From positions 1 through 64,000 of the forward strand of contig NZ_JOIR01000034.1 in assembly GCF_000720115.1 (NCBI RefSeq): a stretch of DNA of 64,000 bases, given 5' to 3'. Under the pieces are notes generated by a model. It searched no databases and had not been told where the DNA came from. It saw only the letters and a program-made list of their open reading frames with translations. The translations under genes and the position numbers were made by a program. Shown one piece after another: positions 1 through 64,000 of the stretch. The first letter of the stretch is position 1. Each line of letters opens with the position of its first letter. This stretch comes from Streptomyces sp. NRRL F-2580 (GTDB taxonomy: Bacteria > Actinomycetota > Actinomycetes > Streptomycetales > Streptomycetaceae).

Positions 1-53
1 AGCGCGGACAACGCTTCCCACTCCAGATCCGACAGCTCATGACGACGCACCAT
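1..53 (-). CDS. IS5-family transposase, N-terminal fragment (cut by window edge)
   Basis: The ATG at 51-53 opens a reading frame beginning MVRRHELSDLEWEALSA, the typical start of DDE transposases of the IS5 family (an 'RRHELSD..W..L' opening before the first helical domain). Only about 17 residues are visible, so neither the catalytic triad nor intactness can be judged. It would cut and paste the element whose end lies at 95. Confidence 0.6.
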   Translation of the reverse strand, partial: MVRRHELSDLEWEALSA

Positions 54-95
54 GCGACACATGATCCCCCATCAGAACTCTTTGAAGACAGTGCC
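1..95 (-). mobile_element. IS5-type insertion sequence, transposase-proximal end
   Basis: One end of an insertion sequence leaves the window on the left. Read on the minus strand, it starts at base 95 with a GGCACTGTCTTC terminal sequence of the kind seen at ends of streptomycete IS5-family elements. A transposase start codon follows about 40 bases inside. The adjoining TA fits the usual IS5/IS427-group target. The other end and the matching inverted repeat lie outside the window, so the family call rests on the terminus and the first transposase residues. Confidence 0.6.
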
Positions 96-1282
96 TAGTC
101 GGCGCTGGCAGGCTCGGTCTGCGGCAGCGCGCCGACCAGCCACGGCATGTTTCTGCGGTGCACGGCTATGAGCACCTCACGCTCCCCGTCCCGGCACTGG
201 GCTACCAGGCACCCGCGACCGGCATCGCCGTGTAGGGCCATGGCGTCGGGGTTGGACGTCAACAGGCGTCGGACCCGCTCCAGCACCAGCCCGGCGGGCA
301 ACGGGGCGCGCCGGAAGGCGCCGGTGGGTTCGTTGGTGAAGGCGAGCACCCCCGGCCCCACCACGAGGTGGCTGTGGGCGGGCATGCCGTCAGGTCCACT
401 GCGGTCACCGAGCAGCCACGCCTGGAAGACGTGCTCCCGCCCGTCGCGGCGCGGCTCGACCGCGACCGTGTCGCCCCGAGCTACCGCCCACAGATGGAAG
501 GCCACGGTGACCGGCACTGTCATCGCGGCGGCAATGGCGGTCCAGCGCAGGGTTACGGCAACTTCGTCGGCGAGTACGGCCGTGGTCGACCCTGCCAACG
601 CGATCGCCGTCGTCCCGAGGAGCGGAACCATGACCTGCCAGGGGGTACTGCGGCGGGAGTGTGCGGAGAAGAAGGCGGACCACACCACCAGCCACAGCAG
701 TCCCAGGCCGAACGGGATCATGCCCATGGCCCAGGCCAGCGGCACCTGGTGAGCAAGGTGGGGGTTGTCGGTGGTGGGTGAGGTGCCGGCGCTTCGGCCG
801 CTTCCGTATTCGACGTCGCGTACCTCACCGTGCCAGCTGATCAGTCGGACGCGTGCCCCCGCCGGGAAGAGGTCCCCTTCGTATTTGCGGTCGAGGGCGA
901 GCACCTGGCGGGACCCGTCGGCCGTGGCGAAGATGATGTCGGCGTGCCGGAGGTGGGTTTCTTCGGTCCAGGGTCCCACCACGGTCGCGGGAGCCACGGT
1001 CAGACAGTCCCGCGTCTGCCTCTGTCCGCACGGCGTCGCGGCGTCGTACGCGCGGGCCGCGTTGACGGCGTTCGCAACGGGGCCGAGCAACAGCCCGGCC
1101 CCGGTCAGAATCGTCACCAGCGCGATCGTGCCGCCGACGACCGCGAGCCGCTTCCGCGACCCCCCGGTCGTCCCCCCATTGTTTTCGATCATGCTGGTCA
1201 GCATGCCCCTGTGGCCGCGCACCACCTCCGGCGGCGGCGGATCCGTTACGAACCCCGGACAGAGAGGCGCTGGTTCCGTCAC
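95..1282 (-). CDS. Membrane protein of unknown function, 3' end at an IS junction
   Basis: A 395-residue protein from the GTG at 1282, or 369 residues from the ATG at 1204; neither has a convincing Shine-Dalgarno. Visible are an N-terminal hydrophobic helix (about residues 45-70), an extracytoplasmic stretch with a Cys pair (about 84-92), two or three membrane segments around residues 180-265, and a soluble C-terminal domain. No family is recognised. The layout resembles streptomycete DUF3592-like wall or membrane proteins, but that is only an impression. The TAG stop is made of the TA target plus the first base of the adjacent insertion sequence, so the original C-terminus may have been longer. 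Confidence 0.6.
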   Translation of the reverse strand: MTEPAPLCPGFVTDPPPPEVVRGHRGMLTSMIENNGGTTGGSRKRLAVVGGTIALVTILTGAGLLLGPVANAVNAARAYDAATPCGQRQTRDCLTVAPATVVGPWTEETHLRHADIIFATADGSRQVLALDRKYEGDLFPAGARVRLISWHGEVRDVEYGSGRSAGTSPTTDNPHLAHQVPLAWAMGMIPFGLGLLWLVVWSAFFSAHSRRSTPWQVMVPLLGTTAIALAGSTTAVLADEVAVTLRWTAIAAAMTVPVTVAFHLWAVARGDTVAVEPRRDGREHVFQAWLLGDRSGPDGMPAHSHLVVGPGVLAFTNEPTGAFRRAPLPAGLVLERVRRLLTSNPDAMALHGDAGRGCLVAQCRDGEREVLIAVHRRNMPWLVGALPQTEPASAD

Positions 1283-1476
1283 GTGCCGCTAAACGGGAAC
1301 AGGTAAGGGTCCACGGGAGGACGCGCCACCCGACATTCGGCGTCCGCGCGCATCTGACCACAGGCCCAGAGTGTCTCGGCATTGGCTCCGGGACACTGTC
1401 CTGGCTGCGATCTACACATGCCCGGCACCCCTGATTCCGATCCCGAATTTTGGCTGTGCCCGCAGGTCCGTGATGA

Positions 1477-1978
1477 CTACGGCTCGATGAGGATGCGGGC
1501 TCTCAGGACGTGGAACGAGGCTCGGCCGTACATCTGCCGCTCGATCGTCTTGATGCGGTTGACGTGCCCCTTCTACGACGCCGGAGCTGTACTGCAAGGT
1601 CAGGCCCACGGTGACGGCGTCGATGTCAAACTTCATGAACCGGGCGAACCCTCGGATCGGCTGAGGCGCGTCACGCTCCGCGTCGCTGATCCAGTCGGGC
1701 AGCAGATGGCCTGTGCGGTCGCGTACCAGGGCGGTGAACCGTTGCGCGATCTCGCGGGCGCGTGCGATGTCCGGGCAGGCCGGACAGACGTCGTTGAGCC
1801 GGACCTCGTCGTTTTTGCTCAACGACTTACGGCGACGCATGATCCAGGATGTGATCGCGCGTAGGCATGGAATCGGTGCTGGTGCGGGAATGGCAGTGCC
1901 GTCCCGGAGCGTCGCGACGTATCGGCGGACCGTCTGAACGGTGCCTCCGAATCCACGCTCGTGGAACCGCTGTACCAA
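1477..1978 (-). pseudogene. ISL3-family transposase, C-terminal remnant with a frameshift
   Basis: The readable frame carries the C-terminal part of an ISL3 transposase: an 'NDVCPACPDIARARE' segment, then the 'DAVTVGLTLQYSSGVVEG' block. At about 1593 an extra G in a GGGG run throws the frame off. Restoring it gives the expected ending GHVNRIKTIERQMYGRASF and a stop at 1477-1479. The N-terminal half, with the zinc finger and the first catalytic Asp, is missing; upstream of 1978 only noise is left. The remnant cannot be active. Confidence 0.8.
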
Positions 1979-2068
1979 TGTTCCCCGAGGCCGTAAATGC
2001 GTACACCTCGCCCTGGCGGCCGGAACGGATCGCCGCAGGTCGCGACGATCACGGCAGGGGCTCCGTCG

Positions 2069-2100
2069 CAGTAACTGCGGTAATTACTGCGGCAGTTGCG
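2069..2100. repeat. Imperfect palindrome in a gene-free stretch
   Basis: GCGGTAATTACTGC reads nearly the same on both strands and is flanked by AACTGC and GCAGTT in inverted orientation. It stands out from the GC-rich surroundings by its TAATTA centre. It could be an operator left from a lost gene or an insertion-sequence end. No neighbouring start codon lies at promoter distance, so no role is assigned. Confidence 0.3.
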
Positions 2101-2216
2101 AACGCGTCTCCGCGATCGAGCATCCGCCCGAATGTGGTTCTGCTGTGCGGACTTGCGGGGAGGGGACTGTCAGTGCCCGACGCGGACCAGGCCTGGCGCC
2201 AGGCTGTCTGCCTGGA

Positions 2217-2954
2217 TCATGCCCCCAGAGCCTCCGTCACGGGCAGGCACTCGGCGAGCAGGTCGACGACGTCGCGCCAGGCTCGCTGTGCGTGCTGTGG
2301 GTGGTAGCCGACGCCGGGGACCGCGGGGTGGTCGACCGGCGGGTGGTGGAAGGCGTGCAAGGCGCCGCCGTAGACCGCGAGGCGCCAGTCGACGCCCGCG
2401 GCCTGCATCTCAGCGGTGAACGCGTTCCATTGCACGGGCGGCATGATCGGGTCTTCCGACCCGACCCCGGCCCACACCGGGCAGCGAATGCGCGCCGCCT
2501 CGCCCGGCCGGCCCGTGGTAGTTGCGTTGACTGTCCCGATCGCGCGCAGGTTGACGCCGCCGCGCCCGAGTTCCAGCGCGACGGCGCCCCCGGTGCCGTA
2601 GCCGACGGCGGCGATCCGGTCGGGGTCGGTCCGCGGTTCGGTCCGCAGCACGTCGAGCGCCGCATGGCCGATGCCCCGCATCCGGTCGGGATCAGCGAGC
2701 AGCGGTATGCAACGGGCCAGCATCTCCTCGGGGTCGCCCAAATAGCGCCCGCCGTGAAGGTCGAAGGCCAGCGCTATATATCCCAGCTCGGCGAGAGCGT
2801 CGGCCCGGCGGCGCTCGACGTCGCTGAGCCCCATGCCCTCTGGTCCGAGCAGCACCGCGGGCCGGCGGTCGACACCGGCCGGGAGAGCGAGGTGCCCGGT
2901 CATCGTCGAACCGTCCGCCGGGTACTCGACCGTGCGCGTCGAAATCGTCGTCAT
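2217..2954 (-). CDS. Dienelactone hydrolase-like alpha/beta hydrolase lacking the usual Cys nucleophile
   Basis: A 245-residue cytoplasmic protein of the dienelactone hydrolase family (usual length 230-250). The N-terminal strand and LLGPEGMG loop, the acid position in GSEDPIMP and the His in ALHAFHHP are all present. At the nucleophile elbow the sequence is GYGTGG where classical members have GYCxGG, so the Cys (or Ser) is a Gly. Either the protein is not a canonical hydrolase or it uses another residue. No Shine-Dalgarno precedes the ATG at 2954, and a TACAGT lies close upstream, so a leaderless transcript is possible. A palindrome sits upstream at 2996. It is the one intact gene among decayed neighbours. 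Confidence 0.8.
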   Translation of the reverse strand: MTTISTRTVEYPADGSTMTGHLALPAGVDRRPAVLLGPEGMGLSDVERRRADALAELGYIALAFDLHGGRYLGDPEEMLARCIPLLADPDRMRGIGHAALDVLRTEPRTDPDRIAAVGYGTGGAVALELGRGGVNLRAIGTVNATTTGRPGEAARIRCPVWAGVGSEDPIMPPVQWNAFTAEMQAAGVDWRLAVYGGALHAFHHPPVDHPAVPGVGYHPQHAQRAWRDVVDLLAECLPVTEALGA

Positions 2955-2995
2955 GAGACTGGACTGTAGTGATCATCGAGCCCGGTCCGGCCGGT

Positions 2996-3014
2996 GTTCT
3001 GCCGCTGGCAGAAC
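2996..3014. promoter_or_regulatory. Inverted repeat upstream of the hydrolase, candidate operator
   Basis: GTTCTGCC and GGCAGAAC form 8-bp arms around a 3-base spacer, 42-60 bases upstream of the hydrolase ATG at 2954. Size and symmetry suit a dimeric TetR- or MarR-type repressor. No regulator gene lies beside it, so the cognate factor would be encoded elsewhere or has been lost. Confidence 0.4.
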
Positions 3015-3079
3015 AGCGCGCGCGTCCCTCTGAAAAACGGGGGCCGGGCTCAGGGCTTCAAGATCATCCCGTTGCCCCT

Positions 3080-3438
3080 CTGACGCGTATCTCGGTCACA
3101 CCCCTCAAACTGCAGGCCAACCTCCAGGAAGGCCGCCACGCACTGGCGCGGAAGATCTTCCACGGCAAGTACGGGCAGCTCTACCAGGACGGCATGGAAG
3201 ACCAGATTGGTGCGCTGGGACTCGTCCTCAACGCCCGGGTGCTCTTCAGCACCCGTTACATGGACGCCGCCGTCACCCAGCTCCGCAACGACGGCTTCGA
3301 TGTCCGCGACGAGGACGTGGCCCGCCTCTCGCCCTTCGTCCGCCACCACATCAACATGCTGGGCCGCTACTCCTTCTCCCCGCCGGATTCACCCGGGGCC
3401 TGCGGCCGTTGCGCGACCCGGACGCTGCGGAGGAGTAG
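3080..3438 (+). pseudogene. tnpA: Tn3-family transposase, C-terminal remnant with a frameshift
   Basis: The translated stretch contains the conserved end of Tn3-type DDE transposases: 'GRHALARKIFHGKYGQLYQ', 'DGMEDQIGALGLVLNA', 'TRYMDAA' and 'VRDEDVARLSP', followed by 'INMLGRYSF'. A one-base deletion near 3380 moves the true ending (GFTRGLRPLRDPDAAEE, stop at 3436-3438) into another frame. The first roughly 850 residues and the terminal repeats are absent, so this is a dead fragment of a large transposon. Confidence 0.8.
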
Positions 3439-3486
3439 CAGGACTGGTGGCGGGCGTGGCCTACGCGCCCGCCACCAGAGGCGCGG

Positions 3487-4004
3487 TCAGCTGTCTCTTT
3501 TCCGCGCCGTCAGTTGGAAGAGCCGAGCGGTGTGCATGTAGGGCGGGCGCGCGGTGGTAGCGAGTTCCAGTCGTTCGAGGTCGGCGTAGAACGCCGGGTC
3601 GTACTTTCGTGCGTCGTCGGTGATGTAGTCGCAGAAGCTGCGGATGCCGTAGTGCTGCACGTCCTGACAGCCGAGGCTGTGCAGGACGGGATGATCTCCT
3701 CGGCCGTGTACAGCGTCAGGGCTGAGTTGAACATCTGGGTTCGGACCTGGTCAGTGTCGAGCGCAGCCGCCGCGGCGGCCGGGTCCATCTCGCGAACGGT
3801 GATGTTCAAGGCCGCAGAATGCCGGTTGATCGCCATCGCCGAGAACAGGCCACCGGGCTTCAGAGGTGCAAGGGCCGTGGCGAGGGTGCCGGGCACGTCG
3901 TCCACGTACTGAAGGAGGTTGTGGCACAGCACCACGTCGAACTGTCCGGCGCTCGGACGGATAGGGTCACCGTGGTGTGTTTGAGCCACTTCTGGAGGGG
4001 TCAC
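3487..4004 (-). pseudogene. SAM-dependent methyltransferase remnant (5' truncated, frameshifted)
   Basis: The readable part begins just before FDVVLCHNLLQYVDD, the post-II/III region of class I methyltransferases, followed by 'LKPGGLFSAMAINRHS' and TAEEIIP. At about 3693 one base is missing. The other frame then continues sensibly through YGIRSFCDYITDDARKYDP and LFQLTA to a stop at 3487-3489. The first about 100 residues, with the glycine-rich SAM loop, are gone; the break lies near 3980-4004 where the next gene's leader begins. It cannot make an active enzyme. Confidence 0.75.
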
Positions 4005-4006
4005 CG

Positions 4007-4234
4007 GTGGACATTGTCGCGATCATGGAGGCGCTGGCCGAGCAGGGCATAACCGTACTGTTCAAGGCTGATGCTGAGCGGATGGCAGAGAGGCGGAAGC
4101 CCTGGACGTTCGTGGCCAGTGGCGCCCCGTTGCGTGACGACATCCTCGTGCGTACCGATGCTGCGTCGGTGGAGCAGTGCCTGGAAGCCTGCCTGCCCCG
4201 CCTGCGCGAACTGGGCTTCACTTTTCCCGAGTGA
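4007..4234 (+). CDS. Small hypothetical protein
   Basis: A 75-residue protein starting at GTG 4007, chosen because a GGAGGGG Shine-Dalgarno ends six bases before it. It has no signal peptide or membrane segment. The sequence is a compact, charged alpha/beta-like chain beginning VDIVAIMEALAEQGITVLFK and ending LRELGFTFPE, with codon use like the host. I do not recognise a family. It lies between two pseudogenes and may be cargo of a former mobile element. Its reading frame is intact, which is notable here. Confidence 0.55.
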   Translation: MDIVAIMEALAEQGITVLFKADAERMAERRKPWTFVASGAPLRDDILVRTDAASVEQCLEACLPRLRELGFTFPE

Positions 4235-4265
4235 CGAGGCATGCCAGCTGGAGTGGAGCGACAAC

Positions 4266-4742
4266 TCACCGTGTGTGGTCACCGGGGCGTATCGGCTCCA
4301 GATTCCGCCGGCCTCGGTGACCAGGCGGGTGGCGGTCTTGTCGTGGTAGCCGAGTGCTTTCGCGATGACGGGGGCCGGGGCTTGGAGGACGAGCTGACGG
4401 ATCGCGGAGGCCCTGCTGCGGTGCGGTGGGACGCCGATCTTCCGCAGGTGGACTTGCAGGCTGACCGGGTTCATCGGCTGTCCGGGCTGACGGCCGGGGA
4501 AGAGCCACTGTGAACTCCTGCTGCTGGCGTAGGGCAGGTGCTGGCGAGAGTGCACGTAGGCCCGCATCAGGTCGGCGACGGGCTCGGGCAGCGGGGACAG
4601 CGGGTCTCCCAGCCGGACGGTGACGACGGTCTCGTCGTCGATGAAGTCGTCGATGGTGAGGCGGACGCTGCGGCTGACGGGTTGCGCATAGAGGAGAACG
4701 AGGGCGCCGGCGACCGGCGCCCCGGCCCGTACTGACACGCAC
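4266..4742 (-). pseudogene. Tyrosine site-specific recombinase, C-terminal fragment with a frameshift
   Basis: The translated fragment shows the catalytic-domain core of a streptomycete integrase-like protein: VAGALVLLYAQPVSRSVRLT, VRLGDPLSPLPEPVADL, QWLFPGRQPGQPMNP and 'RASAIRQLVLQAPAPVIAKALGY'. Just after 'WSRYAP' one G is missing; restoring it gives the standard GDHTR ending with the stop at 4266-4268. The N-terminal SAM-like and core-binding region is missing beyond 4742. A relic of an integrated element. Confidence 0.7.
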
Positions 4743-4793
4743 GCCCCCGCCCCGGCAGCCGCTGTACGCCTCGGATCCGAGGCGTACCGGGAG

Positions 4794-4952
4794 ATGTGGG
4801 CGGCCGTGTGGGCCGCGCTGCTCCGCAAAGAGTCCCCGGAGAGGGCTGCCGACCTCGCGGGCCGGCTGGCGGACATGCTGGCCATTCTGGGCGAGGACTA
4901 CCGCCGTGACGACGTCCTCGCCTGGACCGGAGCGGTACCCGCTTCCAGCTGA
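4794..4952 (+). CDS. Possible small protein, 52 residues
   Basis: From ATG 4794 the frame reads MWAAVWAALLRKESPERAA and runs to a TGA at 4950-4952, with a balanced, helix-forming composition (AADLAGRLADMLAILGEDYRRDDV). The same frame is open upstream to beyond 4720, so the start is unsure and there is no clear ribosome binding site. It may be a genuine small gene or the end of a longer decayed one. No function can be assigned. Confidence 0.35.
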   Translation: MWAAVWAALLRKESPERAADLAGRLADMLAILGEDYRRDDVLAWTGAVPASS

Positions 4953-5050
4953 GCGGACGTGCGATCGACGCCCGGGCGCCGGGGGTCGCCCGTCCGAGGC
5001 GGTTTCGGGGCAGGGCCGTGTCGCTTCTGCGGTCCCGGCATTGACCGGGC

Positions 5051-5570
5051 ATGAGCACCATCAAGCGCGCGGCGGTGGCCGTGGTGGCGGTGGCGGCTCC
5101 GGCCGTTCCCTCCGCCACGGCGGCCCCGGCGTACAAGTGCGCCAGCAGCACGAAGGACATTGACGACACGAGCTATGACGGGCCGTGGCCGGACAACTGG
5201 AAGGTGACGGTGCGGAGGTGCGCGGCCCGGTCCGGGGGCACCGTTTATGCGTACGCCGAAGTGCGCTGGGATGGGGCCAGCTTCCACCTCGTGGATGACC
5301 CGACGATTTTCGACGGGGCCAAGCTGCGGGTGCAGATCAAGCAATCCCGCGAGGGCACCGACCCCGTGGTGGCCGAGCGCGTTTCCCCGGCTGGAGGCGC
5401 GGCTGGAGGACAGCACGTCCAGCCGGGCACGCACTGGCACCTACCGGATCGCGACCATCAGCCACCGGGCCGGCGCGGCCGCGCTCGGCGACTCGGTGCT
5501 GTTCCTGGACTGGCACGGCGACGGGCGGGGCCACCAACGCCACGACTACATCGCGTCCCCGACTGTCTGA
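5051..5570 (+). pseudogene. Secreted protein gene broken by a frameshift
   Basis: The start MSTIKRAAVAVVAVAAPAVP is a clear Sec signal peptide ending near residue 25, followed by an extracellular domain with a Cys pair (YKCASS, VRRCAAR). The frame is lost at about 5380, after 'DPVVAER'. A one-base shift there restores FPRLEARLEDSTSSRARTGT, continuing through 'LFLDWHGDGRGHQRHDYIA' to a stop at 5568-5570, giving about 172 residues. Its function is unknown. This is the fifth frame-broken gene within 6 kb. Confidence 0.65.
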
Positions 5571-5787
5571 ACAACCTGTTTCTGAACCCCCGGACGTGGG
5601 TGCCCGGCAACCATCACGGCCTCGGGGGACATCGGTGCAGCGATTATCGAAACGAGAACACGTCCGGCGCTTGGCAAACTACCTGCGCGGCTCGATGGTC
5701 GAGGGCACCTGTCGGCGTACGCTTCAAAGTGCACCGGACGGTACACGCGAACGTGCACCACGCGTCATGGCCGATCTTGCTGGACTG

Positions 5788-6852
5788 TCACGGAGTGGCA
5801 TTGCTGCCTCGGACGAGATCCTTGAGGAACTGTCGTTGGCCGTCCAGGAATCCGTCCGCGAAGAGCGAGCGGGGCGAGAAGAGCGCAGTGAGCGTGATCT
5901 TGAGGTCTGACTGCTCGATGGACTCCTTGAGAAGTGAATGGGTCGCGTCCGGATAGTACTTGGCCGTCAATGCACCGCCTGCGTCCAGCACATCGCGGTA
6001 GACGCGCTCCGTGTCGGCGGTGTCTACGTTGATGTCATGACCCGCGAGGGCCAGCAGCACCGGTACGCCGCGCAGGGCGCGAAGGTCTTGCGTGGCGTCC
6101 GCGGTGTAGTTCTTGGAGATGAAGCCCCAGCGATCGGCGGTCAGGCCGTCCGCGTCGCCGCCCATGGCCTTGACGTACTCCTCGAAGGTCGCGTGGCGTT
6201 CCAGCAGCCGTCGGGTGGTGTCGCTCTTGGCGATCGCCGCGTTGGTACGGCCTGCTGACGCGCCGTCGGCGCGCAGCTCGGCGAGGAGGTTGTAGCGGCC
6301 CTGCTGGAGCCAGTTGATCGCGGGTGAGACGGCGATGACGAAGCTCACGGACGTCTTGGCGGCGACCTTCGGCAGGACCCAGCCCGCCTGGCTGGCGCCC
6401 CAGAGCCCGATCCGGTCGCCGTCGATGTCCGGGCGGGCGCGCGCCCAGGCGATGGCGGCGGCTGCCTCGTCGGCCCGGTCGTCCATGGACTGGCCGAGCC
6501 AGTTCCCGGGCGCGCCCGCGACGCCGGGTTTGTCCCAGGACAGGGAGGCGTAGCCGGCCTTGGCGTTCGCTTCCCACATGGGCCTGTAGCCGTCGTCGTG
6601 GGTGGCGTCGACGGGGCCGTCGCCGTGGACGTACACGACCAGGCCGTGGCGTTTGCGGCCGTCCTTGGGGGTGGCCAGTACCCCGTTGAGGGTGTGGCCG
6701 CCGTAGCGGATTGATACCCGCTGCTCGTCCATGGCGTAGGAGTTCTGCCACAGCGCCACGCCGACGAGACCGGCGGCCACGACCAGGGTCGTGACGAGTG
6801 ACCACACGGCCATGCGGAGCCCGCGCCGTCGGGGCTGGATCTTTGGATACAT
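5788..6852 (-). CDS. Membrane-anchored alpha/beta hydrolase
   Basis: A 354-residue hydrolase from ATG 6852 (in-frame starts further upstream look less likely). After a short basic N-terminus, one hydrophobic helix (about residues 10-35) anchors or exports the chain. The catalytic domain shows the oxyanion segment VVYVHGDGP, the nucleophile elbow LWGASQAGW, the acid in LALAGHDINVD and the His in DATHSLL. It resembles acyl-CoA thioesterase/BAAT or S9-like esterases of the cell surface. The substrate is unknown. It is divergent from the GNAT-PaaX pair, and an inverted repeat lies in the shared 113-bp control region. Confidence 0.8.
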   Translation of the reverse strand: MYPKIQPRRRGLRMAVWSLVTTLVVAAGLVGVALWQNSYAMDEQRVSIRYGGHTLNGVLATPKDGRKRHGLVVYVHGDGPVDATHDDGYRPMWEANAKAGYASLSWDKPGVAGAPGNWLGQSMDDRADEAAAAIAWARARPDIDGDRIGLWGASQAGWVLPKVAAKTSVSFVIAVSPAINWLQQGRYNLLAELRADGASAGRTNAAIAKSDTTRRLLERHATFEEYVKAMGGDADGLTADRWGFISKNYTADATQDLRALRGVPVLLALAGHDINVDTADTERVYRDVLDAGGALTAKYYPDATHSLLKESIEQSDLKITLTALFSPRSLFADGFLDGQRQFLKDLVRGSNATP

Positions 6853-6884
6853 GGGATCTGACCGCCTCTGTTCGAGTGAGCGAA

Positions 6885-6933
6885 CTGAAACTATCAGTAC
6901 ACGCACGATCGTCGTTGAAATGATAGCTTTGAG
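6885..6933. promoter_or_regulatory. Inverted repeat in a divergent control region
   Basis: CTGAAACTATCA (6885-6896) and TGATAGCTTTGAG (6921-6933) are inverted copies with one base inserted. They lie between the hydrolase start at 6852 and the GNAT start at 6966, so one bound dimer could control both. PaaX-type regulators act on TGAT-containing inverted sites, and the PaaX-like gene at 7598 is the obvious candidate. That link is inference. Confidence 0.45.
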
Positions 6934-6965
6934 TTTCGGGTTGCAGTGAGAAAAGAGGGCACGGT

Positions 6966-7601
6966 ATGGGACTGGACACGACGGACACCGGTACTGGACC
7001 GGTCACGGTCCAGCGGGGCCTTCCGGCCGGCGCCGAGCGGCGGGCGGCCGAGCTGTACTGGGAGGCTTTCGGCCGTAAACTCGGCCCCGCGCTGAACCCG
7101 CCGGACAAGGCGGTGCCCTTCATCGCCTCGCACCTGAACGCCGATCGTGCGGTGTGCGCGCTCCTCGACGGGCAGCTCGTCGGCCTCGCCGGCTACCAGC
7201 TTGGCGGCCGCGCCCTCACCGGGGGATCGGCCTCCGCCGTGCTGCGCGTGTACGGACACTTGCGGGGGCTGCCCAGACTCCTGCTCCTCGCCCTGTTCGA
7301 ACGCCACCCGGCCCCCGGACAGCTCGTCATGGACGGCATCGCCGTGGACCCGGGCATACGCGGGCGTGGCGTCGGGAGCCTGCTCATCGAGGAAGTGGCC
7401 GCCGTCGCGGCGGAGCAGCACTGCCGGGAGATCAGACTGGATGTGATCGACATCAATCCGCACGCCAGGGCCCTGTACGAGCGGCGCGGCTTCACGGCCG
7501 TGCGGACCGCGCGCACCCCCTACCTGCGCGGGCTGCTGGGGTTCGGCGCGGTGACCACCATGCGTCGCGCCGTCGGAACGAGAGGGGCGAGAGAACTGTG
7601 A
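6966..7601 (+). CDS. GNAT-family N-acetyltransferase
   Basis: A 211-residue acetyltransferase. The acetyl-CoA binding motif is visible as MDGIAVDPGIRGRGVGSLLI (around residues 122-141), followed by the family's C-terminal 'INPHARALYERRGF'. An AAAGAGGG ribosome site precedes ATG 6966. It overlaps the next gene by four bases (GTGA), so the two are translationally coupled and the enzyme probably serves whatever the PaaX-like regulator controls. The acceptor substrate cannot be read from the sequence. Confidence 0.85.
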   Translation: MGLDTTDTGTGPVTVQRGLPAGAERRAAELYWEAFGRKLGPALNPPDKAVPFIASHLNADRAVCALLDGQLVGLAGYQLGGRALTGGSASAVLRVYGHLRGLPRLLLLALFERHPAPGQLVMDGIAVDPGIRGRGVGSLLIEEVAAVAAEQHCREIRLDVIDINPHARALYERRGFTAVRTARTPYLRGLLGFGAVTTMRRAVGTRGAREL

Positions 7602-8482
7602 GCACCGAGGCGGACCACGTCGAGGTCCCCACCCGCATGCTCGTCCACGCGCTGATCCGCGAGGACGGCACCGTCGGCGCGGACGAGCTGTACACCGTCG
7701 CCAACACCCTGGGCATGAGCGACCAGCAGGTGCGGCTGTGCATCAAACGCCTCGTGGCCGAGGGCCGGTTCACCCACGAGGGCCGTGGCCGCAAGGCGGA
7801 GCTGCACGCGACCGCGGACACCACGCGTGCCCTGGCTCCCAACGCGGACTTCCTCCGGCACGCGTTCCAGCAAGACGCCGGGCTCGCTCCCTGGGACGGT
7901 GTCTGGCACCTGGCCGCCTTCGCGGTGCCCGAATCGGCGCGCACGGCCCGGGACGCCCTGCGTGAGACGCTCGTCCACCTCGGCGGCGCCCCGCTGCAGG
8001 GCGGACTGTACGTCTGCGCCAACGCCTGGGAACCGTACGTCGAAGAAGCGGCCCACCGCCTCGGCGCCCATGGTGCGCTCACCCTTCTCACCACGACCGA
8101 CCTGCGCAAGGGCGACACCCGAGAGCCTGTCGAACTCGCCCGCCGCCTGTGGTCCCTGCACGAGATCGCCGACCGCTACCACCGCCTCAGCCGCATCGCC
8201 CGGCCCCGCCTCGCCCGGCTCACCGGCCCTGCCGGACTCTCCCCGTCCGCACTCCTCACCATCGCGGTCGAACTTGCCGCCGAACTCACCCGCGCCATGG
8301 AGCCCGACCCGCTGTTGCCGCCTCAGCTCCTGCCCCAGCCCTGGCCTGGCACCCAGGCCAGGGAGCTCATCGCCCGGTGCTGGGCGGTCCTGCACGAACG
8401 AGAAGGCGGCGAAGCCCGCCCAGCCCTCTTCCGCCTCTACGCGGACATCACCCGAGAAGCTGCAGACCGGGTCGTGCGCTGA
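7598..8482 (+). CDS. PaaX-family transcriptional regulator
   Basis: A 294-residue protein starting at GTG 7598 inside the previous stop codon. An N-terminal winged helix (residues about 10-75, 'LGMSDQQVRLCIKRLVAEGRF') is followed by a Cas2-like middle domain ('WDGVWHLAAFAVPES') and a helical C-terminal domain, the three-part layout of PaaX proteins, which usually repress aromatic catabolism by sensing CoA thioesters. No phenylacetate genes are nearby, so its targets are probably the GNAT gene and the divergent hydrolase. Confidence 0.8.
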   Translation: MSTEADHVEVPTRMLVHALIREDGTVGADELYTVANTLGMSDQQVRLCIKRLVAEGRFTHEGRGRKAELHATADTTRALAPNADFLRHAFQQDAGLAPWDGVWHLAAFAVPESARTARDALRETLVHLGGAPLQGGLYVCANAWEPYVEEAAHRLGAHGALTLLTTTDLRKGDTREPVELARRLWSLHEIADRYHRLSRIARPRLARLTGPAGLSPSALLTIAVELAAELTRAMEPDPLLPPQLLPQPWPGTQARELIARCWAVLHEREGGEARPALFRLYADITREAADRVVR

Positions 8483-8514
8483 AGACGGGACAGAGGACGT
8501 GCACTTTGAACGGC

Positions 8515-8956
8515 ATGGCCCGTGCGCGTCTGGGCGGCTACTTCGCGGGCCTCGCCGAGGGCGGGCTCGCGCCCGACCCGGCGCTCGTGGCGACCGGCGA
8601 TTTCACCGAGGACGGCGGCAGGGCTGGCGATGCGCGAGCTCCTGGAACGCAGCCCAGGCCTTGAAGCGGTCCTCGCCGCCTCGGACGTGATGGCGGCCGG
8701 CACGCTCGGCGTGCTCCGCGAGGCCGGGCGGCGGGTGCCCGAGGACGTCGCCCTCGTCGGGGTGGACGACTCCGTGGTGGCCCGTCTGATGGATCCGCCC
8801 CTGACGAGCGTGCGCCAGCCGGTCGAGGAGATGGGCCGCCCGATGACCCGGATGCTGCTCGAGAAGATCACGGACACGTCCGGGGCCGGTTCCGTGGGGC
8901 CGATGGAGCCGCACCGGAGCCTCCCGACCGAACTGATCGTGCGGGACTCCTCCTGA
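8515..8956 (+). pseudogene. LacI-family regulator remnant (no DNA-binding domain, frameshifted)
   Basis: From ATG 8515 the chain MARARLGGYFAGLAEGGLAP matches the middle of the periplasmic-binding-like domain of LacI proteins. The frame breaks at about 8618 and the true continuation MRELLERSPGLEAVLAASDV, VPEDVALVGVDDS and 'PPLTSVRQPVEEMGRPM' is found one base over, ending at 8956. The helix-turn-helix and the first about 170 residues are missing. It lies tail-to-tail with the cellulase operon, so a former local sugar repressor is plausible, but nothing shows it was CebR. Confidence 0.75.
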
Positions 8957-8966
8957 GGGCATGCCG

Positions 8967-9007
8967 GGGGGAGCCGTACGGAACCCGGAGGTTCGGTACG
9001 GCTCCCC
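8967..9007. terminator. Strong hairpin between converging genes
   Basis: GGGGAGCCGTAC and GTACGGCTCCCC, extended by GGAACC/GGTTC, form an almost uninterrupted 18-bp stem with a very short loop. It lies between the LacI remnant and the GH6 stop codon and would end transcription from both sides. No T-run follows, as is usual in Streptomyces. Confidence 0.65.
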
Positions 9008-9025
9008 GCTCTCACGGGCGGTGCG

Positions 9026-10798
9026 TCACAGAGCCGGGTGGGCGTTCTTCAGGAGCTCCTGGAACTGGGCCGAGAACCACCGGCCGGACAGGGGCGCGTT
9101 CGGGAGGGCACCCGACATGCTGTTGCCGTTGCGGGCGTTGCCGGTGTACGTCGGGTCGCACATCCGGTCGAAGCCCTTGCCCTCGTCGTTCGGGACCTCC
9201 TTGCTGGAGCCGTCGGACTCGCCCGGCGGCTTCATCCAGACGTAGGCGTCGATGCCCGCGGCCGGAGCGGCCTGCGGCCGTTCGCCGAGTCCGGCGCCGG
9301 ACTGGTTGCACCAGTTTCCGAGGTGGATGCGCCGGTCGTAGCGGCCGCCGTTCACATAGGTGTTGACGTCGGTCGTCGCACCCGGGGCGGTGGGCCGGGC
9401 CGCGCCGCCCCACCCGTTGCGGGAGGTGTCGATCAGCATGCCGAGGTTCGCGTCGAATCCGAGGGAGACCAGCTTGGCGCGCATGGCCTGGGCGTACGAC
9501 AGCTCGTCCGTGTACCGGTTCCAGTCGACCCACTTCGACTGGCGTACGGACACCCCGGCCACGGAGTCCTCGATCTTGAAGTGGTCTTCCTTGAGCGCGC
9601 TGTAGTTGGCGGTGTTGACGATGAAGCCGTGGACCTTGGAGAGCGTGGATCCCTCGGCGGTGGCGGCCTGCTTGAACAGCTCGGCCGAGGCGCCGAAGTT
9701 GTCGTCCCAGCCGAGCCAGCCGTGGTGGCCGGCGTCCACGTAGTTGTAGACGTTGGCGATCGAGCCGAGCTTGTTCAGGGCGTAGCCCACGCCCGTGATG
9801 TAGTTGCCGTTCGCCTTCATCACGTCGCAGTTGGGGGTGGCTGTAGGGCGGCCGGAGACGTTGGTGACGAGGTTGGGGAGGGAGTCGATCTCGACGGTGG
9901 TGACGATCCTGAGTCCGGCGTACTTGGGGTCGGCGAGGATCGCGGCGATGGGGTCGATGTACTCGGTCTTGTAGCGGCCGATCTCGGTCGGGCCCAGTTC
10001 GCCGTTGGACGCGAGAGCGGCGCAGTCGCGTCCCGGCAGGTTGTAGATGACCAGCTGGACGACGAGCTCGCCACTGCCCTTCTGGGCGAGGGCCGCGTCG
10101 AGGTGGCCGCGCAGGCCCATGGCGCCGCCCGTGCCCGCGATGGCGGCGGTGCGGTCCAGCCAGACTCCGGTGGGCTGGTTCGACACCTTGCTGCCGCCCG
10201 GCTCGGCGGCGGCCTTGCCCGACCACTCGGGGTTCACGTACACCTTGGCGCCCGCGTACGGGTTGTCCGCCTTGGTGCCGGACGGCGGCGGGGTGGTGGG
10301 CGGCGTCGTCGGAGGAGTCGTGGGCGGGGTGGTCGGCTCGGTGGCCCCGTTACAGGTGACACCGTTGAGCTTGAAGGCGGCCGGGACGGCGTTGGTGCCG
10401 CTGTGCGAGCCGTTGAAGCCGAAGGACGTCGAACCACCCGTGGCCAGGGACCCGTTGTAGGAGACGTTCTTGGCGGTCACGGCCCCGCCGGACTGGGTGA
10501 TGCTCGTGTTCCAGCCCTGGGTGACCTGCTGTCCGTTCGCGTAGGACCACTCCAGGGTCCAGGCGGCGACCGGGTCACCGGTGTTGGTGACGACGACGTT
10601 GGCGCCGAACCCGTTGTTCCACTGGTTCGTGATCTGGTACTCGACCTTGCAGCCGGCGGTGGCGGCACCGGCGGAGGTGCCGAAGACGGTGGCGGTGGCG
10701 CCGGCGGCCGTGACCAGACCGAGGGCCGCGAGCAGGGCGGTGCGGCTGGTCGTGCGGTGGGTCGCGCGGGGCGTTGTACGGGGCGTCGTGCGGCTCAT
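9026..10798 (-). CDS. Secreted GH6 cellulase (exo-cellobiohydrolase type) with N-terminal CBM2
   Basis: A 590-residue preprotein. A long basic signal peptide (twin Arg/Thr rich, cleaved about residue 45) precedes a CBM2 cellulose-binding module (about 48-150, with the paired Cys and the Trp residues of 'NQWNNGFGANV'). A PTTPP-repeat linker (about 153-175) leads to a GH6 catalytic domain. The GH6 signature VIYNLPGRDC, the VEIDSLPN block and LGMLIDTSRNGWGG are intact. It releases cellobiose from crystalline cellulose outside the cell. It is second in an operon, 14 bases behind the GH5 gene, so it shares the CebR-type control upstream. Confidence 0.9.
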   Translation of the reverse strand: MSRTTPRTTPRATHRTTSRTALLAALGLVTAAGATATVFGTSAGAATAGCKVEYQITNQWNNGFGANVVVTNTGDPVAAWTLEWSYANGQQVTQGWNTSITQSGGAVTAKNVSYNGSLATGGSTSFGFNGSHSGTNAVPAAFKLNGVTCNGATEPTTPPTTPPTTPPTTPPPSGTKADNPYAGAKVYVNPEWSGKAAAEPGGSKVSNQPTGVWLDRTAAIAGTGGAMGLRGHLDAALAQKGSGELVVQLVIYNLPGRDCAALASNGELGPTEIGRYKTEYIDPIAAILADPKYAGLRIVTTVEIDSLPNLVTNVSGRPTATPNCDVMKANGNYITGVGYALNKLGSIANVYNYVDAGHHGWLGWDDNFGASAELFKQAATAEGSTLSKVHGFIVNTANYSALKEDHFKIEDSVAGVSVRQSKWVDWNRYTDELSYAQAMRAKLVSLGFDANLGMLIDTSRNGWGGAARPTAPGATTDVNTYVNGGRYDRRIHLGNWCNQSGAGLGERPQAAPAAGIDAYVWMKPPGESDGSSKEVPNDEGKGFDRMCDPTYTGNARNGNSMSGALPNAPLSGRWFSAQFQELLKNAHPAL

Positions 10799-10812
10799 GT
10801 GGCGGGTACCTT

Positions 10813-12336
10813 TCAGTTCTGGGCGCGCAGGTGGTCGCGCAGCCCGGTGCCGAATCCGGTGGGTGTGCCGTCGTACGAGGTGATCAGGGCCGGTCCCGAG
10901 GAGCAGTTCCAGGTGTTCCAGGTCCAGCCGAGATACGAGAGGGCGCGGGCGTCGAACCAGGCCATGACGCGGTCGATGAACGCGTGTCCGCAGGTGTTCT
11001 CACCGATCTCGCCCGCCACCAGGGGGACCCGGGCGGCGACCGGAGCGAGTGACGAGTCCCAACAAGCCTCGCTGGAACAGGTGTTGAAGTTGTAGACGTG
11101 CCAGGCCGCGGCGAGATTGCCCGTCGGGTCGGTGGGGGACTGGGTGAGCCACTGGCTCAGGTCGTTGGAGTACGCGATGCCGGGGACCAGGACGAGATTG
11201 CGGGCGCCGGTCGCCCGGACGGAGTCCACGAGGTCCTGCATGCCGGCCACCTCGTAGCCGATTCCCGGGCACGTGCCACCGTCGCGCCAGCAGGTCCACG
11301 CCTGCCCGGTGGTGGGGGTCGCCCGGTCGGGGTACGGCTCGTTGAACAGGTCGAAGACGATCCGCCGGTCGCTCTTGAAGGCGTTCGCCACCGAGGTCCA
11401 GAACGCCGGGCTGTACCGGGCGTCCGGCATCGGCTTCTGGCAGGAGGCGTGGACGTCGGCGCAGCCCGAGGAGTTGCCGGTGTACTGGCCGTACGTCCAG
11501 TGCAGTTCGACCACGGGGGTCATGCCCCGCGCGAGGACCCGGCCGACCAGGCCCTTGACGGCGTCGACGTAGTTCGAGCCCCGGTACTCGGGCCTGATGT
11601 TGTCGAGGCCGAGCCAGCACTCCTCGTTGAGGGGGATGCGGACGGTATTGGCCTTCCAGTCGGCGATGGCGCGCACCGAGGCGTCGTCGACGGGACCGTC
11701 GAAGATGCCGTGGCCCTGGACGCACATGAACTCGCCTCCGGAGCGGTTGACGCCGAGGAGGCGGCGGGTGGCGCCGCGCTGGTCGGTGAGGCGGTTGCCG
11801 GTGACGGTCAGTTCGGGTGCCCCTGTGACGGGGCCGGGGGGATCGGCCGGACCGGTGGGTGTCGGCGTCGGGACGGTCGGTGAGGGCGGTGTGGTGGGGG
11901 TCGGATCCGGCCCGGGGCCCGTGGCGCAGGGCGTTCCGTCGAGGGTGAAGATGGTGGGCGCCGTGTTGGCGCCCGACCACGAGGCGATGAAGCCGGCCGT
12001 GACCTTCGCGCCGGTGCCGAGATCGGCGTTCCAGCTCTCGTTCCCGGCCGTGACGGCCGCCCCGGTCTGGGACCACTTCGCGCCCCAGCCCTGGGTGACG
12101 CCCTGCCCTGCCGGGAAGGCGAAGCCGAGGCTCCAGCCGTTCAGCGCGGAACCGTTGTTGGTGACGGTGACCGCACCCTGGAATCCGCCGGCCCACTGGC
12201 CGGCGACTGAGTACTCCACCGTGCACAGAGGGGCGGCCGCGGCTCCCGAGGCCGTACCCGTGACCGCGAACGCTCCGCTCGCCATCACAAGGGCTGCCCC
12301 GGTGAACAGCACGGACAGACGTGGGGGGTGGCGCAT
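10813..12336 (-). CDS. Secreted GH5 endoglucanase with N-terminal CBM2
   Basis: A 507-residue preprotein from ATG 12336, with an AAGGAG site in front. Signal peptide to about residue 35, CBM2 (about 37-140), Pro/Thr linker (about 145-175), then a GH5 domain. The acid/base Glu is in FDLFNEPYP and the nucleophile Glu in PLVAGEIGENTCG. Trp and Cys residues fit an extracellular cellulase. It cuts internal beta-1,4 bonds and pairs with the GH6 exo-enzyme directly downstream. One perfect and one imperfect CebR box lie upstream, so induction by cello-oligosaccharides is expected. Confidence 0.9.
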   Translation of the reverse strand: MRHPPRLSVLFTGAALVMASGAFAVTGTASGAAAAPLCTVEYSVAGQWAGGFQGAVTVTNNGSALNGWSLGFAFPAGQGVTQGWGAKWSQTGAAVTAGNESWNADLGTGAKVTAGFIASWSGANTAPTIFTLDGTPCATGPGPDPTPTTPPSPTVPTPTPTGPADPPGPVTGAPELTVTGNRLTDQRGATRRLLGVNRSGGEFMCVQGHGIFDGPVDDASVRAIADWKANTVRIPLNEECWLGLDNIRPEYRGSNYVDAVKGLVGRVLARGMTPVVELHWTYGQYTGNSSGCADVHASCQKPMPDARYSPAFWTSVANAFKSDRRIVFDLFNEPYPDRATPTTGQAWTCWRDGGTCPGIGYEVAGMQDLVDSVRATGARNLVLVPGIAYSNDLSQWLTQSPTDPTGNLAAAWHVYNFNTCSSEACWDSSLAPVAARVPLVAGEIGENTCGHAFIDRVMAWFDARALSYLGWTWNTWNCSSGPALITSYDGTPTGFGTGLRDHLRAQN

Positions 12337-12383
12337 GAGCGACTCCTTGCAGCGAGGGCACGCCCTGACGGCGCGCCGACTGA

Positions 12384-12397
12384 TGGAACCGCTCCCA
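12384..12397. promoter_or_regulatory. Imperfect CebR-like operator
   Basis: TGGAACCGCTCCCA differs at two positions from the CebR box TGGGAGCGCTCCCA. It lies 48-61 bases upstream of the GH5 start, where it would cover or abut the promoter. With the perfect site further out it may allow cooperative or looped repression. Confidence 0.65.
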
Positions 12398-12515
12398 CTG
12401 GTTGGCCAGACCGTAGCGGCTACTGGCGTCAAGCAATAGAGGAGTTGACGAACTTCTCCGGCGAATGGCTTCGACTCTTCACGCACCTTGACGCCGTGTC
12501 GTCCCATGGGCACAG

Positions 12516-12529
12516 TGGGAGCGCTCCCA
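12516..12529. promoter_or_regulatory. Perfect CebR operator
   Basis: TGGGAGCGCTCCCA is exactly the 14-bp palindrome bound by CebR, the LacI-type repressor of cellulose use in streptomycetes, which is released by cellobiose or cellotriose. It lies 180 bases upstream of the GH5 start and drives no gene on its other side, where only decayed sequence remains. That CebR itself is encoded elsewhere on the chromosome is inference. Confidence 0.85.
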
Positions 12530-13275
12530 CTGGTTCAGAGCCTGTGCTCCTGCTCTTCGCACACCCCCCGCTTCCCCGAACCGCGAGGAGAACACCGCAT
12601 GCCACCACGCCGGCCGTGCAGGCAGCGCCCACCGCGCAGTTCGCCAGCCCGTCGGCCGCAGCCCTCTTCCTCCCCGCCCGGCCGCGGTACGCAGAACGCG
12701 GGCCGTGCAGTATGGCAGCCACCCGGCGAACCCCCGGCAGCCATAAGGGCATCGGCACGTCAGCTTCCCGCGGACGGACCCCGGGGCTCGCGGACGCCGC
12801 CCAGTCGAACGGCCGGGCCCTCCATGAGCGCCGCGGCGTACCGGCGGCGGTGCACGAGCGGCTCGGCCCACAACACCGCGACGCCCGCGACCGTGCCCAC
12901 GACCAGCGAAGGGACACCGCCCCTGTGGGTGAAGGCGCCTGCGCCGGCCTCAGTGCCTTGGTCCACGAGCTCACCGAAGGCCGCCGGGCCACGTTCGAGC
13001 CTCCAGCGCTCACCGCTCTCCTGGACCGCGTCCGAGCGGCCCACCAGGCGGAGCACGGCCACGCCGGCCATAGCCGGATTCCTGACGCAGTGAGGTGGCC
13101 GAGGACTGCGGCCTCCTCATGCCCGAGCTCATCCCCCACCCTTGACCAGCCGCACGGCAAAGGCGAGCGCGGCCGTTTCCACTGGAAACGGGCCCGGCGA
13201 TGACCGAGACACGTCCGGCCACGCGGGTTTCCCACCGCAGGCAGGTCCGCGCCGTGGGCGAGGAGTTGTGTAGGC
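12530..13275. other. Gene-free decayed stretch
   Basis: All six frames are open in patches because of high GC, but none has a ribosome site, coherent composition and plausible ends together. One minus-strand run (12760-13071, MAGVAVLRLVGRSDAVQESG...) may be the shadow of a lost gene. I see no RNA gene, repeat or insertion-sequence end here. Confidence 0.5.
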
Positions 13276-13600
13276 ATGAGCAGCTGTACGTGCGACTTCG
13301 GTGTCATGGTGGGACCGGCGGTGAGGGCCGCCGGCTTCCTTCGCCGCATTCAGGCCCGGGCCGACGGGAAAAAGCGCCGTGGCGATGACGGGACCACCCG
13401 CGACGTGCTGGACATCCTGTCCGGCCGGCTGGAGGGCGGCCGGCCGGTCCTGTTTGAGTTCGCCCACTGGGCCGGCGAACTGCATGTTCCTGTCACGCGA
13501 CTTCGAGAGGTGCCGGCGTGGCTCGTTGAGCATGAGTTTGTGGCACTGGAGGGAGACGTGGACGGCATCGCCCGCCTGTGGGGAACCCGCCGAGCAGGAA
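13276..13600 (+). CDS. Possible small winged-helix protein or remnant
   Basis: ATG 13276 follows a GAGGAG site by ten bases. The chain contains a coherent stretch, 'VLDILSGRLEGGRPVLFEFA' to VTRLREVPAWLVEHEFVALE, that looks like a winged helix-turn-helix wing-and-helix pattern, then loses meaning after about residue 105. The 3' end is arbitrary: the frame runs on into sequence belonging to a pseudogene on the other strand. It is either a truncated regulator or chance. Confidence 0.3.
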
Positions 13601-14424
13601 GCGGACAACGGGGTCGGGCCGCCCGCAGGGACTGCAGCAGAGTGTGGTCCTCCGTATGGCCGTACAGGGCAACCAGGACGGCGGCGAGGCTGAGCTCTTC
13701 GGTGGGGCCGCTGCGGACTTCCTGCGCAGGAGTACGCGCAGGAGCTGCAGGTCCCCCGGCTGCCGTCGTACTGGGCCGCGCGCAGGACGGTGGCCCGCCG
13801 TACGGGATCGCTCGCAATCGCTCCCAGCAGTTGCGGTCCGCCCGCATCCGGACCAGATCAGCCCGGCCCGGAGCGAGGACCGCCTGCCAGAGCGGCGGGC
13901 GCAGAGGACGGTCCAGCAATTCGTACGCGCGGCCTTCGTCCGCGTTCACCAGCAAGGAACTCCGGCTCGGTCCGCAGGAGGGATTCCCGAAGCCTCCGCT
14001 GCAGTTCCCGTCGCGGGAGCTGGCGCAGACCCAACGCGCTGAGCAGCCTGCCGCGGTCAGCGTCCAGCTCCGGGCCGTAGGAGCCCCGGATCTCGTCTTC
14101 GGACCGCTCGAATACCTCCTCCAGCGCCTCGTCGTCGACATCGGTTGCCCGGTCGAGATGAGGCCCGCTTCGCTCTCGGAGCTCGCGTACAGCACAGCCC
14201 TGTCGGCACATGTGAAGTAGGTTCCGCCGGTGTCGTCGCCCGCCACGGCCCTCAGCGGCGCTCCGCTCGCCAGACGGACCTCTTCCACGTGCTCGGCCCT
14301 GTCGAGATCAAAAGCGAAGGATCCTGCAGCCAGCCTCGCCAGATCGGGATGCCGGCGCAGGACAGTGAGAACGTGGTCGGGGCATGCCGTGGCCGGACCG
14401 CAACAGCCGCCGCTGACACCAGAC
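13600..14424 (-). pseudogene. Hypothetical-protein gene destroyed by several frameshifts
   Basis: Three overlapping frames must be joined to read it. First HPDLARLAAGSFAFDLDRAE through 'VAGDDTGGTYFTCADRAVLY'; then 'DEALEEVFERSEDEIRGSY' through LRTEPEFL; then SLLVNADEGRAYELLD through 'AAVLVALYGHTEDHTLL'. Together they give about 270 residues of a soluble protein. The opening is reminiscent of SUKH/SMI1-like immunity or hypothetical proteins common in Streptomyces, but this is only an impression. At least two indels make it non-functional. Confidence 0.6.
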
Positions 14425-14437
14425 CGCTCTCCCCGCC

Positions 14438-15553
14438 CTATGAGGGTGCGGGAGCAGTGGGAAGCGGTTCGTCGGCGTCCGGCTCGTGCGGTGGTGCGCT
14501 GAGCTGGTCGCGCAGGTAGTTCCAGACGACGGCGACGAGCGCGGCCGCCGGTACGGCCAGCAGGCTGCCCACGACGCCGGCCAGGCTGCCGCCCAGCGTC
14601 ACTGCCAGCAGGACCACCGCTGCGTGGAGGCCGAGACTGCGGCTCTGGATCATGGGCTGGAACACGTTTCCTTCGAGCTGCTGCACCGCGATGATGATGG
14701 CCAGAACGATCAGCGCGTCCGTCAGGCCGTTCGACACCAGCGCGATGAGCACTGCCACCAGGCCGGCGAACAGGGCTCCCACGATCGGCACGAATGCGGA
14801 GACGAAGGTCAGAACTGCCAGCGGCAGCACGAGGGGTACGCCTACGATCCACAGGCCCAGGCCGATGAACACGGCGTCGAGGAGGCCGACGAAGGCCTGG
14901 GACCGGACGAACGAGCCCAGGGTCTGCCAGCTGCGCGCGGCCACGACCGGGATGTCGGTGGCGAGCCGGCCGGGGAGTTGGCGGGTGAGCCACGGCAGGA
15001 AGCGGGGGCCGTCCTTGAGGAAGAAGAACATCAGGAAGAGCGCCAGGACGGCGGTGACCAGGCCGTTGAAGACGGTGCTCACGCCCGTGACGACGGTGGA
15101 GACCGCGCTGCCGACGCTGTTCTGGAGGCGGTCGATCGCGGCGTCGGAGGCGCCGGTGATCTGCTCGTCGCCGATGTTCAGCGGCGGCCCGGACGCCCAC
15201 TCGCGCAGTCGTTGGATGCCCTCGGACACGCCGTCGACCAGTTCGCCCGCCTGGGAGGCCACGGGCACGGCGATCAGCGCCGCGATGCCTGCGGCCAGGA
15301 GGAGGAACAGCACGGTCACCGTGGAGGCGGCAAGGGCTGGCCGCCACCCGCGCCGGCGTAGGAAGTCGGCCAGGGGCCAGGTCAGGGTGGTGAGGAACAG
15401 GGCGACTATGAGCGGCCAGACGACCGACCACATTCGGCTCAGAATCCACAGGGCCGCCGCCGCCATGACCAGGACCACCAGCAACTGGGCGGAAACTCGT
15501 GCCGACGTACGGAGTGCGGCAGCAGCCTTCGCGGAGCTCAACGTGACAGACAT
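14438..15553 (-). CDS. AI-2E family transporter (PerM/TqsA-like permease)
   Basis: A 371-residue inner-membrane protein with the AI-2E/UPF0118 layout. Two hydrophobic pairs near the N-terminus (about 22-60 and 68-95) are followed by an extracytoplasmic helical stretch (about 95-150). The C-terminal membrane half holds the conserved PLVLPLAVLTFVSAFVPIVG and 'QPMIQSRSLGLHAAVVLLAV' blocks. Length is normal. Family members export small molecules or act as Na+/H+ antiporters; the substrate here is unknown. It stands alone, with a decayed gene downstream. Confidence 0.85.
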   Translation of the reverse strand: MSVTLSSAKAAAALRTSARVSAQLLVVLVMAAAALWILSRMWSVVWPLIVALFLTTLTWPLADFLRRRGWRPALAASTVTVLFLLLAAGIAALIAVPVASQAGELVDGVSEGIQRLREWASGPPLNIGDEQITGASDAAIDRLQNSVGSAVSTVVTGVSTVFNGLVTAVLALFLMFFFLKDGPRFLPWLTRQLPGRLATDIPVVAARSWQTLGSFVRSQAFVGLLDAVFIGLGLWIVGVPLVLPLAVLTFVSAFVPIVGALFAGLVAVLIALVSNGLTDALIVLAIIIAVQQLEGNVFQPMIQSRSLGLHAAVVLLAVTLGGSLAGVVGSLLAVPAAALVAVVWNYLRDQLSAPPHEPDADEPLPTAPAPS

Positions 15554-15965
15554 GGGGTCACCCTATTCACAATTCCCTACCCCCTGGGCACCGCCGAAGA
15601 CAGCCACGCACCCCGGCCCGCGACGTGGCCCGGCCAGGTCAAGAAGCGGTAGCCGGGTGTCCTCTGCGGTCGCGGGTGCCCATGACGGAATCGACCTTCA
15701 TCAGCGCGCTCGAACCCGGGGCGCCGAAGGCGACTTGTTCTGCGGGTGCCGGTTCGCGCCCAGTGCCGACCGGCCTGCTCGGCCTTGGGGCGCCGACTCA
15801 ACGAACGGGCCCCGGCACGCACTCCGGCATTGACGCAGGTCACGGCGACACCCCGACGTGTCCTGCCGCACAGGGCAAATGCCGTGGCCCAGCTGTTGTT
15901 GCGCGTGACATGATCGGCCGCATGATCGAATTCTCTGCACGGAAGGGCGGCCACCGCCCCCTCCG
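15554..15965. other. Intergenic region, 412 bases
   Basis: This lies between the divergent starts of the AI-2E permease (15553) and the HEAT-like gene (15966). It must hold two promoters; a CATGAT near 15908 could be a -10 for the rightward gene. A short open frame from the ATG at 15682 (MTESTFISALEPGAPKAT...) lacks a ribosome site and is not called. No repeat or RNA gene seen. Confidence 0.4.
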
Positions 15966-17288
15966 ATGAAGTGGCTGGACGAGGCCTTGTCTGCGGGACA
16001 GGCCACGATTGCCGCCCACCCTGCCCGCATCGCGGTCCTCGACGCCATACGCGCCGACCGCACCGGCCCCGTGTCCGTCCGGCTGCTTCAGCTCTCCCGA
16101 GCCGACGACGCGTTCGTACGTCGTGAGGTCATGGACCTCCTGTCTTCCGCCGGGGCCACGCACCCTTGGCCTGATGCCGCCGAGGCCGCGCTCGCCCGAC
16201 TCACCGACCCTGATGAAGAGGTACGGCGCCGGGCCGCTCATCTCGTCGTGCACGCCGGAAGCAACGAGGTTGCGCTCAGGGCTCTCGGTGAACTCACCGA
16301 GCCCGTGGTGCGTACTGCCCTGGCCGAGTGGCTCCGCGGCTCCGTCGCGCACCTGCAAGACGACTCCTTGGCCTCTGTCCGCTTCCTTGCCCGGCTGGAG
16401 ACCCTGAGCGTCGCCCCTCCGCCGCAGTGGCTCTCTCTCGACAGGGCTCTGCTCGCCGATGCCCCGGAGGCCTCACACCACTTGGACGGCGTCGGGTGGC
16501 GCTGGGGTCGGGTCCTGTACGGGCTGGGGCGCGAGCGTCACGTCTACGCCCTGGTGACGCGGCTCCTCTGCGATCCCGCCACCCGGGACATCGGCGCCGA
16601 ATTGGCCCGGGAGGCTTGTCATGACTGGCGGGCGGCCCCTGTCGAACTCCTGCCCCTGCTCGTCCGTCACTGCGGACGAGGCATCAGCTCAGCCATGGCC
16701 AAAGCTCTCACCACCGCCTCCCTCTCTGAGGCAGCGATGCACACACATGGCGCGCTGGTCGCCGAGGTCCCCTTCACTCCGTATCCCCGGGCCCGTCGGC
16801 CTTCCGGCAGTCCGACGCCGTCGTACGACAGCACCACCGCCGCCGCGATCCTTCAAGCCAAGCCCGTGGACACCGGGCGACTTCACCGCGCCCCTGAGAT
16901 CTTCGGGGCCTTGCTGGACGCGGGTCCGCTGACCTTCCGGCAGGCTGCCCAGCTGTACAACCTCACCTTCAAACGGCCTGGACGCGTACAGGCGCTCTGC
17001 GCTCCACTGTGGCTGCGACACGCCGGCCCCACGGCTGTGCCCCGCGTTCTCGCTCTCATGACACCGCACCTCGGTGACTACGGGATTGGCGACTACTACT
17101 CGGAAGGCCTGGCACGCATGGGCCGACACGCGATACCCGCGCTGCCATCGCTGACGGCACTGATCGACCGGCGTACCCGTCTACCGGTCAACGACTCCAC
17201 ACGGGACGGCGAGACAATGCTGGACGAGAGCCTGCTCGCCGCCGCGATCAACGCCCGTCGCGCGATCCTCGCCGATGCCGCCTCCTGA
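15966..17288 (+). CDS. HEAT/Armadillo-like repeat protein of unknown function
   Basis: A 440-residue soluble protein. The first 200 residues are short amphipathic helix pairs such as DDAFVRREVMDLLSSAG, 'PDEEVRRRAAHLVVHAGSN' and 'EPVVRTALAEWL', the pattern of HEAT repeats that bind other proteins. The C-terminal half has similar helices (PRVLALMTPHLGDYGIGD). No catalytic motif or membrane segment is seen, and the ribosome site before ATG 15966 is weak. A monocistronic gene. A related repeat protein is encoded at 25829-27316, in the same genome neighbourhood but not the same operon. Confidence 0.65.
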   Translation: MKWLDEALSAGQATIAAHPARIAVLDAIRADRTGPVSVRLLQLSRADDAFVRREVMDLLSSAGATHPWPDAAEAALARLTDPDEEVRRRAAHLVVHAGSNEVALRALGELTEPVVRTALAEWLRGSVAHLQDDSLASVRFLARLETLSVAPPPQWLSLDRALLADAPEASHHLDGVGWRWGRVLYGLGRERHVYALVTRLLCDPATRDIGAELAREACHDWRAAPVELLPLLVRHCGRGISSAMAKALTTASLSEAAMHTHGALVAEVPFTPYPRARRPSGSPTPSYDSTTAAAILQAKPVDTGRLHRAPEIFGALLDAGPLTFRQAAQLYNLTFKRPGRVQALCAPLWLRHAGPTAVPRVLALMTPHLGDYGIGDYYSEGLARMGRHAIPALPSLTALIDRRTRLPVNDSTRDGETMLDESLLAAAINARRAILADAAS

Positions 17289-17431
17289 TCACCCTCGCCT
17301 CTCCACCCCGCCCTGGAAATCCAGCGCCACCAGCAGCTCCGACGCCTACACCGGCCAACGAGACCGCCAACCGGCCAATTACGACACGAAGTCACAGGTC
17401 TGCGGCCCTCCAGAACCAACCGTCCGACTGT

Positions 17432-18220
17432 CTACCGGGCCCTCGCCACCAGGCTCTGCAGATACCCCCGGCCGCACGCGAGCTGTGCGGGCAGGTCGGC
17501 GGCGTCCGGGTACCAGCGTTTCTCGTACTCCCAGCAGAGCCAGCCGTCCGCCGGTGCGGCGGCCACCGCTTCGGGGAGGGGGAGCACCCCGGTGCCGAGA
17601 CCCGTCGGGGTGAGGTCCTGCGCTGACCGTACGTCCTTCACTTGTACGTAGCCCAGGTGCGCGGCCAGGGCCTGCCGGGACCGGGCCGGGGGTTCGCCGG
17701 CGAGCCAGGTGTGCAGGATGTCCCAGACGGCGCCGACGCCCGGGTGCGCGACGCGGTCGAGCACCCGGGCGGCTGCGGCGGCGGTGCGATGGGAGTCGTG
17801 GGTCTCCAGCAGGATCCGCACGCCGTGCCGCTCGGCGAACGGCGCCGCGGCGAGCAGGCGGCGCACGGCGTGGGCGTCAGCGGCCGCCTCGGGCAGGTCG
17901 GCGCCCCCCGGAAAGACGCGGACGTACGGGGCCTCCAGATCGGCGGCGAGCTGGATGAGGCCGCGCAGTTCGGTGAGGACCGGCTCGTCCGCGCCGGGGG
18001 CGGCGACCCTGGCGTAGCCCGCGACCGCGAGGGCTGTGACGCCTGCGGCGGTGAGGGTCCGCAGTCCGGCAGCCCGCTCGGTGGCCGGGCTGTCGGGGTG
18101 CAGGGGTTCCTCTGGATGGGCGCGCAGTTCGAGGCCGTCGAAGCCGTGGGAGGCCGCGAGGGCCGCGCTGCAGTCGAGCGGCGCGCCGGGCAGGCCGAGC
18201 GTGGAGAAGGCGTACTTCAC
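17432..18220 (-). CDS. Sugar phosphate isomerase/epimerase (AP-endonuclease-2 TIM barrel)
   Basis: A 262-residue TIM-barrel protein from GTG 18220, overlapping the LacI stop by four bases, so the two are co-translated. It opens with VKYAFSTLGLPGAPLD and has metal-ligand positions in 'RILLETHDSH', AVWDILHTW and 'YVQVKDVR', ending with 'GWLCWEYEKRWYPD', typical of xylose-isomerase-like enzymes that rearrange or cleave sugars and keto-sugars with a divalent metal. Together with the divergent oxidoreductase-aldolase-isomerase genes it suggests one catabolic pathway. The substrate is unknown. Confidence 0.8.
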   Translation of the reverse strand: MKYAFSTLGLPGAPLDCSAALAASHGFDGLELRAHPEEPLHPDSPATERAAGLRTLTAAGVTALAVAGYARVAAPGADEPVLTELRGLIQLAADLEAPYVRVFPGGADLPEAAADAHAVRRLLAAAPFAERHGVRILLETHDSHRTAAAAARVLDRVAHPGVGAVWDILHTWLAGEPPARSRQALAAHLGYVQVKDVRSAQDLTPTGLGTGVLPLPEAVAAAPADGWLCWEYEKRWYPDAADLPAQLACGRGYLQSLVARAR

Positions 18221-19293
18221 GGACGGCTCCCCTCGGTCGGCGGCGGCGCGGTGGAGGCGCGCACCATCAGCTCGGTGGGCAGCGTGGTGATCCCGCCCGG
18301 TGGCTGCGGTCGGCGGCCGGTGACCAGCTGGGCGGCGAGCACGCCCGCCTCGCGCAGGGGCACCCGGACGGTGGTGAGCGCGGGGGCGGTGTCCGCACAG
18401 AAGGGCAGGTCGTCGAATCCGGCGACGGACACGTCCTCGGGGATCCGTATCCCCTCCTCGCGCAGGGCGGCGGCGACTCCGGCGGCGATGGTGTCGTTGG
18501 CGGCCGCGACGGCGGTGAAGGGTGCCCCGCGGCGGAGCAGTTCCCTGGCGGCGTCGTAGCCGGCGGATCGTTCGAAGGCGGCGTGCAAGGTGAGAGCAGC
18601 ACAGGCTTCGGGGAGGTCGGGGTCGTGTCGCAGCAGGGCGGCGCGGTGTCCGGCGAGCCGCTCGCGGGTGGTGCTCAGCCCCTGGGGGCCCGCGACGTAG
18701 GCGATGCGCCGGTGACCGAGTGTCAGCAGGTGCTCGGCGAGGCGGAAGGCACCGCCGTGGTCGTCGAACATCACGGTGGTGACGGGCAGTCCGGCGGGGA
18801 CGGGCAGCGGAGGCCGACCGCACAGGACGACGGGGGCGCCGCCTGCGGCCATCCGCGCGATGCGGGCGGCGAGTGCATCGGCGTGCTCGGGGTCCTCGAC
18901 GGCGCCGCCGGTGAGGACGATCCCGCCGGCGCGCTGCCCCTCCAGCAGGGTCAGGTAGGACAGTTCGGCCGCGGGGTCGCCTTCGGTGTTGCAGACGACG
19001 GCGAGCCGGCGGCCTCCCGTTTGGCCGGTGGTCGCCAGGGCTCCTTGCAGGGAGCCGGCGAGGATCCCGAAGAAGCTGTCGGCGACGTCGTGGACGAGGA
19101 CGCCGACGAGGTCGGAGGTGGCGGCCGCCAGCGCGCGGGCGGGGCCGTTGGCGATGTACCCGAGCTCTTCGACTGCGCGCTCGACCCGGGTTCGGGTGGA
19201 GCCGGCCACCGGGTATCCGCCGTTCAGCACGCGCGAGACCGTGGCGGGCGATACGCCCGCCTGCGCCGCGACCTCGGCCAGAGTCACCGCCAT
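18217..19293 (-). CDS. LacI-family transcriptional regulator
   Basis: A 358-residue repressor starting at ATG 19293 behind a GGAGAGG site. The helix-turn-helix TLAEVAAQAGVSPATVSRVL is at residues 4-23 and the hinge follows. The C-terminal sugar-binding domain contains PFTAVAAANDTIAAGVAAAL and 'IPEDVSVAGFDDLPF'. It is divergent from the Gfo/Idh gene, and the 169-bp gap holds GAAAGCGCTTTC palindromes of the type LacI proteins bind. It therefore most likely represses both arms of the cluster and itself until its sugar effector appears. Confidence 0.9.
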   Translation of the reverse strand: MAVTLAEVAAQAGVSPATVSRVLNGGYPVAGSTRTRVERAVEELGYIANGPARALAAATSDLVGVLVHDVADSFFGILAGSLQGALATTGQTGGRRLAVVCNTEGDPAAELSYLTLLEGQRAGGIVLTGGAVEDPEHADALAARIARMAAGGAPVVLCGRPPLPVPAGLPVTTVMFDDHGGAFRLAEHLLTLGHRRIAYVAGPQGLSTTRERLAGHRAALLRHDPDLPEACAALTLHAAFERSAGYDAARELLRRGAPFTAVAAANDTIAAGVAAALREEGIRIPEDVSVAGFDDLPFCADTAPALTTVRVPLREAGVLAAQLVTGRRPQPPGGITTLPTELMVRASTAPPPTEGSRP

Positions 19294-19363
19294 GCTGCAC
19301 CTCTCCTTCAGGACCCGGGTCATCGTCTCATCCGGTGTCTGCATCTCCATACTCCCCGTTTCA

Positions 19364-19375
19364 GAAAGCGCTTTC
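19364..19375. promoter_or_regulatory. LacI-type palindromic operator, site 1
   Basis: GAAAGCGCTTTC, a perfect 12-bp palindrome 71-82 bases upstream of the LacI gene start. It is an identical copy of the core of the site at 19432. The central CG pair flanked by symmetric arms is typical of LacI-family operators. Confidence 0.8.
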
Positions 19376-19378
19376 CAT

Positions 19379-19392
19379 CACTCGATCGAGTG
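19379..19392. promoter_or_regulatory. Second kind of palindrome between the operators
   Basis: CACTCGATCGAGTG is a perfect 14-bp palindrome lying between the two GAAAGCGCTTTC sites and differing in sequence. It may bind another regulator or be part of a composite control region. No second regulator gene is nearby. Confidence 0.5.
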
Positions 19393-19430
19393 TTGCGCGG
19401 CCAGCTTCCGCCGCCCTAGCCTGATCGAAG

Positions 19431-19444
19431 AGAAAGCGCTTTCT
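19431..19444. promoter_or_regulatory. LacI-type palindromic operator, site 2
   Basis: AGAAAGCGCTTTCT is a perfect 14-bp palindrome 19-32 bases upstream of the oxidoreductase start, directly before its GGAGGGGG ribosome site. Binding here would block the promoter or early transcription of the rightward operon. Site centres are 68 bases apart, which would allow looping. Confidence 0.8.
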
Positions 19445-19462
19445 ATCGATGGAGGGGGAACC

Positions 19463-20614
19463 ATGGAGCGCAGGACGATCAAGATCGCGATGAACGGCGT
19501 CACTGGGCGCATGGGGTACCGGCAGCATCTGGTCCGTGCGCTGCTCACCCTGCGCGAGCAGGGCGGTCTCGATCTCGGCGACGGAACGGCGCTCTGGCCG
19601 GAGCCGGTTCTCGTGGGGCGCCGGGAATCCGCCCTGCGGGCCATCGCCGAGCGGCACGGCCTGGAGCACATCAGCACGGATCTCGCGGCCGTGCTGGCCG
19701 ATCCGGAGGTCGAGATCTACTTCGACGCACAGGTCACCGGCGCCCGCGAGGCGGCGGTCCGCCAGGCCATAGCGGCGGGCAAGCACGTCTACTGCGAGAA
19801 GCCGACGGCCCTGACCTTCGAGGCCTCGCTCGAACTGGCCCGGCTGGCTACGGCTGCCGGGATCAAACACGGCGTGGTGCAGGACAAGCTGTTCCTGCCG
19901 GGGCTGCTCAAGCTGAGGCGGCTGATCGAGAGCGGATTCTTCGGCGAGATCCTGTCCGTGCGCGGAGAGTTCGGGTACTGGGTCTTCGAGGGCGACTGGC
20001 AGACCGCGCAGCGGCCGTCGTGGAACTATCGCGCGGAGGAGGGCGGAGGCATCGTCGCCGACATGTTCCCGCACTGGGAGTACCTGCTCCACGAGCTCTT
20101 CGGCCGGGTGCGCACGGTGCAGGCCCTCACCCGCACGCACATCGGCCGTCGCTGGGACGAGGCGGGCAAGCCCTATGAGGCCACGGCAGACGACGCCGCG
20201 TACGGGATTTTCGAACTGGAAGGCGGTGCGGTCGCCCAGATCAATTCGTCCTGGGCGGTCCGGGTCCACCGGGACGAACTGGTGGAGTTCCAGGTGGACG
20301 GCACACACGGGTCGGCCGTCGCCGGGCTGCGCGGTTGCCGGATCCAGCACCGCGGGGCAACGCCGAAGCCGGTGTGGAATCCCGATCTGCCGCAGACCGA
20401 GACCTTCCGCTCCCAGTGGCAGGAGGTGCCGGACAACAGTCCCGCCGACAACGGCTTCAAGGCCCAGTGGGAGCTCTTCCTACGGCATGTCGTCCTCGAC
20501 GAGACCTGGTGGTGGGACCTGCTGGCCGGTGCGCGCGGAGTACAGCTCGCCGAGCTGGGCCTGCGCTCCTCGGCCGAGGGCCGGCGGCTGCCGGTGCCGG
20601 AGGTGGCGCTGTGA
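19463..20614 (+). CDS. Gfo/Idh/MocA-family NAD(P)-dependent sugar oxidoreductase
   Basis: A 383-residue dehydrogenase. The N-terminal Rossmann fold starts KIAMNGVTGRMGYRQHL (a variant of the usual GxGxxG), and the catalytic-region motif GKHVYCEKPTALTF (Glu-Lys-Pro) is intact. The C-terminal sheet domain holds 'GGGIVADMFPHWEYLLHEL'. Family members oxidise or reduce sugars, often to 3-keto sugars. First gene of a three-gene operon with four-base overlaps, behind a LacI operator. It probably makes the keto intermediate that the following enzymes cleave or isomerise; that is inference. Confidence 0.85.
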   Translation: MERRTIKIAMNGVTGRMGYRQHLVRALLTLREQGGLDLGDGTALWPEPVLVGRRESALRAIAERHGLEHISTDLAAVLADPEVEIYFDAQVTGAREAAVRQAIAAGKHVYCEKPTALTFEASLELARLATAAGIKHGVVQDKLFLPGLLKLRRLIESGFFGEILSVRGEFGYWVFEGDWQTAQRPSWNYRAEEGGGIVADMFPHWEYLLHELFGRVRTVQALTRTHIGRRWDEAGKPYEATADDAAYGIFELEGGAVAQINSSWAVRVHRDELVEFQVDGTHGSAVAGLRGCRIQHRGATPKPVWNPDLPQTETFRSQWQEVPDNSPADNGFKAQWELFLRHVVLDETWWWDLLAGARGVQLAELGLRSSAEGRRLPVPEVAL

Positions 20615-21768
20615 GCATCCGACTCCCCTCGGCCGACGGCGGGTTCCGCGTGCACCGGCCGAACCCCGATCCGTATCCCCCACTCACCTGCGGCCCGGCC
20701 CGCAGCCGCACCTTCTACGCGGCCGCTCACGTGGTCGCCGATCCGCTCGCCGCGTCGGCCGAAGCCGGGCCGGCGGTCGACTGGGAGGCCACGCTGGCCT
20801 TCCGGCGCCGCCTGTGGGCGCAAGGGCTCGGGGTGGCCGAGGCCATGGACACCGCGCAGCGCGGCATGGGCCTGGACTGGCCGACGGCGGCGGAGCTCAT
20901 CCGCCGGTCGGCGGCCGAGGCCCGGGCGGTGGGCGGCCGGATCGTCTGCGGCGCGGGCACGGACCAGCTTACGGATGGCCGCACGTACTCCCTCAACGAG
21001 ATCGCCGCGGCGTACGAGGAACAGCTCGCGCACATCGAGGCGTGCGGGGCGGGGGCCGTCCTGATGGCCTCGCGGGCCCTGGCCGCGCCGGCGCGTGCCC
21101 CCGAGGACTATCTGGAGGTGTACGGCGGCCTGCTCCGGCAGAGCGTACGGCCGGTGGTGCTGCACTGGCTGGGGCCCATGTTCGACCCGGCGCTGGCCGG
21201 CTACTGGGGTCACGCGGATCTCGACGCGGCCACGGACGTCTTTCTGAAGATCATCGCCGATTGTCCCGAGAAGGTGGAGGGGATCAAGGTCTCGCTGCTG
21301 GACGCGGAGCGGGAGGTGGACATCCGGCGCCGGCTGCCGGCCGGCGTGCGCTGCTACACCGGCGATGACTACCACTACCCCGAACTGATCGCCGGGGACG
21401 GGGAGCTGGCCAGCGACGCGCTGCTGGGGATTTTCGACCCGATAGCCCCGATCGCCGCCCGGGCCGCGATCGCGCTCGACCGGGGCGATATCGACGGCTT
21501 CGGTGAGTTGCTGGACCCGACGGTCTCCCTGTCGAGACATCTCTTCGCCCCGCCGACCCGTTTCTACAAGACGGGGGTGGTGCTGCTGGCCTGGCTGGCC
21601 GGGTACCAGGACCACTTCACGATGGTGGGCGGGCTGCAGTCGGCCCGCTCCCTCCCCCACCTGGCGACGGCGTACGAACTGGCCGACGGTCTGGGACTGT
21701 TCCCCGATTCCGAGCTCGCGGAGGACCGGATGCGCCGGCTGCTCGCCGTGTACGGGGTGTCGTCATGA
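20611..21768 (+). CDS. DUF993 protein, dihydrodipicolinate-synthase-like aldolase fold
   Basis: A 385-residue protein from GTG 20611, overlapping both neighbours by four bases. It matches the DUF993 family, distant relatives of DHDPS/NAL class I aldolases. 'DWPTAAELIRRSAAEARAVG', 'VVLHWLGPMFDPALAGYW' and EKVEGIKVSLLDAEREVDIR can be aligned to the barrel, and a Lys in 'GIKVSLLD' sits where the Schiff-base Lys is expected. Activity in this family is not established as far as I know. By context it would cleave a keto-sugar or keto-acid made by the upstream dehydrogenase. Confidence 0.8.
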   Translation: MSIRLPSADGGFRVHRPNPDPYPPLTCGPARSRTFYAAAHVVADPLAASAEAGPAVDWEATLAFRRRLWAQGLGVAEAMDTAQRGMGLDWPTAAELIRRSAAEARAVGGRIVCGAGTDQLTDGRTYSLNEIAAAYEEQLAHIEACGAGAVLMASRALAAPARAPEDYLEVYGGLLRQSVRPVVLHWLGPMFDPALAGYWGHADLDAATDVFLKIIADCPEKVEGIKVSLLDAEREVDIRRRLPAGVRCYTGDDYHYPELIAGDGELASDALLGIFDPIAPIAARAAIALDRGDIDGFGELLDPTVSLSRHLFAPPTRFYKTGVVLLAWLAGYQDHFTMVGGLQSARSLPHLATAYELADGLGLFPDSELAEDRMRRLLAVYGVSS

Positions 21769-22598
21769 GCGCGGCGCCGGAGCGGTTCAGCCTCAATCAG
21801 GAGACGGTCCGCCAGTGGTCCGTGCCCGAACTGGTCGCCGGGTGCGTGGCGGCCGGAGTGGGGGCCGTCGGGCTCTGGCGGGGACCCGTCCAAGGGTTCG
21901 GGGTGCGGGAGACGGCGAAGCTGGTCGCCGGGGCGGGGCTGCGTGTGAGCTCGCTCTGCCGCGGTGGGTTCTTCACCGCGGCGGATCCGGCCGGCCGGGC
22001 GGCCGCGCTGGACGACAACCGCAGGGCGGTGGAGGAGGCCGCCGAGCTGGGCGCCGACACGCTGGTCCTGGTCTCGGGCGGGCTGCCCTCGGGCGATCGG
22101 GACCTGGTCGGGGCGCGTGGACGGATAGCGGAGATCCTGGGCGAGTTGGCGCCGTGGGCCGGCGGGCACGGGGTACGGCTGGGGATCGAGGCGCTGCATC
22201 CGATGTTCGCCTCGGACCGCTGTGTGGTCTCCACCCTCGGCCAGGCCCTGGACATCGCCGAGCAGTTCCCGGCGGAGCAGGTGGGGGTGGTGGCCGACTC
22301 GTATCACCTGTGGTGGGACGAGCGGCTGCCCGCCGACCTGCTCCGGGCCGGCGGGTCCGGGCGCATCGTGTCCGTCCAGGTGGCCGACTGGGTGACCCCG
22401 CTGCCCGAGGGCGTGCTGTGGGGGCGCGGACAGCTCGGCGACGGATCCATAGACCTTCGGGGCTTCCGGCACCTGGCCGACACGGCCGGCTACCGGGGCC
22501 CGGTGGAGGTGGAGATCTTCAGTCCGGGGCTGTGGGCCCGGGACGGTACCGAGGTGCTGCGGGAGGTGATCGAGCGCTACCGCGAGCACGTGGACTGA
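21765..22598 (+). CDS. Sugar phosphate isomerase/epimerase, second copy of the fold
   Basis: A 277-residue TIM-barrel protein (ATG 21765, ATGA overlap with the DUF993 stop). Metal-site motifs are visible in 'VRLGIEALHPMF', VGVVADSYHLWW and GYRGPVEVEIFSP. It is clearly different in sequence from the isomerase at 17432, so the locus uses two distinct enzymes of this superfamily, not a duplicate. Last gene of the rightward operon. No transporter follows. Confidence 0.85.
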   Translation: MSAAPERFSLNQETVRQWSVPELVAGCVAAGVGAVGLWRGPVQGFGVRETAKLVAGAGLRVSSLCRGGFFTAADPAGRAAALDDNRRAVEEAAELGADTLVLVSGGLPSGDRDLVGARGRIAEILGELAPWAGGHGVRLGIEALHPMFASDRCVVSTLGQALDIAEQFPAEQVGVVADSYHLWWDERLPADLLRAGGSGRIVSVQVADWVTPLPEGVLWGRGQLGDGSIDLRGFRHLADTAGYRGPVEVEIFSPGLWARDGTEVLREVIERYREHVD

Positions 22599-22610
22599 GT
22601 GAGCGGCGGG

Positions 22611-23504
22611 TCAGCCCTCGTAGTCGTACTTCATGCCGATGCCCAGGGTGCTCTGGGTCGGGAGGAGGCCGGCGCCGACGATGTCGAGGACCGGCGGGAG
22701 GAGGAGTTCAGCGAGCCGGGCCGTTTCCTGCGGGGTCAGCGCCGACCAGGGGGCCGAGGCGAGTTCGTCGGTGAGCTTCTCGACGGCGGTGCGCAGTGCC
22801 AGTCCGGCTCCGGTGGCCGTGCCGTCCTCGGCCAGCAGGTTCCGGCCGGCGAGCCGGTCGCGGGCGGCATTCCACTCGTCGGCGGACCACTGGCGGCTCT
22901 CGAACCACTCGGCCGGGGCGGCGCCCGCACCGGAGTGCAGGACCAGCGACTCGACCGCGTCGAGGTGGTGGGCCTGGAGGGCGGCGAGGTGGCCGTCCCC
23001 GCGGTGCTCGCGCAGGATCGTCGCCGCGTGCCAGAGCACGGCGTGCGGTACGTCGGGCCAGGGCAGGGCGGCGTTGGCGGCGGCCAGCGGGCGGCCGGCC
23101 GTGGCGGCGGCCTCGGCGGCGCGTTGGGCGAGCATCGCCGCCTCGGCCAGGTCCGGGGAGGCGGTCCGCTCGCCGAGGAGGGCCCGCAGGGAGCGGTCCG
23201 CAGCGACGGCGCGGGCCGCGAGCACCCGGGCCGGCGGGGCGGTGTGCCAGGACTGCCCGACGTACCGCTCCACCATCCGCGGGCTGAAGCTGAAGAAGAG
23301 GGCGTTCACGAGTTCCGGTTCGGCGGGGCCGAGCGGGGCGGCCCGGAAGGCGAAGTACATCGGCCACCTGTCGTCGGTGGCGTAGCCGAGCGCGCCGGCC
23401 TCGTCGTAGGCCTCGGGGGCGAAGTAGACGATGGCGTGTACGGGTTCGAGCAGTTGCCACAGCTGCCGGACGGTACCCAGTCCATGTGCGCCGCTGTACG
23501 TCAT
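22611..23504 (-). CDS. SCO6745-family protein
   Basis: A 297-residue, almost all-helical soluble protein of the actinobacterial SCO6745 family, whose function is unknown. It opens 'GTVRQLWQLLEPVHAIVYFA', holds 'EAYDEAGALGYATDDRWPMYFAFRAAPLG' split over two helices, and ends with a conserved 'LPTQSTLGIGMKYDYEG'. A GGGGGAAAG site precedes ATG 23504. It is convergent with the sugar operon and divergent from the next gene, so it is probably expressed alone. Confidence 0.8.
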   Translation of the reverse strand: MTYSGAHGLGTVRQLWQLLEPVHAIVYFAPEAYDEAGALGYATDDRWPMYFAFRAAPLGPAEPELVNALFFSFSPRMVERYVGQSWHTAPPARVLAARAVAADRSLRALLGERTASPDLAEAAMLAQRAAEAAATAGRPLAAANAALPWPDVPHAVLWHAATILREHRGDGHLAALQAHHLDAVESLVLHSGAGAAPAEWFESRQWSADEWNAARDRLAGRNLLAEDGTATGAGLALRTAVEKLTDELASAPWSALTPQETARLAELLLPPVLDIVGAGLLPTQSTLGIGMKYDYEG

Positions 23505-23620
23505 ATCGCTTTCCCCCAGGGTCAGTTGATGCCCGAAATGACTTGAGGTCAGCGTAGATCAGGAGGGTCGGAGGAAGTGGTGAGGGGGTGGTGAGGTTGC
23601 GGTCTCAAGGGTGACATAAC

Positions 23621-25252
23621 GTGCCCACCATGGACCAGGAGCACATAGCCGGACCGGCCGGTGACGGCGAAGGCGCAGGCAGGCGGCGGTTCCTCGCGAT
23701 CGCGACGGCGGCGGCCACGGCTGCCGGGCTCGGCGCCGTGGCAGGCTGCGGGGGCGGGGACGACGGCGCCGACCGGCTGGGCGGGGCCGGCGGGTCGGCG
23801 GCGCCGGGCGGGAAGCCCTCGGGGGCGAGTGCGCAGGGTTTCGACGTCAAGGCCGAGAACGCGAAGCAGGGCCACGCCGACTGGCCGGTCACCAAGGCGG
23901 GGCCGGCGCGGGCCATCGAGGGCTTCGCGGACAAGGTCAGTGTGCTGCCCGGCGAGTCCTTCGGTCTGCACGTGTCGACCACCGCGCCGCGGTTCACCGT
24001 CTCCGCCTACCGGATGGGCTGGTACGGCGGGGCCCGGGCCCGGCTGGTGTGGCGCTCCGAGGCCCTCCCGGGGGCGCGCCAGCCGGAGCACACGGTGGAC
24101 CCGGGCACGCGGATGGTCCGCACGCGCTGGGCCCGTACCACCACGGTCGAGACCAAGGACTGGCCGGAGGGCTGCTACCTGCTGCGGCTCGACGCTCAGG
24201 GCGGCGAGGGGCAGCGCTTCGTACCCATGACCGTCCGGTCTGCGGCGACGGCCGGGCGTACGGTCGTGGTCAACGCGGTGGCCACCTGGCAGGCGTACAA
24301 CCGGTGGGGCGGCTACGGCAGCTACGACGGCCCCAGCGGCGGCTACGCCTCGCGCTCGCTCGCCGTGACCTTCGACCGGCCGTACGAGTACGACGACGGC
24401 GCGGGCCTGTTCCTGGTGTACGAGGCTCCCCTGATCGCGCTGGCCGAGCGGCTCGGCATACCCCTGGCGTACGCGACCACGACCGACGTGGCACGGGAGA
24501 AGCGGCTGCTGGAGGGTGCGGCCGCGGTGCTCTCGCTCGGGCACGACGAATACTGGTCCCCGGATCAGCGGGCCCACTTCACTGCCGCCCGCGACGCCGG
24601 CACCAACATCGCGGTCCTGGGAGCGAACTGCTGCTTCCGCCGGATCCGACTGGAGGCCTCCGACCTGGGGCCGGACCGGACGCTGGTCTGCTACAAGTCC
24701 TCCTACGACCAGGACCCGGGGTTCAAGCGGGGCCATCCGGCGACGGTGGACTTCCGTTCGGCGCCCGGCGCGGACCCGGAGAGCTCGTTGCTCGGCGTGA
24801 TCTACGACGGCTATCCGGTGGACGCCCCGTACGTAGTGACCAACCCGGGCCACTGGCTGTTCGAGGGCACCGGCGCGCGGGCCGGCGATCGCTTCGAGCA
24901 CCTGGTCGGGGTGGAGTACGACAAGGTCAACACCGGTTTCCCGACGCCGCGGCCGATCGAGATACTGGCCCACTCACCCGTGGTGTGCGAGGGCCGCCCC
25001 AGCCACCAGGACACGGCGTACTACACGGTGGCGAGCGGGGCGGGCGTGTTCGCGACCGGCACGATGCGGTGGGTGGAGGCCCTGGACGCGACGGGCGACG
25101 GCCGCAGCGGGAGGAACCACGGGCTGGACGCGCGGTCCGGGGCGCTGACCACCCGGGTGACGGAGAACCTCCTGCGGGTGCTCGCCGAGGGCCCGGCGGG
25201 CCGGTCGCATCCGGCACAGGACAACGTCAAGGCGGTGTACGGGGGTTCGTGA
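23621..25252 (+). CDS. Tat-exported lipoprotein, N,N-dimethylformamidase large-subunit-like
   Basis: A 543-residue protein from GTG 23621 (ATG 23630 is an alternative). The N-terminus has a twin-arginine pair (GRRRFLAIATAAATAAGLG) and a lipobox ending AVAGC (Cys about 45), so it is folded before export and anchored to the membrane. The mature part matches the DmfA2 large-subunit fold of N,N-dimethylformamidase (LSLGHDEYWSPDQRAHFTAA, 'TNIAVLGANCCFRRIRLE'). In that family the enzyme is cytoplasmic and uses iron. Here an extracellular relative of unknown substrate is likely. Confidence 0.75.
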   Translation: MPTMDQEHIAGPAGDGEGAGRRRFLAIATAAATAAGLGAVAGCGGGDDGADRLGGAGGSAAPGGKPSGASAQGFDVKAENAKQGHADWPVTKAGPARAIEGFADKVSVLPGESFGLHVSTTAPRFTVSAYRMGWYGGARARLVWRSEALPGARQPEHTVDPGTRMVRTRWARTTTVETKDWPEGCYLLRLDAQGGEGQRFVPMTVRSAATAGRTVVVNAVATWQAYNRWGGYGSYDGPSGGYASRSLAVTFDRPYEYDDGAGLFLVYEAPLIALAERLGIPLAYATTTDVAREKRLLEGAAAVLSLGHDEYWSPDQRAHFTAARDAGTNIAVLGANCCFRRIRLEASDLGPDRTLVCYKSSYDQDPGFKRGHPATVDFRSAPGADPESSLLGVIYDGYPVDAPYVVTNPGHWLFEGTGARAGDRFEHLVGVEYDKVNTGFPTPRPIEILAHSPVVCEGRPSHQDTAYYTVASGAGVFATGTMRWVEALDATGDGRSGRNHGLDARSGALTTRVTENLLRVLAEGPAGRSHPAQDNVKAVYGGS

Positions 25253-25395
25253 CACCGGTGCGTTCCGGGACGGAGGGGTGGGGTGGACTTCGCGCGGACG
25301 GGGCGCCTAGGATCGTGATCACGGCATCGCGTGTCGGTCACCGGCTGGGTGAGGCATGGAGGCGCCCGTGATGTGCCTTTCGGAGGCATTCACTC

Positions 25396-25797
25396 ATGTC
25401 TGTGCAACTGAACCACACGATCATCCACTCCCGTGACAACCGGGAGTCCGCCGAATTCCTGGCGGACGTCCTCGGCCTTGAGGTCGGGGAGGAGTGGGGA
25501 CCTTTCATCCCCGTCGAGACCGCCAACGGCGTCACCTTGGACTTCGCGACCATCCCGGCCGAGTCCATCACCCCGCAGCACTACGCGTTCCTCCTCTCCG
25601 AGGAGGAGTTCGACGTGGCGTTCGAGAAGATCCGGACCGCGGGCGTCCCGTACTTCGCGGATCCGTACGGCAAGCACCCCGGCGAGATCAACCACAACGA
25701 CGGGGGCCGCGGCGTCTACTTCACGGACCCCGCGGGGCACGGGATGGAGATCATCACGCGCCCGTACGGCTACCAGGAGCCGGGCACCGACGGCTGA
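25396..25797 (+). CDS. VOC-family (glyoxalase/dioxygenase fold) protein
   Basis: A 133-residue single-module vicinal-oxygen-chelate protein with two beta-alpha-beta-beta-beta units. It opens QLNHTIIHSRDNRESAEFLA and has metal-ligand candidates at His5, His57 ('PQHYAFLL') and the Glu of GHGMEIITRPYG, usual for glyoxalase-like enzymes. A GGAGGC-like site precedes ATG 25396. Substrate unknown; the single-gene unit ends at a hairpin shared with the convergent neighbour. Confidence 0.85.
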   Translation: MSVQLNHTIIHSRDNRESAEFLADVLGLEVGEEWGPFIPVETANGVTLDFATIPAESITPQHYAFLLSEEEFDVAFEKIRTAGVPYFADPYGKHPGEINHNDGGRGVYFTDPAGHGMEIITRPYGYQEPGTDG

Positions 25798-25798
25798 G

Positions 25799-25825
25799 CC
25801 ACCGGTCCACCTCGTGAACCGGTGG
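25799..25825. terminator. Hairpin between converging genes
   Basis: CCACCGGTCCAC and GTGAACCGGTGG pair with one mismatch around a three-base loop. The hairpin follows the VOC stop codon directly and ends four bases before the HEAT-like gene's stop, so it can serve both. Confidence 0.6.
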
Positions 25826-25828
25826 CGG

Positions 25829-27316
25829 TCATGCGGGGGTCATGCGGTCCATGACCGCCACCGGCAGGGCGGGGTTCAGCGCCGCCGCCCCCGCCGTCTC
25901 CTCGTCGCCGAGCAGCCCGATGAGGACCGACACGGGCAGCCGTGGATGCCGGGCGGCCGTCGCCCGTACGTCACCGTCCGGGTCGTCGAGCATCCGTACG
26001 GCCGAGTCCGCCGACAGCCTGGGGTCGGCCGCGGCGCGCACGCGGACCTCCGCGTCCGCGTCCCGGCTGAACCGTTCCACCAGCCCGGGCGTCGAATCCG
26101 GGTCGTCGAGGGCCAGTTGCCGCAGCCGCGGATGGGGGTCCTCGGCGTGGCGGAGCAGGTAGCGCCGCGGGAAGTTCGGGTGCCCGTAGGGCCGGTCGGG
26201 GGTGGAGAGGCTGCCGTTCCACCACTGCCACACCTCCAGCAGCATGTCCGCCGGCGCGTCGTCGCAGCGCTCGGCGAGGAAGAGGCGTACGACCCGGTCC
26301 TCGTCCCGGGCCAGCCGTTCCACCACGTCCGGCGGGAGCCGCCGGGCCGTGGCGACGCTGCTGCGCAGCAGTACGTGGCCGGAGGCCGCGAGGCGGCGCA
26401 CGGCCTCCTCGTCCTCGTGCAGCGCGACCACCCACGGGACCGGATGCCGCATCCGCCGCGGGTCGATGTCCACGTCCACGGCGGCCCGCCGCTCCTCCGT
26501 CAGCTCGGGCCGCAGGGACACCGCGAGGCGTACGTCGCCCTCCGGGTCGGCGGCGAGGAGCTCGACCAGGTCGGGGTCCAGGTAGGGGTTTTCGGCGAGG
26601 CGCTTGCGCTGCTTCGGGTCCGCGCCGGCGCAGAGACGTGCGGCGAGGTCCCGGTCCAGCCGGAGCCCGGCGATGTCATGGGCGGCGTTCACGGCCTCGA
26701 AGTCCGCCTCGGTGATCGGCTCCTCCTCGTGCCGGGCCACCACGGCTGCCAGCCGTACCCGCTCGACCGGGTCCGCGCTCAGCCCGGCCCGGGCCTCGGA
26801 ACCGAGGTGCGGCCAGGCCGCGTGGCAGGCCGCCGAGCGGACGGCGGGCAGCGGGTCGGCGGTCAGGGCCACCGCCAGGGCGGAGGGTACGGAGGGCAGT
26901 TCGAGGAGGGCTTCCCGGACCGCGCCGGACGGGTCCCCGGCGAGCACCGCGTACGCCTCGTCCGTGAGCCGGGCCCCGGCCGCCACCGCGACCGTGAGGA
27001 GGGCGTACCGCCGTCGCCCGACCCCTTCCGCCAGCAGCAGCCGGGACCAGCGCTCGGCCGACATCCCCCACTGGACCCGGGTCTCCGCGAGCCGGGCGCG
27101 CACCGTCCACTCGGGGTGGTCCACGGCGGCGTCCAGGACGGCTTCGGGCAGGTCGCGGCGCCAGAGCAGGTGGCCCCGGGTCGTGTCCAGGAGCCGCACG
27201 AGGATCCGATCGGGCACGGCACGGTTCCACGCCAGGGCCTCACGGGCCCGTTCCGCGGCGGCTGTCCCGTACTCCAGCCCGGCCCACTCGTCCCCGGTCC
27301 CCCGTGTGCTCCCCAT
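25829..27316 (-). CDS. Leucine-rich-variant/HEAT-like repeat protein
   Basis: A 495-residue soluble protein from ATG 27316. It is built almost wholly of short helical repeats with the consensus 'D(P)xxxVRxxAAxHPxLPxxxxxxLxxD', for example 'DPDGDVRATAARHPRLPVSV' and DADAEVRVRAAADPRLSADS. These are LRV or HEAT-type units that form a curved scaffold. No enzyme motif is seen. The ribosome site is weak. It may be a protein-interaction platform; partners unknown. Confidence 0.7.
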   Translation of the reverse strand: MGSTRGTGDEWAGLEYGTAAAERAREALAWNRAVPDRILVRLLDTTRGHLLWRRDLPEAVLDAAVDHPEWTVRARLAETRVQWGMSAERWSRLLLAEGVGRRRYALLTVAVAAGARLTDEAYAVLAGDPSGAVREALLELPSVPSALAVALTADPLPAVRSAACHAAWPHLGSEARAGLSADPVERVRLAAVVARHEEEPITEADFEAVNAAHDIAGLRLDRDLAARLCAGADPKQRKRLAENPYLDPDLVELLAADPEGDVRLAVSLRPELTEERRAAVDVDIDPRRMRHPVPWVVALHEDEEAVRRLAASGHVLLRSSVATARRLPPDVVERLARDEDRVVRLFLAERCDDAPADMLLEVWQWWNGSLSTPDRPYGHPNFPRRYLLRHAEDPHPRLRQLALDDPDSTPGLVERFSRDADAEVRVRAAADPRLSADSAVRMLDDPDGDVRATAARHPRLPVSVLIGLLGDEETAGAAALNPALPVAVMDRMTPA

Positions 27317-27351
27317 TCGGGAGAATTTAGTCGGCGATCCGGGGCCCCGGA

Positions 27352-27714
27352 TCACCCAGGGCCTTGCACGACCTGCAGCTGCCCGTCGTCCTCCACGGTG
27401 AGTGCCACCCGTTCGACCCGGTTTCCGACCACCAGCGCGATCCACACGATGCCCCAGAGCAGGCAGGTGAACACGGTCAGGATGGCGTGGAGCACATGGT
27501 TCACCGGCTGCCCGCGCACGAGGACCGCCTGCGTCGGGGAGCGGGACTCCACCCGCCAGCCGGTCGCGACGTACTGGCTCACCGTCCAGTCGAGGATCGC
27601 CGTCCGCCGAGCCGCGTCGACGGGACGGCCGTCCCCGGGAGGAAGCAGGTGGTCCGGCGGCCGCGGCGGCACGCCCCAGTGCCGTTCTTCCTTACGATCC
27701 GAGCGCTCCCACAT
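27352..27714 (-). CDS. Small C-terminally membrane-anchored protein
   Basis: A 120-residue protein from ATG 27714, chosen because a GGGGAGG site lies eight bases before it; a longer frame upstream has no such site. The N-terminal half is soluble and basic ('AILDWTVSQYVATGWRVESR'), followed by one membrane segment (VLHAILTVFTCLLWGIVWIA) and a short tail. This resembles streptomycete DUF-type small membrane proteins with an N-terminal cytoplasmic domain. Function unknown. It ends 35 bases before the HEAT-like gene's start on the same strand, so the two may be cotranscribed. Confidence 0.65.
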   Translation of the reverse strand: MWERSDRKEERHWGVPPRPPDHLLPPGDGRPVDAARRTAILDWTVSQYVATGWRVESRSPTQAVLVRGQPVNHVLHAILTVFTCLLWGIVWIALVVGNRVERVALTVEDDGQLQVVQGPG

Positions 27715-28024
27715 CCGGCTCGCCTCCCCGCACCATGGGTCCGGTGGCTTTCGTTTACTGGGCCATGCATCCAGCCTGCGCGGCCGCGCGGAGTCCGGCA
27801 CGCCGAGCGGGGTGGGCCCTCCGGGAGGATTCGAACCGGCGCTCGGTTCCGGGTCTTCGGCAGGCCCGAACGGCCCGTACGGCCCCGTGTCAGCCAAGGT
27901 CCAACACCGCCCTTAGGCCCGTACCCAGACAAACCTCCGACAGCCCCGCCACCGTGCGGGGCTCTCGCGTCACAGACCTGTCACGGCCGCTCCATGGCAG
28001 TCGGCGTCCGGGCAGAGTGGCGCG
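27715..28024. other. Intergenic region, 310 bases, with a hairpin
   Basis: The region holds the promoters of the divergent small membrane protein and lipoprotein genes. An AGCCCCGC...GCGGGGCT hairpin at 27942-27963 could be a terminator left from a lost gene or a leader structure. A GGATTCGAACC near 27826-27838 resembles a tRNA T-arm but has no matching cloverleaf. Confidence 0.4.
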
Positions 28025-28474
28025 ATGCGCACACACCACACCGTCACCCTCCTCGCCGCCGCATGCCTCGCGCTCACCGGCTGCGCGGACGCGGACGCGG
28101 ACCACGCAGGCATGAGCGACGAGGGCAGGCCGACCGCCTCATCACCCGCTGCCCGGCAAAGCGCGGCTCCTGAGGCCCCCAGTTCCGCAGCCTCCGCCGC
28201 CGGCATCCCGCCCAGCCCCGCCCCCGAGCAGCGCGCCATCTACCTCGCGGCGCTCAACAAGATCGACCCCGAGATCGTCAACGGCCAGGACGACAAAGCC
28301 ATCTCCCGGGGCCTGAATCAGTGCCAGTCCATGAAGGACGAGAAGGACCCGACCAAGCGCGTCGAGTCCACCAACAGGCGTTTCATCGGCCCCAACCACC
28401 CGGACGGCTTCGGCCCCACCAAGGCCGCATTCATCCTCGCCGCCGTACAGACCAATCTCTGCCCCACGTACTGA
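28025..28474 (+). CDS. Lipoprotein with a DUF732-like C-terminal domain
   Basis: A 149-residue secreted lipoprotein. The signal MRTHHTVTLLAAACLALTGC ends in a lipobox Cys at residue 20. A Ser/Ala/Pro-rich low-complexity linker (to about residue 70) leads to a short helical domain with two Cys ('GLNQCQSMK', QTNLCPTY), as in DUF732 proteins of actinobacteria. Function unknown; surface location is clear. Confidence 0.75.
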   Translation: MRTHHTVTLLAAACLALTGCADADADHAGMSDEGRPTASSPAARQSAAPEAPSSAASAAGIPPSPAPEQRAIYLAALNKIDPEIVNGQDDKAISRGLNQCQSMKDEKDPTKRVESTNRRFIGPNHPDGFGPTKAAFILAAVQTNLCPTY

Positions 28475-28516
28475 CGGGGGCCATCGACCACCTCGGTGCA
28501 GGTGGACGCGGGAACG

Positions 28517-28544
28517 GCCGCCCGGAACGAGGGCCCCGGGCGGC
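28517..28544. terminator. Hairpin between converging genes
   Basis: GCCGCCCGG and CCGGGCGGC form a 9-bp perfect stem with a ten-base loop between the lipoprotein stop and the 3' end of the hydrolase fragment. It could stop transcription from either side. Confidence 0.5.
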
Positions 28545-28573
28545 ACCACCCACAGGGCTGCGGCCATCAGGGT

Positions 28574-29327
28574 TCACAGTGACGCTTTGCTGTCACTGGT
28601 GACGAGGGGGCGGACGTGGGTGAGGAGCAGTTCCAGGAACCGTTCGGGCTGCCGGAGCGCCGCGAAGTGACTGGCGTCCTCGATCAGCGCGAACGCTTTG
28701 ACGGGGGCTTCGACAGCGTTGAAGTACGCCTGGGCCCGCGCCGCGGGGGTGATGACGTCGTGGGCGCCCTGGAAGATGAAGAACGGCAGCTCGAAGCGGG
28801 TGCCGTCGGCCCAGTCGTCGAGTGCCCCCGTCCCCTCGGTGACGGGGGCGGAGAAGCCTTGGCCCTGGAAGTAGGCCTTGATGCGGCCGAGCGAGTACAG
28901 AGGGGACAGCCACAGCGAACCGACGATCACCTTCTTCACGGTGTCCAGGTTCAGCGGGTCGCTGCTGGCGCACAGCTTGTCGTACGTGGAACGCTGAGCC
29001 GAACTCCAGCGGCCCGGGTCGGCCCCCATGACCTCCACCTTCGCCACGTCCTGGGTCTTGCCCGCGGCCCGCAGTCGCTCGAGCGTGCCCCGGTAGGCAG
29101 AGGTGTCCCGGCCCGCCTCCTGGATGTTCTGGTCCGTGCCCATGTACGCCGAGAAGAGCTCGGGATGGCTGCGGGCCAGCCTGAGTCCGAAAGTCGTACC
29201 GAAGGAGCTCGCCAGCAGTACGACCTTGTCCACGGCCAGCCGGCGCCGGATGTGTTCTGTGACCTCCAGAGCGTCCTCGTACAGCCTGTCGAAGTCCAGT
29301 ACGCCCTGCCCTTCAGCGCCCCGCACG
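28574..29327 (-). pseudogene. Alpha/beta hydrolase (proline iminopeptidase-like), 5' truncated
   Basis: The readable frame begins near FDRLYEDALEVTEHIRRRLA and keeps the nucleophile elbow 'VVLLASSFGTTFGLRLA', the acid region 'FIFQGAHDVITP' and the His in EDASHFAALRQP. The first about 100 residues, with the HG oxyanion loop, are missing. Upstream the frame leads straight into a terminator and a tRNA, not into hydrolase sequence. No ribosome site or natural start is seen, so it is called a truncated gene. The break coincides with 29327/29328, the edge of the broken tRNA terminator. Confidence 0.7.
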
Positions 29328-29357
29328 AGAGCCCCGCCGGTCTCCCGGCGGGGCTCT
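29328..29357 (-). terminator. tRNA-Trp terminator, one flank lost
   Basis: AGAGCCCCGCCGG and CCGGCGGGGCTCT make a perfect 13-bp stem with a four-base loop, 45 bases downstream of the tRNA. On the tRNA side the sequence continues GGCGTTTTC, which should be matched by GAAAACGCC on the far side to make a longer symmetrical hairpin. Instead the far flank is unrelated (GCACG). This marks a recombination junction. Confidence 0.7.
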
Positions 29358-29402
29358 GGCGTTTTCCCGGTGCAGAAACCATCGGCTTCGTGCACTGGAC
29401 AG

Positions 29403-29476
29403 CAGGGGCGGCAGGATTCGAACCTGCGGCCTTCGGTTTTGGAGACCGGCGCTCTGACCAGCTGAGCTACACCCCT
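29403..29476 (-). tRNA. tRNA-Trp (anticodon CCA)
   Basis: A 74-nt cloverleaf without encoded CCA. The acceptor stem AGGGGTG/CGCCCCT pairs (one G-T), the D stem is GCTC/GAGC, the anticodon loop CTCCAAA carries CCA for Trp, the T stem is GCAGG/CCTGC and the T loop TTCGAAT. The top pair of the anticodon stem (27-43) is a C-A mismatch. Streptomycetes usually keep tRNA-Trp next to secE-nusG; here its neighbours are an ankyrin gene and a hydrolase fragment, so it may be an extra copy or a moved one. Confidence 0.85.
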
Positions 29477-29530
29477 TCGGTGGGACCAACCTTGGCACGG
29501 CCCGACCCGGAGATCCACTGTATTTCTCGC

Positions 29531-30265
29531 TCAACCGGGTGCGAGTCGCTCGCCGGTGTGGGCGCCGGAGCTCCGCAGCCAGTCGATCAGTTCCGCGTTC
29601 TCGCTCGTCAGGGCGATGTCGAGCGGGGTGAGCCGGTGGTAGCCGATCCAGTCGATGTCCGCTCCGTGGGACAGCAGACAGCGCGCCGTGGACACCTGGC
29701 CGCCGTGGCAGGCCTGCCAGAAGGCGCTGGTGACGCCCTCGGGGGACGCGCCGGCTGCGAGGAACTCCTCGACCGCGTCGAGCAGACCGAGGGCGGCGGC
29801 GTCCTGAAGGTCGGGGCGGGCTCCGAGGACGAGCAGCCGGCGCGCGGCCCGCCGCTGGCCGAAGCCGCAGGCGTCCGTGAGCGGGGTACCGCCGCCGAGG
29901 ACGGCGCCCGGGGCGTTGACATCGGCCCCCGCGGCGACGAGGGCGTCGACGGCGGCCACGTCGTCGTTGCTCGCCGCCCAGCGCAGCGGGGTCTCGGCGT
30001 GCGCCCCGACGAAGCGGGCCCCCGGGTCGGCTCCGGCCTCGACGAGCGTACGGATCACCGCGGCCGTGTCGGGGTAGTGGCCGGGCCAGTCGGTGGCGAT
30101 GTGCAGCAGGCTGTGCCCGCCGGCCGCGGCACCGCGCTTGACGAGCTGCGTGGCGGCGAGTCCCGGGTGCGCGTGCAGGAGGTCCCGCAGGTCCGGCAGG
30201 TCGCCGCCCCGGATCGCGGCGGTGACGGCGACGGCGAGCAGGTCGCCGGATTCGAGGGACTGCAT
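29531..30265 (-). CDS. Ankyrin-repeat protein
   Basis: A 244-residue soluble protein from ATG 30265 (AAGGA six bases upstream; the earlier ATG at 30298 is less favoured). It is made of five or six ankyrin repeats, for example 'AAVIRTLVEAGADPGARF', 'ETPLRWAASNDDVAAVDALV' and GGTPLTDACGFGQRRAARRL, ending 'LTPLDIALTSENAELIDWL'. These bind partner proteins. No enzyme domain or signal peptide. Transcribed toward the tRNA. Confidence 0.85.
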   Translation of the reverse strand: MQSLESGDLLAVAVTAAIRGGDLPDLRDLLHAHPGLAATQLVKRGAAAGGHSLLHIATDWPGHYPDTAAVIRTLVEAGADPGARFVGAHAETPLRWAASNDDVAAVDALVAAGADVNAPGAVLGGGTPLTDACGFGQRRAARRLLVLGARPDLQDAAALGLLDAVEEFLAAGASPEGVTSAFWQACHGGQVSTARCLLSHGADIDWIGYHRLTPLDIALTSENAELIDWLRSSGAHTGERLAPG

Positions 30266-30453
30266 GGACCGTCCTTCCCCGGGGTCTTCCGGAGCCATCC
30301 CTGGGCCACCATTTCCCGGACTTCCGCAGGCCTTCCGCAGCCCGTCCGCGGGCCGTCCGTCGGCCGTTCCCGAGCGTGGCGGCCAGCCTACGGGCCCGGG
30401 GCGGCGGGGCAGTGGGACGGCGCGGGTGGCGGGGGCCGCGGCCGGCGAGGATC

Positions 30454-31056
30454 GTGAGCAGGGTGAACCGTGCGACGGGGGGTTCGTCCGTGCCCCGGAG
30501 CCGGGAGACGGGCCGCCCGCGCCGCCCGGGCCCTGCGACGCGCCGTCGCGGCCGCCTCCGCGGCGCCCTGGTGGCGCTCGCCCTCCTCGCCAACGCCCTG
30601 CTCGGCGCGGCCCCCGGCGGCTCCGGCGAGACGATCTCCCTCGCGGGGAACGAGCCCGGCCAGCGGCTCGACGTCACGCTGACGCAGGTGGTCGACCCCG
30701 CGAGCCCGGCAGTCGGCCCCACGGCCGAGGCCGAGCGCGGGACTGGGGCCGACCCCGACGGATCCGATCGGCTCCTCGCCGTCCGCTTCCGGCTGGAGAA
30801 CACCGGTACCGCCGTCTACCGGGATTCCCCCGCGCCGGCCGCGCACCTCCTCGACACCACCGGGCAGCGGTTCACCGGGCTCGACGTCCCCACGACGGCG
30901 GGCCCGAGCTTCCCCGACACCGTCACGCTCGAACCCGGCGGCACGACGGAGGGCTTCATCACCTTCCGGCTCCCCGAGGACGCCGGCGCGGTCGCGGTCC
31001 AGTTCGCCCTCAACGCCGGCCTCGGCGACGACGTCGGCCAGTGGAGCCTCCCGTAG
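30454..31056 (+). CDS. Secreted DUF4352-type protein
   Basis: About 200 residues from GTG 30454 (GTG 30463 also possible; a GCGAGG site fits either). After an Arg-rich start, a hydrophobic segment (GALVALALLANALLG) serves as signal or anchor. The mature part is a beta-sandwich like DUF4352 or telomeric-repeat-binding-factor-2-like lipoproteins: 'LDVTLTQVVDPASP', LLAVRFRLENTGTAVY, 'GTTEGFITFRLPEDAG'. It probably acts at the cell surface; function unknown. Confidence 0.65.
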   Translation: MSRVNRATGGSSVPRSRETGRPRRPGPATRRRGRLRGALVALALLANALLGAAPGGSGETISLAGNEPGQRLDVTLTQVVDPASPAVGPTAEAERGTGADPDGSDRLLAVRFRLENTGTAVYRDSPAPAAHLLDTTGQRFTGLDVPTTAGPSFPDTVTLEPGGTTEGFITFRLPEDAGAVAVQFALNAGLGDDVGQWSLP

Positions 31057-31098
31057 GGCTTGCGCCGCCTGGCGGCGGGCGAGTTTCGGCCGCCCCCC

Positions 31099-31127
31099 TT
31101 GACCGCTCTGGTCCAGACCAATAGTTT
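31099..31127 (+). promoter_or_regulatory. Chitinase promoter overlapping a DasR-type box
   Basis: TTGACC (31099-31104) and TAGTTT (31122-31127) are 17 bases apart and fit a sigma-70-like promoter. Between them lies TCTGGTCCAGACCAAT (31107-31122), which matches the dre box of DasR (consensus around ACTGGTCTAGACCACT) except for a central T-to-C change and edge bases. DasR represses chitin and N-acetylglucosamine genes, so control by it is very likely. Confidence 0.75.
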
Positions 31128-31183
31128 CCGGCATGCACCGCGCACGCGCTCACGCCCGTTCCCCGCCTCCGCAAAGGAAGCCC

Positions 31184-32518
31184 ATGCGCCGCAGCATGCT
31201 CGGCAGACTGGCCGTCGCCGCCTGTTCCCTCTCCCTGCTCACCGCCTTCGCGCCCGCCGCCGGTGCGGACGGCGGCGGCGGGGCGAGCGGACCCGCCCGC
31301 TCGTACAAGAAGGTCGGCTACTTCACCCAGTGGGGCGTCTACGGGCGGGACTTCCAGGTCCAGGACCTCGAGGCGAACGGCTCCGCCGGCAAGCTCACCC
31401 ACATCAACTACGCCTTCGGCAACGTCAGCCCGCAAGGCACGTGCTTCACGGGGAACGTGCCGGGCGAGGCCGACGCCTGGGCCGACTACGTCCGGCCGCT
31501 GGACGCCGCGAACTCCGTCGACGGGGTCGCCGACACTCCGGAGCAGCCGCTCGCCGGCAACTTCAACCAGCTGCGCGAGCTCAAGGCCAAGCACCCCGGC
31601 CTCAAGGTGCTGATCTCGCTGGGCGGTTGGAGCTGGTCCACCCACTTCTCGGACGCCGCCCTCACCCCCGCCTCGCGCAAGGCCTTCGTGGCCTCCTGCA
31701 TCGACCTCTACATCAAGGGCAACCTCCCGCAGGACGGCAGCCGCGGCGGTGCGGGTGCGGCCGCCGGCGTGTTCGACGGGATCGACCTCGACTGGGAGTG
31801 GCCCGGTTCCGCGGGCGACGCCGACACCACGTTCCGGCCGGAGGACAAGCGCAACTTCACCGAGCTCGTCAAGGAGTTCCGCACCCAGCTCGACGCGTAC
31901 GCGAAGAGCCGGCGCAAGAAGACGAAGTACGAGCTGACCGCCTTCGTCCCGACCGCCCCCGCCAAGATCGACGCGGGCTTCGACGTCCGCCGGATCATGC
32001 GCGACCTCGACTTCGTGACCCTGCAGGGCTACGACTTCCACGTCTCCGGCGAGCCGAAGACCGCCCAGCAGTCCGCGCTCTACGCCCGGGGCGACTTCAG
32101 CGTCGACGGCACGGTGGACGCCTGGCGCCTGCGCGGCGCGCCCGCGCACAAGCTGGTGATGGGCATGCCGTTCTACGGGCAGGGCTGGACCGGCGTCAGC
32201 GGCGGAGGGGACGGCATGGGGCAGCCCGCCACGGGCCCGGCGCCGGCCACCTGGTCCGCCGGTTACGAGGACTACAAGGCGCTGAAGACGCTGGCCGGCT
32301 CCGGCACCTACCAGGTCCACCGGGACCGGCTCGGTGGCCATGCCTGGCTGTTCGACGGCACCACCCTGTGGACGTACGACGACCCGCAGGTGCTGCGCGC
32401 CAAGACCGGCTACGTACGCGAACACGGCCTGGGCGGCGCGATGTTCTGGTCGCTCGACGCGGACACCGCCGACGGCGAGCTGATGACGGCCGTGGACAGA
32501 GGGCTGCGCGAGCACTGA
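31184..32518 (+). CDS. Secreted GH18 chitinase
   Basis: A 444-residue preprotein from ATG 31184 (AAGGAAG site just upstream). The signal peptide runs to about residue 28. A single GH18 barrel follows, with substrate-binding KVGYFTQWGVYGRDF, ISLGGWSWS, the catalytic DGIDLDWEWP (DxxDxDxE, proton-donor Glu) and late barrel motifs 'VMGMPFYGQGW' and 'GAMFWSLDADTADGEL'. No chitin-binding module is present, so it probably acts on soluble or amorphous chitin. Control by the DasR-like box at its promoter. Confidence 0.92.
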   Translation: MRRSMLGRLAVAACSLSLLTAFAPAAGADGGGGASGPARSYKKVGYFTQWGVYGRDFQVQDLEANGSAGKLTHINYAFGNVSPQGTCFTGNVPGEADAWADYVRPLDAANSVDGVADTPEQPLAGNFNQLRELKAKHPGLKVLISLGGWSWSTHFSDAALTPASRKAFVASCIDLYIKGNLPQDGSRGGAGAAAGVFDGIDLDWEWPGSAGDADTTFRPEDKRNFTELVKEFRTQLDAYAKSRRKKTKYELTAFVPTAPAKIDAGFDVRRIMRDLDFVTLQGYDFHVSGEPKTAQQSALYARGDFSVDGTVDAWRLRGAPAHKLVMGMPFYGQGWTGVSGGGDGMGQPATGPAPATWSAGYEDYKALKTLAGSGTYQVHRDRLGGHAWLFDGTTLWTYDDPQVLRAKTGYVREHGLGGAMFWSLDADTADGELMTAVDRGLREH

Positions 32519-32635
32519 ACCCGGGTTGCCGCCGACCCCACGGGCCGGCGCCACGGGCCGGCGCCACCGACCGGCGCCGCCGGGCCGCGGAAATCGATCC
32601 GGCCCTGCGGCGCCCCTCCACGTACGCTCCCCCGC

Positions 32636-33120
32636 ATGAGGAACCCGCCGGTACGGGCGGAAACCGGCTGACGACGCGATGGGCCGCGCAGGCGGGACGG
32701 CTCGGCCGGCCCGGCCCGCACCCGAACTGGCCCACGCCCTGGGCATACCCGGCGAGGCCGCAGGCGGGGCCGCCCGGGAGCTGCTGGCCGCACTGGCCGA
32801 CGTACGAGGCCTGCGGACGGCGACCGGGCCGTGGGCTGCGGCCGGACTCCCGGTGGAGGAACGGTGGACGGCGAGGCTCCCAGCGGGCGCGCGGGGAATC
32901 GTTCGGCCCGGCAGTCCGCGCTGGCCAGGTTGCACGCCGAGGGCTTCGAGGCCGCGGCCGTCACTGCCGCCGTCGCGGGACCGGCTCCGCGCCGCCGTCG
33001 CGGCCCAGGTAGCGGGTGCGCCGGGCCGTGTGCGCGTCCACCGTCCGTTCGGGTTCCTGGCCGTCCACCGGGCCTCGCGGCTGGTCCTGGCGGCCGGCTG
33101 GATCGCCGAGCCCGACTTCC
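32636..33120 (+). pseudogene. Serpin-like protein gene, deleted and frameshifted
   Basis: Pieces of a streptomycete serpin-family protein can be read in three frames. A start MRNPPVRAET is followed by RLTTRWAAQAG one base over; then PELAHALGIPGEAAGGAARE and 'LPVEERWTARLPAGARGIVR'; then 'RQSALARLHAEGFEAAAVTA'; and the hallmark C-terminal RVRVHRPFGFLAVHRASRLV. About 200 internal residues are missing. It ends against the kinase stop codon. A former protease inhibitor gene, now dead. Confidence 0.7.
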
Positions 33121-33121
33121 T

Positions 33122-34099
33122 CTATGTGCCCGCGCGGTGGGCGGCGGCCAGGGCTGCCGTGTCCGTGAAGGCGGGGACGTGGCCGGTGCCGCCACGGCCG
33201 GAGACCGAGAGGGAGGCCGCGGCCGTGCCGTACGCCACGGCGTCCGCGAGGGTGTCGCCGAGGACGAGCCGGGCGGTGGCGGTGCCGGTGAAGCAGTCGC
33301 CCGCGCCCGTCGCGTCCACCGGCGCGGGGTTCACCGGCACGGGGTGGTAAACCGCCCGCGTGCCGTCGTCCAGCAGCAGGCGGTCCGCTCCGGCGGTGAC
33401 CGCGACCGTACGGGCCCCGAGCGCGCGGAAGCGGGCCGCGGCGGTGCGCGGATCGGCGGTGTCGACGAGGGCCTGCGCGTCGGCCGGGCAGGAGGTCTTG
33501 AGCAGCCCGGTCAGCGGGGCGATCCGGGCGAGCAGCTCCCGGGCCTCGGCCCGGCCGGTCAGCCGGGAGCGGAAGTTGGGGTCGTACGAGAGGTACCCGC
33601 CCGCCCCGTGCACGAGGTGTGCGGCGGCCAGTACGGCGCCCCGGCTGCTCGGTGACAGGGCGCCGGTGATACCGCTGGTGATGAGTGCCCCGCAGCGGGT
33701 CAGCAGTTCGCGCCAGGAGTGGACGTGCGCGGGCGCGAGGGTGGAACCGGCGCTGCGGGTGCGCCAGTAGACGAACTCGCGGTCGCCGTCGGTGTCGGCG
33801 GAGAGCAGGTAGGCGCCGTTGGGGTGCGGGGCGCGGTGCACGTGGGCGACGTCCACGCCGAGTTCGGCGGCCCGGCGCAGCAGCGGGGTGCTGAGCTCGT
33901 CGTCGCCGACCACCGCGAGCAGGGCGGTCCGGGCCCCGGCCGCCGCGGCGGCGGCCGCCGCGTTGAGTGCGTCACCGGAGTAGGAGATGCGGGCCGGGGT
34001 GCCGTCGGCGGCCTCGCGCAGGGTGGTGCCCGCGTGGATCTCGACGAGGACCTCGCCGAGGACGAGGACGTCGTAGGCCGGGGCGGGTCGTCGGGGCAC
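33122..34099 (-). CDS. kdgK: PfkB-family sugar kinase, probably 2-keto-3-deoxygluconate kinase
   Basis: A 325-residue ribokinase-fold enzyme from GTG 34099, two bases behind the aldolase stop. The N-terminal 'VLVLGEVLVEIHAG' and the C-terminal ATP/anion-hole signature PVDATGAGDCFTGTATARLV with catalytic Asp are intact. Pairing with a KDPG aldolase and an IclR regulator strongly suggests it phosphorylates KDG to KDPG in hexuronate or gluconate breakdown. The substrate is inferred from context; other PfkB sugars cannot be excluded. Confidence 0.8.
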   Translation of the reverse strand: MPRRPAPAYDVLVLGEVLVEIHAGTTLREAADGTPARISYSGDALNAAAAAAAAGARTALLAVVGDDELSTPLLRRAAELGVDVAHVHRAPHPNGAYLLSADTDGDREFVYWRTRSAGSTLAPAHVHSWRELLTRCGALITSGITGALSPSSRGAVLAAAHLVHGAGGYLSYDPNFRSRLTGRAEARELLARIAPLTGLLKTSCPADAQALVDTADPRTAAARFRALGARTVAVTAGADRLLLDDGTRAVYHPVPVNPAPVDATGAGDCFTGTATARLVLGDTLADAVAYGTAAASLSVSGRGGTGHVPAFTDTAALAAAHRAGT

Positions 34100-34101
34100 G
34101 G

Positions 34102-34731
34102 TCAGCGCTCCCCTGCCACGTCCGCTCCCGCACCCACGACCGCGAACACGGCGGCCAGTTCACCCGGGTCGTCCGGCAGGCCGTTGCCGATGCCGACGGC
34201 CGTCGCGCCCGCGGCCAGCCAGTCGGGGACCTGGGCGGGCCGGATCCCGCCGGTCGGGATGAGCACCGCCCCGGGCAGGACCGCCTTGAGGGAGCGGAGG
34301 AACCCCGGACCGCCCACGTGGGCCGGGAAGATCTTGGCGGCGCCCGAGACGCGGACGGCGGCGGCGATCTCGCCGGGGGTGAACCCGCCCTCGATGAAGA
34401 CGGCTTGGCGGCGCCGGGCGACCTCGCGGACCTCGGGGGCCGGGTACGGGGAGATCAGGAAGGCGGCGCCCGCGTCCAGGGCGGTCCCGGCCTGGGAGGC
34501 GGTAGTGACGGTGCCCACGCCGATGAGGGCGGGTCGGCCGTGCGCGTCGTCGAGGGGGGCGGTGCGGGTGAGGGCCTCGGCCCAGCCGGGGGTGGAGGTG
34601 GTCAGTTCGACGGCGCGGCAGCCGGCGGCGAGCAGGGCGGTGGTGCGGCGGACGGCCTCGTCGGCGTCGGCGTCGCGCAGCACCGGCAGCAGCCGCTGGC
34701 CCGCCAGCACCTCGTACGGGTGGCTGAACAC
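34102..34731 (-). CDS. eda: 2-dehydro-3-deoxyphosphogluconate (KDPG) aldolase
   Basis: A 209-residue class I aldolase from GTG 34731 (GGAGG eight bases upstream). Recognisable are 'LLPVLRDADADEAVRRTTALL', the Glu of 'CRAVELTTSTPGW', 'IGVGTVTTASQA' and the Schiff-base Lys in AAKIFPAHVGGPG followed by 'LIPTGGIRPAQVPDWLAAGA'. It splits KDPG to pyruvate and glyceraldehyde-3-phosphate, the last step of the Entner-Doudoroff type route. Forms an operon with the kinase and is divergent from the IclR gene. Confidence 0.88.
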   Translation of the reverse strand: MFSHPYEVLAGQRLLPVLRDADADEAVRRTTALLAAGCRAVELTTSTPGWAEALTRTAPLDDAHGRPALIGVGTVTTASQAGTALDAGAAFLISPYPAPEVREVARRRQAVFIEGGFTPGEIAAAVRVSGAAKIFPAHVGGPGFLRSLKAVLPGAVLIPTGGIRPAQVPDWLAAGATAVGIGNGLPDDPGELAAVFAVVGAGADVAGER

Positions 34732-34747
34732 GGAAATGACCTCCGTT

Positions 34748-34784
34748 GTTCCACGTAGCGGAACGTCGTATCGTGTAGCGGAAC
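34748..34784. promoter_or_regulatory. IclR-type operator region
   Basis: GTTCCACGTAGCGGAAC is a palindrome (34748-34764), and its right half GTAGCGGAAC is repeated exactly 20 bases further on (34755-34764 and 34775-34784). Two-turn spacing places both copies on one face of the helix. It lies between the aldolase and the IclR gene, so it is the probable binding site of that regulator. Confidence 0.65.
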
Positions 34785-34788
34785 CCTT

Positions 34789-34800
34789 TGGTCTAGACCC
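34789..34800. promoter_or_regulatory. DasR-like half-perfect box
   Basis: TGGTCTAGACCC matches the centre of the dre consensus (TGGTCTAGACCA) at all but the last base. It lies 21-32 bases before the IclR start. It could put this sugar-acid locus under DasR as well, or simply be a chance palindrome near a promoter. Confidence 0.45.
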
Positions 34801-34820
34801 TACCCACCCCCGGAGTTGCC

Positions 34821-35609
34821 GTGTCAACGGATGTGGACGAAGTCCCGGACGGCCCGCGCGCCGGGCGGACCTCCGCTGCCGGTTCCGCGCTGGAGAAGTC
34901 CCTGCGCGTCCTGGAGGCGGTCGCGGCCCCCGGCGGACCGCACCGGCTCACCGACGTGGCGAGCGCGGCCGCGGTGCCCAAGTCGAGCACCTTCCGCATC
35001 CTGGCCTCGCTGGTCGAGCAGGGCTTCGTACGCCAGGAGGCCGAGAGCCGGTACGGGGTCGGGCCGCGGCTGCGCGAACTGTCCGCCCTGGTCGGCGGCG
35101 GGGAGCCGCCGAGCATCGGACGCATCCTGGGCGAACTCCAGCGCACCACCGGCCAGACGGTCCATCTCGCCCTGCACAGCGGGGAGACCATCACCTACAT
35201 CCGCAAGCTGGAGGGCGACCAGCCGTTCCGGACGGCCTCGCGGATCGGCATGCGCATGCCGCTGCACTCGACCGCGATCGGCAAGAGCATCCTGGCCCGC
35301 CTGCCCGCCGCGGAGGTGCGGGACCTGATCGCCGCCACCGGACTGCCGCGCCGGACGCCGCACACGCTCACCACCGCGCGTGCCCTGGAGGCGGAGTTGG
35401 CGGCGGTCCGCGCCCGGGGCCACGCGCTGGACGACGAGGAGAACGAGCCGACCATCCGCTGCATCGGCGCCGCGATCCCGGGCCCGACGGGACGGCCTGT
35501 CGGCGGGATCAGCGTCACCACGGTCACGTTCCTGGTCTCCCGCGAGGAGATCGAGACGTACGCGCCGGCCCTGCGCGCGGCCGCGGAGGCGCTGTCTCCA
35601 CTGCTGTGA
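34821..35609 (+). CDS. IclR-family transcriptional regulator
   Basis: A 262-residue regulator from GTG 34821. The N-terminal winged helix is at about residues 22-85 ('ALEKSLRVLEAVAAPGGPHR', PKSSTFRILASLVEQGFVRQ), and the C-terminal GAF-like effector domain follows ('RIGMRMPLHSTAIGKSILA', 'IRCIGAAIPGPTGRPVGGIS'). KDGR-type IclR proteins sense KDG or related keto-acids. Divergent from the kinase-aldolase pair with operator-like repeats between, so it very likely represses them. Confidence 0.9.
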   Translation: MSTDVDEVPDGPRAGRTSAAGSALEKSLRVLEAVAAPGGPHRLTDVASAAAVPKSSTFRILASLVEQGFVRQEAESRYGVGPRLRELSALVGGGEPPSIGRILGELQRTTGQTVHLALHSGETITYIRKLEGDQPFRTASRIGMRMPLHSTAIGKSILARLPAAEVRDLIAATGLPRRTPHTLTTARALEAELAAVRARGHALDDEENEPTIRCIGAAIPGPTGRPVGGISVTTVTFLVSREEIETYAPALRAAAEALSPLL

Positions 35610-35813
35610 CGGGCCCGGGCCCAGCGGGTGCGTGCCGCGGGGGGCTGCTCTAGCGTCGAAGGTGGAAGGGGAGGCTCTGCCGAGCCGGTCCGGTGCGGGG
35701 GCCCGGGCACAGTGGCCGTACACCGACCGCGTGCGCTCGGCGCCGTTCCCGCGCGGATCCCGACGCACCAGGTCCCGGGGCGCGCGACGATCGCCGGAGA
35801 GCAGGTGCATTTC

Positions 35814-36086
35814 ATGCGCACGTCGACCCGTATCGCAGGTGTCCTCACCGGCCTGACCTTCGCCCTCGGTGGCGCGGCCCTCGTGGCCCCCGTCGCCCAC
35901 GCGGACGTCTCGGCCTGCATCAACCAGGTCGAACGCGAACTGCAGGGCGGTGAAGCCTCGGCCGCCATCCGGACGGCGTGCTACGACGCACAGTCCGGCA
36001 ACCACGAGAAGTGTGTGACCGGCCTGACCAAGAGCAGCGTGACCAACGGGACCGCGGTGAGCGCCTGCAAGGTGGCCCTCAACTAG
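35814..36086 (+). CDS. Small secreted protein with two disulfides
   Basis: A 90-residue preprotein with a classic signal peptide (cleavage near AHA, residue 30) and a 60-residue helical mature part carrying four Cys (SACINQ, TACYDAQ, EKCVTG, SACKVA). The Cys spacing suggests a compact exported protein. Family not recognised. An orphan gene closed by a strong hairpin. Confidence 0.7.
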   Translation: MRTSTRIAGVLTGLTFALGGAALVAPVAHADVSACINQVERELQGGEASAAIRTACYDAQSGNHEKCVTGLTKSSVTNGTAVSACKVALN

Positions 36087-36106
36087 CGGAGCCGTACCCG
36101 AACCGA

Positions 36107-36141
36107 GCGCCGCCCTCGGCCGACCGGCCCGAGGGCGGCGC
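36107..36141. terminator. Terminator of the small secreted protein gene
   Basis: GCGCCGCCCTCGG and CCGAGGGCGGCGC form a perfect 13-bp stem with a nine-base loop, starting 20 bases after the stop codon. Confidence 0.7.
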
Positions 36142-36264
36142 CGCGTCACGCCCGGCCCCGGCGCCGCCTCCCGCCGGGGTCCGTGCTTCCATGTGGTTCC
36201 GCGCTCGTTCGCCCGCACGGCCCGCTCGGGAGGCCGGGGAAACGGCTTCCCGGAAAACTTTCGG

Positions 36265-36277
36265 GATAAGTGTTATC
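36265..36277. promoter_or_regulatory. AT-rich palindrome upstream of the sigma-CAP gene
   Basis: GATAAGTGTTATC is symmetric (5-bp arms, 3-bp centre) and, with its CGG/CGG-like edges, stands 69-81 bases before the sigma-CAP start. A GGAAAACTTT just upstream resembles an ECF -35 element, but no properly spaced -10 is obvious. The palindrome may be an operator. Confidence 0.4.
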
Positions 36278-36345
36278 GGGGCCCCCGTCGACGGTCTCCC
36301 ATGTATCGGGCATCATCGACCGCCGGTACGGACAGGGAACAACAC

Positions 36346-37962
36346 ATGAGTACTCAGCACACGGCAGCGCTGGTGGCAGCGGCCCGCGCGGGCGACGCCC
36401 GCGCGCAGGACGAGCTCGTCAGCGCCCACCTCCCGCTCGTCTACAACATCGTCGGTCGGGCCCTCAACGGCTCATGCGACGTGGACGACGTGGTGCAGGA
36501 CACGATGCTGCGGGCGCTCGACGGGCTGGGCGCCCTGCGCGCGGACGAGAGCTTCCGGTCCTGGCTGGTGGCGATCGCGATGAACCGGGTGCGGGCGCAC
36601 TGGCAGGCCGGCCAGAGCGGCTTCGGCGAAAGCACCCTGGAGGCGGCCTACGACATCGCCGACCCGGGGGCCGACTTCGTCGACCTGACCGTCGTACGCC
36701 TCAACCTGGCGGGCCAGCGGCGCGAGGCGGCGCGGGCGACGCGCTGGCTGGAGCCCGAGGACCGCGCGCTGCTGTCGCTGTGGTGGCTGGAGTGCGCCGG
36801 CGAGCTGACGCGGGCCGAGGTGGCTTCCGCGCTGGAGCTGTCCCCGCAGCACACGGCGGTCCGCGTCCAGCGGATGAAGGCCCAGCTGGAGTCGGCACGG
36901 GTGGTGGTGCGTGCGCTGGAGGCCAATCCGCCGTGCGAGGAACTGCGGGCCGTGATGACGGGCTGGGACGGCCGGCCCTCGGCGCTGTGGCGCAAGCGAA
37001 TAGCCCGGCACGCGCGTGAGTGCGTACGGTGCTCCGGTCTGTGGAGCGGACTGGTTCCGGCCGAGGGACTGCTGGCGGGGCTGGCCCTCGTACCGGTCTC
37101 GGCGGCCCTGCTGGCAGGGATACGGACGGCCGGGGCGGCAGGCTTCGCCCCCGAGGCCGCTGCCTTCGCCGACGGCGGCGAGGGGGGCTTCGCGGACACG
37201 GCGACGCAGCTCACTGCGGTCGACAGTGCGGGCGGTGGCCGGGGCGCGCTGCGCAAGCGCCGGCGCAGCGGCCGCCGCCGGGTGATCGGCGGTGCGGTGC
37301 TCGCCGCCTGTGTCGCGGGCGGCGGTCTGGTGTACCTCGGGGGGTTCCACGGTTCCGGTCAGCCGAAGGACGGCGGCGCCACGCCGGCCGCCCCGCTGGC
37401 GCTCTCGGCGACCGAGTCCGCGCTCCCCTCGGAGCCGGCCTCTCCGTCGCCCTCTGCTTCCCCTTCGCCCTCCCCGTCGGCCTCCGCCTCGCCCAGCCCG
37501 TCCGCGAGCCCGAGTCCGACACAGAGCCGCAGCACCTCGCCGAGCCCGCGCCCCTCGGCGCCCGAGCCGGCGCCGGCCCCGCCGGGGATGGCCGGGCAGG
37601 TCCTCGCCCTGGTGAACACCGAGCGGGCGGCCGCGGGCTGCGGCCCCCTCAAGGAGGACCCGCAGCTGCGTGCGGCGGCTCAGGGGCACTCCGACGACAT
37701 GGCGGCGCGGGACTTCTTCTCGCACACCAACCCTGACGGCGCGGACCCGGGGCAGCGGACCACCTCGGCCGGCTACCGGTGGTCGACCTACGGCGAGAAC
37801 ATCGCCAAGGGCCAGCAGACCGCGCAGTCGGTCATGGACTCCTGGATGAAGAGCCCGGGCCACCGCGCGAACATCCTCAACTGCTCGTTCAAGGACCTCG
37901 GCGTGGGCGTCCACCAGGGTGCCGGCGGCCCTTGGTGGACGCAGAACTTCGGAGCCCGGTAA
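36346..37962 (+). CDS. ECF-type sigma factor fused to a zinc-finger/TM segment and an extracellular CAP domain
   Basis: One 538-residue chain. Sigma-70 region 2 (about 10-85, SCDVDDVVQDTMLRALDG and FRSWLVAIAMNRVRAHW) and region 4 (about 130-185, 'TRAEVASALELSPQHTAVRV') come first. A zinc-finger-like RHARECVRCSGLW (about 221-233), as in anti-sigma factors, follows. One or two membrane helices ('GLLAGLALVPVSAALLAGI', RRVIGGAVLAACVAGGGLVY) and a Ser/Pro linker (about 365-415) lead to a C-terminal CAP/SCP domain with HSDDMA, 'TYGENIA' and 'GHRANILNC'. It can work in transcription only while membrane-bound or after cleavage. Sigma fusions with membrane tails are known, so novelty lies mainly in the CAP sensor. 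Confidence 0.85.
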   Translation: MSTQHTAALVAAARAGDARAQDELVSAHLPLVYNIVGRALNGSCDVDDVVQDTMLRALDGLGALRADESFRSWLVAIAMNRVRAHWQAGQSGFGESTLEAAYDIADPGADFVDLTVVRLNLAGQRREAARATRWLEPEDRALLSLWWLECAGELTRAEVASALELSPQHTAVRVQRMKAQLESARVVVRALEANPPCEELRAVMTGWDGRPSALWRKRIARHARECVRCSGLWSGLVPAEGLLAGLALVPVSAALLAGIRTAGAAGFAPEAAAFADGGEGGFADTATQLTAVDSAGGGRGALRKRRRSGRRRVIGGAVLAACVAGGGLVYLGGFHGSGQPKDGGATPAAPLALSATESALPSEPASPSPSASPSPSPSASASPSPSASPSPTQSRSTSPSPRPSAPEPAPAPPGMAGQVLALVNTERAAAGCGPLKEDPQLRAAAQGHSDDMAARDFFSHTNPDGADPGQRTTSAGYRWSTYGENIAKGQQTAQSVMDSWMKSPGHRANILNCSFKDLGVGVHQGAGGPWWTQNFGAR

Positions 37963-37996
37963 CCCCGCGGGCCACCGACGCCACGGCTCTCGCGCC

Positions 37997-38028
37997 CGAG
38001 GCCTTGGGGCGCCGAGGCATTGGGGCGC
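37997..38028. repeat. Two-copy 16-bp tandem repeat
   Basis: CGAGGCCTTGGGGCGC is followed at once by CGAGGCATTGGGGCGC, one base different, and a third weaker copy lies beyond 38053. It sits in the 124-bp gap between converging genes; probably a slippage product. Confidence 0.6.
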
Positions 38029-38086
38029 CGAGCCTTTCCGGCCCCGAGGCCTTCGGGCGCGGCGCCCCGCGGGGCGCCGCCTCCGT

Positions 38087-38956
38087 TCAGGGGCGCGGCT
38101 GGAGGCCGCGCAGCTTCTCCGGGTTGACGATGGTGCGCAGCGCCGTGATCCGGCCGTCGACGACCTCGAAGGTCATCGCGCCGATGTTCACGCCGTCGAG
38201 GATGAGCAGGAGACCGGGCTCGCCGTTGATCTCGGCGACGCACAACTCCCCCTCGGCGGCCTGGGGTTTGGCCAGGACGCCGAGCCACCAGCGGGCGACG
38301 TGGTCGGCGCCGTGCACCGGGCGGCGCGCGGCGGTGACGACGCCGCCGCCGTCCGCCCAGCTGACGACGTCGGGGGCGAGGAGTTCGAGCACCTCGCCCA
38401 GGTCGCCGCCCGCGCAGGCCGCGCGGAACTTCTCGGCGATCTCCCGCTGTTCGGCCGCGCCGGCGGTGAAGCGGGGCCGCCGGGCCTGGACGTGTTCGCG
38501 GGCGCGGTGCGCGCACTGGCGGACGTTCGCCTCGGACTTGCCGACGACCTCCGCGATCTCGGCGTAGGGGTACCCGAACACCTCGCGGAGCATGAACACC
38601 GCGCGCTCGGTCGGGGTCAGGGTCTCCAGTACGACCAGGACCGCCATGGAGACGGTGTCGGTCAATTCGGCCTCCTCGGCGATGTCGGGCGAGGTGAGGA
38701 GGGGTTCGGGGAGCCACGGCCCGACGTACGCCTCGCGGACGGCCTGGGCCGACTTCAGCCGGTTCAGGCTCAGGTTGGTCACGGTGCGCACCAGGTAGGC
38801 CCGTGGGTGCTCGACGGCCGTCCGGTCGGTGCGGTTCCAGGCGAGCCAGGCGTCCTGCACGATGTCCTCGGCGTCGGCGACGCTGCCCAGCATGCGGTAG
38901 GCGGCGGCGAACAGCAGCCGCCGGTGCTCCTCGAAGTGATCATTCATGATCGACAC
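38087..38956 (-). CDS. ECF41-group sigma factor with SnoaL-like C-terminal domain
   Basis: A 289-residue protein, GTG 38956 preferred because AGGAGG lies 11 bases before it (ATG 38947 is nine bases further in). Region 2 ('VADAEDIVQDAWLAWNRT') and region 4 ('YPYAEIAEVVGKSEANVRQC') are followed by a SnoaL-like extension with the ECF41 hallmarks DGGGV and NPEKL. In ECF41 this extension regulates the sigma factor itself in place of an anti-sigma factor. Partners are usually carboxymuconolactone decarboxylase, oxidoreductase or epimerase genes; here only a remnant of an epimerase is left upstream. Confidence 0.88.
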   Translation of the reverse strand: MSIMNDHFEEHRRLLFAAAYRMLGSVADAEDIVQDAWLAWNRTDRTAVEHPRAYLVRTVTNLSLNRLKSAQAVREAYVGPWLPEPLLTSPDIAEEAELTDTVSMAVLVVLETLTPTERAVFMLREVFGYPYAEIAEVVGKSEANVRQCAHRAREHVQARRPRFTAGAAEQREIAEKFRAACAGGDLGEVLELLAPDVVSWADGGGVVTAARRPVHGADHVARWWLGVLAKPQAAEGELCVAEINGEPGLLLILDGVNIGAMTFEVVDGRITALRTIVNPEKLRGLQPRP

Positions 38957-38990
38957 CGTGGCATCAGCCTCCTGCCCGATCAAGAGGGGT

Positions 38991-39123
38991 TCACCTGCCG
39001 GCGAGCGCGCGCAGGGCTTCGGCGCAGCCCGGGCGGCTCGGGGCCCATCCCGGCTCGGCCTTCGCCCTGGCGTTGGACACCCGCCCCCGCACCGGCCGGC
39101 AGCACGTTCTTCGTCTCGTCCAT
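38991..39123 (-). pseudogene. NAD-dependent epimerase, C-terminal remnant
   Basis: From a possible ATG at 39123, after a frame change, the sequence reads RVSNARAKAEPGWAPSRPGC and 'AEALRALAGR', then stops at 38991-38993. This is the standard C-terminal end of short-chain epimerase/dehydrogenases ('VSNARARAELGW.PRYPSWREG'). Everything before it is lost. It lies directly upstream of the ECF41 sigma gene and on the same strand, so it is probably the decayed partner. Confidence 0.65.
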
Positions 39124-39180
39124 GCCCGGGGGACAAGCGGCCGGCGCCTGATGTGACATCCGTGCGGGGTGACCCGCGTC

Positions 39181-39978
39181 TCACGGGCGGCGGCCCCGGA
39201 CCGCCCAGGCGCGGGCGGCGAGGGGGACCGAGCCGTCCGGGCCGGTGGGGAGGGTCGCGGCGAGCCGGGTGCGCAGCCGGTCCCGGGCGGCGGGGGCGAG
39301 GGTGGCGACGTAGCCGGGAGCCGGTCCCTGGCCGGACAGGAAGGGCTCCCACAGGTCCGCGAAACCGTTGAAGACGGTCGGCACCTCGATGGAGGCGACG
39401 CTCACGTCGACCAGCCCCGCCCCGCTCCAGAGCGCGCGCAGCGGACCCGGGCGGCACAGCGGGAACCGTCGGCCCTCGTCCCATGCGGAGGCCGCCGGAT
39501 CGACCGAGGCGGCGGCGTCCCAGAAGTGGCGCAGGAGGCCCATGCCCTCGGCGTAGTCCCACACGTACGCCGCGACCAGTCCGCCCGGGCGGACGACCCG
39601 GGCGGCTTCGGCGACCGCGGGCCCGGGTGGTTCCAGGAAGTTGAGGGCGAGCCCGCTGACGGCCGCGTCGAACACCGCGTCGCGAAATGGCAGCGCCGAC
39701 GCGTCGGCCACGGCGAAGCGGGCCGTCGCGGGCGCGTCGGCCCGGGCCGCGCTCAGGAATCCGGGGGACCGGTCCAGTCCCACCACGGCGCGCGGCCGGC
39801 ACCGGGCCGCCACCGCCCGGGTCAGCGCTCCGGTGCCGCAGCCGACGTCCAGCCACCGCAGACCGTTCCGGCCGCCGAGGCGTGCCACGAACACCTCGGC
39901 GACCCGACGGCTCCACCGGCCCATGTACCGCTCGTAGGCGTGCCCCTCCGCCCATACGTCGGACGGCCTCTCCGCCAT
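39181..39978 (-). CDS. Class I SAM-dependent methyltransferase
   Basis: A 265-residue enzyme with the full motif set: SAM loop 'RWLDVGCGTGALTRAVAAR', acidic 'VVGLDRSPGFL', 'ARFAVADASALPF' and AVSGLALNFLEPPGPAVAEA. The substrate is unknown; it resembles ubiquinone/menaquinone-type (UbiE-like) and small-molecule methyltransferases. It starts seven bases after the glutamate decarboxylase stop and is probably its operon partner. Confidence 0.85.
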   Translation of the reverse strand: MAERPSDVWAEGHAYERYMGRWSRRVAEVFVARLGGRNGLRWLDVGCGTGALTRAVAARCRPRAVVGLDRSPGFLSAARADAPATARFAVADASALPFRDAVFDAAVSGLALNFLEPPGPAVAEAARVVRPGGLVAAYVWDYAEGMGLLRHFWDAAASVDPAASAWDEGRRFPLCRPGPLRALWSGAGLVDVSVASIEVPTVFNGFADLWEPFLSGQGPAPGYVATLAPAARDRLRTRLAATLPTGPDGSVPLAARAWAVRGRRP

Positions 39979-39985
39979 GGGGCGG

Positions 39986-41377
39986 CTAGTGGTGGAACCC
40001 GGAACGGGGCGCCTTGCCGGGTACGGGCGGGGGTGAGGCCGTCAGGTGCTCCACGGACCGGCGCAGGTCGGCGACGAGCAGGGCGATCTGGTCCCGGGTC
40101 ACGCCGTGGCGGACGAGGACGCGCTGGATGACCGTGTCCTCCCGGTCGGCGGGCAGCGGGTACGAGGGCACCTGCCAGCCCCTCATGCGCAGCCGGTCGG
40201 AGAGGTCGTAGAGGGTGAAGCCGGCCGTCTCCGGGTCGGTGAGCTTGTACGAGACGGCCGGCAGGCCGCCCTCGCCGTTGTAGAGGAGGGTGAAGGGGCC
40301 CATCGCGGCGATCTCCCCGGCCAGGTACTGGGCGGTCTGGGCGCAGGCCTGCTGGACGCGTCGGTAGCCGCCCCGGCCCAGGCGCAGGAAGAGGTAGTAC
40401 TGGGCGATGATCTCGCCGCCGGGGCGGGAGAAGTTCAGGGCGAAGGTCGGCATGTCGCCGCCGAGGTAGTCCACGTCGAAGACGAGGTCCGCGGGCAGCA
40501 GGTCGGCGGTGCGCCAGACGATCCAGCCGACTCCGAGGGGCGTGAGCCCGTACTTGTGGCCGGAGGTGTTCACGGAGGCGACGCGCGGCAGCCGGAAGTC
40601 CCAGACCACGTCGGGGTGGAGGAAGGGCGCGACGAAGCCGCCGCTGGCGCCATCCACGTGGATGGGGACGTCCCAGCCGCTCTCGGCCTGGATCCGGTCG
40701 AGTTCGGCGGCGATCTCGGCGACGGGCTCGTAGACGCAGGTGTAGGTGACGCCCAGGATGGCGACGACGCCGATGGTGTTCTCGTCGACGTACGCGGCGA
40801 GCTGATGGGGCACCAGGCCGTTGGCGCCGGGCTCCAGGGGGACCTGGCGCAGCTCGACGTCGAAGTAGCGGGCGAACTTCTCCCAGCAGACCTGGACGGG
40901 GCCGCACACGAGGTTCGGGCGGTCCGTGGGGAGGCCCGCGGCGCGGCGGCGTTCGCGCCAGCGCCATTTGAGGGCGAGGCCGCCGAGCATGGCGGCCTCG
41001 CTGGAGCCGGTGGTGGAGCAGCCGGTGGCGGTGGCGCCGGCGGGGGCGTTCCACAGGTCGGCCAGGATGTTGACGCAGCGGGACTCGATCTCGGCGGTCT
41101 GCGGGTACTCGTCCTTGTCGATCATGTTCTTGTCGAGGCAGTCGTTCATCAGGCGGTGGACGCCCTCGTCCGACCAGGTGGTGCAGAAGGTGGCCAGGTT
41201 CTGGGCGGCGTTGCCGTCCAGGAGGAGTTCGTTGCGGAGCAGTTCGTAGACGACCTCGGTGGGCGAGTGTTCCTCGGGCATCCGGTACTTGGGGAGGACC
41301 TCGCCGCTCAGCGCGGACGCGAACACGTCCGTCTCGGCGTCAGAGGAGCGTGCGTCCTTCGTCTCATGAAGAGCCAT
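39986..41377 (-). CDS. gad: Glutamate decarboxylase
   Basis: A 463-residue PLP enzyme from ATG 41377, of normal length. 'ATGCSTTGSSEAAMLGGLALKW', 'DVPIHVDGASGGFVAPF' and SVNTSGHKYGLTPLGVGWIV with the PLP-binding Lys are intact, as is the C-terminal 'PLPADREDTVIQRVLVRHG'. It makes GABA and CO2 from glutamate, consuming a proton. No GABA transporter or transaminase is adjacent; a methyltransferase gene follows in the same operon. Confidence 0.92.
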   Translation of the reverse strand: MALHETKDARSSDAETDVFASALSGEVLPKYRMPEEHSPTEVVYELLRNELLLDGNAAQNLATFCTTWSDEGVHRLMNDCLDKNMIDKDEYPQTAEIESRCVNILADLWNAPAGATATGCSTTGSSEAAMLGGLALKWRWRERRRAAGLPTDRPNLVCGPVQVCWEKFARYFDVELRQVPLEPGANGLVPHQLAAYVDENTIGVVAILGVTYTCVYEPVAEIAAELDRIQAESGWDVPIHVDGASGGFVAPFLHPDVVWDFRLPRVASVNTSGHKYGLTPLGVGWIVWRTADLLPADLVFDVDYLGGDMPTFALNFSRPGGEIIAQYYLFLRLGRGGYRRVQQACAQTAQYLAGEIAAMGPFTLLYNGEGGLPAVSYKLTDPETAGFTLYDLSDRLRMRGWQVPSYPLPADREDTVIQRVLVRHGVTRDQIALLVADLRRSVEHLTASPPPVPGKAPRSGFHH

Positions 41378-41536
41378 ATCGGGACTATAGGCGACAAAAT
41401 CTCTCAATCCGGGATGAGACCGAAGCGACGCGGAGGGTGGATGACGCTCCGCTTCCGGCCGACTCTGCGGTGTGACCCTCCACATACGAGCACCGGCAGT
41501 CCGAAGAAATTACTGTCCAGTAGACTCACTTCCGCA

Positions 41537-41581
41537 GATCTTCCCGTCCGGACCCCAGGAGCCGGTCCGGACGGGAAGATC
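41537..41581. repeat. Perfect long hairpin between divergent genes
   Basis: GATCTTCCCGTCCGGACC and GGTCCGGACGGGAAGATC form an uninterrupted 18-bp stem around a nine-base loop. It looks like a terminator, but both flanking genes point away from it (gad start 41377, melC1 start 41665), so nothing obvious ends here. It may be an attenuator in the melC leader or the relic of a lost gene's terminator. Confidence 0.65.
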
Positions 41582-41664
41582 ATCCAACTTGTTCTATGCG
41601 CAACATATCCACCCATGTCCGGATAGCGGTCCGCCGTTCGTCCGGCCCTGATACCTCTCTTGCC

Positions 41665-42054
41665 ATGAACAAGATCACCCGCCGTCAGGCCTTGGGTACA
41701 ACTGCCGGTGCACTCACCGTGCTTGGCCTGACCGCCGCAGCCGCGAGCGTCGCCACAAGCGCCTCCGCGACCCCCACCGCGTCCACACCCCCGGGCACGG
41801 TCGACGAGGTCTACAAGGGCCGCCGCATCCAGATCACCCCGGGCGAGGGCGGCCACCACGGCGGCCACCACTCCCCCGGCCAGCCCACCGTACGAATAGA
41901 CGGCCGCGAACTGCACGTGATGCGCAACGCCGACGGAACCTGGATCAGCGTGATCAACCACTACGAGACGTTCGCCGACCCGACCCTGCTCGCCCGCGCC
42001 GCCGTGCGCGACCTCCAGGGCTCCGCCCTCGCCCCCTTCGGTGGTGCGGCATGA
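41665..42054 (+). CDS. melC1: Tyrosinase copper chaperone (caddie protein) MelC1
   Basis: A 129-residue protein with a twin-arginine signal (TRRQALGTTAGALTVLGL), a His-rich stretch (GGHHGGHHSPG) suited to copper, and the MelC1 core 'DGRELHVMRNADGTWISVIN' followed by HYETFADPTLLARAAV. MelC1 inserts copper into apotyrosinase and carries it out of the cell by the Tat route as a binary complex. Its stop overlaps the melC2 start (ATGA), ensuring co-production. First gene of the melanin operon. Confidence 0.9.
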   Translation: MNKITRRQALGTTAGALTVLGLTAAAASVATSASATPTASTPPGTVDEVYKGRRIQITPGEGGHHGGHHSPGQPTVRIDGRELHVMRNADGTWISVINHYETFADPTLLARAAVRDLQGSALAPFGGAA

Positions 42055-42896
42055 CCGTCCGCAAGAACCAGGCCACGCTGACCGCCGACGAGAAGCGCGC
42101 CTTCACCTCGGCCCTGCTGGAGCTCAAGCGCACCGGCACCTACGACCGCTTCGTCACCACCCACAACGGCTTCATCATGAGCGACACCGACTCGGGAGAC
42201 CGGGTCGGCCACCGCTCCCCCTCGTTCCTGCCCTGGCACCGCCGGTTCCTGCTGGAATTCGAGGCGGCGCTGCAGAAAGTGGACGCGAACGTCTCGCTTC
42301 CCTACTGGGACTGGACCGTGGACCGCACCTCCCGCTCCTCGCTCTGGGCCCCCGACTTCCTCGGCGGCACCGGACGGGCCCGCGACGGACAGGTCCTCGA
42401 CGGCCCCTTCGCCTACTCCACGGGCAAGTGGAACGTGAACGTACGGGTGGACGGCCGCGCCTACCTGCGCCGCACGCTCGGCGAAGGCGTCGCCCAGCTG
42501 CCGACCAAGGCCGAGGTGGACGCAGTGCTCGCCATGCCGGTGTACGACGCGGCCCCCTGGAACAGCTCGTCCAGCGGCTTCCGCAACCACCTCGAAGGTT
42601 GGCGCGGCGCCAACCTGCACAACCGGGTGCACGTGTGGGTCGGGGGCCAGATGTCCACCGGGGTCTCCCCGAACGACCCGGTGTTCTGGATGCACCACGC
42701 CTTCATCGACAAGCTGTGGGCCGACTGGCAGGCGCGCCACCCGCAGTCCACCTACCTGCCGGCCGCCGGCACGGCGAACGTCGTGGACCTGAACGACACG
42801 ATGCGGCCGTGGAACGACGTGACCCCGGCCGACATGCTGGACCACCGGAAGTTCTACACCTTCGACACCGAACCGGCCGCCGCCAGCCAGCGGTAG
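42051..42896 (+). CDS. melC2: Tyrosinase MelC2
   Basis: A 281-residue type 3 copper enzyme with no signal peptide; it is exported by MelC1. All copper ligands are at canonical positions: His38, His54 and His63 (site A; 'TTHNGF', VGHRSP, PWHRR) and His190, His194 and His216 (site B; NLHNRVH, WMHHAFID). It oxidises tyrosine to dopaquinone, leading to melanin. Its last 43 bases overlap the antisense 3' end of the response-regulator gene. Confidence 0.95.
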   Translation: MTVRKNQATLTADEKRAFTSALLELKRTGTYDRFVTTHNGFIMSDTDSGDRVGHRSPSFLPWHRRFLLEFEAALQKVDANVSLPYWDWTVDRTSRSSLWAPDFLGGTGRARDGQVLDGPFAYSTGKWNVNVRVDGRAYLRRTLGEGVAQLPTKAEVDAVLAMPVYDAAPWNSSSSGFRNHLEGWRGANLHNRVHVWVGGQMSTGVSPNDPVFWMHHAFIDKLWADWQARHPQSTYLPAAGTANVVDLNDTMRPWNDVTPADMLDHRKFYTFDTEPAAASQR

Positions 42897-43555
42897 TGCA
42901 GTTCGGGGCGGCCGACCTGGCCGTACCGGGGGGTGCGGTCCGCGCGGCCGGTGTCCACCAGGTGCTCCAGGTAGCGGCGTGCGGTGATCCGGGAGATCCC
43001 GGCCGCCTCGGCCGCCCCCGCCGCGGTCAGCCCCTCGGGCGCCGACCGCAGCAGCGCGGCGACCCGGTCCAGGGTCGGCGCGCTCAGCCCCTTGGGCAGC
43101 TCGGCCGGGCGGGGTGCGCGCAGGGCGGCCATCGCCCGGTCCACGTCGTCCTGGCCGGCGGCCTCGCCCGCGGTCGCGCGGAACTCGGCGTAGCGCAGGA
43201 GCCGTTCGCGCAGCGTGGGGAAGGCGAACGGCTTCAGCACGTACTGGACCACGCCGAGGGAGACGCTCTCGCGCACCACGGCCAGGTCCCGTGCGGAGGT
43301 CACCACGATCACGTCGACGGGATGTCCGGCGGCGCGCAGCCCGCGTGCGTAGCGCAGGCCGTGCCCGTCGGGCAGACCGAGGTCGAGCAGCAGCAGGTCG
43401 ACGCGGGTCCGCTCCAGGACCCGGGTGGCCTCGGCGAGGGAGTGGACGGCTCCCACGGCGCTGAAGCCGGGCACCCGGCCCACGTAGAGCGCGTGCGCGT
43501 CGGCGGCGACCGGGTCGTCCTCGACCACCAGGACGCGTACGTCGCCCGCGCTCAC
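42854..43555 (-). CDS. Response regulator of the CitB/DcuR type
   Basis: A 233-residue regulator from GTG 43555, overlapping the kinase stop by four bases. The receiver domain holds the phospho-Asp in 'LLLLDLGLPDGHGL' and the conserved Lys in YVLKPFAFPTL. The C-terminal helix-turn-helix is 'LTAAGAAEAAGISRITARRY'. Partner kinase and divergent C4-dicarboxylate carrier point to control of organic-acid uptake. Converges with and overlaps melC2 by 43 bases. Confidence 0.9.
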   Translation of the reverse strand: MSAGDVRVLVVEDDPVAADAHALYVGRVPGFSAVGAVHSLAEATRVLERTRVDLLLLDLGLPDGHGLRYARGLRAAGHPVDVIVVTSARDLAVVRESVSLGVVQYVLKPFAFPTLRERLLRYAEFRATAGEAAGQDDVDRAMAALRAPRPAELPKGLSAPTLDRVAALLRSAPEGLTAAGAAEAAGISRITARRYLEHLVDTGRADRTPRYGQVGRPELHYRWLAAAGSVSKV

Positions 43556-45210
43556 CGCGGGCCCCCCGCGGCCGGATCCGCCGCGGCGCCCCGCGGGGAC
43601 ACGGCCTGATCGGGCTCGGCCCCCTGCGGGACCGGCAGCCGGACCGTGAACTCCGCCCCGCCGCCCGGGCCCTGCGCGGCGGTCACCGTGCCGCCGTAGC
43701 GCTGGGCCACCTGCTGGACCAGGGCGAGACCGAGGCCGCGCCCCTCGCCCTTGCCGGACCAGCCCCGGCGGAAGACGTCCACCCCCTCGGGCAGCCCGGG
43801 TCCGTTGTCCGCGACCCGCAGCAGCAGCTCGTCCCGTTCCGGCCGCAGCGTCACCGCGATCCGTGCGCCCGGTACGGCGGTCACGGCGTCGACCGCGTTG
43901 TCGATGAGGTTGCCCAGCACCGTGACCAGGTCACGGGCCGGCGGCAGCCCACCCCCGTCCGCGAGGCTGCGGCTGTCCGCGGTGACGACCAGCTCCACGC
44001 CCCGCTCGTGCGCCTGCGCGGCCTTGCCCAGCAGCAGCGCCACCAGCACCGGCTCGCCGACCGCGGTGACCACCTCGTCGGTGAGGGCCTGGGCCAGTTC
44101 CAGTTCGGCGGTCGCGAAGTCGACCGCCTCGTCCGCGCGGCCGAGTTCGATGAGGGAGACCACGGTGTGCAGCCGGTTGGCCGCCTCGTGGGCCTGGGAG
44201 CGCAGGGCCTGCGTGAAACCCCGCTCGTGGTCCAGCTCGCCGGTCAGCACCTGCAGTTCCGTGTGGTCCCGCAAGGTGACCACGGTGCCCCGGCGGCCGC
44301 CGCCCGCCACCGGAGAGCTGTTGACGACCAGTACCCGGTCCGCGGTCAGGTGCACCTCGTCCACCCGGGGCCGGTCGGCGAGCAGGGCTCCGGTGAGGGG
44401 GGCCGGCAGGCCGAGGTCGGCGACCCCGGTGCCGGTGATCTCGCCGCCGGGCAGGCCCAGCAGTTCCCGCCCGGCGTCGTTGATCAGGGTGATCCTGCGC
44501 TGCCCGTCGAGCATGAGCAGCCCCTCGCGGACCCCGTGCAGGGCCGCCTGGTGGTAGTCGTACATCCGGCTGAGCTCGGCCGCGTTCATGCCATGAGTGT
44601 GGCGGCGCAGCCGCGCGTTGACGACGTACGTGCCGACCCCGCCGAGGGCGAGGGCGGCGGCCGCGACCCAGGCGAGCGCGGAGAGCTGCGCCCCGAGCCG
44701 GTCGCTGATCGCGCGGACGGTGATCCCGGCGCTGACCATGCCGACGATCCGGCCGTCGTCCTCCAGCGGGGTGACGACGCGGATGGAGGGGCCGAGGGTG
44801 CCCGTGTAGGTCTCGCTGAAGGTCTCGCCGCGCAGCGCGGGAGCGGTGTTGCCCATGAAGGGCTCGCCGATCCGGCGCGGGTCGGGGTGGGTCCAGCGCC
44901 GCCCGTCGGGGGCCATGATCGTCACGAAGTCCACCCCGGAGTCCGCGCGGACCTTCTGGGCGTAGGGCTGCAGCTCGACCGACGGATCGCTCCCGCGGGC
45001 CGCTCCCCGTACGGCCTCGCGTACGGAGGGTGAGTCGGCGACCGCGTGGGCCACGGCGCCGGCCTGCCGCCGGGCGGCCTCCTCGGCCTGGCCCCGGGCG
45101 GTGGCGTACGCGTAGACGGCGCAGCCCGCGACGACCAGCGCGACCAGCAGGACCTGCATGGCGAAGAGCTGGCCGGCGAGGCTGCGCGGGGGTCGGGGGA
45201 AGCGGAACAT
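43552..45210 (-). CDS. CitA/DcuS-type sensor histidine kinase
   Basis: A 552-residue membrane kinase from ATG 45210. Two membrane helices (about 13-40 and 180-200) enclose an extracellular sensor of the dicarboxylate/citrate type ('VDFVTIMAPDGRRWTHPDPRRIGEPF'-like region, with 'GPSIRVVTPLEDDGRIVGMV'). A PAS domain (about 230-310), the H-box 'LRSQAHEAANRLHTVVSLIE' and a HATPase domain (N-box VTVLGNLIDNAVDAV, G-box 'VADNGPGLP') follow. It probably senses extracellular C4-dicarboxylates or citrate for the divergent dctA-like gene. Confidence 0.92.
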   Translation of the reverse strand: MFRFPRPPRSLAGQLFAMQVLLVALVVAGCAVYAYATARGQAEEAARRQAGAVAHAVADSPSVREAVRGAARGSDPSVELQPYAQKVRADSGVDFVTIMAPDGRRWTHPDPRRIGEPFMGNTAPALRGETFSETYTGTLGPSIRVVTPLEDDGRIVGMVSAGITVRAISDRLGAQLSALAWVAAAALALGGVGTYVVNARLRRHTHGMNAAELSRMYDYHQAALHGVREGLLMLDGQRRITLINDAGRELLGLPGGEITGTGVADLGLPAPLTGALLADRPRVDEVHLTADRVLVVNSSPVAGGGRRGTVVTLRDHTELQVLTGELDHERGFTQALRSQAHEAANRLHTVVSLIELGRADEAVDFATAELELAQALTDEVVTAVGEPVLVALLLGKAAQAHERGVELVVTADSRSLADGGGLPPARDLVTVLGNLIDNAVDAVTAVPGARIAVTLRPERDELLLRVADNGPGLPEGVDVFRRGWSGKGEGRGLGLALVQQVAQRYGGTVTAAQGPGGGAEFTVRLPVPQGAEPDQAVSPRGAAADPAAGGPR

Positions 45211-45315
45211 GGCGCTCAGTGTGCACCGGGTCGTGAACTCAATGAACGCAAGGGTGACCGGGGTCACAGCCCTGGGCGATGGTCTCCCCGAACGCAATCA
45301 CCACCGGGAGGCATC

Positions 45316-46722
45316 GTGGCCGCCAGACGCGACAGAACGCACTATCTCTACATCGCGGTGATCGGCGCGGTGCTGCTCGGCATCGCCGTCGGCTTCGCCG
45401 CGCCCGGCGTCGCCGTGGAGCTCAAGCCACTGGGCACCGGCTTCGTCAACCTCATCAAGATGATGATCTCGCCGGTGATCTTCTGCACGATCGTGCTGGG
45501 CATCGGGTCCGTCCGCAAGGCCGCCAAGGTGGGCGCCGTGGGCGGTCTCGCCCTCGGCTACTTCATGGTCATGTCCACGGTGGCGCTCGCCATCGGCCTG
45601 CTGGTGGGCAACCTGCTGGAGCCCGGCAGCGGGCTGCACCTGACCGAGGCGGCGCGCAGCGCGGGCGAGGCGCAGGCCAAGGCGGGCGGGGCCGAGAGCA
45701 CGCCGGAGTTCCTGCTCGGGATCATCCCGACCACGCTGGTGTCCGCCTTCACCGGGGGCGAGGTGCTCCAGACACTGCTGGTGGCGCTGCTCTGCGGGTT
45801 CGCGCTGCAGGCGATGGGCGCGGCGGGAGAGCCGGTGCTGCGGGGCATCGGACACATCCAGAAGCTGGTGTTCCGGATCCTCGCGATGATCATGTGGGCG
45901 GCCCCGGTGGGCGCCTTCGGGGCGATCGCGGCGGTGGTCGGGGCCACCGGCATCGACGCGCTGAAGTCCCTCGCCGTCATCATGATCGGCTTCTACACGA
46001 CCTGTCTGCTCTTCGTGTTCGTGGTCCTGGGCACCCTGCTGCGGGTGTGCACGGGGGTCAGCGTCTTCGCGCTGCTGCGCTATCTGGGCCGGGAGTTCCT
46101 GCTGATCCTCTCGACCTCCTCGTCGGAGTCGGCGCTGCCGCGGCTGATCGCGAAGATGGAGCACCTGGGGGTGTCGCGGCCGGTCACCGGGATCACCGTG
46201 CCGACCGGGTACTCCTTCAACCTGGACGGGACCGCGATCTATCTGACGATGTCCTCGCTGTTCGTCGCCGAGGCGATGGGCAAACCGCTCGCCCTGGGCG
46301 AGCAGATCTCGCTGCTGCTGTTCATGATCATCGCCTCGAAGGGCGCGGCCGGGGTGACCGGCGCGGGCCTGGCCACCCTCGCCGGCGGACTCCAGTCGCA
46401 CCGGCCGGAACTGGTGGACGGGGTCGGCCTGATCGTGGGCATCGACCGGTTCATGAGCGAGGCCCGGGCCCTGACCAACTTCGCGGGCAACGCGGTCGCG
46501 ACGGTGCTCATCGGGACGTGGACGAAGGAGTTCGACCACGCGCGGGCCGCCGAAGTCCTCGCGGGCCGGCTGCCGTTCGACGAGACCACGCTGGTCGACG
46601 ACGTACACGCGGCGGAGCCGGCCGGGACGCAGCACCCCGGGACGGAACCGGCCGGGCCGGACACGGCGCCGACCGCCATGCCGGCTCCGTCGCACGGCCC
46701 CAAGGACGGCGTACCGGTCTAG
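45316..46722 (+). CDS. dctA: C4-dicarboxylate/proton symporter
   Basis: A 468-residue DAACS-family carrier from GTG 45316 (GGGAGG site). Eight membrane helices and two reentrant loops are expected; the loop and ligand motifs LILSTSSSESALPRLIAKME, TGYSFNLDGTAIYLTM and 'FAGNAVATVLIG' are intact. It takes up succinate, fumarate and malate with protons or sodium. Divergent from a CitA-like kinase and its regulator, which probably induce it. Confidence 0.93.
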   Translation: MAARRDRTHYLYIAVIGAVLLGIAVGFAAPGVAVELKPLGTGFVNLIKMMISPVIFCTIVLGIGSVRKAAKVGAVGGLALGYFMVMSTVALAIGLLVGNLLEPGSGLHLTEAARSAGEAQAKAGGAESTPEFLLGIIPTTLVSAFTGGEVLQTLLVALLCGFALQAMGAAGEPVLRGIGHIQKLVFRILAMIMWAAPVGAFGAIAAVVGATGIDALKSLAVIMIGFYTTCLLFVFVVLGTLLRVCTGVSVFALLRYLGREFLLILSTSSSESALPRLIAKMEHLGVSRPVTGITVPTGYSFNLDGTAIYLTMSSLFVAEAMGKPLALGEQISLLLFMIIASKGAAGVTGAGLATLAGGLQSHRPELVDGVGLIVGIDRFMSEARALTNFAGNAVATVLIGTWTKEFDHARAAEVLAGRLPFDETTLVDDVHAAEPAGTQHPGTEPAGPDTAPTAMPAPSHGPKDGVPV

Positions 46723-46737
46723 CCGGTCCGCCCGCAC

Positions 46738-46786
46738 GGGCCGGCCGGGCAGGGCTCGCCCCCACGGTGCCCAGCCCGGCCGGCCC
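46738..46786. terminator. Terminator of the dicarboxylate carrier gene
   Basis: GGGCCGGCCGGGC and GCCCGGCCGGCCC form a perfect 13-bp stem with a 23-base loop, beginning 16 bases after the stop codon. Confidence 0.6.
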
Positions 46787-46948
46787 GCCGGATTCTCCGC
46801 ACTTGCACCCATAGTCGGTATTCGGCCACCGATAACCGAACCCCCCGGCTGTAAAAGGTACTTCCGTAACCGGCCGCGTGCATGACATCTTGCGTCCACC
46901 ACTTGTTTCGTTCGACCCGGCCTGACCACCGGGTCTTCGGAGGACGCA

Positions 46949-48763
46949 TTGATACCCCACATATCCAGCCGACCTCGACGTACCCTCGTGCTGGCCGCCA
47001 CGCTCGGCGCGGCACTCGCGTTCGGGGCACCCGCCGCGCTCGCCGGCACCGCCCCCGTCTCTCCCTCCGGCTCCCCCGCCTCCGCCCCCGCGGCGGCGGC
47101 ACCCAAGGCCGCGGCCCCGACTTCCCAGAGTGCGACCTGGGTTGCCGGCACCCGTGCCTACCTCGTGATCACCGCCCCCGGTGACACCACGGCGGTGCGT
47201 GCCGCCGTCACCGCCAACGGCGGCACGGTGTTCCAGTACTACGACGCGATCGGCGTGATCGTCGCCCACTCCGCGTCCGGCACCTTCGCCACCACCATGC
47301 GCGGTGTCAGCGGCGTCCAGCAGGTCGGCGCCACCCGCACCTCGGACGTCCCCGCGGACGCCTACAACCCGGCACTGCCCGCCAACCCGGCGCAGTCCAC
47401 GACGCCTTCGGGCGAGCCGGTCCGCGCCGACATGACGCAGATCAAGGCCGACCAGGCCTGGGCCGTCACCACCGGCTCCGCCTCCGTCAAGGTCGGCATC
47501 CTGGACACCGGTGTGGACGACCAGCACCAGGACCTGGCGCCGAACTTCAACGCGGCGGACTCCGCGTCCTGCGCCTACGGCAAGCCGGACACCCGTTCGG
47601 GCGCCTGGCGGGACGTCGGCACCCACGGCACGCACGTGGCCGGTACGGTCGCTGCCGCCAAGAACGGCAAGGGCGTCATCGGCGTGGCCCCGGGCGTGAA
47701 GATCTCCTCGGTGCGCATCGCCGAGCCCGGCTCCTCGCTCTTCTTCGCCGAGAACACGGTCTGCGGCTTCATGTGGGCCGGTGACCACGGCTTCAAGGTC
47801 ACCAACAACAGCTACTACACGGACCCGTGGCAGTTCAACTGCCCGGACAACGCCGACCAGGCCGCGATCATCGAGGGCGTCAAGCGCGCCCAGGAGTACG
47901 CCGAGGGCAAGGGCTCGCTGCAGGTCGCGGCGGCCGGCAACTCCAACATCGACCTGGCCAACAAGACGACCGACACCGAGTCCCCGAACGACTCGACGCC
48001 GGTCACCCGCACCATCACCAACGCCTGCCTGGACATCCCGACCGAACTCCCGGGCGTGGTCACGGTCTCGGCGATGGGCACCACCGCGAAGGCCTCGTAC
48101 TCCAACTACGGCCTGAACGTCGTCGACGTCACGGCCCCCGGCGGCGACGTCACCGGCATCTACAGCACCCTGCCGGGCGGCAAGTACGGCAGCATGAGCG
48201 GCACGTCGATGGCGTCCCCGCACGTCACCGGCGTGGCGGCCCTGCTGGCCAGCACCAACCCGGGCATCACCCCGGCGCAGCTGCGCGACAAGCTGGCCAC
48301 CCAGGCCAACGACGTCGCCTGCCCGTCGGACAGCCGCTGCAAGGGGACCACGGCGAAGAACGGCTTCTTCGGCGAGGGCCAGGTCGACGCTCTCAAGGCG
48401 GTCGGCTCCACCCCGCCGCCCGGCAAGTACTTCGAGAACCTCGGTGACTTCGCCATCGGCGACAACACCACCGTGGAGAGCCCGATCACCGTCAGCGGGG
48501 TGACCGGCAACGCGCCGGCCACCCTCAAGGTGGGCGTGAACATCGTGCACACCTACATCGGTGACCTCAAGGTCGACCTGGTGGCTCCGGACGGCACCGT
48601 CTACACGGTCCACAACCGGGCCGGCGGCAGCACGGACAACATCAGCCAGGTCTTCAGCGTCAACGCCTCCTCCGAGGTCGCGAACGGCACCTGGAAGCTC
48701 CGTGTGAACGACAACGCCGGCGGCGACACCGGCAAGATCGACTCCTGGAACCTGACCTTCTAG
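46949..48763 (+). CDS. Secreted S8 subtilase with P-domain, TTG start
   Basis: A 604-residue preproprotease. The only start in place is the TTG at 46949, four bases behind GGAGGA. Signal peptide to about residue 32, an I9-like propeptide (about 60-130), then the subtilisin domain with Asp in VGILDTGVDDQHQDL, His in GTHGTHVAGTVAAA and Ser in 'GSMSGTSMASPHVTGVAALL'. A C-terminal P (proprotein convertase) domain (about 495-604, 'IVHTYIGDLKVDLVAPDG', GTWKLRVNDNAGGDTG) follows. It degrades proteins outside the cell; a long palindrome ends the transcript. Confidence 0.92.
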   Translation: MIPHISSRPRRTLVLAATLGAALAFGAPAALAGTAPVSPSGSPASAPAAAAPKAAAPTSQSATWVAGTRAYLVITAPGDTTAVRAAVTANGGTVFQYYDAIGVIVAHSASGTFATTMRGVSGVQQVGATRTSDVPADAYNPALPANPAQSTTPSGEPVRADMTQIKADQAWAVTTGSASVKVGILDTGVDDQHQDLAPNFNAADSASCAYGKPDTRSGAWRDVGTHGTHVAGTVAAAKNGKGVIGVAPGVKISSVRIAEPGSSLFFAENTVCGFMWAGDHGFKVTNNSYYTDPWQFNCPDNADQAAIIEGVKRAQEYAEGKGSLQVAAAGNSNIDLANKTTDTESPNDSTPVTRTITNACLDIPTELPGVVTVSAMGTTAKASYSNYGLNVVDVTAPGGDVTGIYSTLPGGKYGSMSGTSMASPHVTGVAALLASTNPGITPAQLRDKLATQANDVACPSDSRCKGTTAKNGFFGEGQVDALKAVGSTPPPGKYFENLGDFAIGDNTTVESPITVSGVTGNAPATLKVGVNIVHTYIGDLKVDLVAPDGTVYTVHNRAGGSTDNISQVFSVNASSEVANGTWKLRVNDNAGGDTGKIDSWNLTF

Positions 48764-48799
48764 TCAGCCGGCGGTCAGTCCGTAGCCAGCCAGCGCACC

Positions 48800-48833
48800 G
48801 GGCCGGCGGGGAGCACGTGCTCCCCGCCGGCCC
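48800..48833. terminator. 34-bp perfect palindrome, bidirectional terminator
   Basis: The 17-base arm GGGCCGGCGGGGAGCAC is followed without loop by its exact complement. It lies between the protease stop and the converging siderophore-reductase-like gene and serves both. One of the longest perfect inverted repeats in the window. Confidence 0.8.
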
Positions 48834-48842
48834 TTCGCCGTT

Positions 48843-49511
48843 TCACCTGGTCCGCAGCACGCAGTCCCCGCAGAGCCCGCCGCCGGGCACCCGGTAGTAC
48901 AGGCAGCAGCTACGCCGTACGAAGGCCACTCCGAGGCCCTCCTCGTGGATGAAGGTGCCGGTCCCCGCCAGGGCGCCGCCCTCGGTCAGCAGGGCGCTCG
49001 CCAGTTCCACGGCCGCGGCGCCCGGCACCCGGTCGATCAGCACCCGCAGCGCCCCGACCAGCCCGGACGCCGCGTTCCCCCGCAGGACCTTCTGCGAGAC
49101 CCCGAACCGCTCCCGCAGGCCCGCGTCGAGCACGGCCAGGTTCCCCAGGACGCTCTCGCCGAGCGTCTCGGTCGGCAGGTCCGCGGGCTCGGGCAGCCAC
49201 AGCTCCAGCGAGCCCGCGTCCGGCAGCCGCCACCACACCCGGTCTGCGGCCAGGTCGGGCACCCGCCCGGCCAGTGCCGCGCAGCCCAGCCCGAGCGACC
49301 ACAGCCGGGAGGCGATCCCGAGCTGGGCGGTCGAGGCGGCCACCCGCCCGGGGCCGCTGCCGATCCGCCGGCCCACCTCGGCCACGTACGGCCCCAGCCG
49401 CTCCCCGTACAGCGCCGTCAGCGGCCGGAAGCCGGGCCCGGGCGGTTCCGCGCCGTACGGGACGGTGAAGAAGGGCCCCACGGCGGCCAGTCGCCCCAGT
49501 ACGTCGTCCAT
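48843..49511 (-). CDS. FhuF-like (2Fe-2S) protein, probable ferric-siderophore reductase
   Basis: A 222-residue soluble protein whose C-terminal VRRSCCLYYRVPGGGLCGDC shows the CC-x(n)-C-x2-C pattern that holds a [2Fe-2S] cluster in FhuF-like reductases. The N-terminal part fits the FhuF/IucA-C-terminal-domain-related family. Such proteins reduce ferric siderophores to release iron. No siderophore genes or iron box are seen near, so it probably works with systems encoded elsewhere. Confidence 0.8.
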   Translation of the reverse strand: MDDVLGRLAAVGPFFTVPYGAEPPGPGFRPLTALYGERLGPYVAEVGRRIGSGPGRVAASTAQLGIASRLWSLGLGCAALAGRVPDLAADRVWWRLPDAGSLELWLPEPADLPTETLGESVLGNLAVLDAGLRERFGVSQKVLRGNAASGLVGALRVLIDRVPGAAAVELASALLTEGGALAGTGTFIHEEGLGVAFVRRSCCLYYRVPGGGLCGDCVLRTR

Positions 49512-49547
49512 GCCCGCAATGATCTCAGGCGCGGCCCGCGGGTCCCA

Positions 49548-49583
49548 CGGCCGGGCGGGGCCGCGCGGGGCCCCGCCCGGCCG
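49548..49583. terminator. Hairpin after the alpha/beta hydrolase gene
   Basis: CGGCCGGGCGGGGC and GCCCCGCCCGGCCG form a perfect 14-bp stem with an eight-base loop, 28 bases downstream of the hydrolase stop on the minus strand and before the next start. Confidence 0.6.
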
Positions 49584-49610
49584 CGTACGGGGCGGCCGGG
49601 CGGGGCCGGC

Positions 49611-50411
49611 TCAGAGCCCGGCGAGGAACTCCAGCAGCGCCCGGTTGAAGGCCTCCGGCTGCTCCACACCGGGCAGGTGACCGGCTCCCTCGATGACGGT
49701 GAGCACCGCGTTCGGCAGCAGCGCGTGCAGCGCCTCGGCCTCGGCGACCGGGGTGTAGACGTCGTCCGCGCCGACCACCACCAGGCAGGGCTCGGCGGTC
49801 TCGGCGAGCACGGGCCGGTAGTCGGGGCGCTCGGCGCGGCCGCGCAGGGCGGCGGCCGCGCCCTGCGGGTCGGTCGTGCACATCATGGCGCTCACCCCTG
49901 CGGCTGCCTCGGGCATGCCGGTCACGTTGTAGGGCGCCAGCATCTTGTCCATGACCTCCTCGGCGTACGGTCGCATGCCCTCGGCGATCAGCCGTTCGGC
50001 CGTCTCCCGGCGCAGCTTCGCGCCCTCGTCCGTCTCCGGGACCGGCGAGGTGTCGGAGAGCACCAGGGCCCGTACCAGACCCGGGTGGCGCAGCCGGAGC
50101 TCCATCGCGATCTGACCGCCCATGGACACACCACCGACGACCACCTGTTCGATGCCCAGGCGGGCGAGGAGGGAGGCGAGATCATCGGCGAGATCGGCGA
50201 GCAGGGCCTTGCCCGGCACGACCGGGCTTTCCCCGTATCCCCGCAGGTCAGGGGTGATGACACGGTATCCGGCGGCCGTGAGCGCGGCCGTCTGGGGGGC
50301 CCACATCGTGCGGTTGAAGGGATGTCCGTGGATCAGGATTACGGGCGCTCCGGCGCGGGGACCCAAGTCCTCGAAAACCAGCGTCACGCCATTGCCAAAT
50401 TGGGGGTTCAT
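49611..50411 (-). CDS. Alpha/beta hydrolase (3-oxoadipate enol-lactonase-like)
   Basis: A 266-residue soluble hydrolase with full catalytic furniture: oxyanion 'VILIHGHPFNRTMW', nucleophile in VVVGGVSMGGQIAMEL, acid in 'LVVVGADDVYTPVAEAE' and His in EGAGHLPGVEQPEAFN. Closest in style to PcaD-type lactonases and related esterases; no protocatechuate genes are nearby so the substrate stays open. A monocistronic gene. Confidence 0.85.
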   Translation of the reverse strand: MNPQFGNGVTLVFEDLGPRAGAPVILIHGHPFNRTMWAPQTAALTAAGYRVITPDLRGYGESPVVPGKALLADLADDLASLLARLGIEQVVVGGVSMGGQIAMELRLRHPGLVRALVLSDTSPVPETDEGAKLRRETAERLIAEGMRPYAEEVMDKMLAPYNVTGMPEAAAGVSAMMCTTDPQGAAAALRGRAERPDYRPVLAETAEPCLVVVGADDVYTPVAEAEALHALLPNAVLTVIEGAGHLPGVEQPEAFNRALLEFLAGL

Positions 50412-50500
50412 GAGAGGACATTAAGGGGCTACATTGAGCCACTCGCGTTCACCTGACAGCCGGTTGCCTTTCACTCGTGTTTTGCACGGGGGGCGACGTC

Positions 50501-51238
50501 ATGGACGCAGACTGTGCAACCACCCCACCGCCCAGAAGGACCGAAGGCTCCGTGCCCGTACCCGTACACCTCGCGGGCCGCACCGTGCGGCTCGAGCCCC
50601 TCGCCCCCCGCCACACCGAGGCTCTGGCCGTGGCCGGGGCCGAGGATCGTACGACTTACGCCTTCACCCCCGTACCCCATGGGGTGCAGGCGTCCCACGA
50701 GTACATCGACCGTGCCCTCGCCGATCAGGCGGCGGGTCGATCGCTCCCCTTCGCCATCGTCAGAGCCACTGACGGGCGTGTCGTCGGTTCGACCAGGTTC
50801 CTGGAACTCGACTACTGGCAGGGGCCACTGGTGTGGCCCGCCGTGCCGGGCGTCCCGTTCGGCGATCCGGCGACGGCGATCCCCGATGCCGCCGAGATCG
50901 GCAATACCTGGCTGTCCCCCGCCGCCCAGGGAACCGGCATCAACACCGAGGCGAAGCTGCTCATGCTCCGCCATGCCTTCGAGACCTGGGGTGTGCGGCG
51001 CATCTCGCTGCGCGCCGATGCGCGCAACGGCCGGTCGCGAGCCGCGATGGAACGTCTCGGCTTCACCTGCGAGGGGGTCCGCCGGGCCCATTCGCGGGGA
51101 CTGGACGGCGCCGTCCGCAGTACCGCCTTCTACTCGATCCTCGACGAGGAGTGGCCGGCCGTGCGGTCGATCATCGAGCTGAGGCTGTCGGCCGGCGCGC
51201 AGCGCAAGCGGCGCCGCAAGACGCTCGTCCCGGCCTAG
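50501..51238 (+). CDS. RimJ/RimL-type GNAT acetyltransferase
   Basis: A 245-residue protein from ATG 50501; GTG 50552, giving MPVPVHLAGRTVRLEPLAPR, is an equally plausible start. The family pattern is 'GSTRFLELDYWQGP', then 'EIGNTWLSPAAQGTGINTEA' (acetyl-CoA loop) and 'RADARNGRSRAAMERLGF'. Related enzymes acetylate ribosomal proteins or small amines. A stand-alone gene, divergent from the hydrolase at 49611. Confidence 0.85.
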   Translation: MDADCATTPPPRRTEGSVPVPVHLAGRTVRLEPLAPRHTEALAVAGAEDRTTYAFTPVPHGVQASHEYIDRALADQAAGRSLPFAIVRATDGRVVGSTRFLELDYWQGPLVWPAVPGVPFGDPATAIPDAAEIGNTWLSPAAQGTGINTEAKLLMLRHAFETWGVRRISLRADARNGRSRAAMERLGFTCEGVRRAHSRGLDGAVRSTAFYSILDEEWPAVRSIIELRLSAGAQRKRRRKTLVPA

Positions 51239-51335
51239 CCGGAAACAGACAAACGGAAAAACGGTCCTGCCCCGGCCCCGGCCTGCCACCGGCCGGTCGT
51301 GGGGGCGGGCGTTCCCGGGCCTCGCCGCGGCCTCC

Positions 51336-52364
51336 TCATCCGAGGAAGGCCGGGGCGAGGGCCGAGTCCATGAGCCGGGCGGGGGCCCCGCTCCCGTCGG
51401 CCGGTACGGAGTACAGGTCGGCGCCGAAGTCCCCCGGCAGGGCGTAGACGACGGTCCGGTCGTCGGTCCACACCACCTGGTCGTCCACGCTGCGCTCCTC
51501 ACCGAGCGCGGTCTCCGCGCCCGAGGCCAGCTCCAGCGCGTACAGCCGCCACGGCGCCTCGGCCGGCAGGCCCGGCACCCGCTTCTTGAACACCACCCGG
51601 GTCCCGTCGGGTGACAGCGACGGGCACTCGACGTTCTCGCGCAGGGTGGTCACCGTGCGCGCGCCCACGTCCCCGCGGACCAGGTGGGTCCGGCCGCCCG
51701 TCCCCAGCGTCGCGTAGAAGGTCCGCTCGTCGGCCGCGAAGGTCACTCCCCAGAGATTCACGTCGGCGCTGCGGTACGGCTTGCCGTCCTTGAGGATCGT
51801 GAAGTCCTCCAGCGTGGCGTCGAGCCTGCCCGTGCGCAGGTCGAGCACCGAGGTCCGCGTCGAGAAGTTCGTACCGGCGTACGAGTCCCCGCCGACGAAG
51901 ACGGTCCAGGCGGCGAGGTGCCCGCCCGGCGACACCCGGGCACGGGTGGGGACGCCGTTCAGCGGATGCGCCGACACCACTTTCAGGCGGGCGTCGAGGA
52001 CCACGGCCTTGTAGCCGTCCTGGACCCCGCTCCGGTCCGCCTGGAGGCAGACCCCGGTGCCGCCGGCCGCGTGGAAGCGCAGGCAGCTCACCCCGGACGC
52101 GGTGCGGTCTCCACCGGGCGCGCCGGCCGGGACGGTGGCGAGCTCGTCGCGGTGCGGGCCCCAGGCCATGTTCCGGAACACGATCCGCCGGCCGCCCTCG
52201 CCCGGGGCCAGCGAGACCGCGCCCGCCGAGATCCGCGGGCCGCCCGCCCGGGCGTGGTCATTCTCCTCGGCCCGGGAGGATGCCCGCAGGACGGCGAGCA
52301 CGCCGACGGCGGCGAGCAGGAGCACCGCGGTCGCGAACAGCAGGATCCGACGCTGGAAGGTCAT
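51336..52364 (-). CDS. Membrane-anchored TolB/PD40-like beta-propeller protein
   Basis: A 342-residue protein with a signal anchor (RRILLFATAVLLLAAVGVLA) and a mature part made of propeller blades such as 'VSPGGHLAAWTVFVGGD', ADERTFYATLGTGGRTHLV, 'CPSLSPDGTRVVFKK'. The 'SPDGTRVVF' repeats are typical of TolB/PD40 WD-like domains. Probably a surface binding or sensing protein. Divergent from the esterase at 52630, over a 265-bp gap. Confidence 0.75.
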   Translation of the reverse strand: MTFQRRILLFATAVLLLAAVGVLAVLRASSRAEENDHARAGGPRISAGAVSLAPGEGGRRIVFRNMAWGPHRDELATVPAGAPGGDRTASGVSCLRFHAAGGTGVCLQADRSGVQDGYKAVVLDARLKVVSAHPLNGVPTRARVSPGGHLAAWTVFVGGDSYAGTNFSTRTSVLDLRTGRLDATLEDFTILKDGKPYRSADVNLWGVTFAADERTFYATLGTGGRTHLVRGDVGARTVTTLRENVECPSLSPDGTRVVFKKRVPGLPAEAPWRLYALELASGAETALGEERSVDDQVVWTDDRTVVYALPGDFGADLYSVPADGSGAPARLMDSALAPAFLG

Positions 52365-52629
52365 GGAGCGGCTCCGGGCGGGGTGGGGTCCGGGGGCTTG
52401 GGCGGGGGCACCATACCCAGCGGCCCCTGCATGAGCCAGGGACGTACGGCGGCGGGTGGGAGAACTCCATGTGTCGTACGGACAGCAGGCAATGACCTCC
52501 CCCAGGGCACCCCAAGAGAAGGAAAAATGCGGAACCCTGACATGCTTTCGTTCATCCTTCGAACGGAAGGATCCAGCTTCCAGACCATCCCGCCCCTCTG
52601 GGGCAGCACCAGCCGGAGAGCCACCGCAC

Positions 52630-53922
52630 ATGTCGTACGCACCCGACGGGCAGCAGTACCAGCCGTACCGGCCGCAAGGGCAAGGCCCGCAGCCGCCCTA
52701 CGGCGACCAGTACGGCCAGCCGTACGGACAGCAGTCGTACGGGTCCGGGGGCGGGCAGCAGCAGCCCCCCGGCCGGCCGCAGCCTCCGTACGGGCAGCAG
52801 CCGCAGTACGAGTACGAGCCGCAGGACCACCACGACTACCAGGAGCAGCCGGAGCCCCCGCGCCGTAAGTCCCGGGGCCGGCGCTGGCTGATCGCGGGCG
52901 CCAGCGTCCTCGCGCTCGCGGGCATATCCGCGCTCGTGATGAACCACTACGAGATACCCCCCTTCACCGACAAGGGCTCGGCCGTGTCCTTCGGGCAGCC
53001 GTCCGCGGGCGGGGGCAAGAAGACCGAGGCGCCGCAGCAGGCGGCGAACTCCAAGATGCTGATGCCGACGGGTCCGGCCGCCGACTTCAAGAACTCGATG
53101 ACCCTGCCCGACGGGACCCACGTGGCCGTCACCACGCTGGACGGCAAGAAGTCCGGCTTCAAGGGCAAGGTCTGGGTCTGGGCGCCCAAGGAGTACAACG
53201 ACCCGAAGTTCGCCAAGAGCGGCTTCCCGGTCATGATCGCCCTGCCGGGCGGTGCCGGTTACCCCAGCAACTACTGGATGGGCACCGACCTCGGTCTGCA
53301 GACCAGCATCAGCAAGTGGTACGCCGAGGGGAAGAGCAAGCCCTTCATCCTGGCCATGCCGGTCCTCAACCCGGCGCCGGACGACAAGGGCATCTACTGG
53401 GACGGCTCCGACATACCCGGCCAGCCCAAGATGGGCACCTGGCTGACCGAGGACGTCCCGGACCTGATGAAGGCGAACTTCCGCACCGTCAAATCCCGAG
53501 ACGGCTGGGCGTTCATGGGTTCCTCGACCGGCGGGTTCGCGGGTCTGAAGGCCGTGCTGAAGCACCCGGACAAGTTCAAGGCCGTGATCGCCTCCGGCCC
53601 GGACATCGTCCCGGACTCCTCCCTGTGGAAGGGCCACGACAAGGAGAAGACCGAGAACAACCCGGAGGTGCTGGCGAAGCAGCTCATCGACAGCAAGGGT
53701 CCGGACGTCTACCTGGCCTTCCAGGTCGGCGACAGCGAGAACAACAAGAAGACCCTGCCGGACGTGCAGAAGTTCATCGCCACCTACGGCAACAAGGGGC
53801 CCGTACACGCCGAGTTGAGGGTCATCAAGGGCGGCCAGCACAACGCCAAGACCTACGTCCCCAACATGGGTGAGGGGCCGGTCCAGTACATCAGCAAGGT
53901 CATGGAAGGACCCGTCGAATAA
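52630..53922 (+). CDS. Secreted or membrane-tethered esterase with a disordered N-terminus
   Basis: A 430-residue protein from ATG 52630. Residues 1-80 are a Tyr/Gln/Gly/Pro repeat region (YQPYRPQGQGPQPPYGDQYG) lying in the cytoplasm. One membrane helix follows (RRWLIAGASVLALAGISALV). The extracellular part is an alpha/beta hydrolase like esterase D or antigen-85 enzymes: 'PVMIALPGGAGYPSNYWM', nucleophile FMGSSTGGFAGLKAVL, acid in 'YLAFQVGDSENNK' and His in 'KGGQHNAKTY'. Substrate unknown. Its last 23 bases overlap the converging carboxylesterase gene. Confidence 0.8.
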   Translation: MSYAPDGQQYQPYRPQGQGPQPPYGDQYGQPYGQQSYGSGGGQQQPPGRPQPPYGQQPQYEYEPQDHHDYQEQPEPPRRKSRGRRWLIAGASVLALAGISALVMNHYEIPPFTDKGSAVSFGQPSAGGGKKTEAPQQAANSKMLMPTGPAADFKNSMTLPDGTHVAVTTLDGKKSGFKGKVWVWAPKEYNDPKFAKSGFPVMIALPGGAGYPSNYWMGTDLGLQTSISKWYAEGKSKPFILAMPVLNPAPDDKGIYWDGSDIPGQPKMGTWLTEDVPDLMKANFRTVKSRDGWAFMGSSTGGFAGLKAVLKHPDKFKAVIASGPDIVPDSSLWKGHDKEKTENNPEVLAKQLIDSKGPDVYLAFQVGDSENNKKTLPDVQKFIATYGNKGPVHAELRVIKGGQHNAKTYVPNMGEGPVQYISKVMEGPVE

Positions 53923-55381
53923 CCACCGGCGCCCCCGCACGATCGAGTTCCGGCCCGCCGAACAGCTTCGGCGGGCCGTTGCCGTCCCAGGCCGCCCAGC
54001 CCGGGTCGCCCGTCACCGCGAACCGCACCCAGGCCGCGTGCATCTCGTCGGCCAGCGCCTGCGGGGCGTCCGGCCCGGCCAGCCAGGAGGCCTCCGGCGC
54101 CGCGAGCGTGTCGAACACGAAGCCGATCTCCAGGGCGTGGCAGGCGCCGAGCCCCGGGACGCCGGAGGGCCAGCCGAACTCGTACAGATAGCTCGGGGCC
54201 GCCCGCCGCGCCCCGGCGAGCCTGCGCAGCGGGTCGCGCAGCAGCCGGTCGGTGAGCAGCTGGCCGACGAGCTCGGCCGGACCCACCCCGGGCCGGGCGG
54301 TGCGCAGCGCCCGTACGTCGGCCCGCTCCTTGCCGGCGCGGGCCCGGGCCAGCGCCACGGCGAGCGGGCCCATCCGGTCGAGCAGCCGCATCCCGCCGGT
54401 GGGGGCGAGCCAGAGCCGGTACTCGTCGCTGGTCCATCCGAGGAGCAGGGGCACGTCGCCGGAGACGGCGGACCCGGCCAGGGCGTCGAGGGGGTCGCCG
54501 GGGACCGTGGCGGCATCGGCGACCAGGCCGAAGGCGGGCCCGCCGAGGAGCGGGCCGGAGCGGCGCAGCACGGCCGCCTGGGCGGCGAGCAGGGTGGGCA
54601 GGGCGGTGGCCGTGAAGGCCTCGGCGGTGGCGTCCACCTTGAGCAGTGAGGCCATGCGCCGGACCATGGTGCGCACCTTGTCGCGCGGCAGGACCTCGGG
54701 GGCTCCGCTCTGCAGAACGGCCCGGGCGAAGAGCCCGGCGGCGCGCGGCGCGGCCAGGAGGGCGCCGATGCTGATGGCTCCGGCGGATTCGCCGAAGAGG
54801 GTGACGCGGGCGGGGTCACCGCCGAAGGCCTCGATGTTGTCGCGGACCCATTCCAGGGCGGCGATCTGGTCGAGCAGGCCGCGGTTGGCGGGGGCGTCGG
54901 GGAAGAGGCCGTAGCCGAGGACGCCGAGGCGGAAGTTGCACGAGACGAGCACGACCCCGTCGCGGGCGAAGGCCGAGCCGTCGTACACGGGGACGGCCGA
55001 GGAGCCGCGGGTGTGCGCGCCGCCGTGGATCCACACCATGACGGGCAGCCGGGCCCCGGGCGCCGGATCGGGGGCCCACACGTTCACGCTGAGGCAGTCG
55101 TCCCCGGGGATCTCGGGGTCGGGCAGCAGGGCCGCGAACGTGTCCGGGTAGGGCACCTTGGGCGCGGTGGGGCCGAAGGCGGAGGCGTCGCGCACGCCGT
55201 CCCAGGCGGCCGGGGGCCGGGGCGCCGCGAAGCGGAGGGGACCGACGGGCGGGGCGGCGTACGGGATGCCGCGGAAGACGGCGGTCCCGTCGGCCCCGGT
55301 CCGGCCCTCGACCACGCCGGCCGCGGTCCTGACCCTCGGCCGGCCGCCGACTGCGGCTCCGGCGTCGCCCACTGCGCTCAT
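53900..55381 (-). CDS. Type B carboxylesterase
   Basis: A 493-residue cytoplasmic esterase from ATG 55381 (AGGAGG five bases before). Motifs: 'FRGIPYAAPPVGPLRFAAP', 'EDCLSVNVW'-like DDCLSVNVWAP, oxyanion WIHGGAHTRG, nucleophile ARVTLFGESAGAISIGALL, Glu in LLGWTSDEYR and His in 'GLGACHALEIGFVF', completing a Ser-Glu-His triad. Resembles para-nitrobenzyl esterases. Converges with and overlaps the previous gene by 23 bases. Confidence 0.88.
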   Translation of the reverse strand: MSAVGDAGAAVGGRPRVRTAAGVVEGRTGADGTAVFRGIPYAAPPVGPLRFAAPRPPAAWDGVRDASAFGPTAPKVPYPDTFAALLPDPEIPGDDCLSVNVWAPDPAPGARLPVMVWIHGGAHTRGSSAVPVYDGSAFARDGVVLVSCNFRLGVLGYGLFPDAPANRGLLDQIAALEWVRDNIEAFGGDPARVTLFGESAGAISIGALLAAPRAAGLFARAVLQSGAPEVLPRDKVRTMVRRMASLLKVDATAEAFTATALPTLLAAQAAVLRRSGPLLGGPAFGLVADAATVPGDPLDALAGSAVSGDVPLLLGWTSDEYRLWLAPTGGMRLLDRMGPLAVALARARAGKERADVRALRTARPGVGPAELVGQLLTDRLLRDPLRRLAGARRAAPSYLYEFGWPSGVPGLGACHALEIGFVFDTLAAPEASWLAGPDAPQALADEMHAAWVRFAVTGDPGWAAWDGNGPPKLFGGPELDRAGAPVVIRRVLP

Positions 55382-55479
55382 CCCGTCCTCCTGAATCCTG
55401 GTGCCGGGCGCACGGTCGCACAGCCGTCCAACGGGTGACAAGGCGTGACCGTGCCCGGGCCCGCCCAGGTTGGACGGGC

Positions 55480-55806
55480 ATGCGATTCCTGCGTATCCAC
55501 CACACCACGGTGCCCGCCCTGCTGCTCGCGGGCGCCATGCTCCTCGGCGGCCCGGCCCTGGCCGCGGCGGGGCCGGATTTCCAGTACCTCGGCCAGGACG
55601 ACCAGGTCCACGGGCTCACCGCGCCGAAGGGCTGCGTCGAGGCGGAGGGCGGTGGCGCCCGGGCGGTCACGAACGGGACCAGGGGCACGGCGACCCTCTA
55701 CCGGGACCCGGGCTGCTCGGGCCGGGTGATCGGAGTGCTGCGGCCCGGCGACGTCAGCCAGGTGCGGCCCTATTTCGCCTCGGTGCGTTTTCCCGTCACC
55801 GGGTAG
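55480..55806 (+). CDS. Small secreted protein
   Basis: A 108-residue preprotein with a signal peptide (ALLLAGAMLLGGPALAAAG, cleavage near residue 31) and a beta-rich domain of about 75 residues with two Cys ('APKGCVEAEGG', YRDPGCSGRVIGVLRPGD). The C-terminal motif 'VRPYFASVRFPV' suggests a beta-sandwich or crystallin-like fold. No family recognised. Followed by a chaplin gene; the two may share surface assembly, but each looks separately transcribed. Confidence 0.65.
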   Translation: MRFLRIHHTTVPALLLAGAMLLGGPALAAAGPDFQYLGQDDQVHGLTAPKGCVEAEGGGARAVTNGTRGTATLYRDPGCSGRVIGVLRPGDVSQVRPYFASVRFPVTG

Positions 55807-55901
55807 GCCCAACGGCCGTGACCCCTCGGCCGCCCCTGCGTTGTATGCCATGTCAAATGCCGCAGATTCTGCGGCGCCCCACATCTCACGAGGAGATCTT
55901 G

Positions 55902-56195
55902 ATGTCGCGTATCGCGAAGGCATTCGCCATCACCGCTGTCACCGGTAGCGCCGTGGTCGCCGGTGCCGGTCTGGCCGTCGCCGATGCCGGAGCGCACGGT
56001 GCGGCGGTCGGCTCCCCCGGTGTCCTGTCGGGCAACCTGCTCCAGGTTCCGGTGCACGTCCCGATCAACGTCTGCGGCAACACCGTGAACGTGATCGGCC
56101 TGCTGAACCCCGCGTTCGGCAACACCTGCGTCAACGCGTCGGGCCACGGCGACGACCACCACACCGAGGGCGAGGGCGAGGGCTACGGCCACTGA
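55902..56195 (+). CDS. Short chaplin with an acidic-histidine tail
   Basis: A 97-residue surface protein (AGGAG site). Signal peptide to about residue 28, then one chaplin domain: VGSPGVLSGNLLQVPVHVPI, 'NVCGNTVNVIGLLNPAFGN' and TCVNAS with the two conserved Cys. Chaplins assemble into amyloid-like films that let aerial hyphae leave the medium. The tail HGDDHHTEGEGEGYGH is unusual among short chaplins. A hairpin terminator follows. Confidence 0.88.
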   Translation: MSRIAKAFAITAVTGSAVVAGAGLAVADAGAHGAAVGSPGVLSGNLLQVPVHVPINVCGNTVNVIGLLNPAFGNTCVNASGHGDDHHTEGEGEGYGH

Positions 56196-56210
56196 TCGCC
56201 TGATCGACGG

Positions 56211-56241
56211 AAGGGCCCCCGCCGGATCGGCGGGGGCCCTT
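56211..56241. terminator. Chaplin terminator
   Basis: AAGGGCCCCCGCC and GGCGGGGGCCCTT make a perfect 13-bp stem with a five-base loop, starting 15 bases after the stop codon. Confidence 0.8.
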
Positions 56242-56258
56242 CCCGTGCGTGCGTCGCC

Positions 56259-56326
56259 CCCCTTGTTTCGTCCCCCGGTTCGTTCCGCGGTTGTTCCGTG
56301 GTTTGTTTCGTGGTTTGTTCCGCCCC
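56259..56326. repeat. T/G-rich degenerate short repeats
   Basis: About seven imperfect copies of GTTtCGTGGTTTGTTCCG-like units follow one another (GTTTCGT, GGTTCGTTCCG, GGTTGTTCCGTGG, TTTGTTTCGTGG, TTTGTTCCG). They are much less GC-rich than the surroundings. They lie between the chaplin terminator and the tyrosinase stop and encode nothing in a sensible frame. Confidence 0.5.
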
Positions 56327-56334
56327 CTGGGGTA

Positions 56335-57198
56335 TCACTCGTAGCGGTAGAGGTTCTGGTGGCCGAGGATCTCGCGTGGGGGGATGTTCCACGGCGGCAT
56401 CGGCTCGTCGAGGGAGATCACCCGGCCCTGCTGGAGGTCGCCGCGGGCGAGGGGGGTGGCGGGCAGGTAGCCGGCCGTGGGGTGCTTCTGCTGCCAGCGG
56501 TCCCAGATCAGGTCCACGAAGGCGTGGTGCAGCCAGAAGGCCGGGTCGTTGGGCGCCGTGCCGCCCGTCATGTGGCCGCCGATCCACTGGTGGACCTTGT
56601 TGTGGTTGCGCCAGCGCTCGCTCTTGGGGGCGGCCCAGCCCTCCAGCTTGTTGCGGAAGCCGCCCCCGCGGGCGGTGGAGTCCCACGGAGCGGTGTCGTA
56701 GACCGGGTCGTCGATCGCCCACTGCAGTTCGGCCGCGGTGGGCAGTTTGATCGGGTTCTGCGGCCGGCCGAGGTTGCGGGTGAGGAAGGCGGACTCCGTG
56801 ATGCCCACGGTCACCGTCCAGTTGCCCTTGTCGTAGGCGAACGGGCCGGTCATCACCTTGCGGTCGCTCGCCCGGCCTGTGCCGCCGAGGAAGTCGTCGG
56901 CCCAGAGGGAGGAGACCGGGCTGGTGTCGGTCGTCCAGTCCCAGTACGGGATGGACACTCCCGCGTCGATCTCCTGCAGCTTCCGCTCGAACTCCAGCAG
57001 GTAGAGCCGGTGCCAGGGGAAGAAGGAGGGCGACATGTGCCCGACGCGCAGCTTGCGGTCGCGGTCGGGCACGAAGTACTTGTCGTGGGTGCGCACGAAC
57101 GCGTCGTACGTGCCGTTGCGTTTCAACTCCAGCACCGCCGCCGTGAACCGCTTCTTCTGGGCACTGGTCAGGTTCTTCTGGTTCTGTCGGGTGTGCAA
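56335..57198 (-). CDS. melD2: Second tyrosinase (MelD2-like)
   Basis: A 287-residue type 3 copper protein, about the length of MelC2 but clearly diverged. Site A ligands keep their positions (His38 in RTHDKY, His54 in VGHMSP, His63 in FPWHRL); site B is in NHNKVHQWIGG and WLHHAFVD. It has no signal peptide and needs the chaperone gene just upstream. MelD-type enzymes of streptomycetes are described as intracellular or differing in substrate; whether that holds here is inference. Confidence 0.88.
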   Translation of the reverse strand: MHTRQNQKNLTSAQKKRFTAAVLELKRNGTYDAFVRTHDKYFVPDRDRKLRVGHMSPSFFPWHRLYLLEFERKLQEIDAGVSIPYWDWTTDTSPVSSLWADDFLGGTGRASDRKVMTGPFAYDKGNWTVTVGITESAFLTRNLGRPQNPIKLPTAAELQWAIDDPVYDTAPWDSTARGGGFRNKLEGWAAPKSERWRNHNKVHQWIGGHMTGGTAPNDPAFWLHHAFVDLIWDRWQQKHPTAGYLPATPLARGDLQQGRVISLDEPMPPWNIPPREILGHQNLYRYE

Positions 57199-57228
57199 TG
57201 CGGGGCTCCTCCCGTTCCCGTGGGTGTG

Positions 57229-57600
57229 TCAGCCGTGGTGCGGGGCGGCCGCGAACGCCAGCTGCGCCGTGCCGAGTTCGTCGACCGCGGCCCGGGCCAG
57301 TTCCATCGGCGTCTCATAGGACTGGAAGTGGTTGATCCCGCTGAGGTAGCTGCCGTCCGCCCGCCGCATGACGTGCAGCGGGCGGCCGTCGATGCGGACC
57401 CCCGCCACGTCGACGGCGATGTGCCGGCCGCGGTACGTCTCCTCCTCGGCGAGCGGCGCCGGGGTGAGGGTCTGCCGGGGGCGCCGGGCGCGCAGGACGG
57501 GCGCCAGGGCCGCGGCCGTACCCGCGAGCACGGCCGCGGTGAAGGCCGTACGCAGGACCGTGCGGCGGGTCGGTGGTACGGCGTCGGATGCAGCGGACAT
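57229..57600 (-). CDS. melD1: Second tyrosinase copper chaperone (MelD1-like)
   Basis: A 123-residue MelC1-like protein with a twin-arginine signal (PTRRTVLRTAFTAAVLAG) and the core DGRPLHVMRRADGSYLSGIN, 'HFQSYETPMELARAAVDEL'. It lacks the His-rich insert of the first copy. Thirty bases separate it from the tyrosinase, so the two form an operon. It would load copper onto the downstream enzyme. Confidence 0.88.
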   Translation of the reverse strand: MSAASDAVPPTRRTVLRTAFTAAVLAGTAAALAPVLRARRPRQTLTPAPLAEEETYRGRHIAVDVAGVRIDGRPLHVMRRADGSYLSGINHFQSYETPMELARAAVDELGTAQLAFAAAPHHG

Positions 57601-57660
57601 ACGGTTCTCCCTCGCTCGGTGGCCGGCGACTACGGGTCTAACGCCGCGCGGCGGGCGAGG

Positions 57661-58200
57661 TCACCCGTGAGCGTTACGGGGCCGCTTGTAGAAGAGGGTG
57701 GTGGGGTGCAGACGGCCGGCCGGATCGGTGGCGTAGTCGGGGATGGTGCCGACCTCCGTCCAGCCCGCGGAGCGGTAGACGCGCTCGGCGCCGCTGCCGG
57801 TCTCGGTGTCCAGGAACAGCAGCACCACCCCGGCGCGGGCGGCCGCGCTCTCGGCCTCCGCGAGCAGCGCGCGGGCGGTGCCCCGGCCGCGGGCGGCCGG
57901 GTGGACCATGAGCTTGCGCAGCTCGGCGCGGTGGCGGCCGTTGGGCTTGGACTCCCGGTACCAGCTGACGGTGCCGTCGACGCGGCCGTCGGCGCCGGTG
58001 CGGGAGACCCACAGGGCGAGGGATCCGTCCTCGACGGCGGGCAGTAGGGAGTCCCACCAGGCGGCGGCGCCCTCGTGGTCGAGGCCGGCGAGGAAGCCGA
58101 GGGAGGAGCCGCCCTCGACCACCGCGAGCAGGAGGGCGGCGAGTTCGTCGCGGTGGGCGCGGAGTCCGGCCGCGTCGAGCGAGGTGATGGTCTTCGTCAT
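57661..58200 (-). CDS. GNAT-family acetyltransferase
   Basis: A 179-residue protein with the acetyl-CoA motif ELRKLMVHPAARGRGTARAL and a C-terminal 'GVVLLFLDTETGSGAERVYR' that places the last helix-strand unit. The opening 'TSLDAAGLRAHRDELAALLL' is of the type found in aminoglycoside-like acetyltransferases, but no substrate can be named. Stands alone between the tyrosinase operon and the TRIC pseudogene. Confidence 0.83.
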   Translation of the reverse strand: MTKTITSLDAAGLRAHRDELAALLLAVVEGGSSLGFLAGLDHEGAAAWWDSLLPAVEDGSLALWVSRTGADGRVDGTVSWYRESKPNGRHRAELRKLMVHPAARGRGTARALLAEAESAAARAGVVLLFLDTETGSGAERVYRSAGWTEVGTIPDYATDPAGRLHPTTLFYKRPRNAHG

Positions 58201-58216
58201 GCGGTGAGCGTAGGGA

Positions 58217-58830
58217 TCACCCGGGGACGCGCTGCAGGCGGGGCAGGTGGAGGTCGCGGAAGACCGCGGCCCTGCGCAGGGTGAACACGAGGCCGGCGGA
58301 GAAGGCGGTGTTGACCGTGTCCGGGACCCCGGCCCGTGCAGACCGAGGTAGGCGGCGGCGCCGACGAGCGCGGCGGTCGCCTACACCTCCTCGCGCAGCA
58401 GCAGGGGCGGGAACTCCCCGCGCGCGAGCACGTCGCGGATGACCTCACCGGTGACGCCGGTGAGGGCGGCGAGGATGAGCACGGCGACGGGGGTGACCTG
58501 GGCGTCGAGGGCGGCGCGGGCACCGATGACGGTGACGACGGCGAGCCCTACGGCGTCGACGACCATGAGGGCCCGGTGCGGGAGCTTCCGGCGGCGCAGG
58601 GAGACCATGGTCAGGACGGCCACGGAGGCGATGAGGACGAGCAGCACCCGGTCGTGCGTCCAGTAGAGCGGGTGCCGGTCGAGGACGAGGTCGCGCAGGG
58701 TGCCGCCGGAGATGGGGGCCGCGAAGGCCAGGACCATCCCGCCGAAGGGGTCCATCCGGGCGCGGTGCGCGGCGAGCACGCCGGAGACGGCGAAGGCGGC
58801 TGTGCCGAGGAGGTGGAGAGCGTGCAGCAT
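58217..58830 (-). pseudogene. TRIC-family (UPF0126) cation channel with nonsense and frameshift mutations
   Basis: From ATG 58830 (AAGGAGG site) the first 149 residues are a normal TRIC channel: LLGTAAFAVSGVLAAHRARM, 'MDPFGGMVLAFAAPISGGTLRDLVL', 'GVTGEVIRDVLARGEFPPLL'. A TAG at 58381 stops it after 'LREEV', exactly where members have Tyr (TAC or TAT). Read through, the frame continues ATAALVGAAAYLGLHG, then slips by one base and goes on 'VPDTVNTAFSAGLVFTLRR' to a stop at 58217. So two separate lesions. The 149-residue product would lack the last two membrane helices. Confidence 0.8.
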
Positions 58831-59046
58831 GGCGCCTCCTTCACCGGGCGGGCGGGTTCTGCGCGGGCGACCCGTCGAGGGTGCCGCACCCGGCGCCGGC
58901 ACCGCATCGGCCGTCCGGCCGGGACCGGCCCTCGGCCGAAGGTACGGTCCCCCCGCACTTCGGCCTCGCACCCTCCCGCGGCGGGGTCGGCGCGACTGGT
59001 TGCGCGTCCCGTTCCGCACCTGGTCGGCCGCCCTCTCCTCCCCCGG

Positions 59047-59670
59047 TCAGTACAGCTTGTTCACCGCGGTGCGCAGGACGTTCTTCCATGCGTCCACCGG
59101 CGGGGCGCCCCAGTAGCTCGACCACTCGACGAGGGTGACGGTGTCCCCGTCGCGGCCCACGCCCCACAGGTAGTTGAAGTAGGGGCGCTCCTGGGCGGCG
59201 GCGTCGACGGTGTGCATGCCCTGGAGCGTGGCACCCTCCTCCACGTTCACCACGCCGTGGTCGGATCCCGTCGCGGTGATGCCGGGCCGCTCGTTCTCGC
59301 GGCGCGGGCAGTCGGCGAAGTTGCGCCGGGCCGCGTCCGCGAATTCGACGGCCTCGGCCTCCGTCGCGAAGACCACCACCTTCTGCTGGGCGGAGGCGGT
59401 CTCCGCGGTGGAGAACTCCCGGTGCCAGACGTTGACCTCGGGAGGCTGCCAGGACCAGTCCTGCAGGCAGTTGTACCGCGAGCCCCAGCCCCGCTGGACC
59501 GGCGGGGCCGACCACCCGACGCCGTCCCCGAGGCGGATGTCGGAGATGTACAGGGTCCCCGGCCTCGGCCGCCACGGCTCGGCGCCCACCGCTGTTCCCG
59601 ACATCACCACGGCCAGCACCGCGACCGCCGCCACGGCGGCCGATCCGCGCCTCACCGCACGTACCCCCAT
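59047..59670 (-). CDS. Secreted protein of unknown function
   Basis: A 207-residue preprotein. Signal peptide (SAAVAAVAVLAVVMSGTAVG, cleavage near residue 29), then an extracellular domain with two Cys (RYNCLQDWSW, FADCPRRENER), 'VVVFATEAEAVEFADAARRN' and a C-terminal 'DTVTLVEWSSYWG'. The pattern is like the extracellular sensor domains of PknH-type or 'sensor domain-containing' proteins of actinobacteria, but that is tentative. Confidence 0.7.
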   Translation of the reverse strand: MGVRAVRRGSAAVAAVAVLAVVMSGTAVGAEPWRPRPGTLYISDIRLGDGVGWSAPPVQRGWGSRYNCLQDWSWQPPEVNVWHREFSTAETASAQQKVVVFATEAEAVEFADAARRNFADCPRRENERPGITATGSDHGVVNVEEGATLQGMHTVDAAAQERPYFNYLWGVGRDGDTVTLVEWSSYWGAPPVDAWKNVLRTAVNKLY

Positions 59671-59798
59671 CTGTTCCCCCCTGAGTGTCCCGGTGTCCGC
59701 GCCCCGGACGGGACGCGGACACGCTCCAGCCTGCGCAACGCCGCCCCGGTCACGGAGGCCCTTGGAAGACGATGACCTGAATTCCCATGGGACTGTCC

Positions 59799-59824
59799 AA
59801 AAAACGACAAAGACCCCAACAGGG
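59799..59824 (-). terminator. Possible intrinsic terminator of the acyl-CoA dehydrogenase operon
   Basis: On the minus strand, directly after the dehydrogenase stop, a short CCCTGTTGGGG stem-loop is followed by a pyrimidine stretch ending in TTTTTT. T-runs are rare in this window, which supports a terminator. The stem is weak. Confidence 0.35.
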
Positions 59825-59831
59825 AACCTTT

Positions 59832-60974
59832 CTACGGCGCCGGGAGTTCGGCGAAGTCCGCGACCAGGCCGCGGTGGTGGCCCGCCGTGCCGAGGGCCAG
59901 GGAGTCGGCCTTGGCCCGCTTGAGGTAGAGGTGTGCCGGATGCTCCCAGGTCATGCCGATGCCGCCGTGCAGCTGTACGCACTCCTCGGCGGCGCGGACG
60001 GCCACGCCCGAGCAGTAGGCCTGGGCCACGGCGACCGTGAGCGGCGCGTCGGGGGCCTCGGTGGCGAGGGCGTCGGCCGCGGCCCTGGCCGCCGCGCGCG
60101 CGGAGGCCACGTCGAGCCAGAGCCGGGCGAGGCGGTGCTTGAGGGCCTGGAAGGATCCGACGGGCCGGTTGAACTGGTGGCGGGTACGGACGTGCCCGAC
60201 GGTCTCCGTCAGGCACCATTCGGCCAGCCCGAGCTGCTCGGAGGCGAGCAGTCCGGCTCCGGAAAGCAGCGCTCCGGCCACCGCCGCCCGGGCTGTGGCG
60301 GGATCGGCGAGCCGGGTGCCGGCGGCCGCCCGCAGGGTGACGGTGGCGAGCGGGCGGGTCAGGTCCAGCGGGACCTGCGGGGTCAGCTCGGCGGAGGCCG
60401 CCGGGACGGCGTACAGCCCCGTGTCGGCGAGGACCAGCAGGACGTCGGCGGCCACCGCGTCCGCGACGGAGGTGACGGTGCCGGTCAGCGCCCCGCCGCC
60501 GGAGTCCCGGACCGCGGGCGGCAGGGGCGCCCCGGGCGCGAGGGTCAGCGGCACGGCCGGTACGCACACCCTGTGTCCGGAGGCCAGCTCCCGCAGCAGC
60601 GGGGTGGCCTCCGCGGTGTCGCAGCCGAGCAGGATCTCCGTGGCGAGCACGGCGCTCGTCAGGTACGGGACGGGCGCCACGGCCCGGCCCAGCTCCTCCA
60701 GGACCACGGCCGCCTCGCGGTGGCTCGCGCCCTGTCCCCCGAGCTTCTCGGGTACGAGGAGCCCGGCGGCGCCGATCCCGACGGCGAGCGTGTTCCACAG
60801 CGCCGGGTCGTGCGGCCGGCCGGTCTCGGCCCGGGCGAGGACGCTCTTCGCGTCGCAGCGGTCGGTGAGGAGGGCGCGTACGGCGGAGCGGAGCTCCTCC
60901 TCGGTCCCGGAGTAGAGCAGATCGGTCGGCGTGGTCGGCGTGGGCTGCGTTGTCGGCGTCGGCTGCGTTGTCAT
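59832..60974 (-). CDS. Acyl-CoA dehydrogenase, small partner
   Basis: A 380-residue flavoprotein from ATG 60974 inside the stop of the upstream dehydrogenase. Core features: 'LVPEKLGGQGASHREAAVVL', and the C-terminal FAD region 'HVRTRHQFNRPVGSFQALKH' and CVQLHGGIGMTWEHPAHLYL. The catalytic Glu of classical enzymes is not obvious. The N-terminal helical domain is shorter than usual. Actinobacterial dehydrogenases of this kind (as in steroid side-chain or long-chain degradation) work as heteromers, and it is paired with the gene at 60971. Confidence 0.82.
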   Translation of the reverse strand: MTTQPTPTTQPTPTTPTDLLYSGTEEELRSAVRALLTDRCDAKSVLARAETGRPHDPALWNTLAVGIGAAGLLVPEKLGGQGASHREAAVVLEELGRAVAPVPYLTSAVLATEILLGCDTAEATPLLRELASGHRVCVPAVPLTLAPGAPLPPAVRDSGGGALTGTVTSVADAVAADVLLVLADTGLYAVPAASAELTPQVPLDLTRPLATVTLRAAAGTRLADPATARAAVAGALLSGAGLLASEQLGLAEWCLTETVGHVRTRHQFNRPVGSFQALKHRLARLWLDVASARAAARAAADALATEAPDAPLTVAVAQAYCSGVAVRAAEECVQLHGGIGMTWEHPAHLYLKRAKADSLALGTAGHHRGLVADFAELPAP

Positions 60975-62170
60975 CGGGAGAGGTCCTTCCACGCGATGTC
61001 CTTGTCGTCGCGCGGCTCGGGGGGCAGGCCGAGGACGCGTTCGGCGACGATGTTGAGGAGGATCTCGCTGGTGCCGCCCTCGATGCTGTTGCCCTTGGCG
61101 CGCAGGTAGCGGTAGCCGGCGTCGCGGCCGGTGAAGTCGACCAGTTCGGGTCGGCGCATGGTCCAGTCCTCGTACAGCAGGCCCTCCTCGCCGAGGAGTT
61201 CGACCTCCAGTCCGCTGATCTCCTGGTTGAGCCGGGCGAAGGTGAGCTTCATGCCCGATCCCTCGGGGCCTGGCTGTCCGGCGGCGAGCTGCTGGCGCAG
61301 CCGTTCCCCGGTGAGGCGGGCGACCTCGGCCTCGACCCACAGTTCCAGCAGCCGCTGGTGGAGGGCGTGGGTGCGCAGTGCGGGACGCTCGCGCCAGGCG
61401 GTGACGACCGGTGCGATCATGCCGCCCTCGCGCGGGATGCGCATGCCGCCGATGGAGACGCGTTCGTTCATCAGGGTGGTGCGGGCGACCGCCCAGCCCT
61501 CGCCCACCGCGCCCAGGCGGTGGGTGTCGGGGATGCGGACGCCGGTGAGGAAGACCTCGTTGAACTCGGCCTCGCCGGTGATCTGGCGCAGCGGCCGGAC
61601 CTCGACGCCGGGGGCGTGCATGTCGCAGAGGAAGTAGGTGATGCCCTGGTGCTTGGGGAGTCCTGGGTCGGTGCGGGCGATCAGGATGGCCCAGCGGGCG
61701 GTGTGGGCACTGGAGGTCCACACCTTCTGTCCGTCCACGATCCAGTCGCCGGAGCCCTGCTCGCGGACCGCGCGGGTGCCGAGCGCGGCGAGGTCGGATC
61801 CGGCGCCGGGCTCGCTGAAGAGCTGGCACCAGACCTCCTCGCCGACCCACAGGGGACGCAGGAAGCGGTTCTTCTGCTCCTCCGTGCCGTACGCGAGGAT
61901 CGTCGGCGCGGCCATGCCGAGCCCGATGCCGATCCGGCGCGGGTCGTTGTCGGGGGCGCCGGCGGCCTCCAGCTCGGCGTCGACGACGGCCTGGAGGGTA
62001 CGGGGTGCGCCGAGGCCGCCGAGGCCCACGGGGTAGTGGACCCAGGCGAGTCCGGCGTCGAAGCGGGCGCGCAGGAAGTCGGCGCGGTCGGTGTCGGCGG
62101 GCGGGTGGGCGGCGAGCAGGTCCCGTACCCGGGCGCGCAGGCCCTCGGCGGTGGTGGCCGCGGCGGTCAT
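60971..62170 (-). CDS. Acyl-CoA dehydrogenase, large partner
   Basis: A 399-residue enzyme from ATG 62170. All usual blocks are present: 'HYPVGLGGLGAPRTLQAVVD', substrate/FAD region CQLFSEPGAGSDLAALGTRA, 'GDWIVDGQKVWTSSAHTARW', and C-terminal RAKGNSIEGGTSEILLNIVA. Overlaps both neighbours by four bases, so three genes form one transcript with the quinone oxidoreductase. It oxidises an unknown acyl-CoA; the FAD electrons would pass to ETF. Confidence 0.88.
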   Translation of the reverse strand: MTAAATTAEGLRARVRDLLAAHPPADTDRADFLRARFDAGLAWVHYPVGLGGLGAPRTLQAVVDAELEAAGAPDNDPRRIGIGLGMAAPTILAYGTEEQKNRFLRPLWVGEEVWCQLFSEPGAGSDLAALGTRAVREQGSGDWIVDGQKVWTSSAHTARWAILIARTDPGLPKHQGITYFLCDMHAPGVEVRPLRQITGEAEFNEVFLTGVRIPDTHRLGAVGEGWAVARTTLMNERVSIGGMRIPREGGMIAPVVTAWRERPALRTHALHQRLLELWVEAEVARLTGERLRQQLAAGQPGPEGSGMKLTFARLNQEISGLEVELLGEEGLLYEDWTMRRPELVDFTGRDAGYRYLRAKGNSIEGGTSEILLNIVAERVLGLPPEPRDDKDIAWKDLSR

Positions 62171-63141
62171 CGCGGGTCTCCGTCCTGCGCCGGTACGACG
62201 ACCAGCCGGCCGGTGGTGGTCCCGTCGGCGAGGCGCTGCACGGCGTCGGCGGCCGCGGCGAGCGGGACCCGTTCGCTGACCAGCGGTTTCACGGCGCCCT
62301 CGGCGGCGAGCCGGGTGAGCTCGGTGTGGCAGGCGAGGATGGCGGCGGGCTCCTTGGTGGCGTAGAGCCCCCAGTGCAGGCCGAGGATGGCGTAGTTCTT
62401 CACCAGTGCGTGGTTGAGGGCGGGGGCCGGGATGGTGCCACTGGCGAAGCCGACGACGAGGATGCGGCCCTCGAAGGCCACGCATTTGGCGGAGGCGGTG
62501 TAGGAGTCGCCGCCGACCGGGTCGTAGACGACGTCGGCGCCGCGCCCGCCGGTGAACTCCTTGACGCGGGCGACGAGGTCCTCCGCCGTGCGGTCGATCA
62601 CCAGGTCACAGCCGAGCTCCTCGGCGGTGCGCGCCTTGGCCTTGCCCCCGACCACCCCGATGACGGTGGCCCCGGCGGCCTTGCCGAGCTGGACGGCGGC
62701 GCTGCCGACCCCGCCGGCGGCCGCGTGCACGAGGAGGGTCTCGCCGCTCTGCAGGCGGGCGCGGCGGTGCAGGCCGAACCAGCCGGTCTGGTAGCCGATG
62801 TGCAGGGCGGCCGCCTCGGCGTCGTCGAGGCTGTCCGGGGCCGGGAGCAGGGCGGTCGCGGGCGCGGTGACGTACTCGGCGAAACCGCCGTGCGGCAGGC
62901 TCGGGTTGGCGATGACGCGGCGGCCGTCCTCGGTCTCGCCGCAGATCTCGACGCCCGGGGTGAAGGGCAGCGGGGGCCGGATCTGGTACTGGCCGCGGAC
63001 GAGCAGCGCGTCGGGGAAGTTGACGTTCGCCGCGAGCACTCTGAGCCTCACCTCGCCCTCGCCGGGTACCGGCTCGGGAACCTCTTCGAGGCGCATGGCC
63101 TCGCGGGGCTCACCGGGGGTATGTACTCGCCATGCCTGCAT
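62167..63141 (-). CDS. NADPH:quinone oxidoreductase (zeta-crystallin/MDR family)
   Basis: A 324-residue MDR enzyme without the structural zinc loop. It starts MQAWRVHTPGEPREAMRLEE and has the nucleotide-binding 'GETLLVHAAAGGVGSAAVQLG' region and VVYDPVGGDSYTASAK. First gene of the operon with the two acyl-CoA dehydrogenases, coupled by ATGA. A palindrome lies over its promoter. Substrate not evident; perhaps an enoyl or quinone reductase in the same pathway. Confidence 0.87.
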   Translation of the reverse strand: MQAWRVHTPGEPREAMRLEEVPEPVPGEGEVRLRVLAANVNFPDALLVRGQYQIRPPLPFTPGVEICGETEDGRRVIANPSLPHGGFAEYVTAPATALLPAPDSLDDAEAAALHIGYQTGWFGLHRRARLQSGETLLVHAAAGGVGSAAVQLGKAAGATVIGVVGGKAKARTAEELGCDLVIDRTAEDLVARVKEFTGGRGADVVYDPVGGDSYTASAKCVAFEGRILVVGFASGTIPAPALNHALVKNYAILGLHWGLYATKEPAAILACHTELTRLAAEGAVKPLVSERVPLAAAADAVQRLADGTTTGRLVVVPAQDGDPR

Positions 63142-63188
63142 CCGGGGCCTCCAGCCGCCGTCGAGGAATCACGCTCCGCGCGCATACT

Positions 63189-63200
63189 AAGCGGTCGCTT
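63189..63200. promoter_or_regulatory. Palindrome overlapping the promoter of the acyl-CoA dehydrogenase operon
   Basis: AAGCGGTCGCTT has 5-bp arms around GT and abuts TAGTAT (minus strand), a good -10, about 45 bases before the start at 63141. A TetR-type repressor that responds to acyl-CoA is the usual control for such operons; none is encoded in the window. Confidence 0.5.
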
Positions 63201-63348
63201 GCCCATCTGTGAACCCATCGCCTCCGAAGGCGTGTGCATGGGGCCCGTTCGTCGTGCAGCATGTGTCCCGTAGATCAACATTGATCGACATCGTCAACAG
63301 GCAGCTGTCGCAGGGCATATGACCCGCACCATCGGGGGGACTCGCACC

Positions 63349-64000
63349 GTGAACAGAATCGGGATGAGAAGCGTGACGGCCGCGGCGGGGGCCGCCGCCG
63401 TCCTCGCAGGGCTGATCACCGCCGCCGGACCGGCCTCCGCGGCCTCCGGCGCCGCCGCGTGCAGCCCCGCCATCGAGCTGCTGCCCTCCCTCCCGGGGGT
63501 GAGCGGGGGCACGGTGGCGGGCTTCGGCACCGGCGGGCTCGTGGTCGGCGAGAGCGGCGCCCGGCCCGCCTACTGGACCGGCGCCGAGCACACGGTCCAC
63601 GCCGTTCCGCTGCCCGCCGGCTTCGACCGGGGCAGCGTCAAGGCCGTCAGCGCCAAGGGGCTGATGGTGGGCACGGCCACCCGCGACGCGGACAGGGCGA
63701 GCATCGCCTTCACCCACCAGCTGGGCGCCGCGACCTCCGAGGCCCTGACCACGGCCCTGCCCGAGTGGCAGGACGTCGGCGTCGACGTCAACGAGTCGGG
63801 CCGGGTCGTCGCCGTGGACAACGGCGTCGCCAAGGAGTGGGTGAACGGCGAGGTCGTGCGCGAACTGCCGGTTCCCGCGGGCGAGATCCCCGGCACCAAG
63901 ATCACCTCGCTGAACGGCATCAACAAGCGGGGCGACGTCGTCGGCACGGCCACCGGCTCCTACTTCGACGCCGAGAACGACATCATGGTCACCAAGACCT
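63349..64000 (+). CDS. Secreted beta-repeat protein, cut by the window edge
   Basis: GTG 63349 follows GGGGGGA and opens a signal peptide ('MRSVTAAAGAAAVLAGLITA', cleavage about residue 33). The 217 visible residues form repeated short strands around G-D/E-V-V-G: 'GLVVGESGARPAYWTG', 'SAKGLMVGTATRDAD', INKRGDVVGTATGSYFDA. These are like HAF-type or 'extracellular repeat' beta-propeller units. Function unknown; the 3' end lies outside the window. Confidence 0.75.
   Translation, partial: MNRIGMRSVTAAAGAAAVLAGLITAAGPASAASGAAACSPAIELLPSLPGVSGGTVAGFGTGGLVVGESGARPAYWTGAEHTVHAVPLPAGFDRGSVKAVSAKGLMVGTATRDADRASIAFTHQLGAATSEALTTALPEWQDVGVDVNESGRVVAVDNGVAKEWVNGEVVRELPVPAGEIPGTKITSLNGINKRGDVVGTATGSYFDAENDIMVTKT

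Follow-up and report, generated by a model that had tools for sequence, protein, structure and literature searches.

A conserved LacI-linked DUF993 locus of Streptomyces and its possible role in the catabolism of acidic sugars

Introduction

Which substrate, and which chemistry, is served by five clustered Streptomyces genes for a LacI-family regulator, a Gfo/Idh/MocA dehydrogenase, a DUF993 protein and two isomerase-like proteins? The locus lies in a stretch of 64,000 nucleotides from Streptomyces sp. NRRL F-2580 (the window), and an earlier note had read it as an oxidise-then-cleave route for an unusual sugar or glycoside. DUF993 is present in about nine of every ten sampled genomes of the genus and also in proteobacteria, and knowing which reaction it catalyses would close a gap in the picture of carbon metabolism in the main antibiotic-producing genus. 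Here the locus is read as a catabolic module under LacI repression that would break down an acidic sugar, with a uronic acid or one of its oxidised derivatives (an aldarate or keto-uronate, for example) as the likeliest substrate; taken whole, we hold this explanation to be evenly poised between right and wrong. It draws on the observed genes, operator, conservation, fold, invariant lysine and genomic associations.

Gene content of the locus

The five genes in two divergent arms that the earlier note described were all recovered, with the four-base overlaps it had reported at all three within-arm junctions (GTGA, GTGA and ATGA). On the minus strand, lacI (18217-19293; Pfam LacI; the ATG start preceded by GGAGAGG was chosen) is followed by the overlapping gene of isomerase 1 (iso1; 17432-18220), an AP_endonuc_2 TIM-barrel protein with a GTG start. 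The plus strand carries, in order, the genes for the Gfo/Idh/MocA dehydrogenase (19463-20614; Pfam GFO_IDH_MocA), the DUF993 protein (20611-21768; Pfam DUF993, 569 bits), which has a DHDPS-type barrel, and isomerase 2 (iso2; 21765-22598; Pfam AP_endonuc_2).

The two isomerases are different proteins, as had been supposed; at 29% identity over 184 residues they are distant relatives, and both exceed the gathering score of 31.1 for the xylose-isomerase-like TIM barrels of PF01261 (115 and 134 bits). Neither passed the hydroxypyruvate isomerase model TIGR03234, for which iso2 scored 27.4 bits and iso1 24.6 bits against a cut-off of 353.45. The closest solved relatives were 3oqb for the Gfo/Idh protein and 7vpf, 3ju2 (SMc04130) and 3qc0 for iso2. 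The direct neighbours of the locus (a weak HEAT-repeat match, an HTH_67 protein and a DMFA2_C protein) have no sugar link. A DMFA2_C (dimethylformamidase beta-subunit-like) protein is encoded at 23621-25252 of the window and has a probable secretion signal, as judged by eye.

Conservation and gene order

Of 199 sampled Streptomyces genomes, 180 carry DUF993. At class level it was found in 88 of 296 genomes, spread over 31 of 114 genera, and at phylum level in 10 of 149 genomes, four of the ten being Streptomyces. Gene order was followed in 80 named Streptomyces-type loci, the best-ranking among at least 586 relatives; a few of them come from Kitasatospora or Actinacidiphila. The trio of Gfo/Idh, DUF993 and iso2 was complete in all 80, LacI was present in 77 and iso1 in 61, and all five genes occurred in 61 of the 72 loci whose sequence left space for the minus arm. 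Outside this sample, the trio kept its order in 33 of 34 loci drawn from a further 33 actinobacterial genera (one genus giving two), the exception (L264) being truncated by a contig end; in L268 the order is intact and the frames are broken. Iso1 accompanied two of the 34 loci, and the trio is therefore the core of the locus and iso1 an accessory. The neighbourhood search for LacI-Gfo/Idh-DUF993 sets that the earlier note had suggested thus finds the genes co-conserved, and an absence of co-occurrence in other genomes, which it had named as a refutation, is clearly not the case. Regulator and trio are separable, since LacI orthologs persist without the trio in three genomes (G003, G080 and G100).

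At least two rbs genes lie downstream in 35 of the 70 Streptomyces-type loci with room, which counts against an acid-sugar substrate and would suit a module serving ribose or another pentose. The ribose operon is, however, on the opposite strand with its own RbsR-like LacI; it is not beside iso2 in the window and is not the usual neighbour in the other genera, and in G003 lacI, iso1 and the rbs genes persist without the trio. Ribose synteny was dropped as a substrate clue on these grounds, and a pentose role is considered very improbable.

The G003 region (L306, 3-12100) holds relatives of lacI and iso1 beside ribose-operon genes, and DUF993 was not found in that genome. A DUF993 protein of 49% identity is encoded at 7134-8273 of a phage record from human faeces (MT835659.1, 'Bacteriophage sp.'), perhaps as bacterial DNA within the record.

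Operator palindromes

Two exact copies of the palindrome GAAAGCGCTTTC stand between the arms, at 19364-19375 (70 bp before lacI) and 19432-19443 (19 bp before the Gfo/Idh ATG). The identical palindromes claimed before each arm are thus exact and also rare; with one mismatch allowed the chance expectation in the window is 0.02 sites, and the whole assembly of 8,445,760 bp holds these two exact copies and no third. Their spacing of 68 bp is identical in the eight closest named relatives (L032-L039), beyond which most Streptomyces-type loci have a single GAAAGCGCTTGC. An AGCGCT-centred box was found between lacI and Gfo/Idh in all 77 scorable regions of the 80 (63 with one and 14 with two; three loci were left unscored), and the consensus over 91 sites was AGAAAGCGCTTKCT. 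Among the other genera, a GNAAGCGCTTNC box lay no more than 400 bp from the core Gfo/Idh gene in 21 of 33 scorable loci; a looser tally of 27 of 38 adds L129, L307-L310 and a poor match in L266. The palindrome is kept in the intergenic region shared by regulator and target, the pattern of a LacI operator and its regulon, which supports the view of the locus as one regulated unit under a predicted LacI operator.

The box is not exclusive to the locus. Across 41 genomes of the genus, 102 forward sites were counted against 11 with a reversed control pattern, and many different carbohydrate genes adjoin the box at 64 loci around such sites. In the present genome, one-mismatch boxes precede a Gfo/Idh gene (contig C3), a CBM6/GH16 gene (C61) and the gene of an ABC binding protein accompanied by a GH38 alpha-mannosidase (C28), and one is near a histidine kinase gene (C4). 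The C3 gene, which encodes the third Gfo/Idh protein of this genome (L138, 6678-7990), has GAAAGCGCTTGC 39 bp upstream and is a possible further regulon member. In L140 (1341-7988) of the same genome, a one-mismatch box lies about 310 bp ahead of an ABC transporter with a GH38 alpha-mannosidase. Because the box is widespread and each such link was seen in a single genome, the naming of this strain's transporter through its boxes was dropped.

Transporter and the DUF6807 operon

The box also precedes a Streptomyces operon of a second Gfo/Idh protein (GfoB), a DUF6807 protein and an ABC transporter (Pfam SBP_bac_1 and BPD_transp_1), which we take to be of the CUT1 type. It was present in 26 of 26 loci with a scorable upstream Gfo/Idh gene (25 strict, one loose AGCGCT) among the 30 best DUF6807 loci, a close-ortholog sample from matches in 129 genomes in which L288, L292, L294 and L302 were left unscored. 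In four genomes (G055, G096, G165 and G180) a LacI ortholog of 61-64% identity lies divergently beside the ABC operon, with the trio behind a further box. Related sets from other genera occur with a transporter (L247 and L265) and without one (L260). At 9385-17900 of L307, genes for DUF6807 (PF14100), Gfo/Idh, a cupin-like protein (Cupin_2 score just below the cut-off) and an ABC transporter stand together under the operator type of the locus.

The box may instead be a common LacI-type operator of several regulators, in which case its presence would not tie the ABC/DUF6807 operon to the pathway. It precedes many unrelated sugar genes, it is kept in G102 (L299; an assembly of about 1420 contigs) where DUF993 was not found and LacI was not matched at E 1e-60, and the LacI orthologs without a trio also speak for this reading. 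Against it stand four genomes in which a single locus unites the LacI ortholog with the ABC operon and the trio, together with the related sets of the other genera, and we regard it as rather unlikely. A phylogenetic profile weakly favours the link: within the genus, DUF6807 occurs in 125 of 180 genomes with DUF993 and in 4 of 19 without it (Fisher p 5.5e-5, with kinship ignored, paralogs lumped and some DUF993 absences possibly due to contig breaks, as in G017). In the open-access literature DUF6807 was met in one passing mention, in an excerpt of PMC10971088.

The window strain gave no DUF6807 match at E 1e-30, its closest substrate-binding proteins are only 24-30% identical, and it probably has no dedicated transporter of its own. 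That no transporter is present, as the earlier note had it, is accurate for the locus and probably for a dedicated one in the strain, and fails for the system, given the ABC operon of the relatives. The corollary that uptake has to go through a shared transporter is not supported, since relatives possess that operon, which has the operator box in common with the trio and, in four genomes, the locus as well.

Fold and active site of the DUF993 protein

Fold comparison gave a DHDPS-type (beta/alpha)8 barrel for the DUF993 protein, which supports an aldolase-type fold and agrees with the resemblance to class I aldolases remarked on before; the searches yielded Foldseek-ranked lists, in which absence of a family does not exclude it. 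Lysine 226, on model strand 222-227, does not vary (15 of 15 and 42 of 42 sequences) and is the candidate Schiff-base residue where barrel strand 6 ends, an equivalence drawn from the order of the strands and from a weak alignment of profiles, not from coordinates.

A GxxGE-type carboxylate-binding motif after strand 2 is a trait of the DHDPS/NAL family, and the DapA-like protein of this genome carries GTTGES. DUF993 departs from the superfamily here, having AMDTAQRGMG (with D80, T81, Q83 and R84 invariant) in place of the motif, and has an extra N-terminal region. Unlike the class I aldolases DHDPS, N-acetylneuraminate lyase and KdgD, it did not match PF00701 in Pfam searches up to E 10, which returned PF06187 only, and a profile comparison with KdgD-type proteins was weak (probability 3%, E 0.015). 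The missing GTTGE-type motif and this weak comparison count against the explanation preferred here, as does the distance of iso2 from hydroxypyruvate isomerase (27 vs 353 bits).

A solved DUF993 structure (PDB 4dnh, released 2012) is that of SMc04132 of Sinorhizobium meliloti, a protein without an assigned function. In the part of a table seen in PMC12542648, SMc04132 is an 'Uncharacterized protein' and SMc04133 a 'Putative oxidoreductase'; in excerpts of PMC11387232, computed networks list SMc04134 as a regulator and nothing more, and excerpts of PMC9007349 deal with 3-keto hydrolases and with aldolases from other DUF families and leave DUF993 unmentioned. Neither DUF993 nor 4DNH was met in any paper of the open-access literature searched, and no paper there assigns a function to SMc04130-35.

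Sugar-acid indications in related loci

In the four genomes with the joined locus, a secreted protein (604 aa in L307) is encoded between transporter and trio. It had no Pfam match, shows over its full length the toroid and beta-sandwich fold of uronic-acid polysaccharide lyases, and by that fold is predicted to be lyase-like. Among the 120 matches listed for it, most names are 'hypothetical protein' or blank, with a few 'Heparinase' or 'Heparinase II/III-like'. The protein occurred in 5 of 144 loci checked (L307-L310 and L097, the last being G180 again), that is, in one four-genome Streptomyces group, and a search of the window genome, run without a positive control, gave no match.

KdgD-type or MR_MLE genes accompany the trio in 6 of the 34 other-genera loci, four of the six coming from one family (f62). 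The KdgD-type protein of L265 passes NF002958 and fails the stricter equivalog TIGR03249 (270.7 against 373.95). The same locus encodes an extended SDR, at most a candidate uronate dehydrogenase, for which a PDB relative at E 1e-20 was not found. The present genome has one glycerate kinase gene, away from the locus.

The oxidative uronate/aldarate pathway comprises uronate dehydrogenase, a sugar-acid dehydratase, KdgD and ketoglutarate semialdehyde dehydrogenase. The relatives recall it in the KdgD-type and MR/MLE genes beside the trio, joined in L265 by an ALDH-like frame; it differs in needing no Gfo/Idh, DUF993 or AP_endonuc_2 isomerase, and KdgD was not found over the cut-off in this genome. 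The DHDPS superfamily also includes KdgD-type dehydratases (PF00701), and DUF993 could be a Schiff-base dehydratase or decarboxylase of this kind, removing water or CO2 from a sugar acid once it has been oxidised and leaving the chain intact. The KdgD-type gene beside the trio in 6 of 34 loci fits such chemistry; a second KdgD-like step would, however, be redundant beside a genuine KdgD-type gene unless the substrates differ, and the glycerate kinase hints at C3 products. We think this alternative unlikely.

Levoglucosan is degraded by Gfo/Idh and AP_endonuc_2 enzymes, and the locus could by analogy serve neutral glycosides, Gfo/Idh proteins forming a 3-keto glycoside, the AP_endonuc_2 proteins cleaving it through beta-elimination and DUF993 acting later on the 3-keto sugar. 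The second Gfo/Idh gene with DUF6807 under the common box agrees with this, as does a weak levoglucosan dehydrogenase match of the window's Gfo/Idh; the equivalog cut-offs, both 650, are nevertheless far off, the protein scoring 68 bits for levoglucosan dehydrogenase and 22.5 for the disaccharide 3-dehydrogenase family. In excerpts of PMC7676230, levoglucosan catabolism is described as dehydrogenation, elimination and hydration. A glycoside substrate, which we consider unlikely, leaves unexplained the KdgD-type gene, the sugar-acid dehydratase, the lyase-fold protein and the acid-type transporters of the relatives, and because of these an acidic sugar is preferred. The 'unusual sugar or glycoside' of the earlier note is accordingly narrowed to a sugar acid or uronate, and the dehydratase neighbours, together with the operator and the transporter operon, reduce an open substrate screen to a short list of acidic sugars. 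Counting against an acidic sugar, these clues come from relatives, the window strain having given no DUF6807 match at E 1e-30, no KdgD over the cut-off and, in the search without a positive control, no lyase-like protein.

Proposed pathway

In the proposed module, LacI would sit on the AGAAAGCGCTTKCT boxes until a pathway intermediate arrives. The substrate would first be imported, and the Gfo/Idh protein would then use NAD(P) to convert one of its hydroxyls into a ketone. DUF993 would form a Schiff base through Lys226 and split the keto acid by a retro-aldol reaction, a 2-keto hexarate or 2-keto aldonate giving hydroxypyruvate and a C3 aldehyde. Iso2, a distant relative of hydroxypyruvate isomerase, may interconvert one of the cleavage products, and carbon would leave as glycerate by way of the glycerate kinase encoded elsewhere in the genome. 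In this scheme we infer the substrate class, the order of steps, aldol over dehydratase chemistry, the C3 products and the ligand of the regulator. Oxidation followed by cleavage remains a reasonable suggestion because the genes form one regulated unit and are co-conserved and DUF993 has an aldolase-type fold, the chemistry itself being presumptive.

Tasks are shared out similarly in myo-inositol catabolism, where IolG is a Gfo/Idh protein, IolE and IolI belong to AP_endonuc_2 and IolJ is an aldolase; Gfo/Idh oxidation, AP_endonuc_2 enzymes and aldol cleavage would recur in the locus. The Gfo/Idh protein of the window, however, scored 48.8 against an IolG cut-off of 355, the locus has no kinase or IolD/IolB-type gene, and the aldolase family differs.

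Oxidising partners of DUF993

Plasmid-borne DUF993 was surveyed in 22 of 147 records with a match, picked for diversity (four were without annotation). Nine records had a Gfo/Idh partner, eight of them with an isomerase as well, twelve had an acyl-CoA dehydrogenase and/or CoA-transferase partner, and one had neither. In a 62-row DUF993 tree (L131 and L132 dropped as short matches; two rows in no group), each partner class needs 2 changes vs about 11 in shuffles, and this clustering suggests that DUF993 and the isomerase form a portable core whose oxidising partner is exchanged.

A more specific reading, put forward tentatively and as a joint proposal, is that DUF993 is a new Schiff-base aldolase subfamily without the usual pyruvate-carboxylate site; that the trio is an undescribed non-phosphorylating route in which a uronate or aldarate would be oxidised and split into two C3 units feeding glycerate; and that the DUF993-isomerase pair is a portable cleavage core fed by either Gfo/Idh or a rhizobial acyl-CoA dehydrogenase/SDR/CoA-transferase front end.

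A CoA-linked DUF993 cassette is conserved on rhizobial, roseobacter and other plasmids (L116, 2173-12820; also L113, L115, L123, L130 and L133). It encodes a GMC protein, an aldo/keto reductase, a CoA-transferase, an enoyl-CoA hydratase, a glycerate kinase or Dabb protein, an acyl-CoA dehydrogenase, an SDR, DUF993, an isomerase and usually EtfBA, and looks like a separate undescribed pathway.
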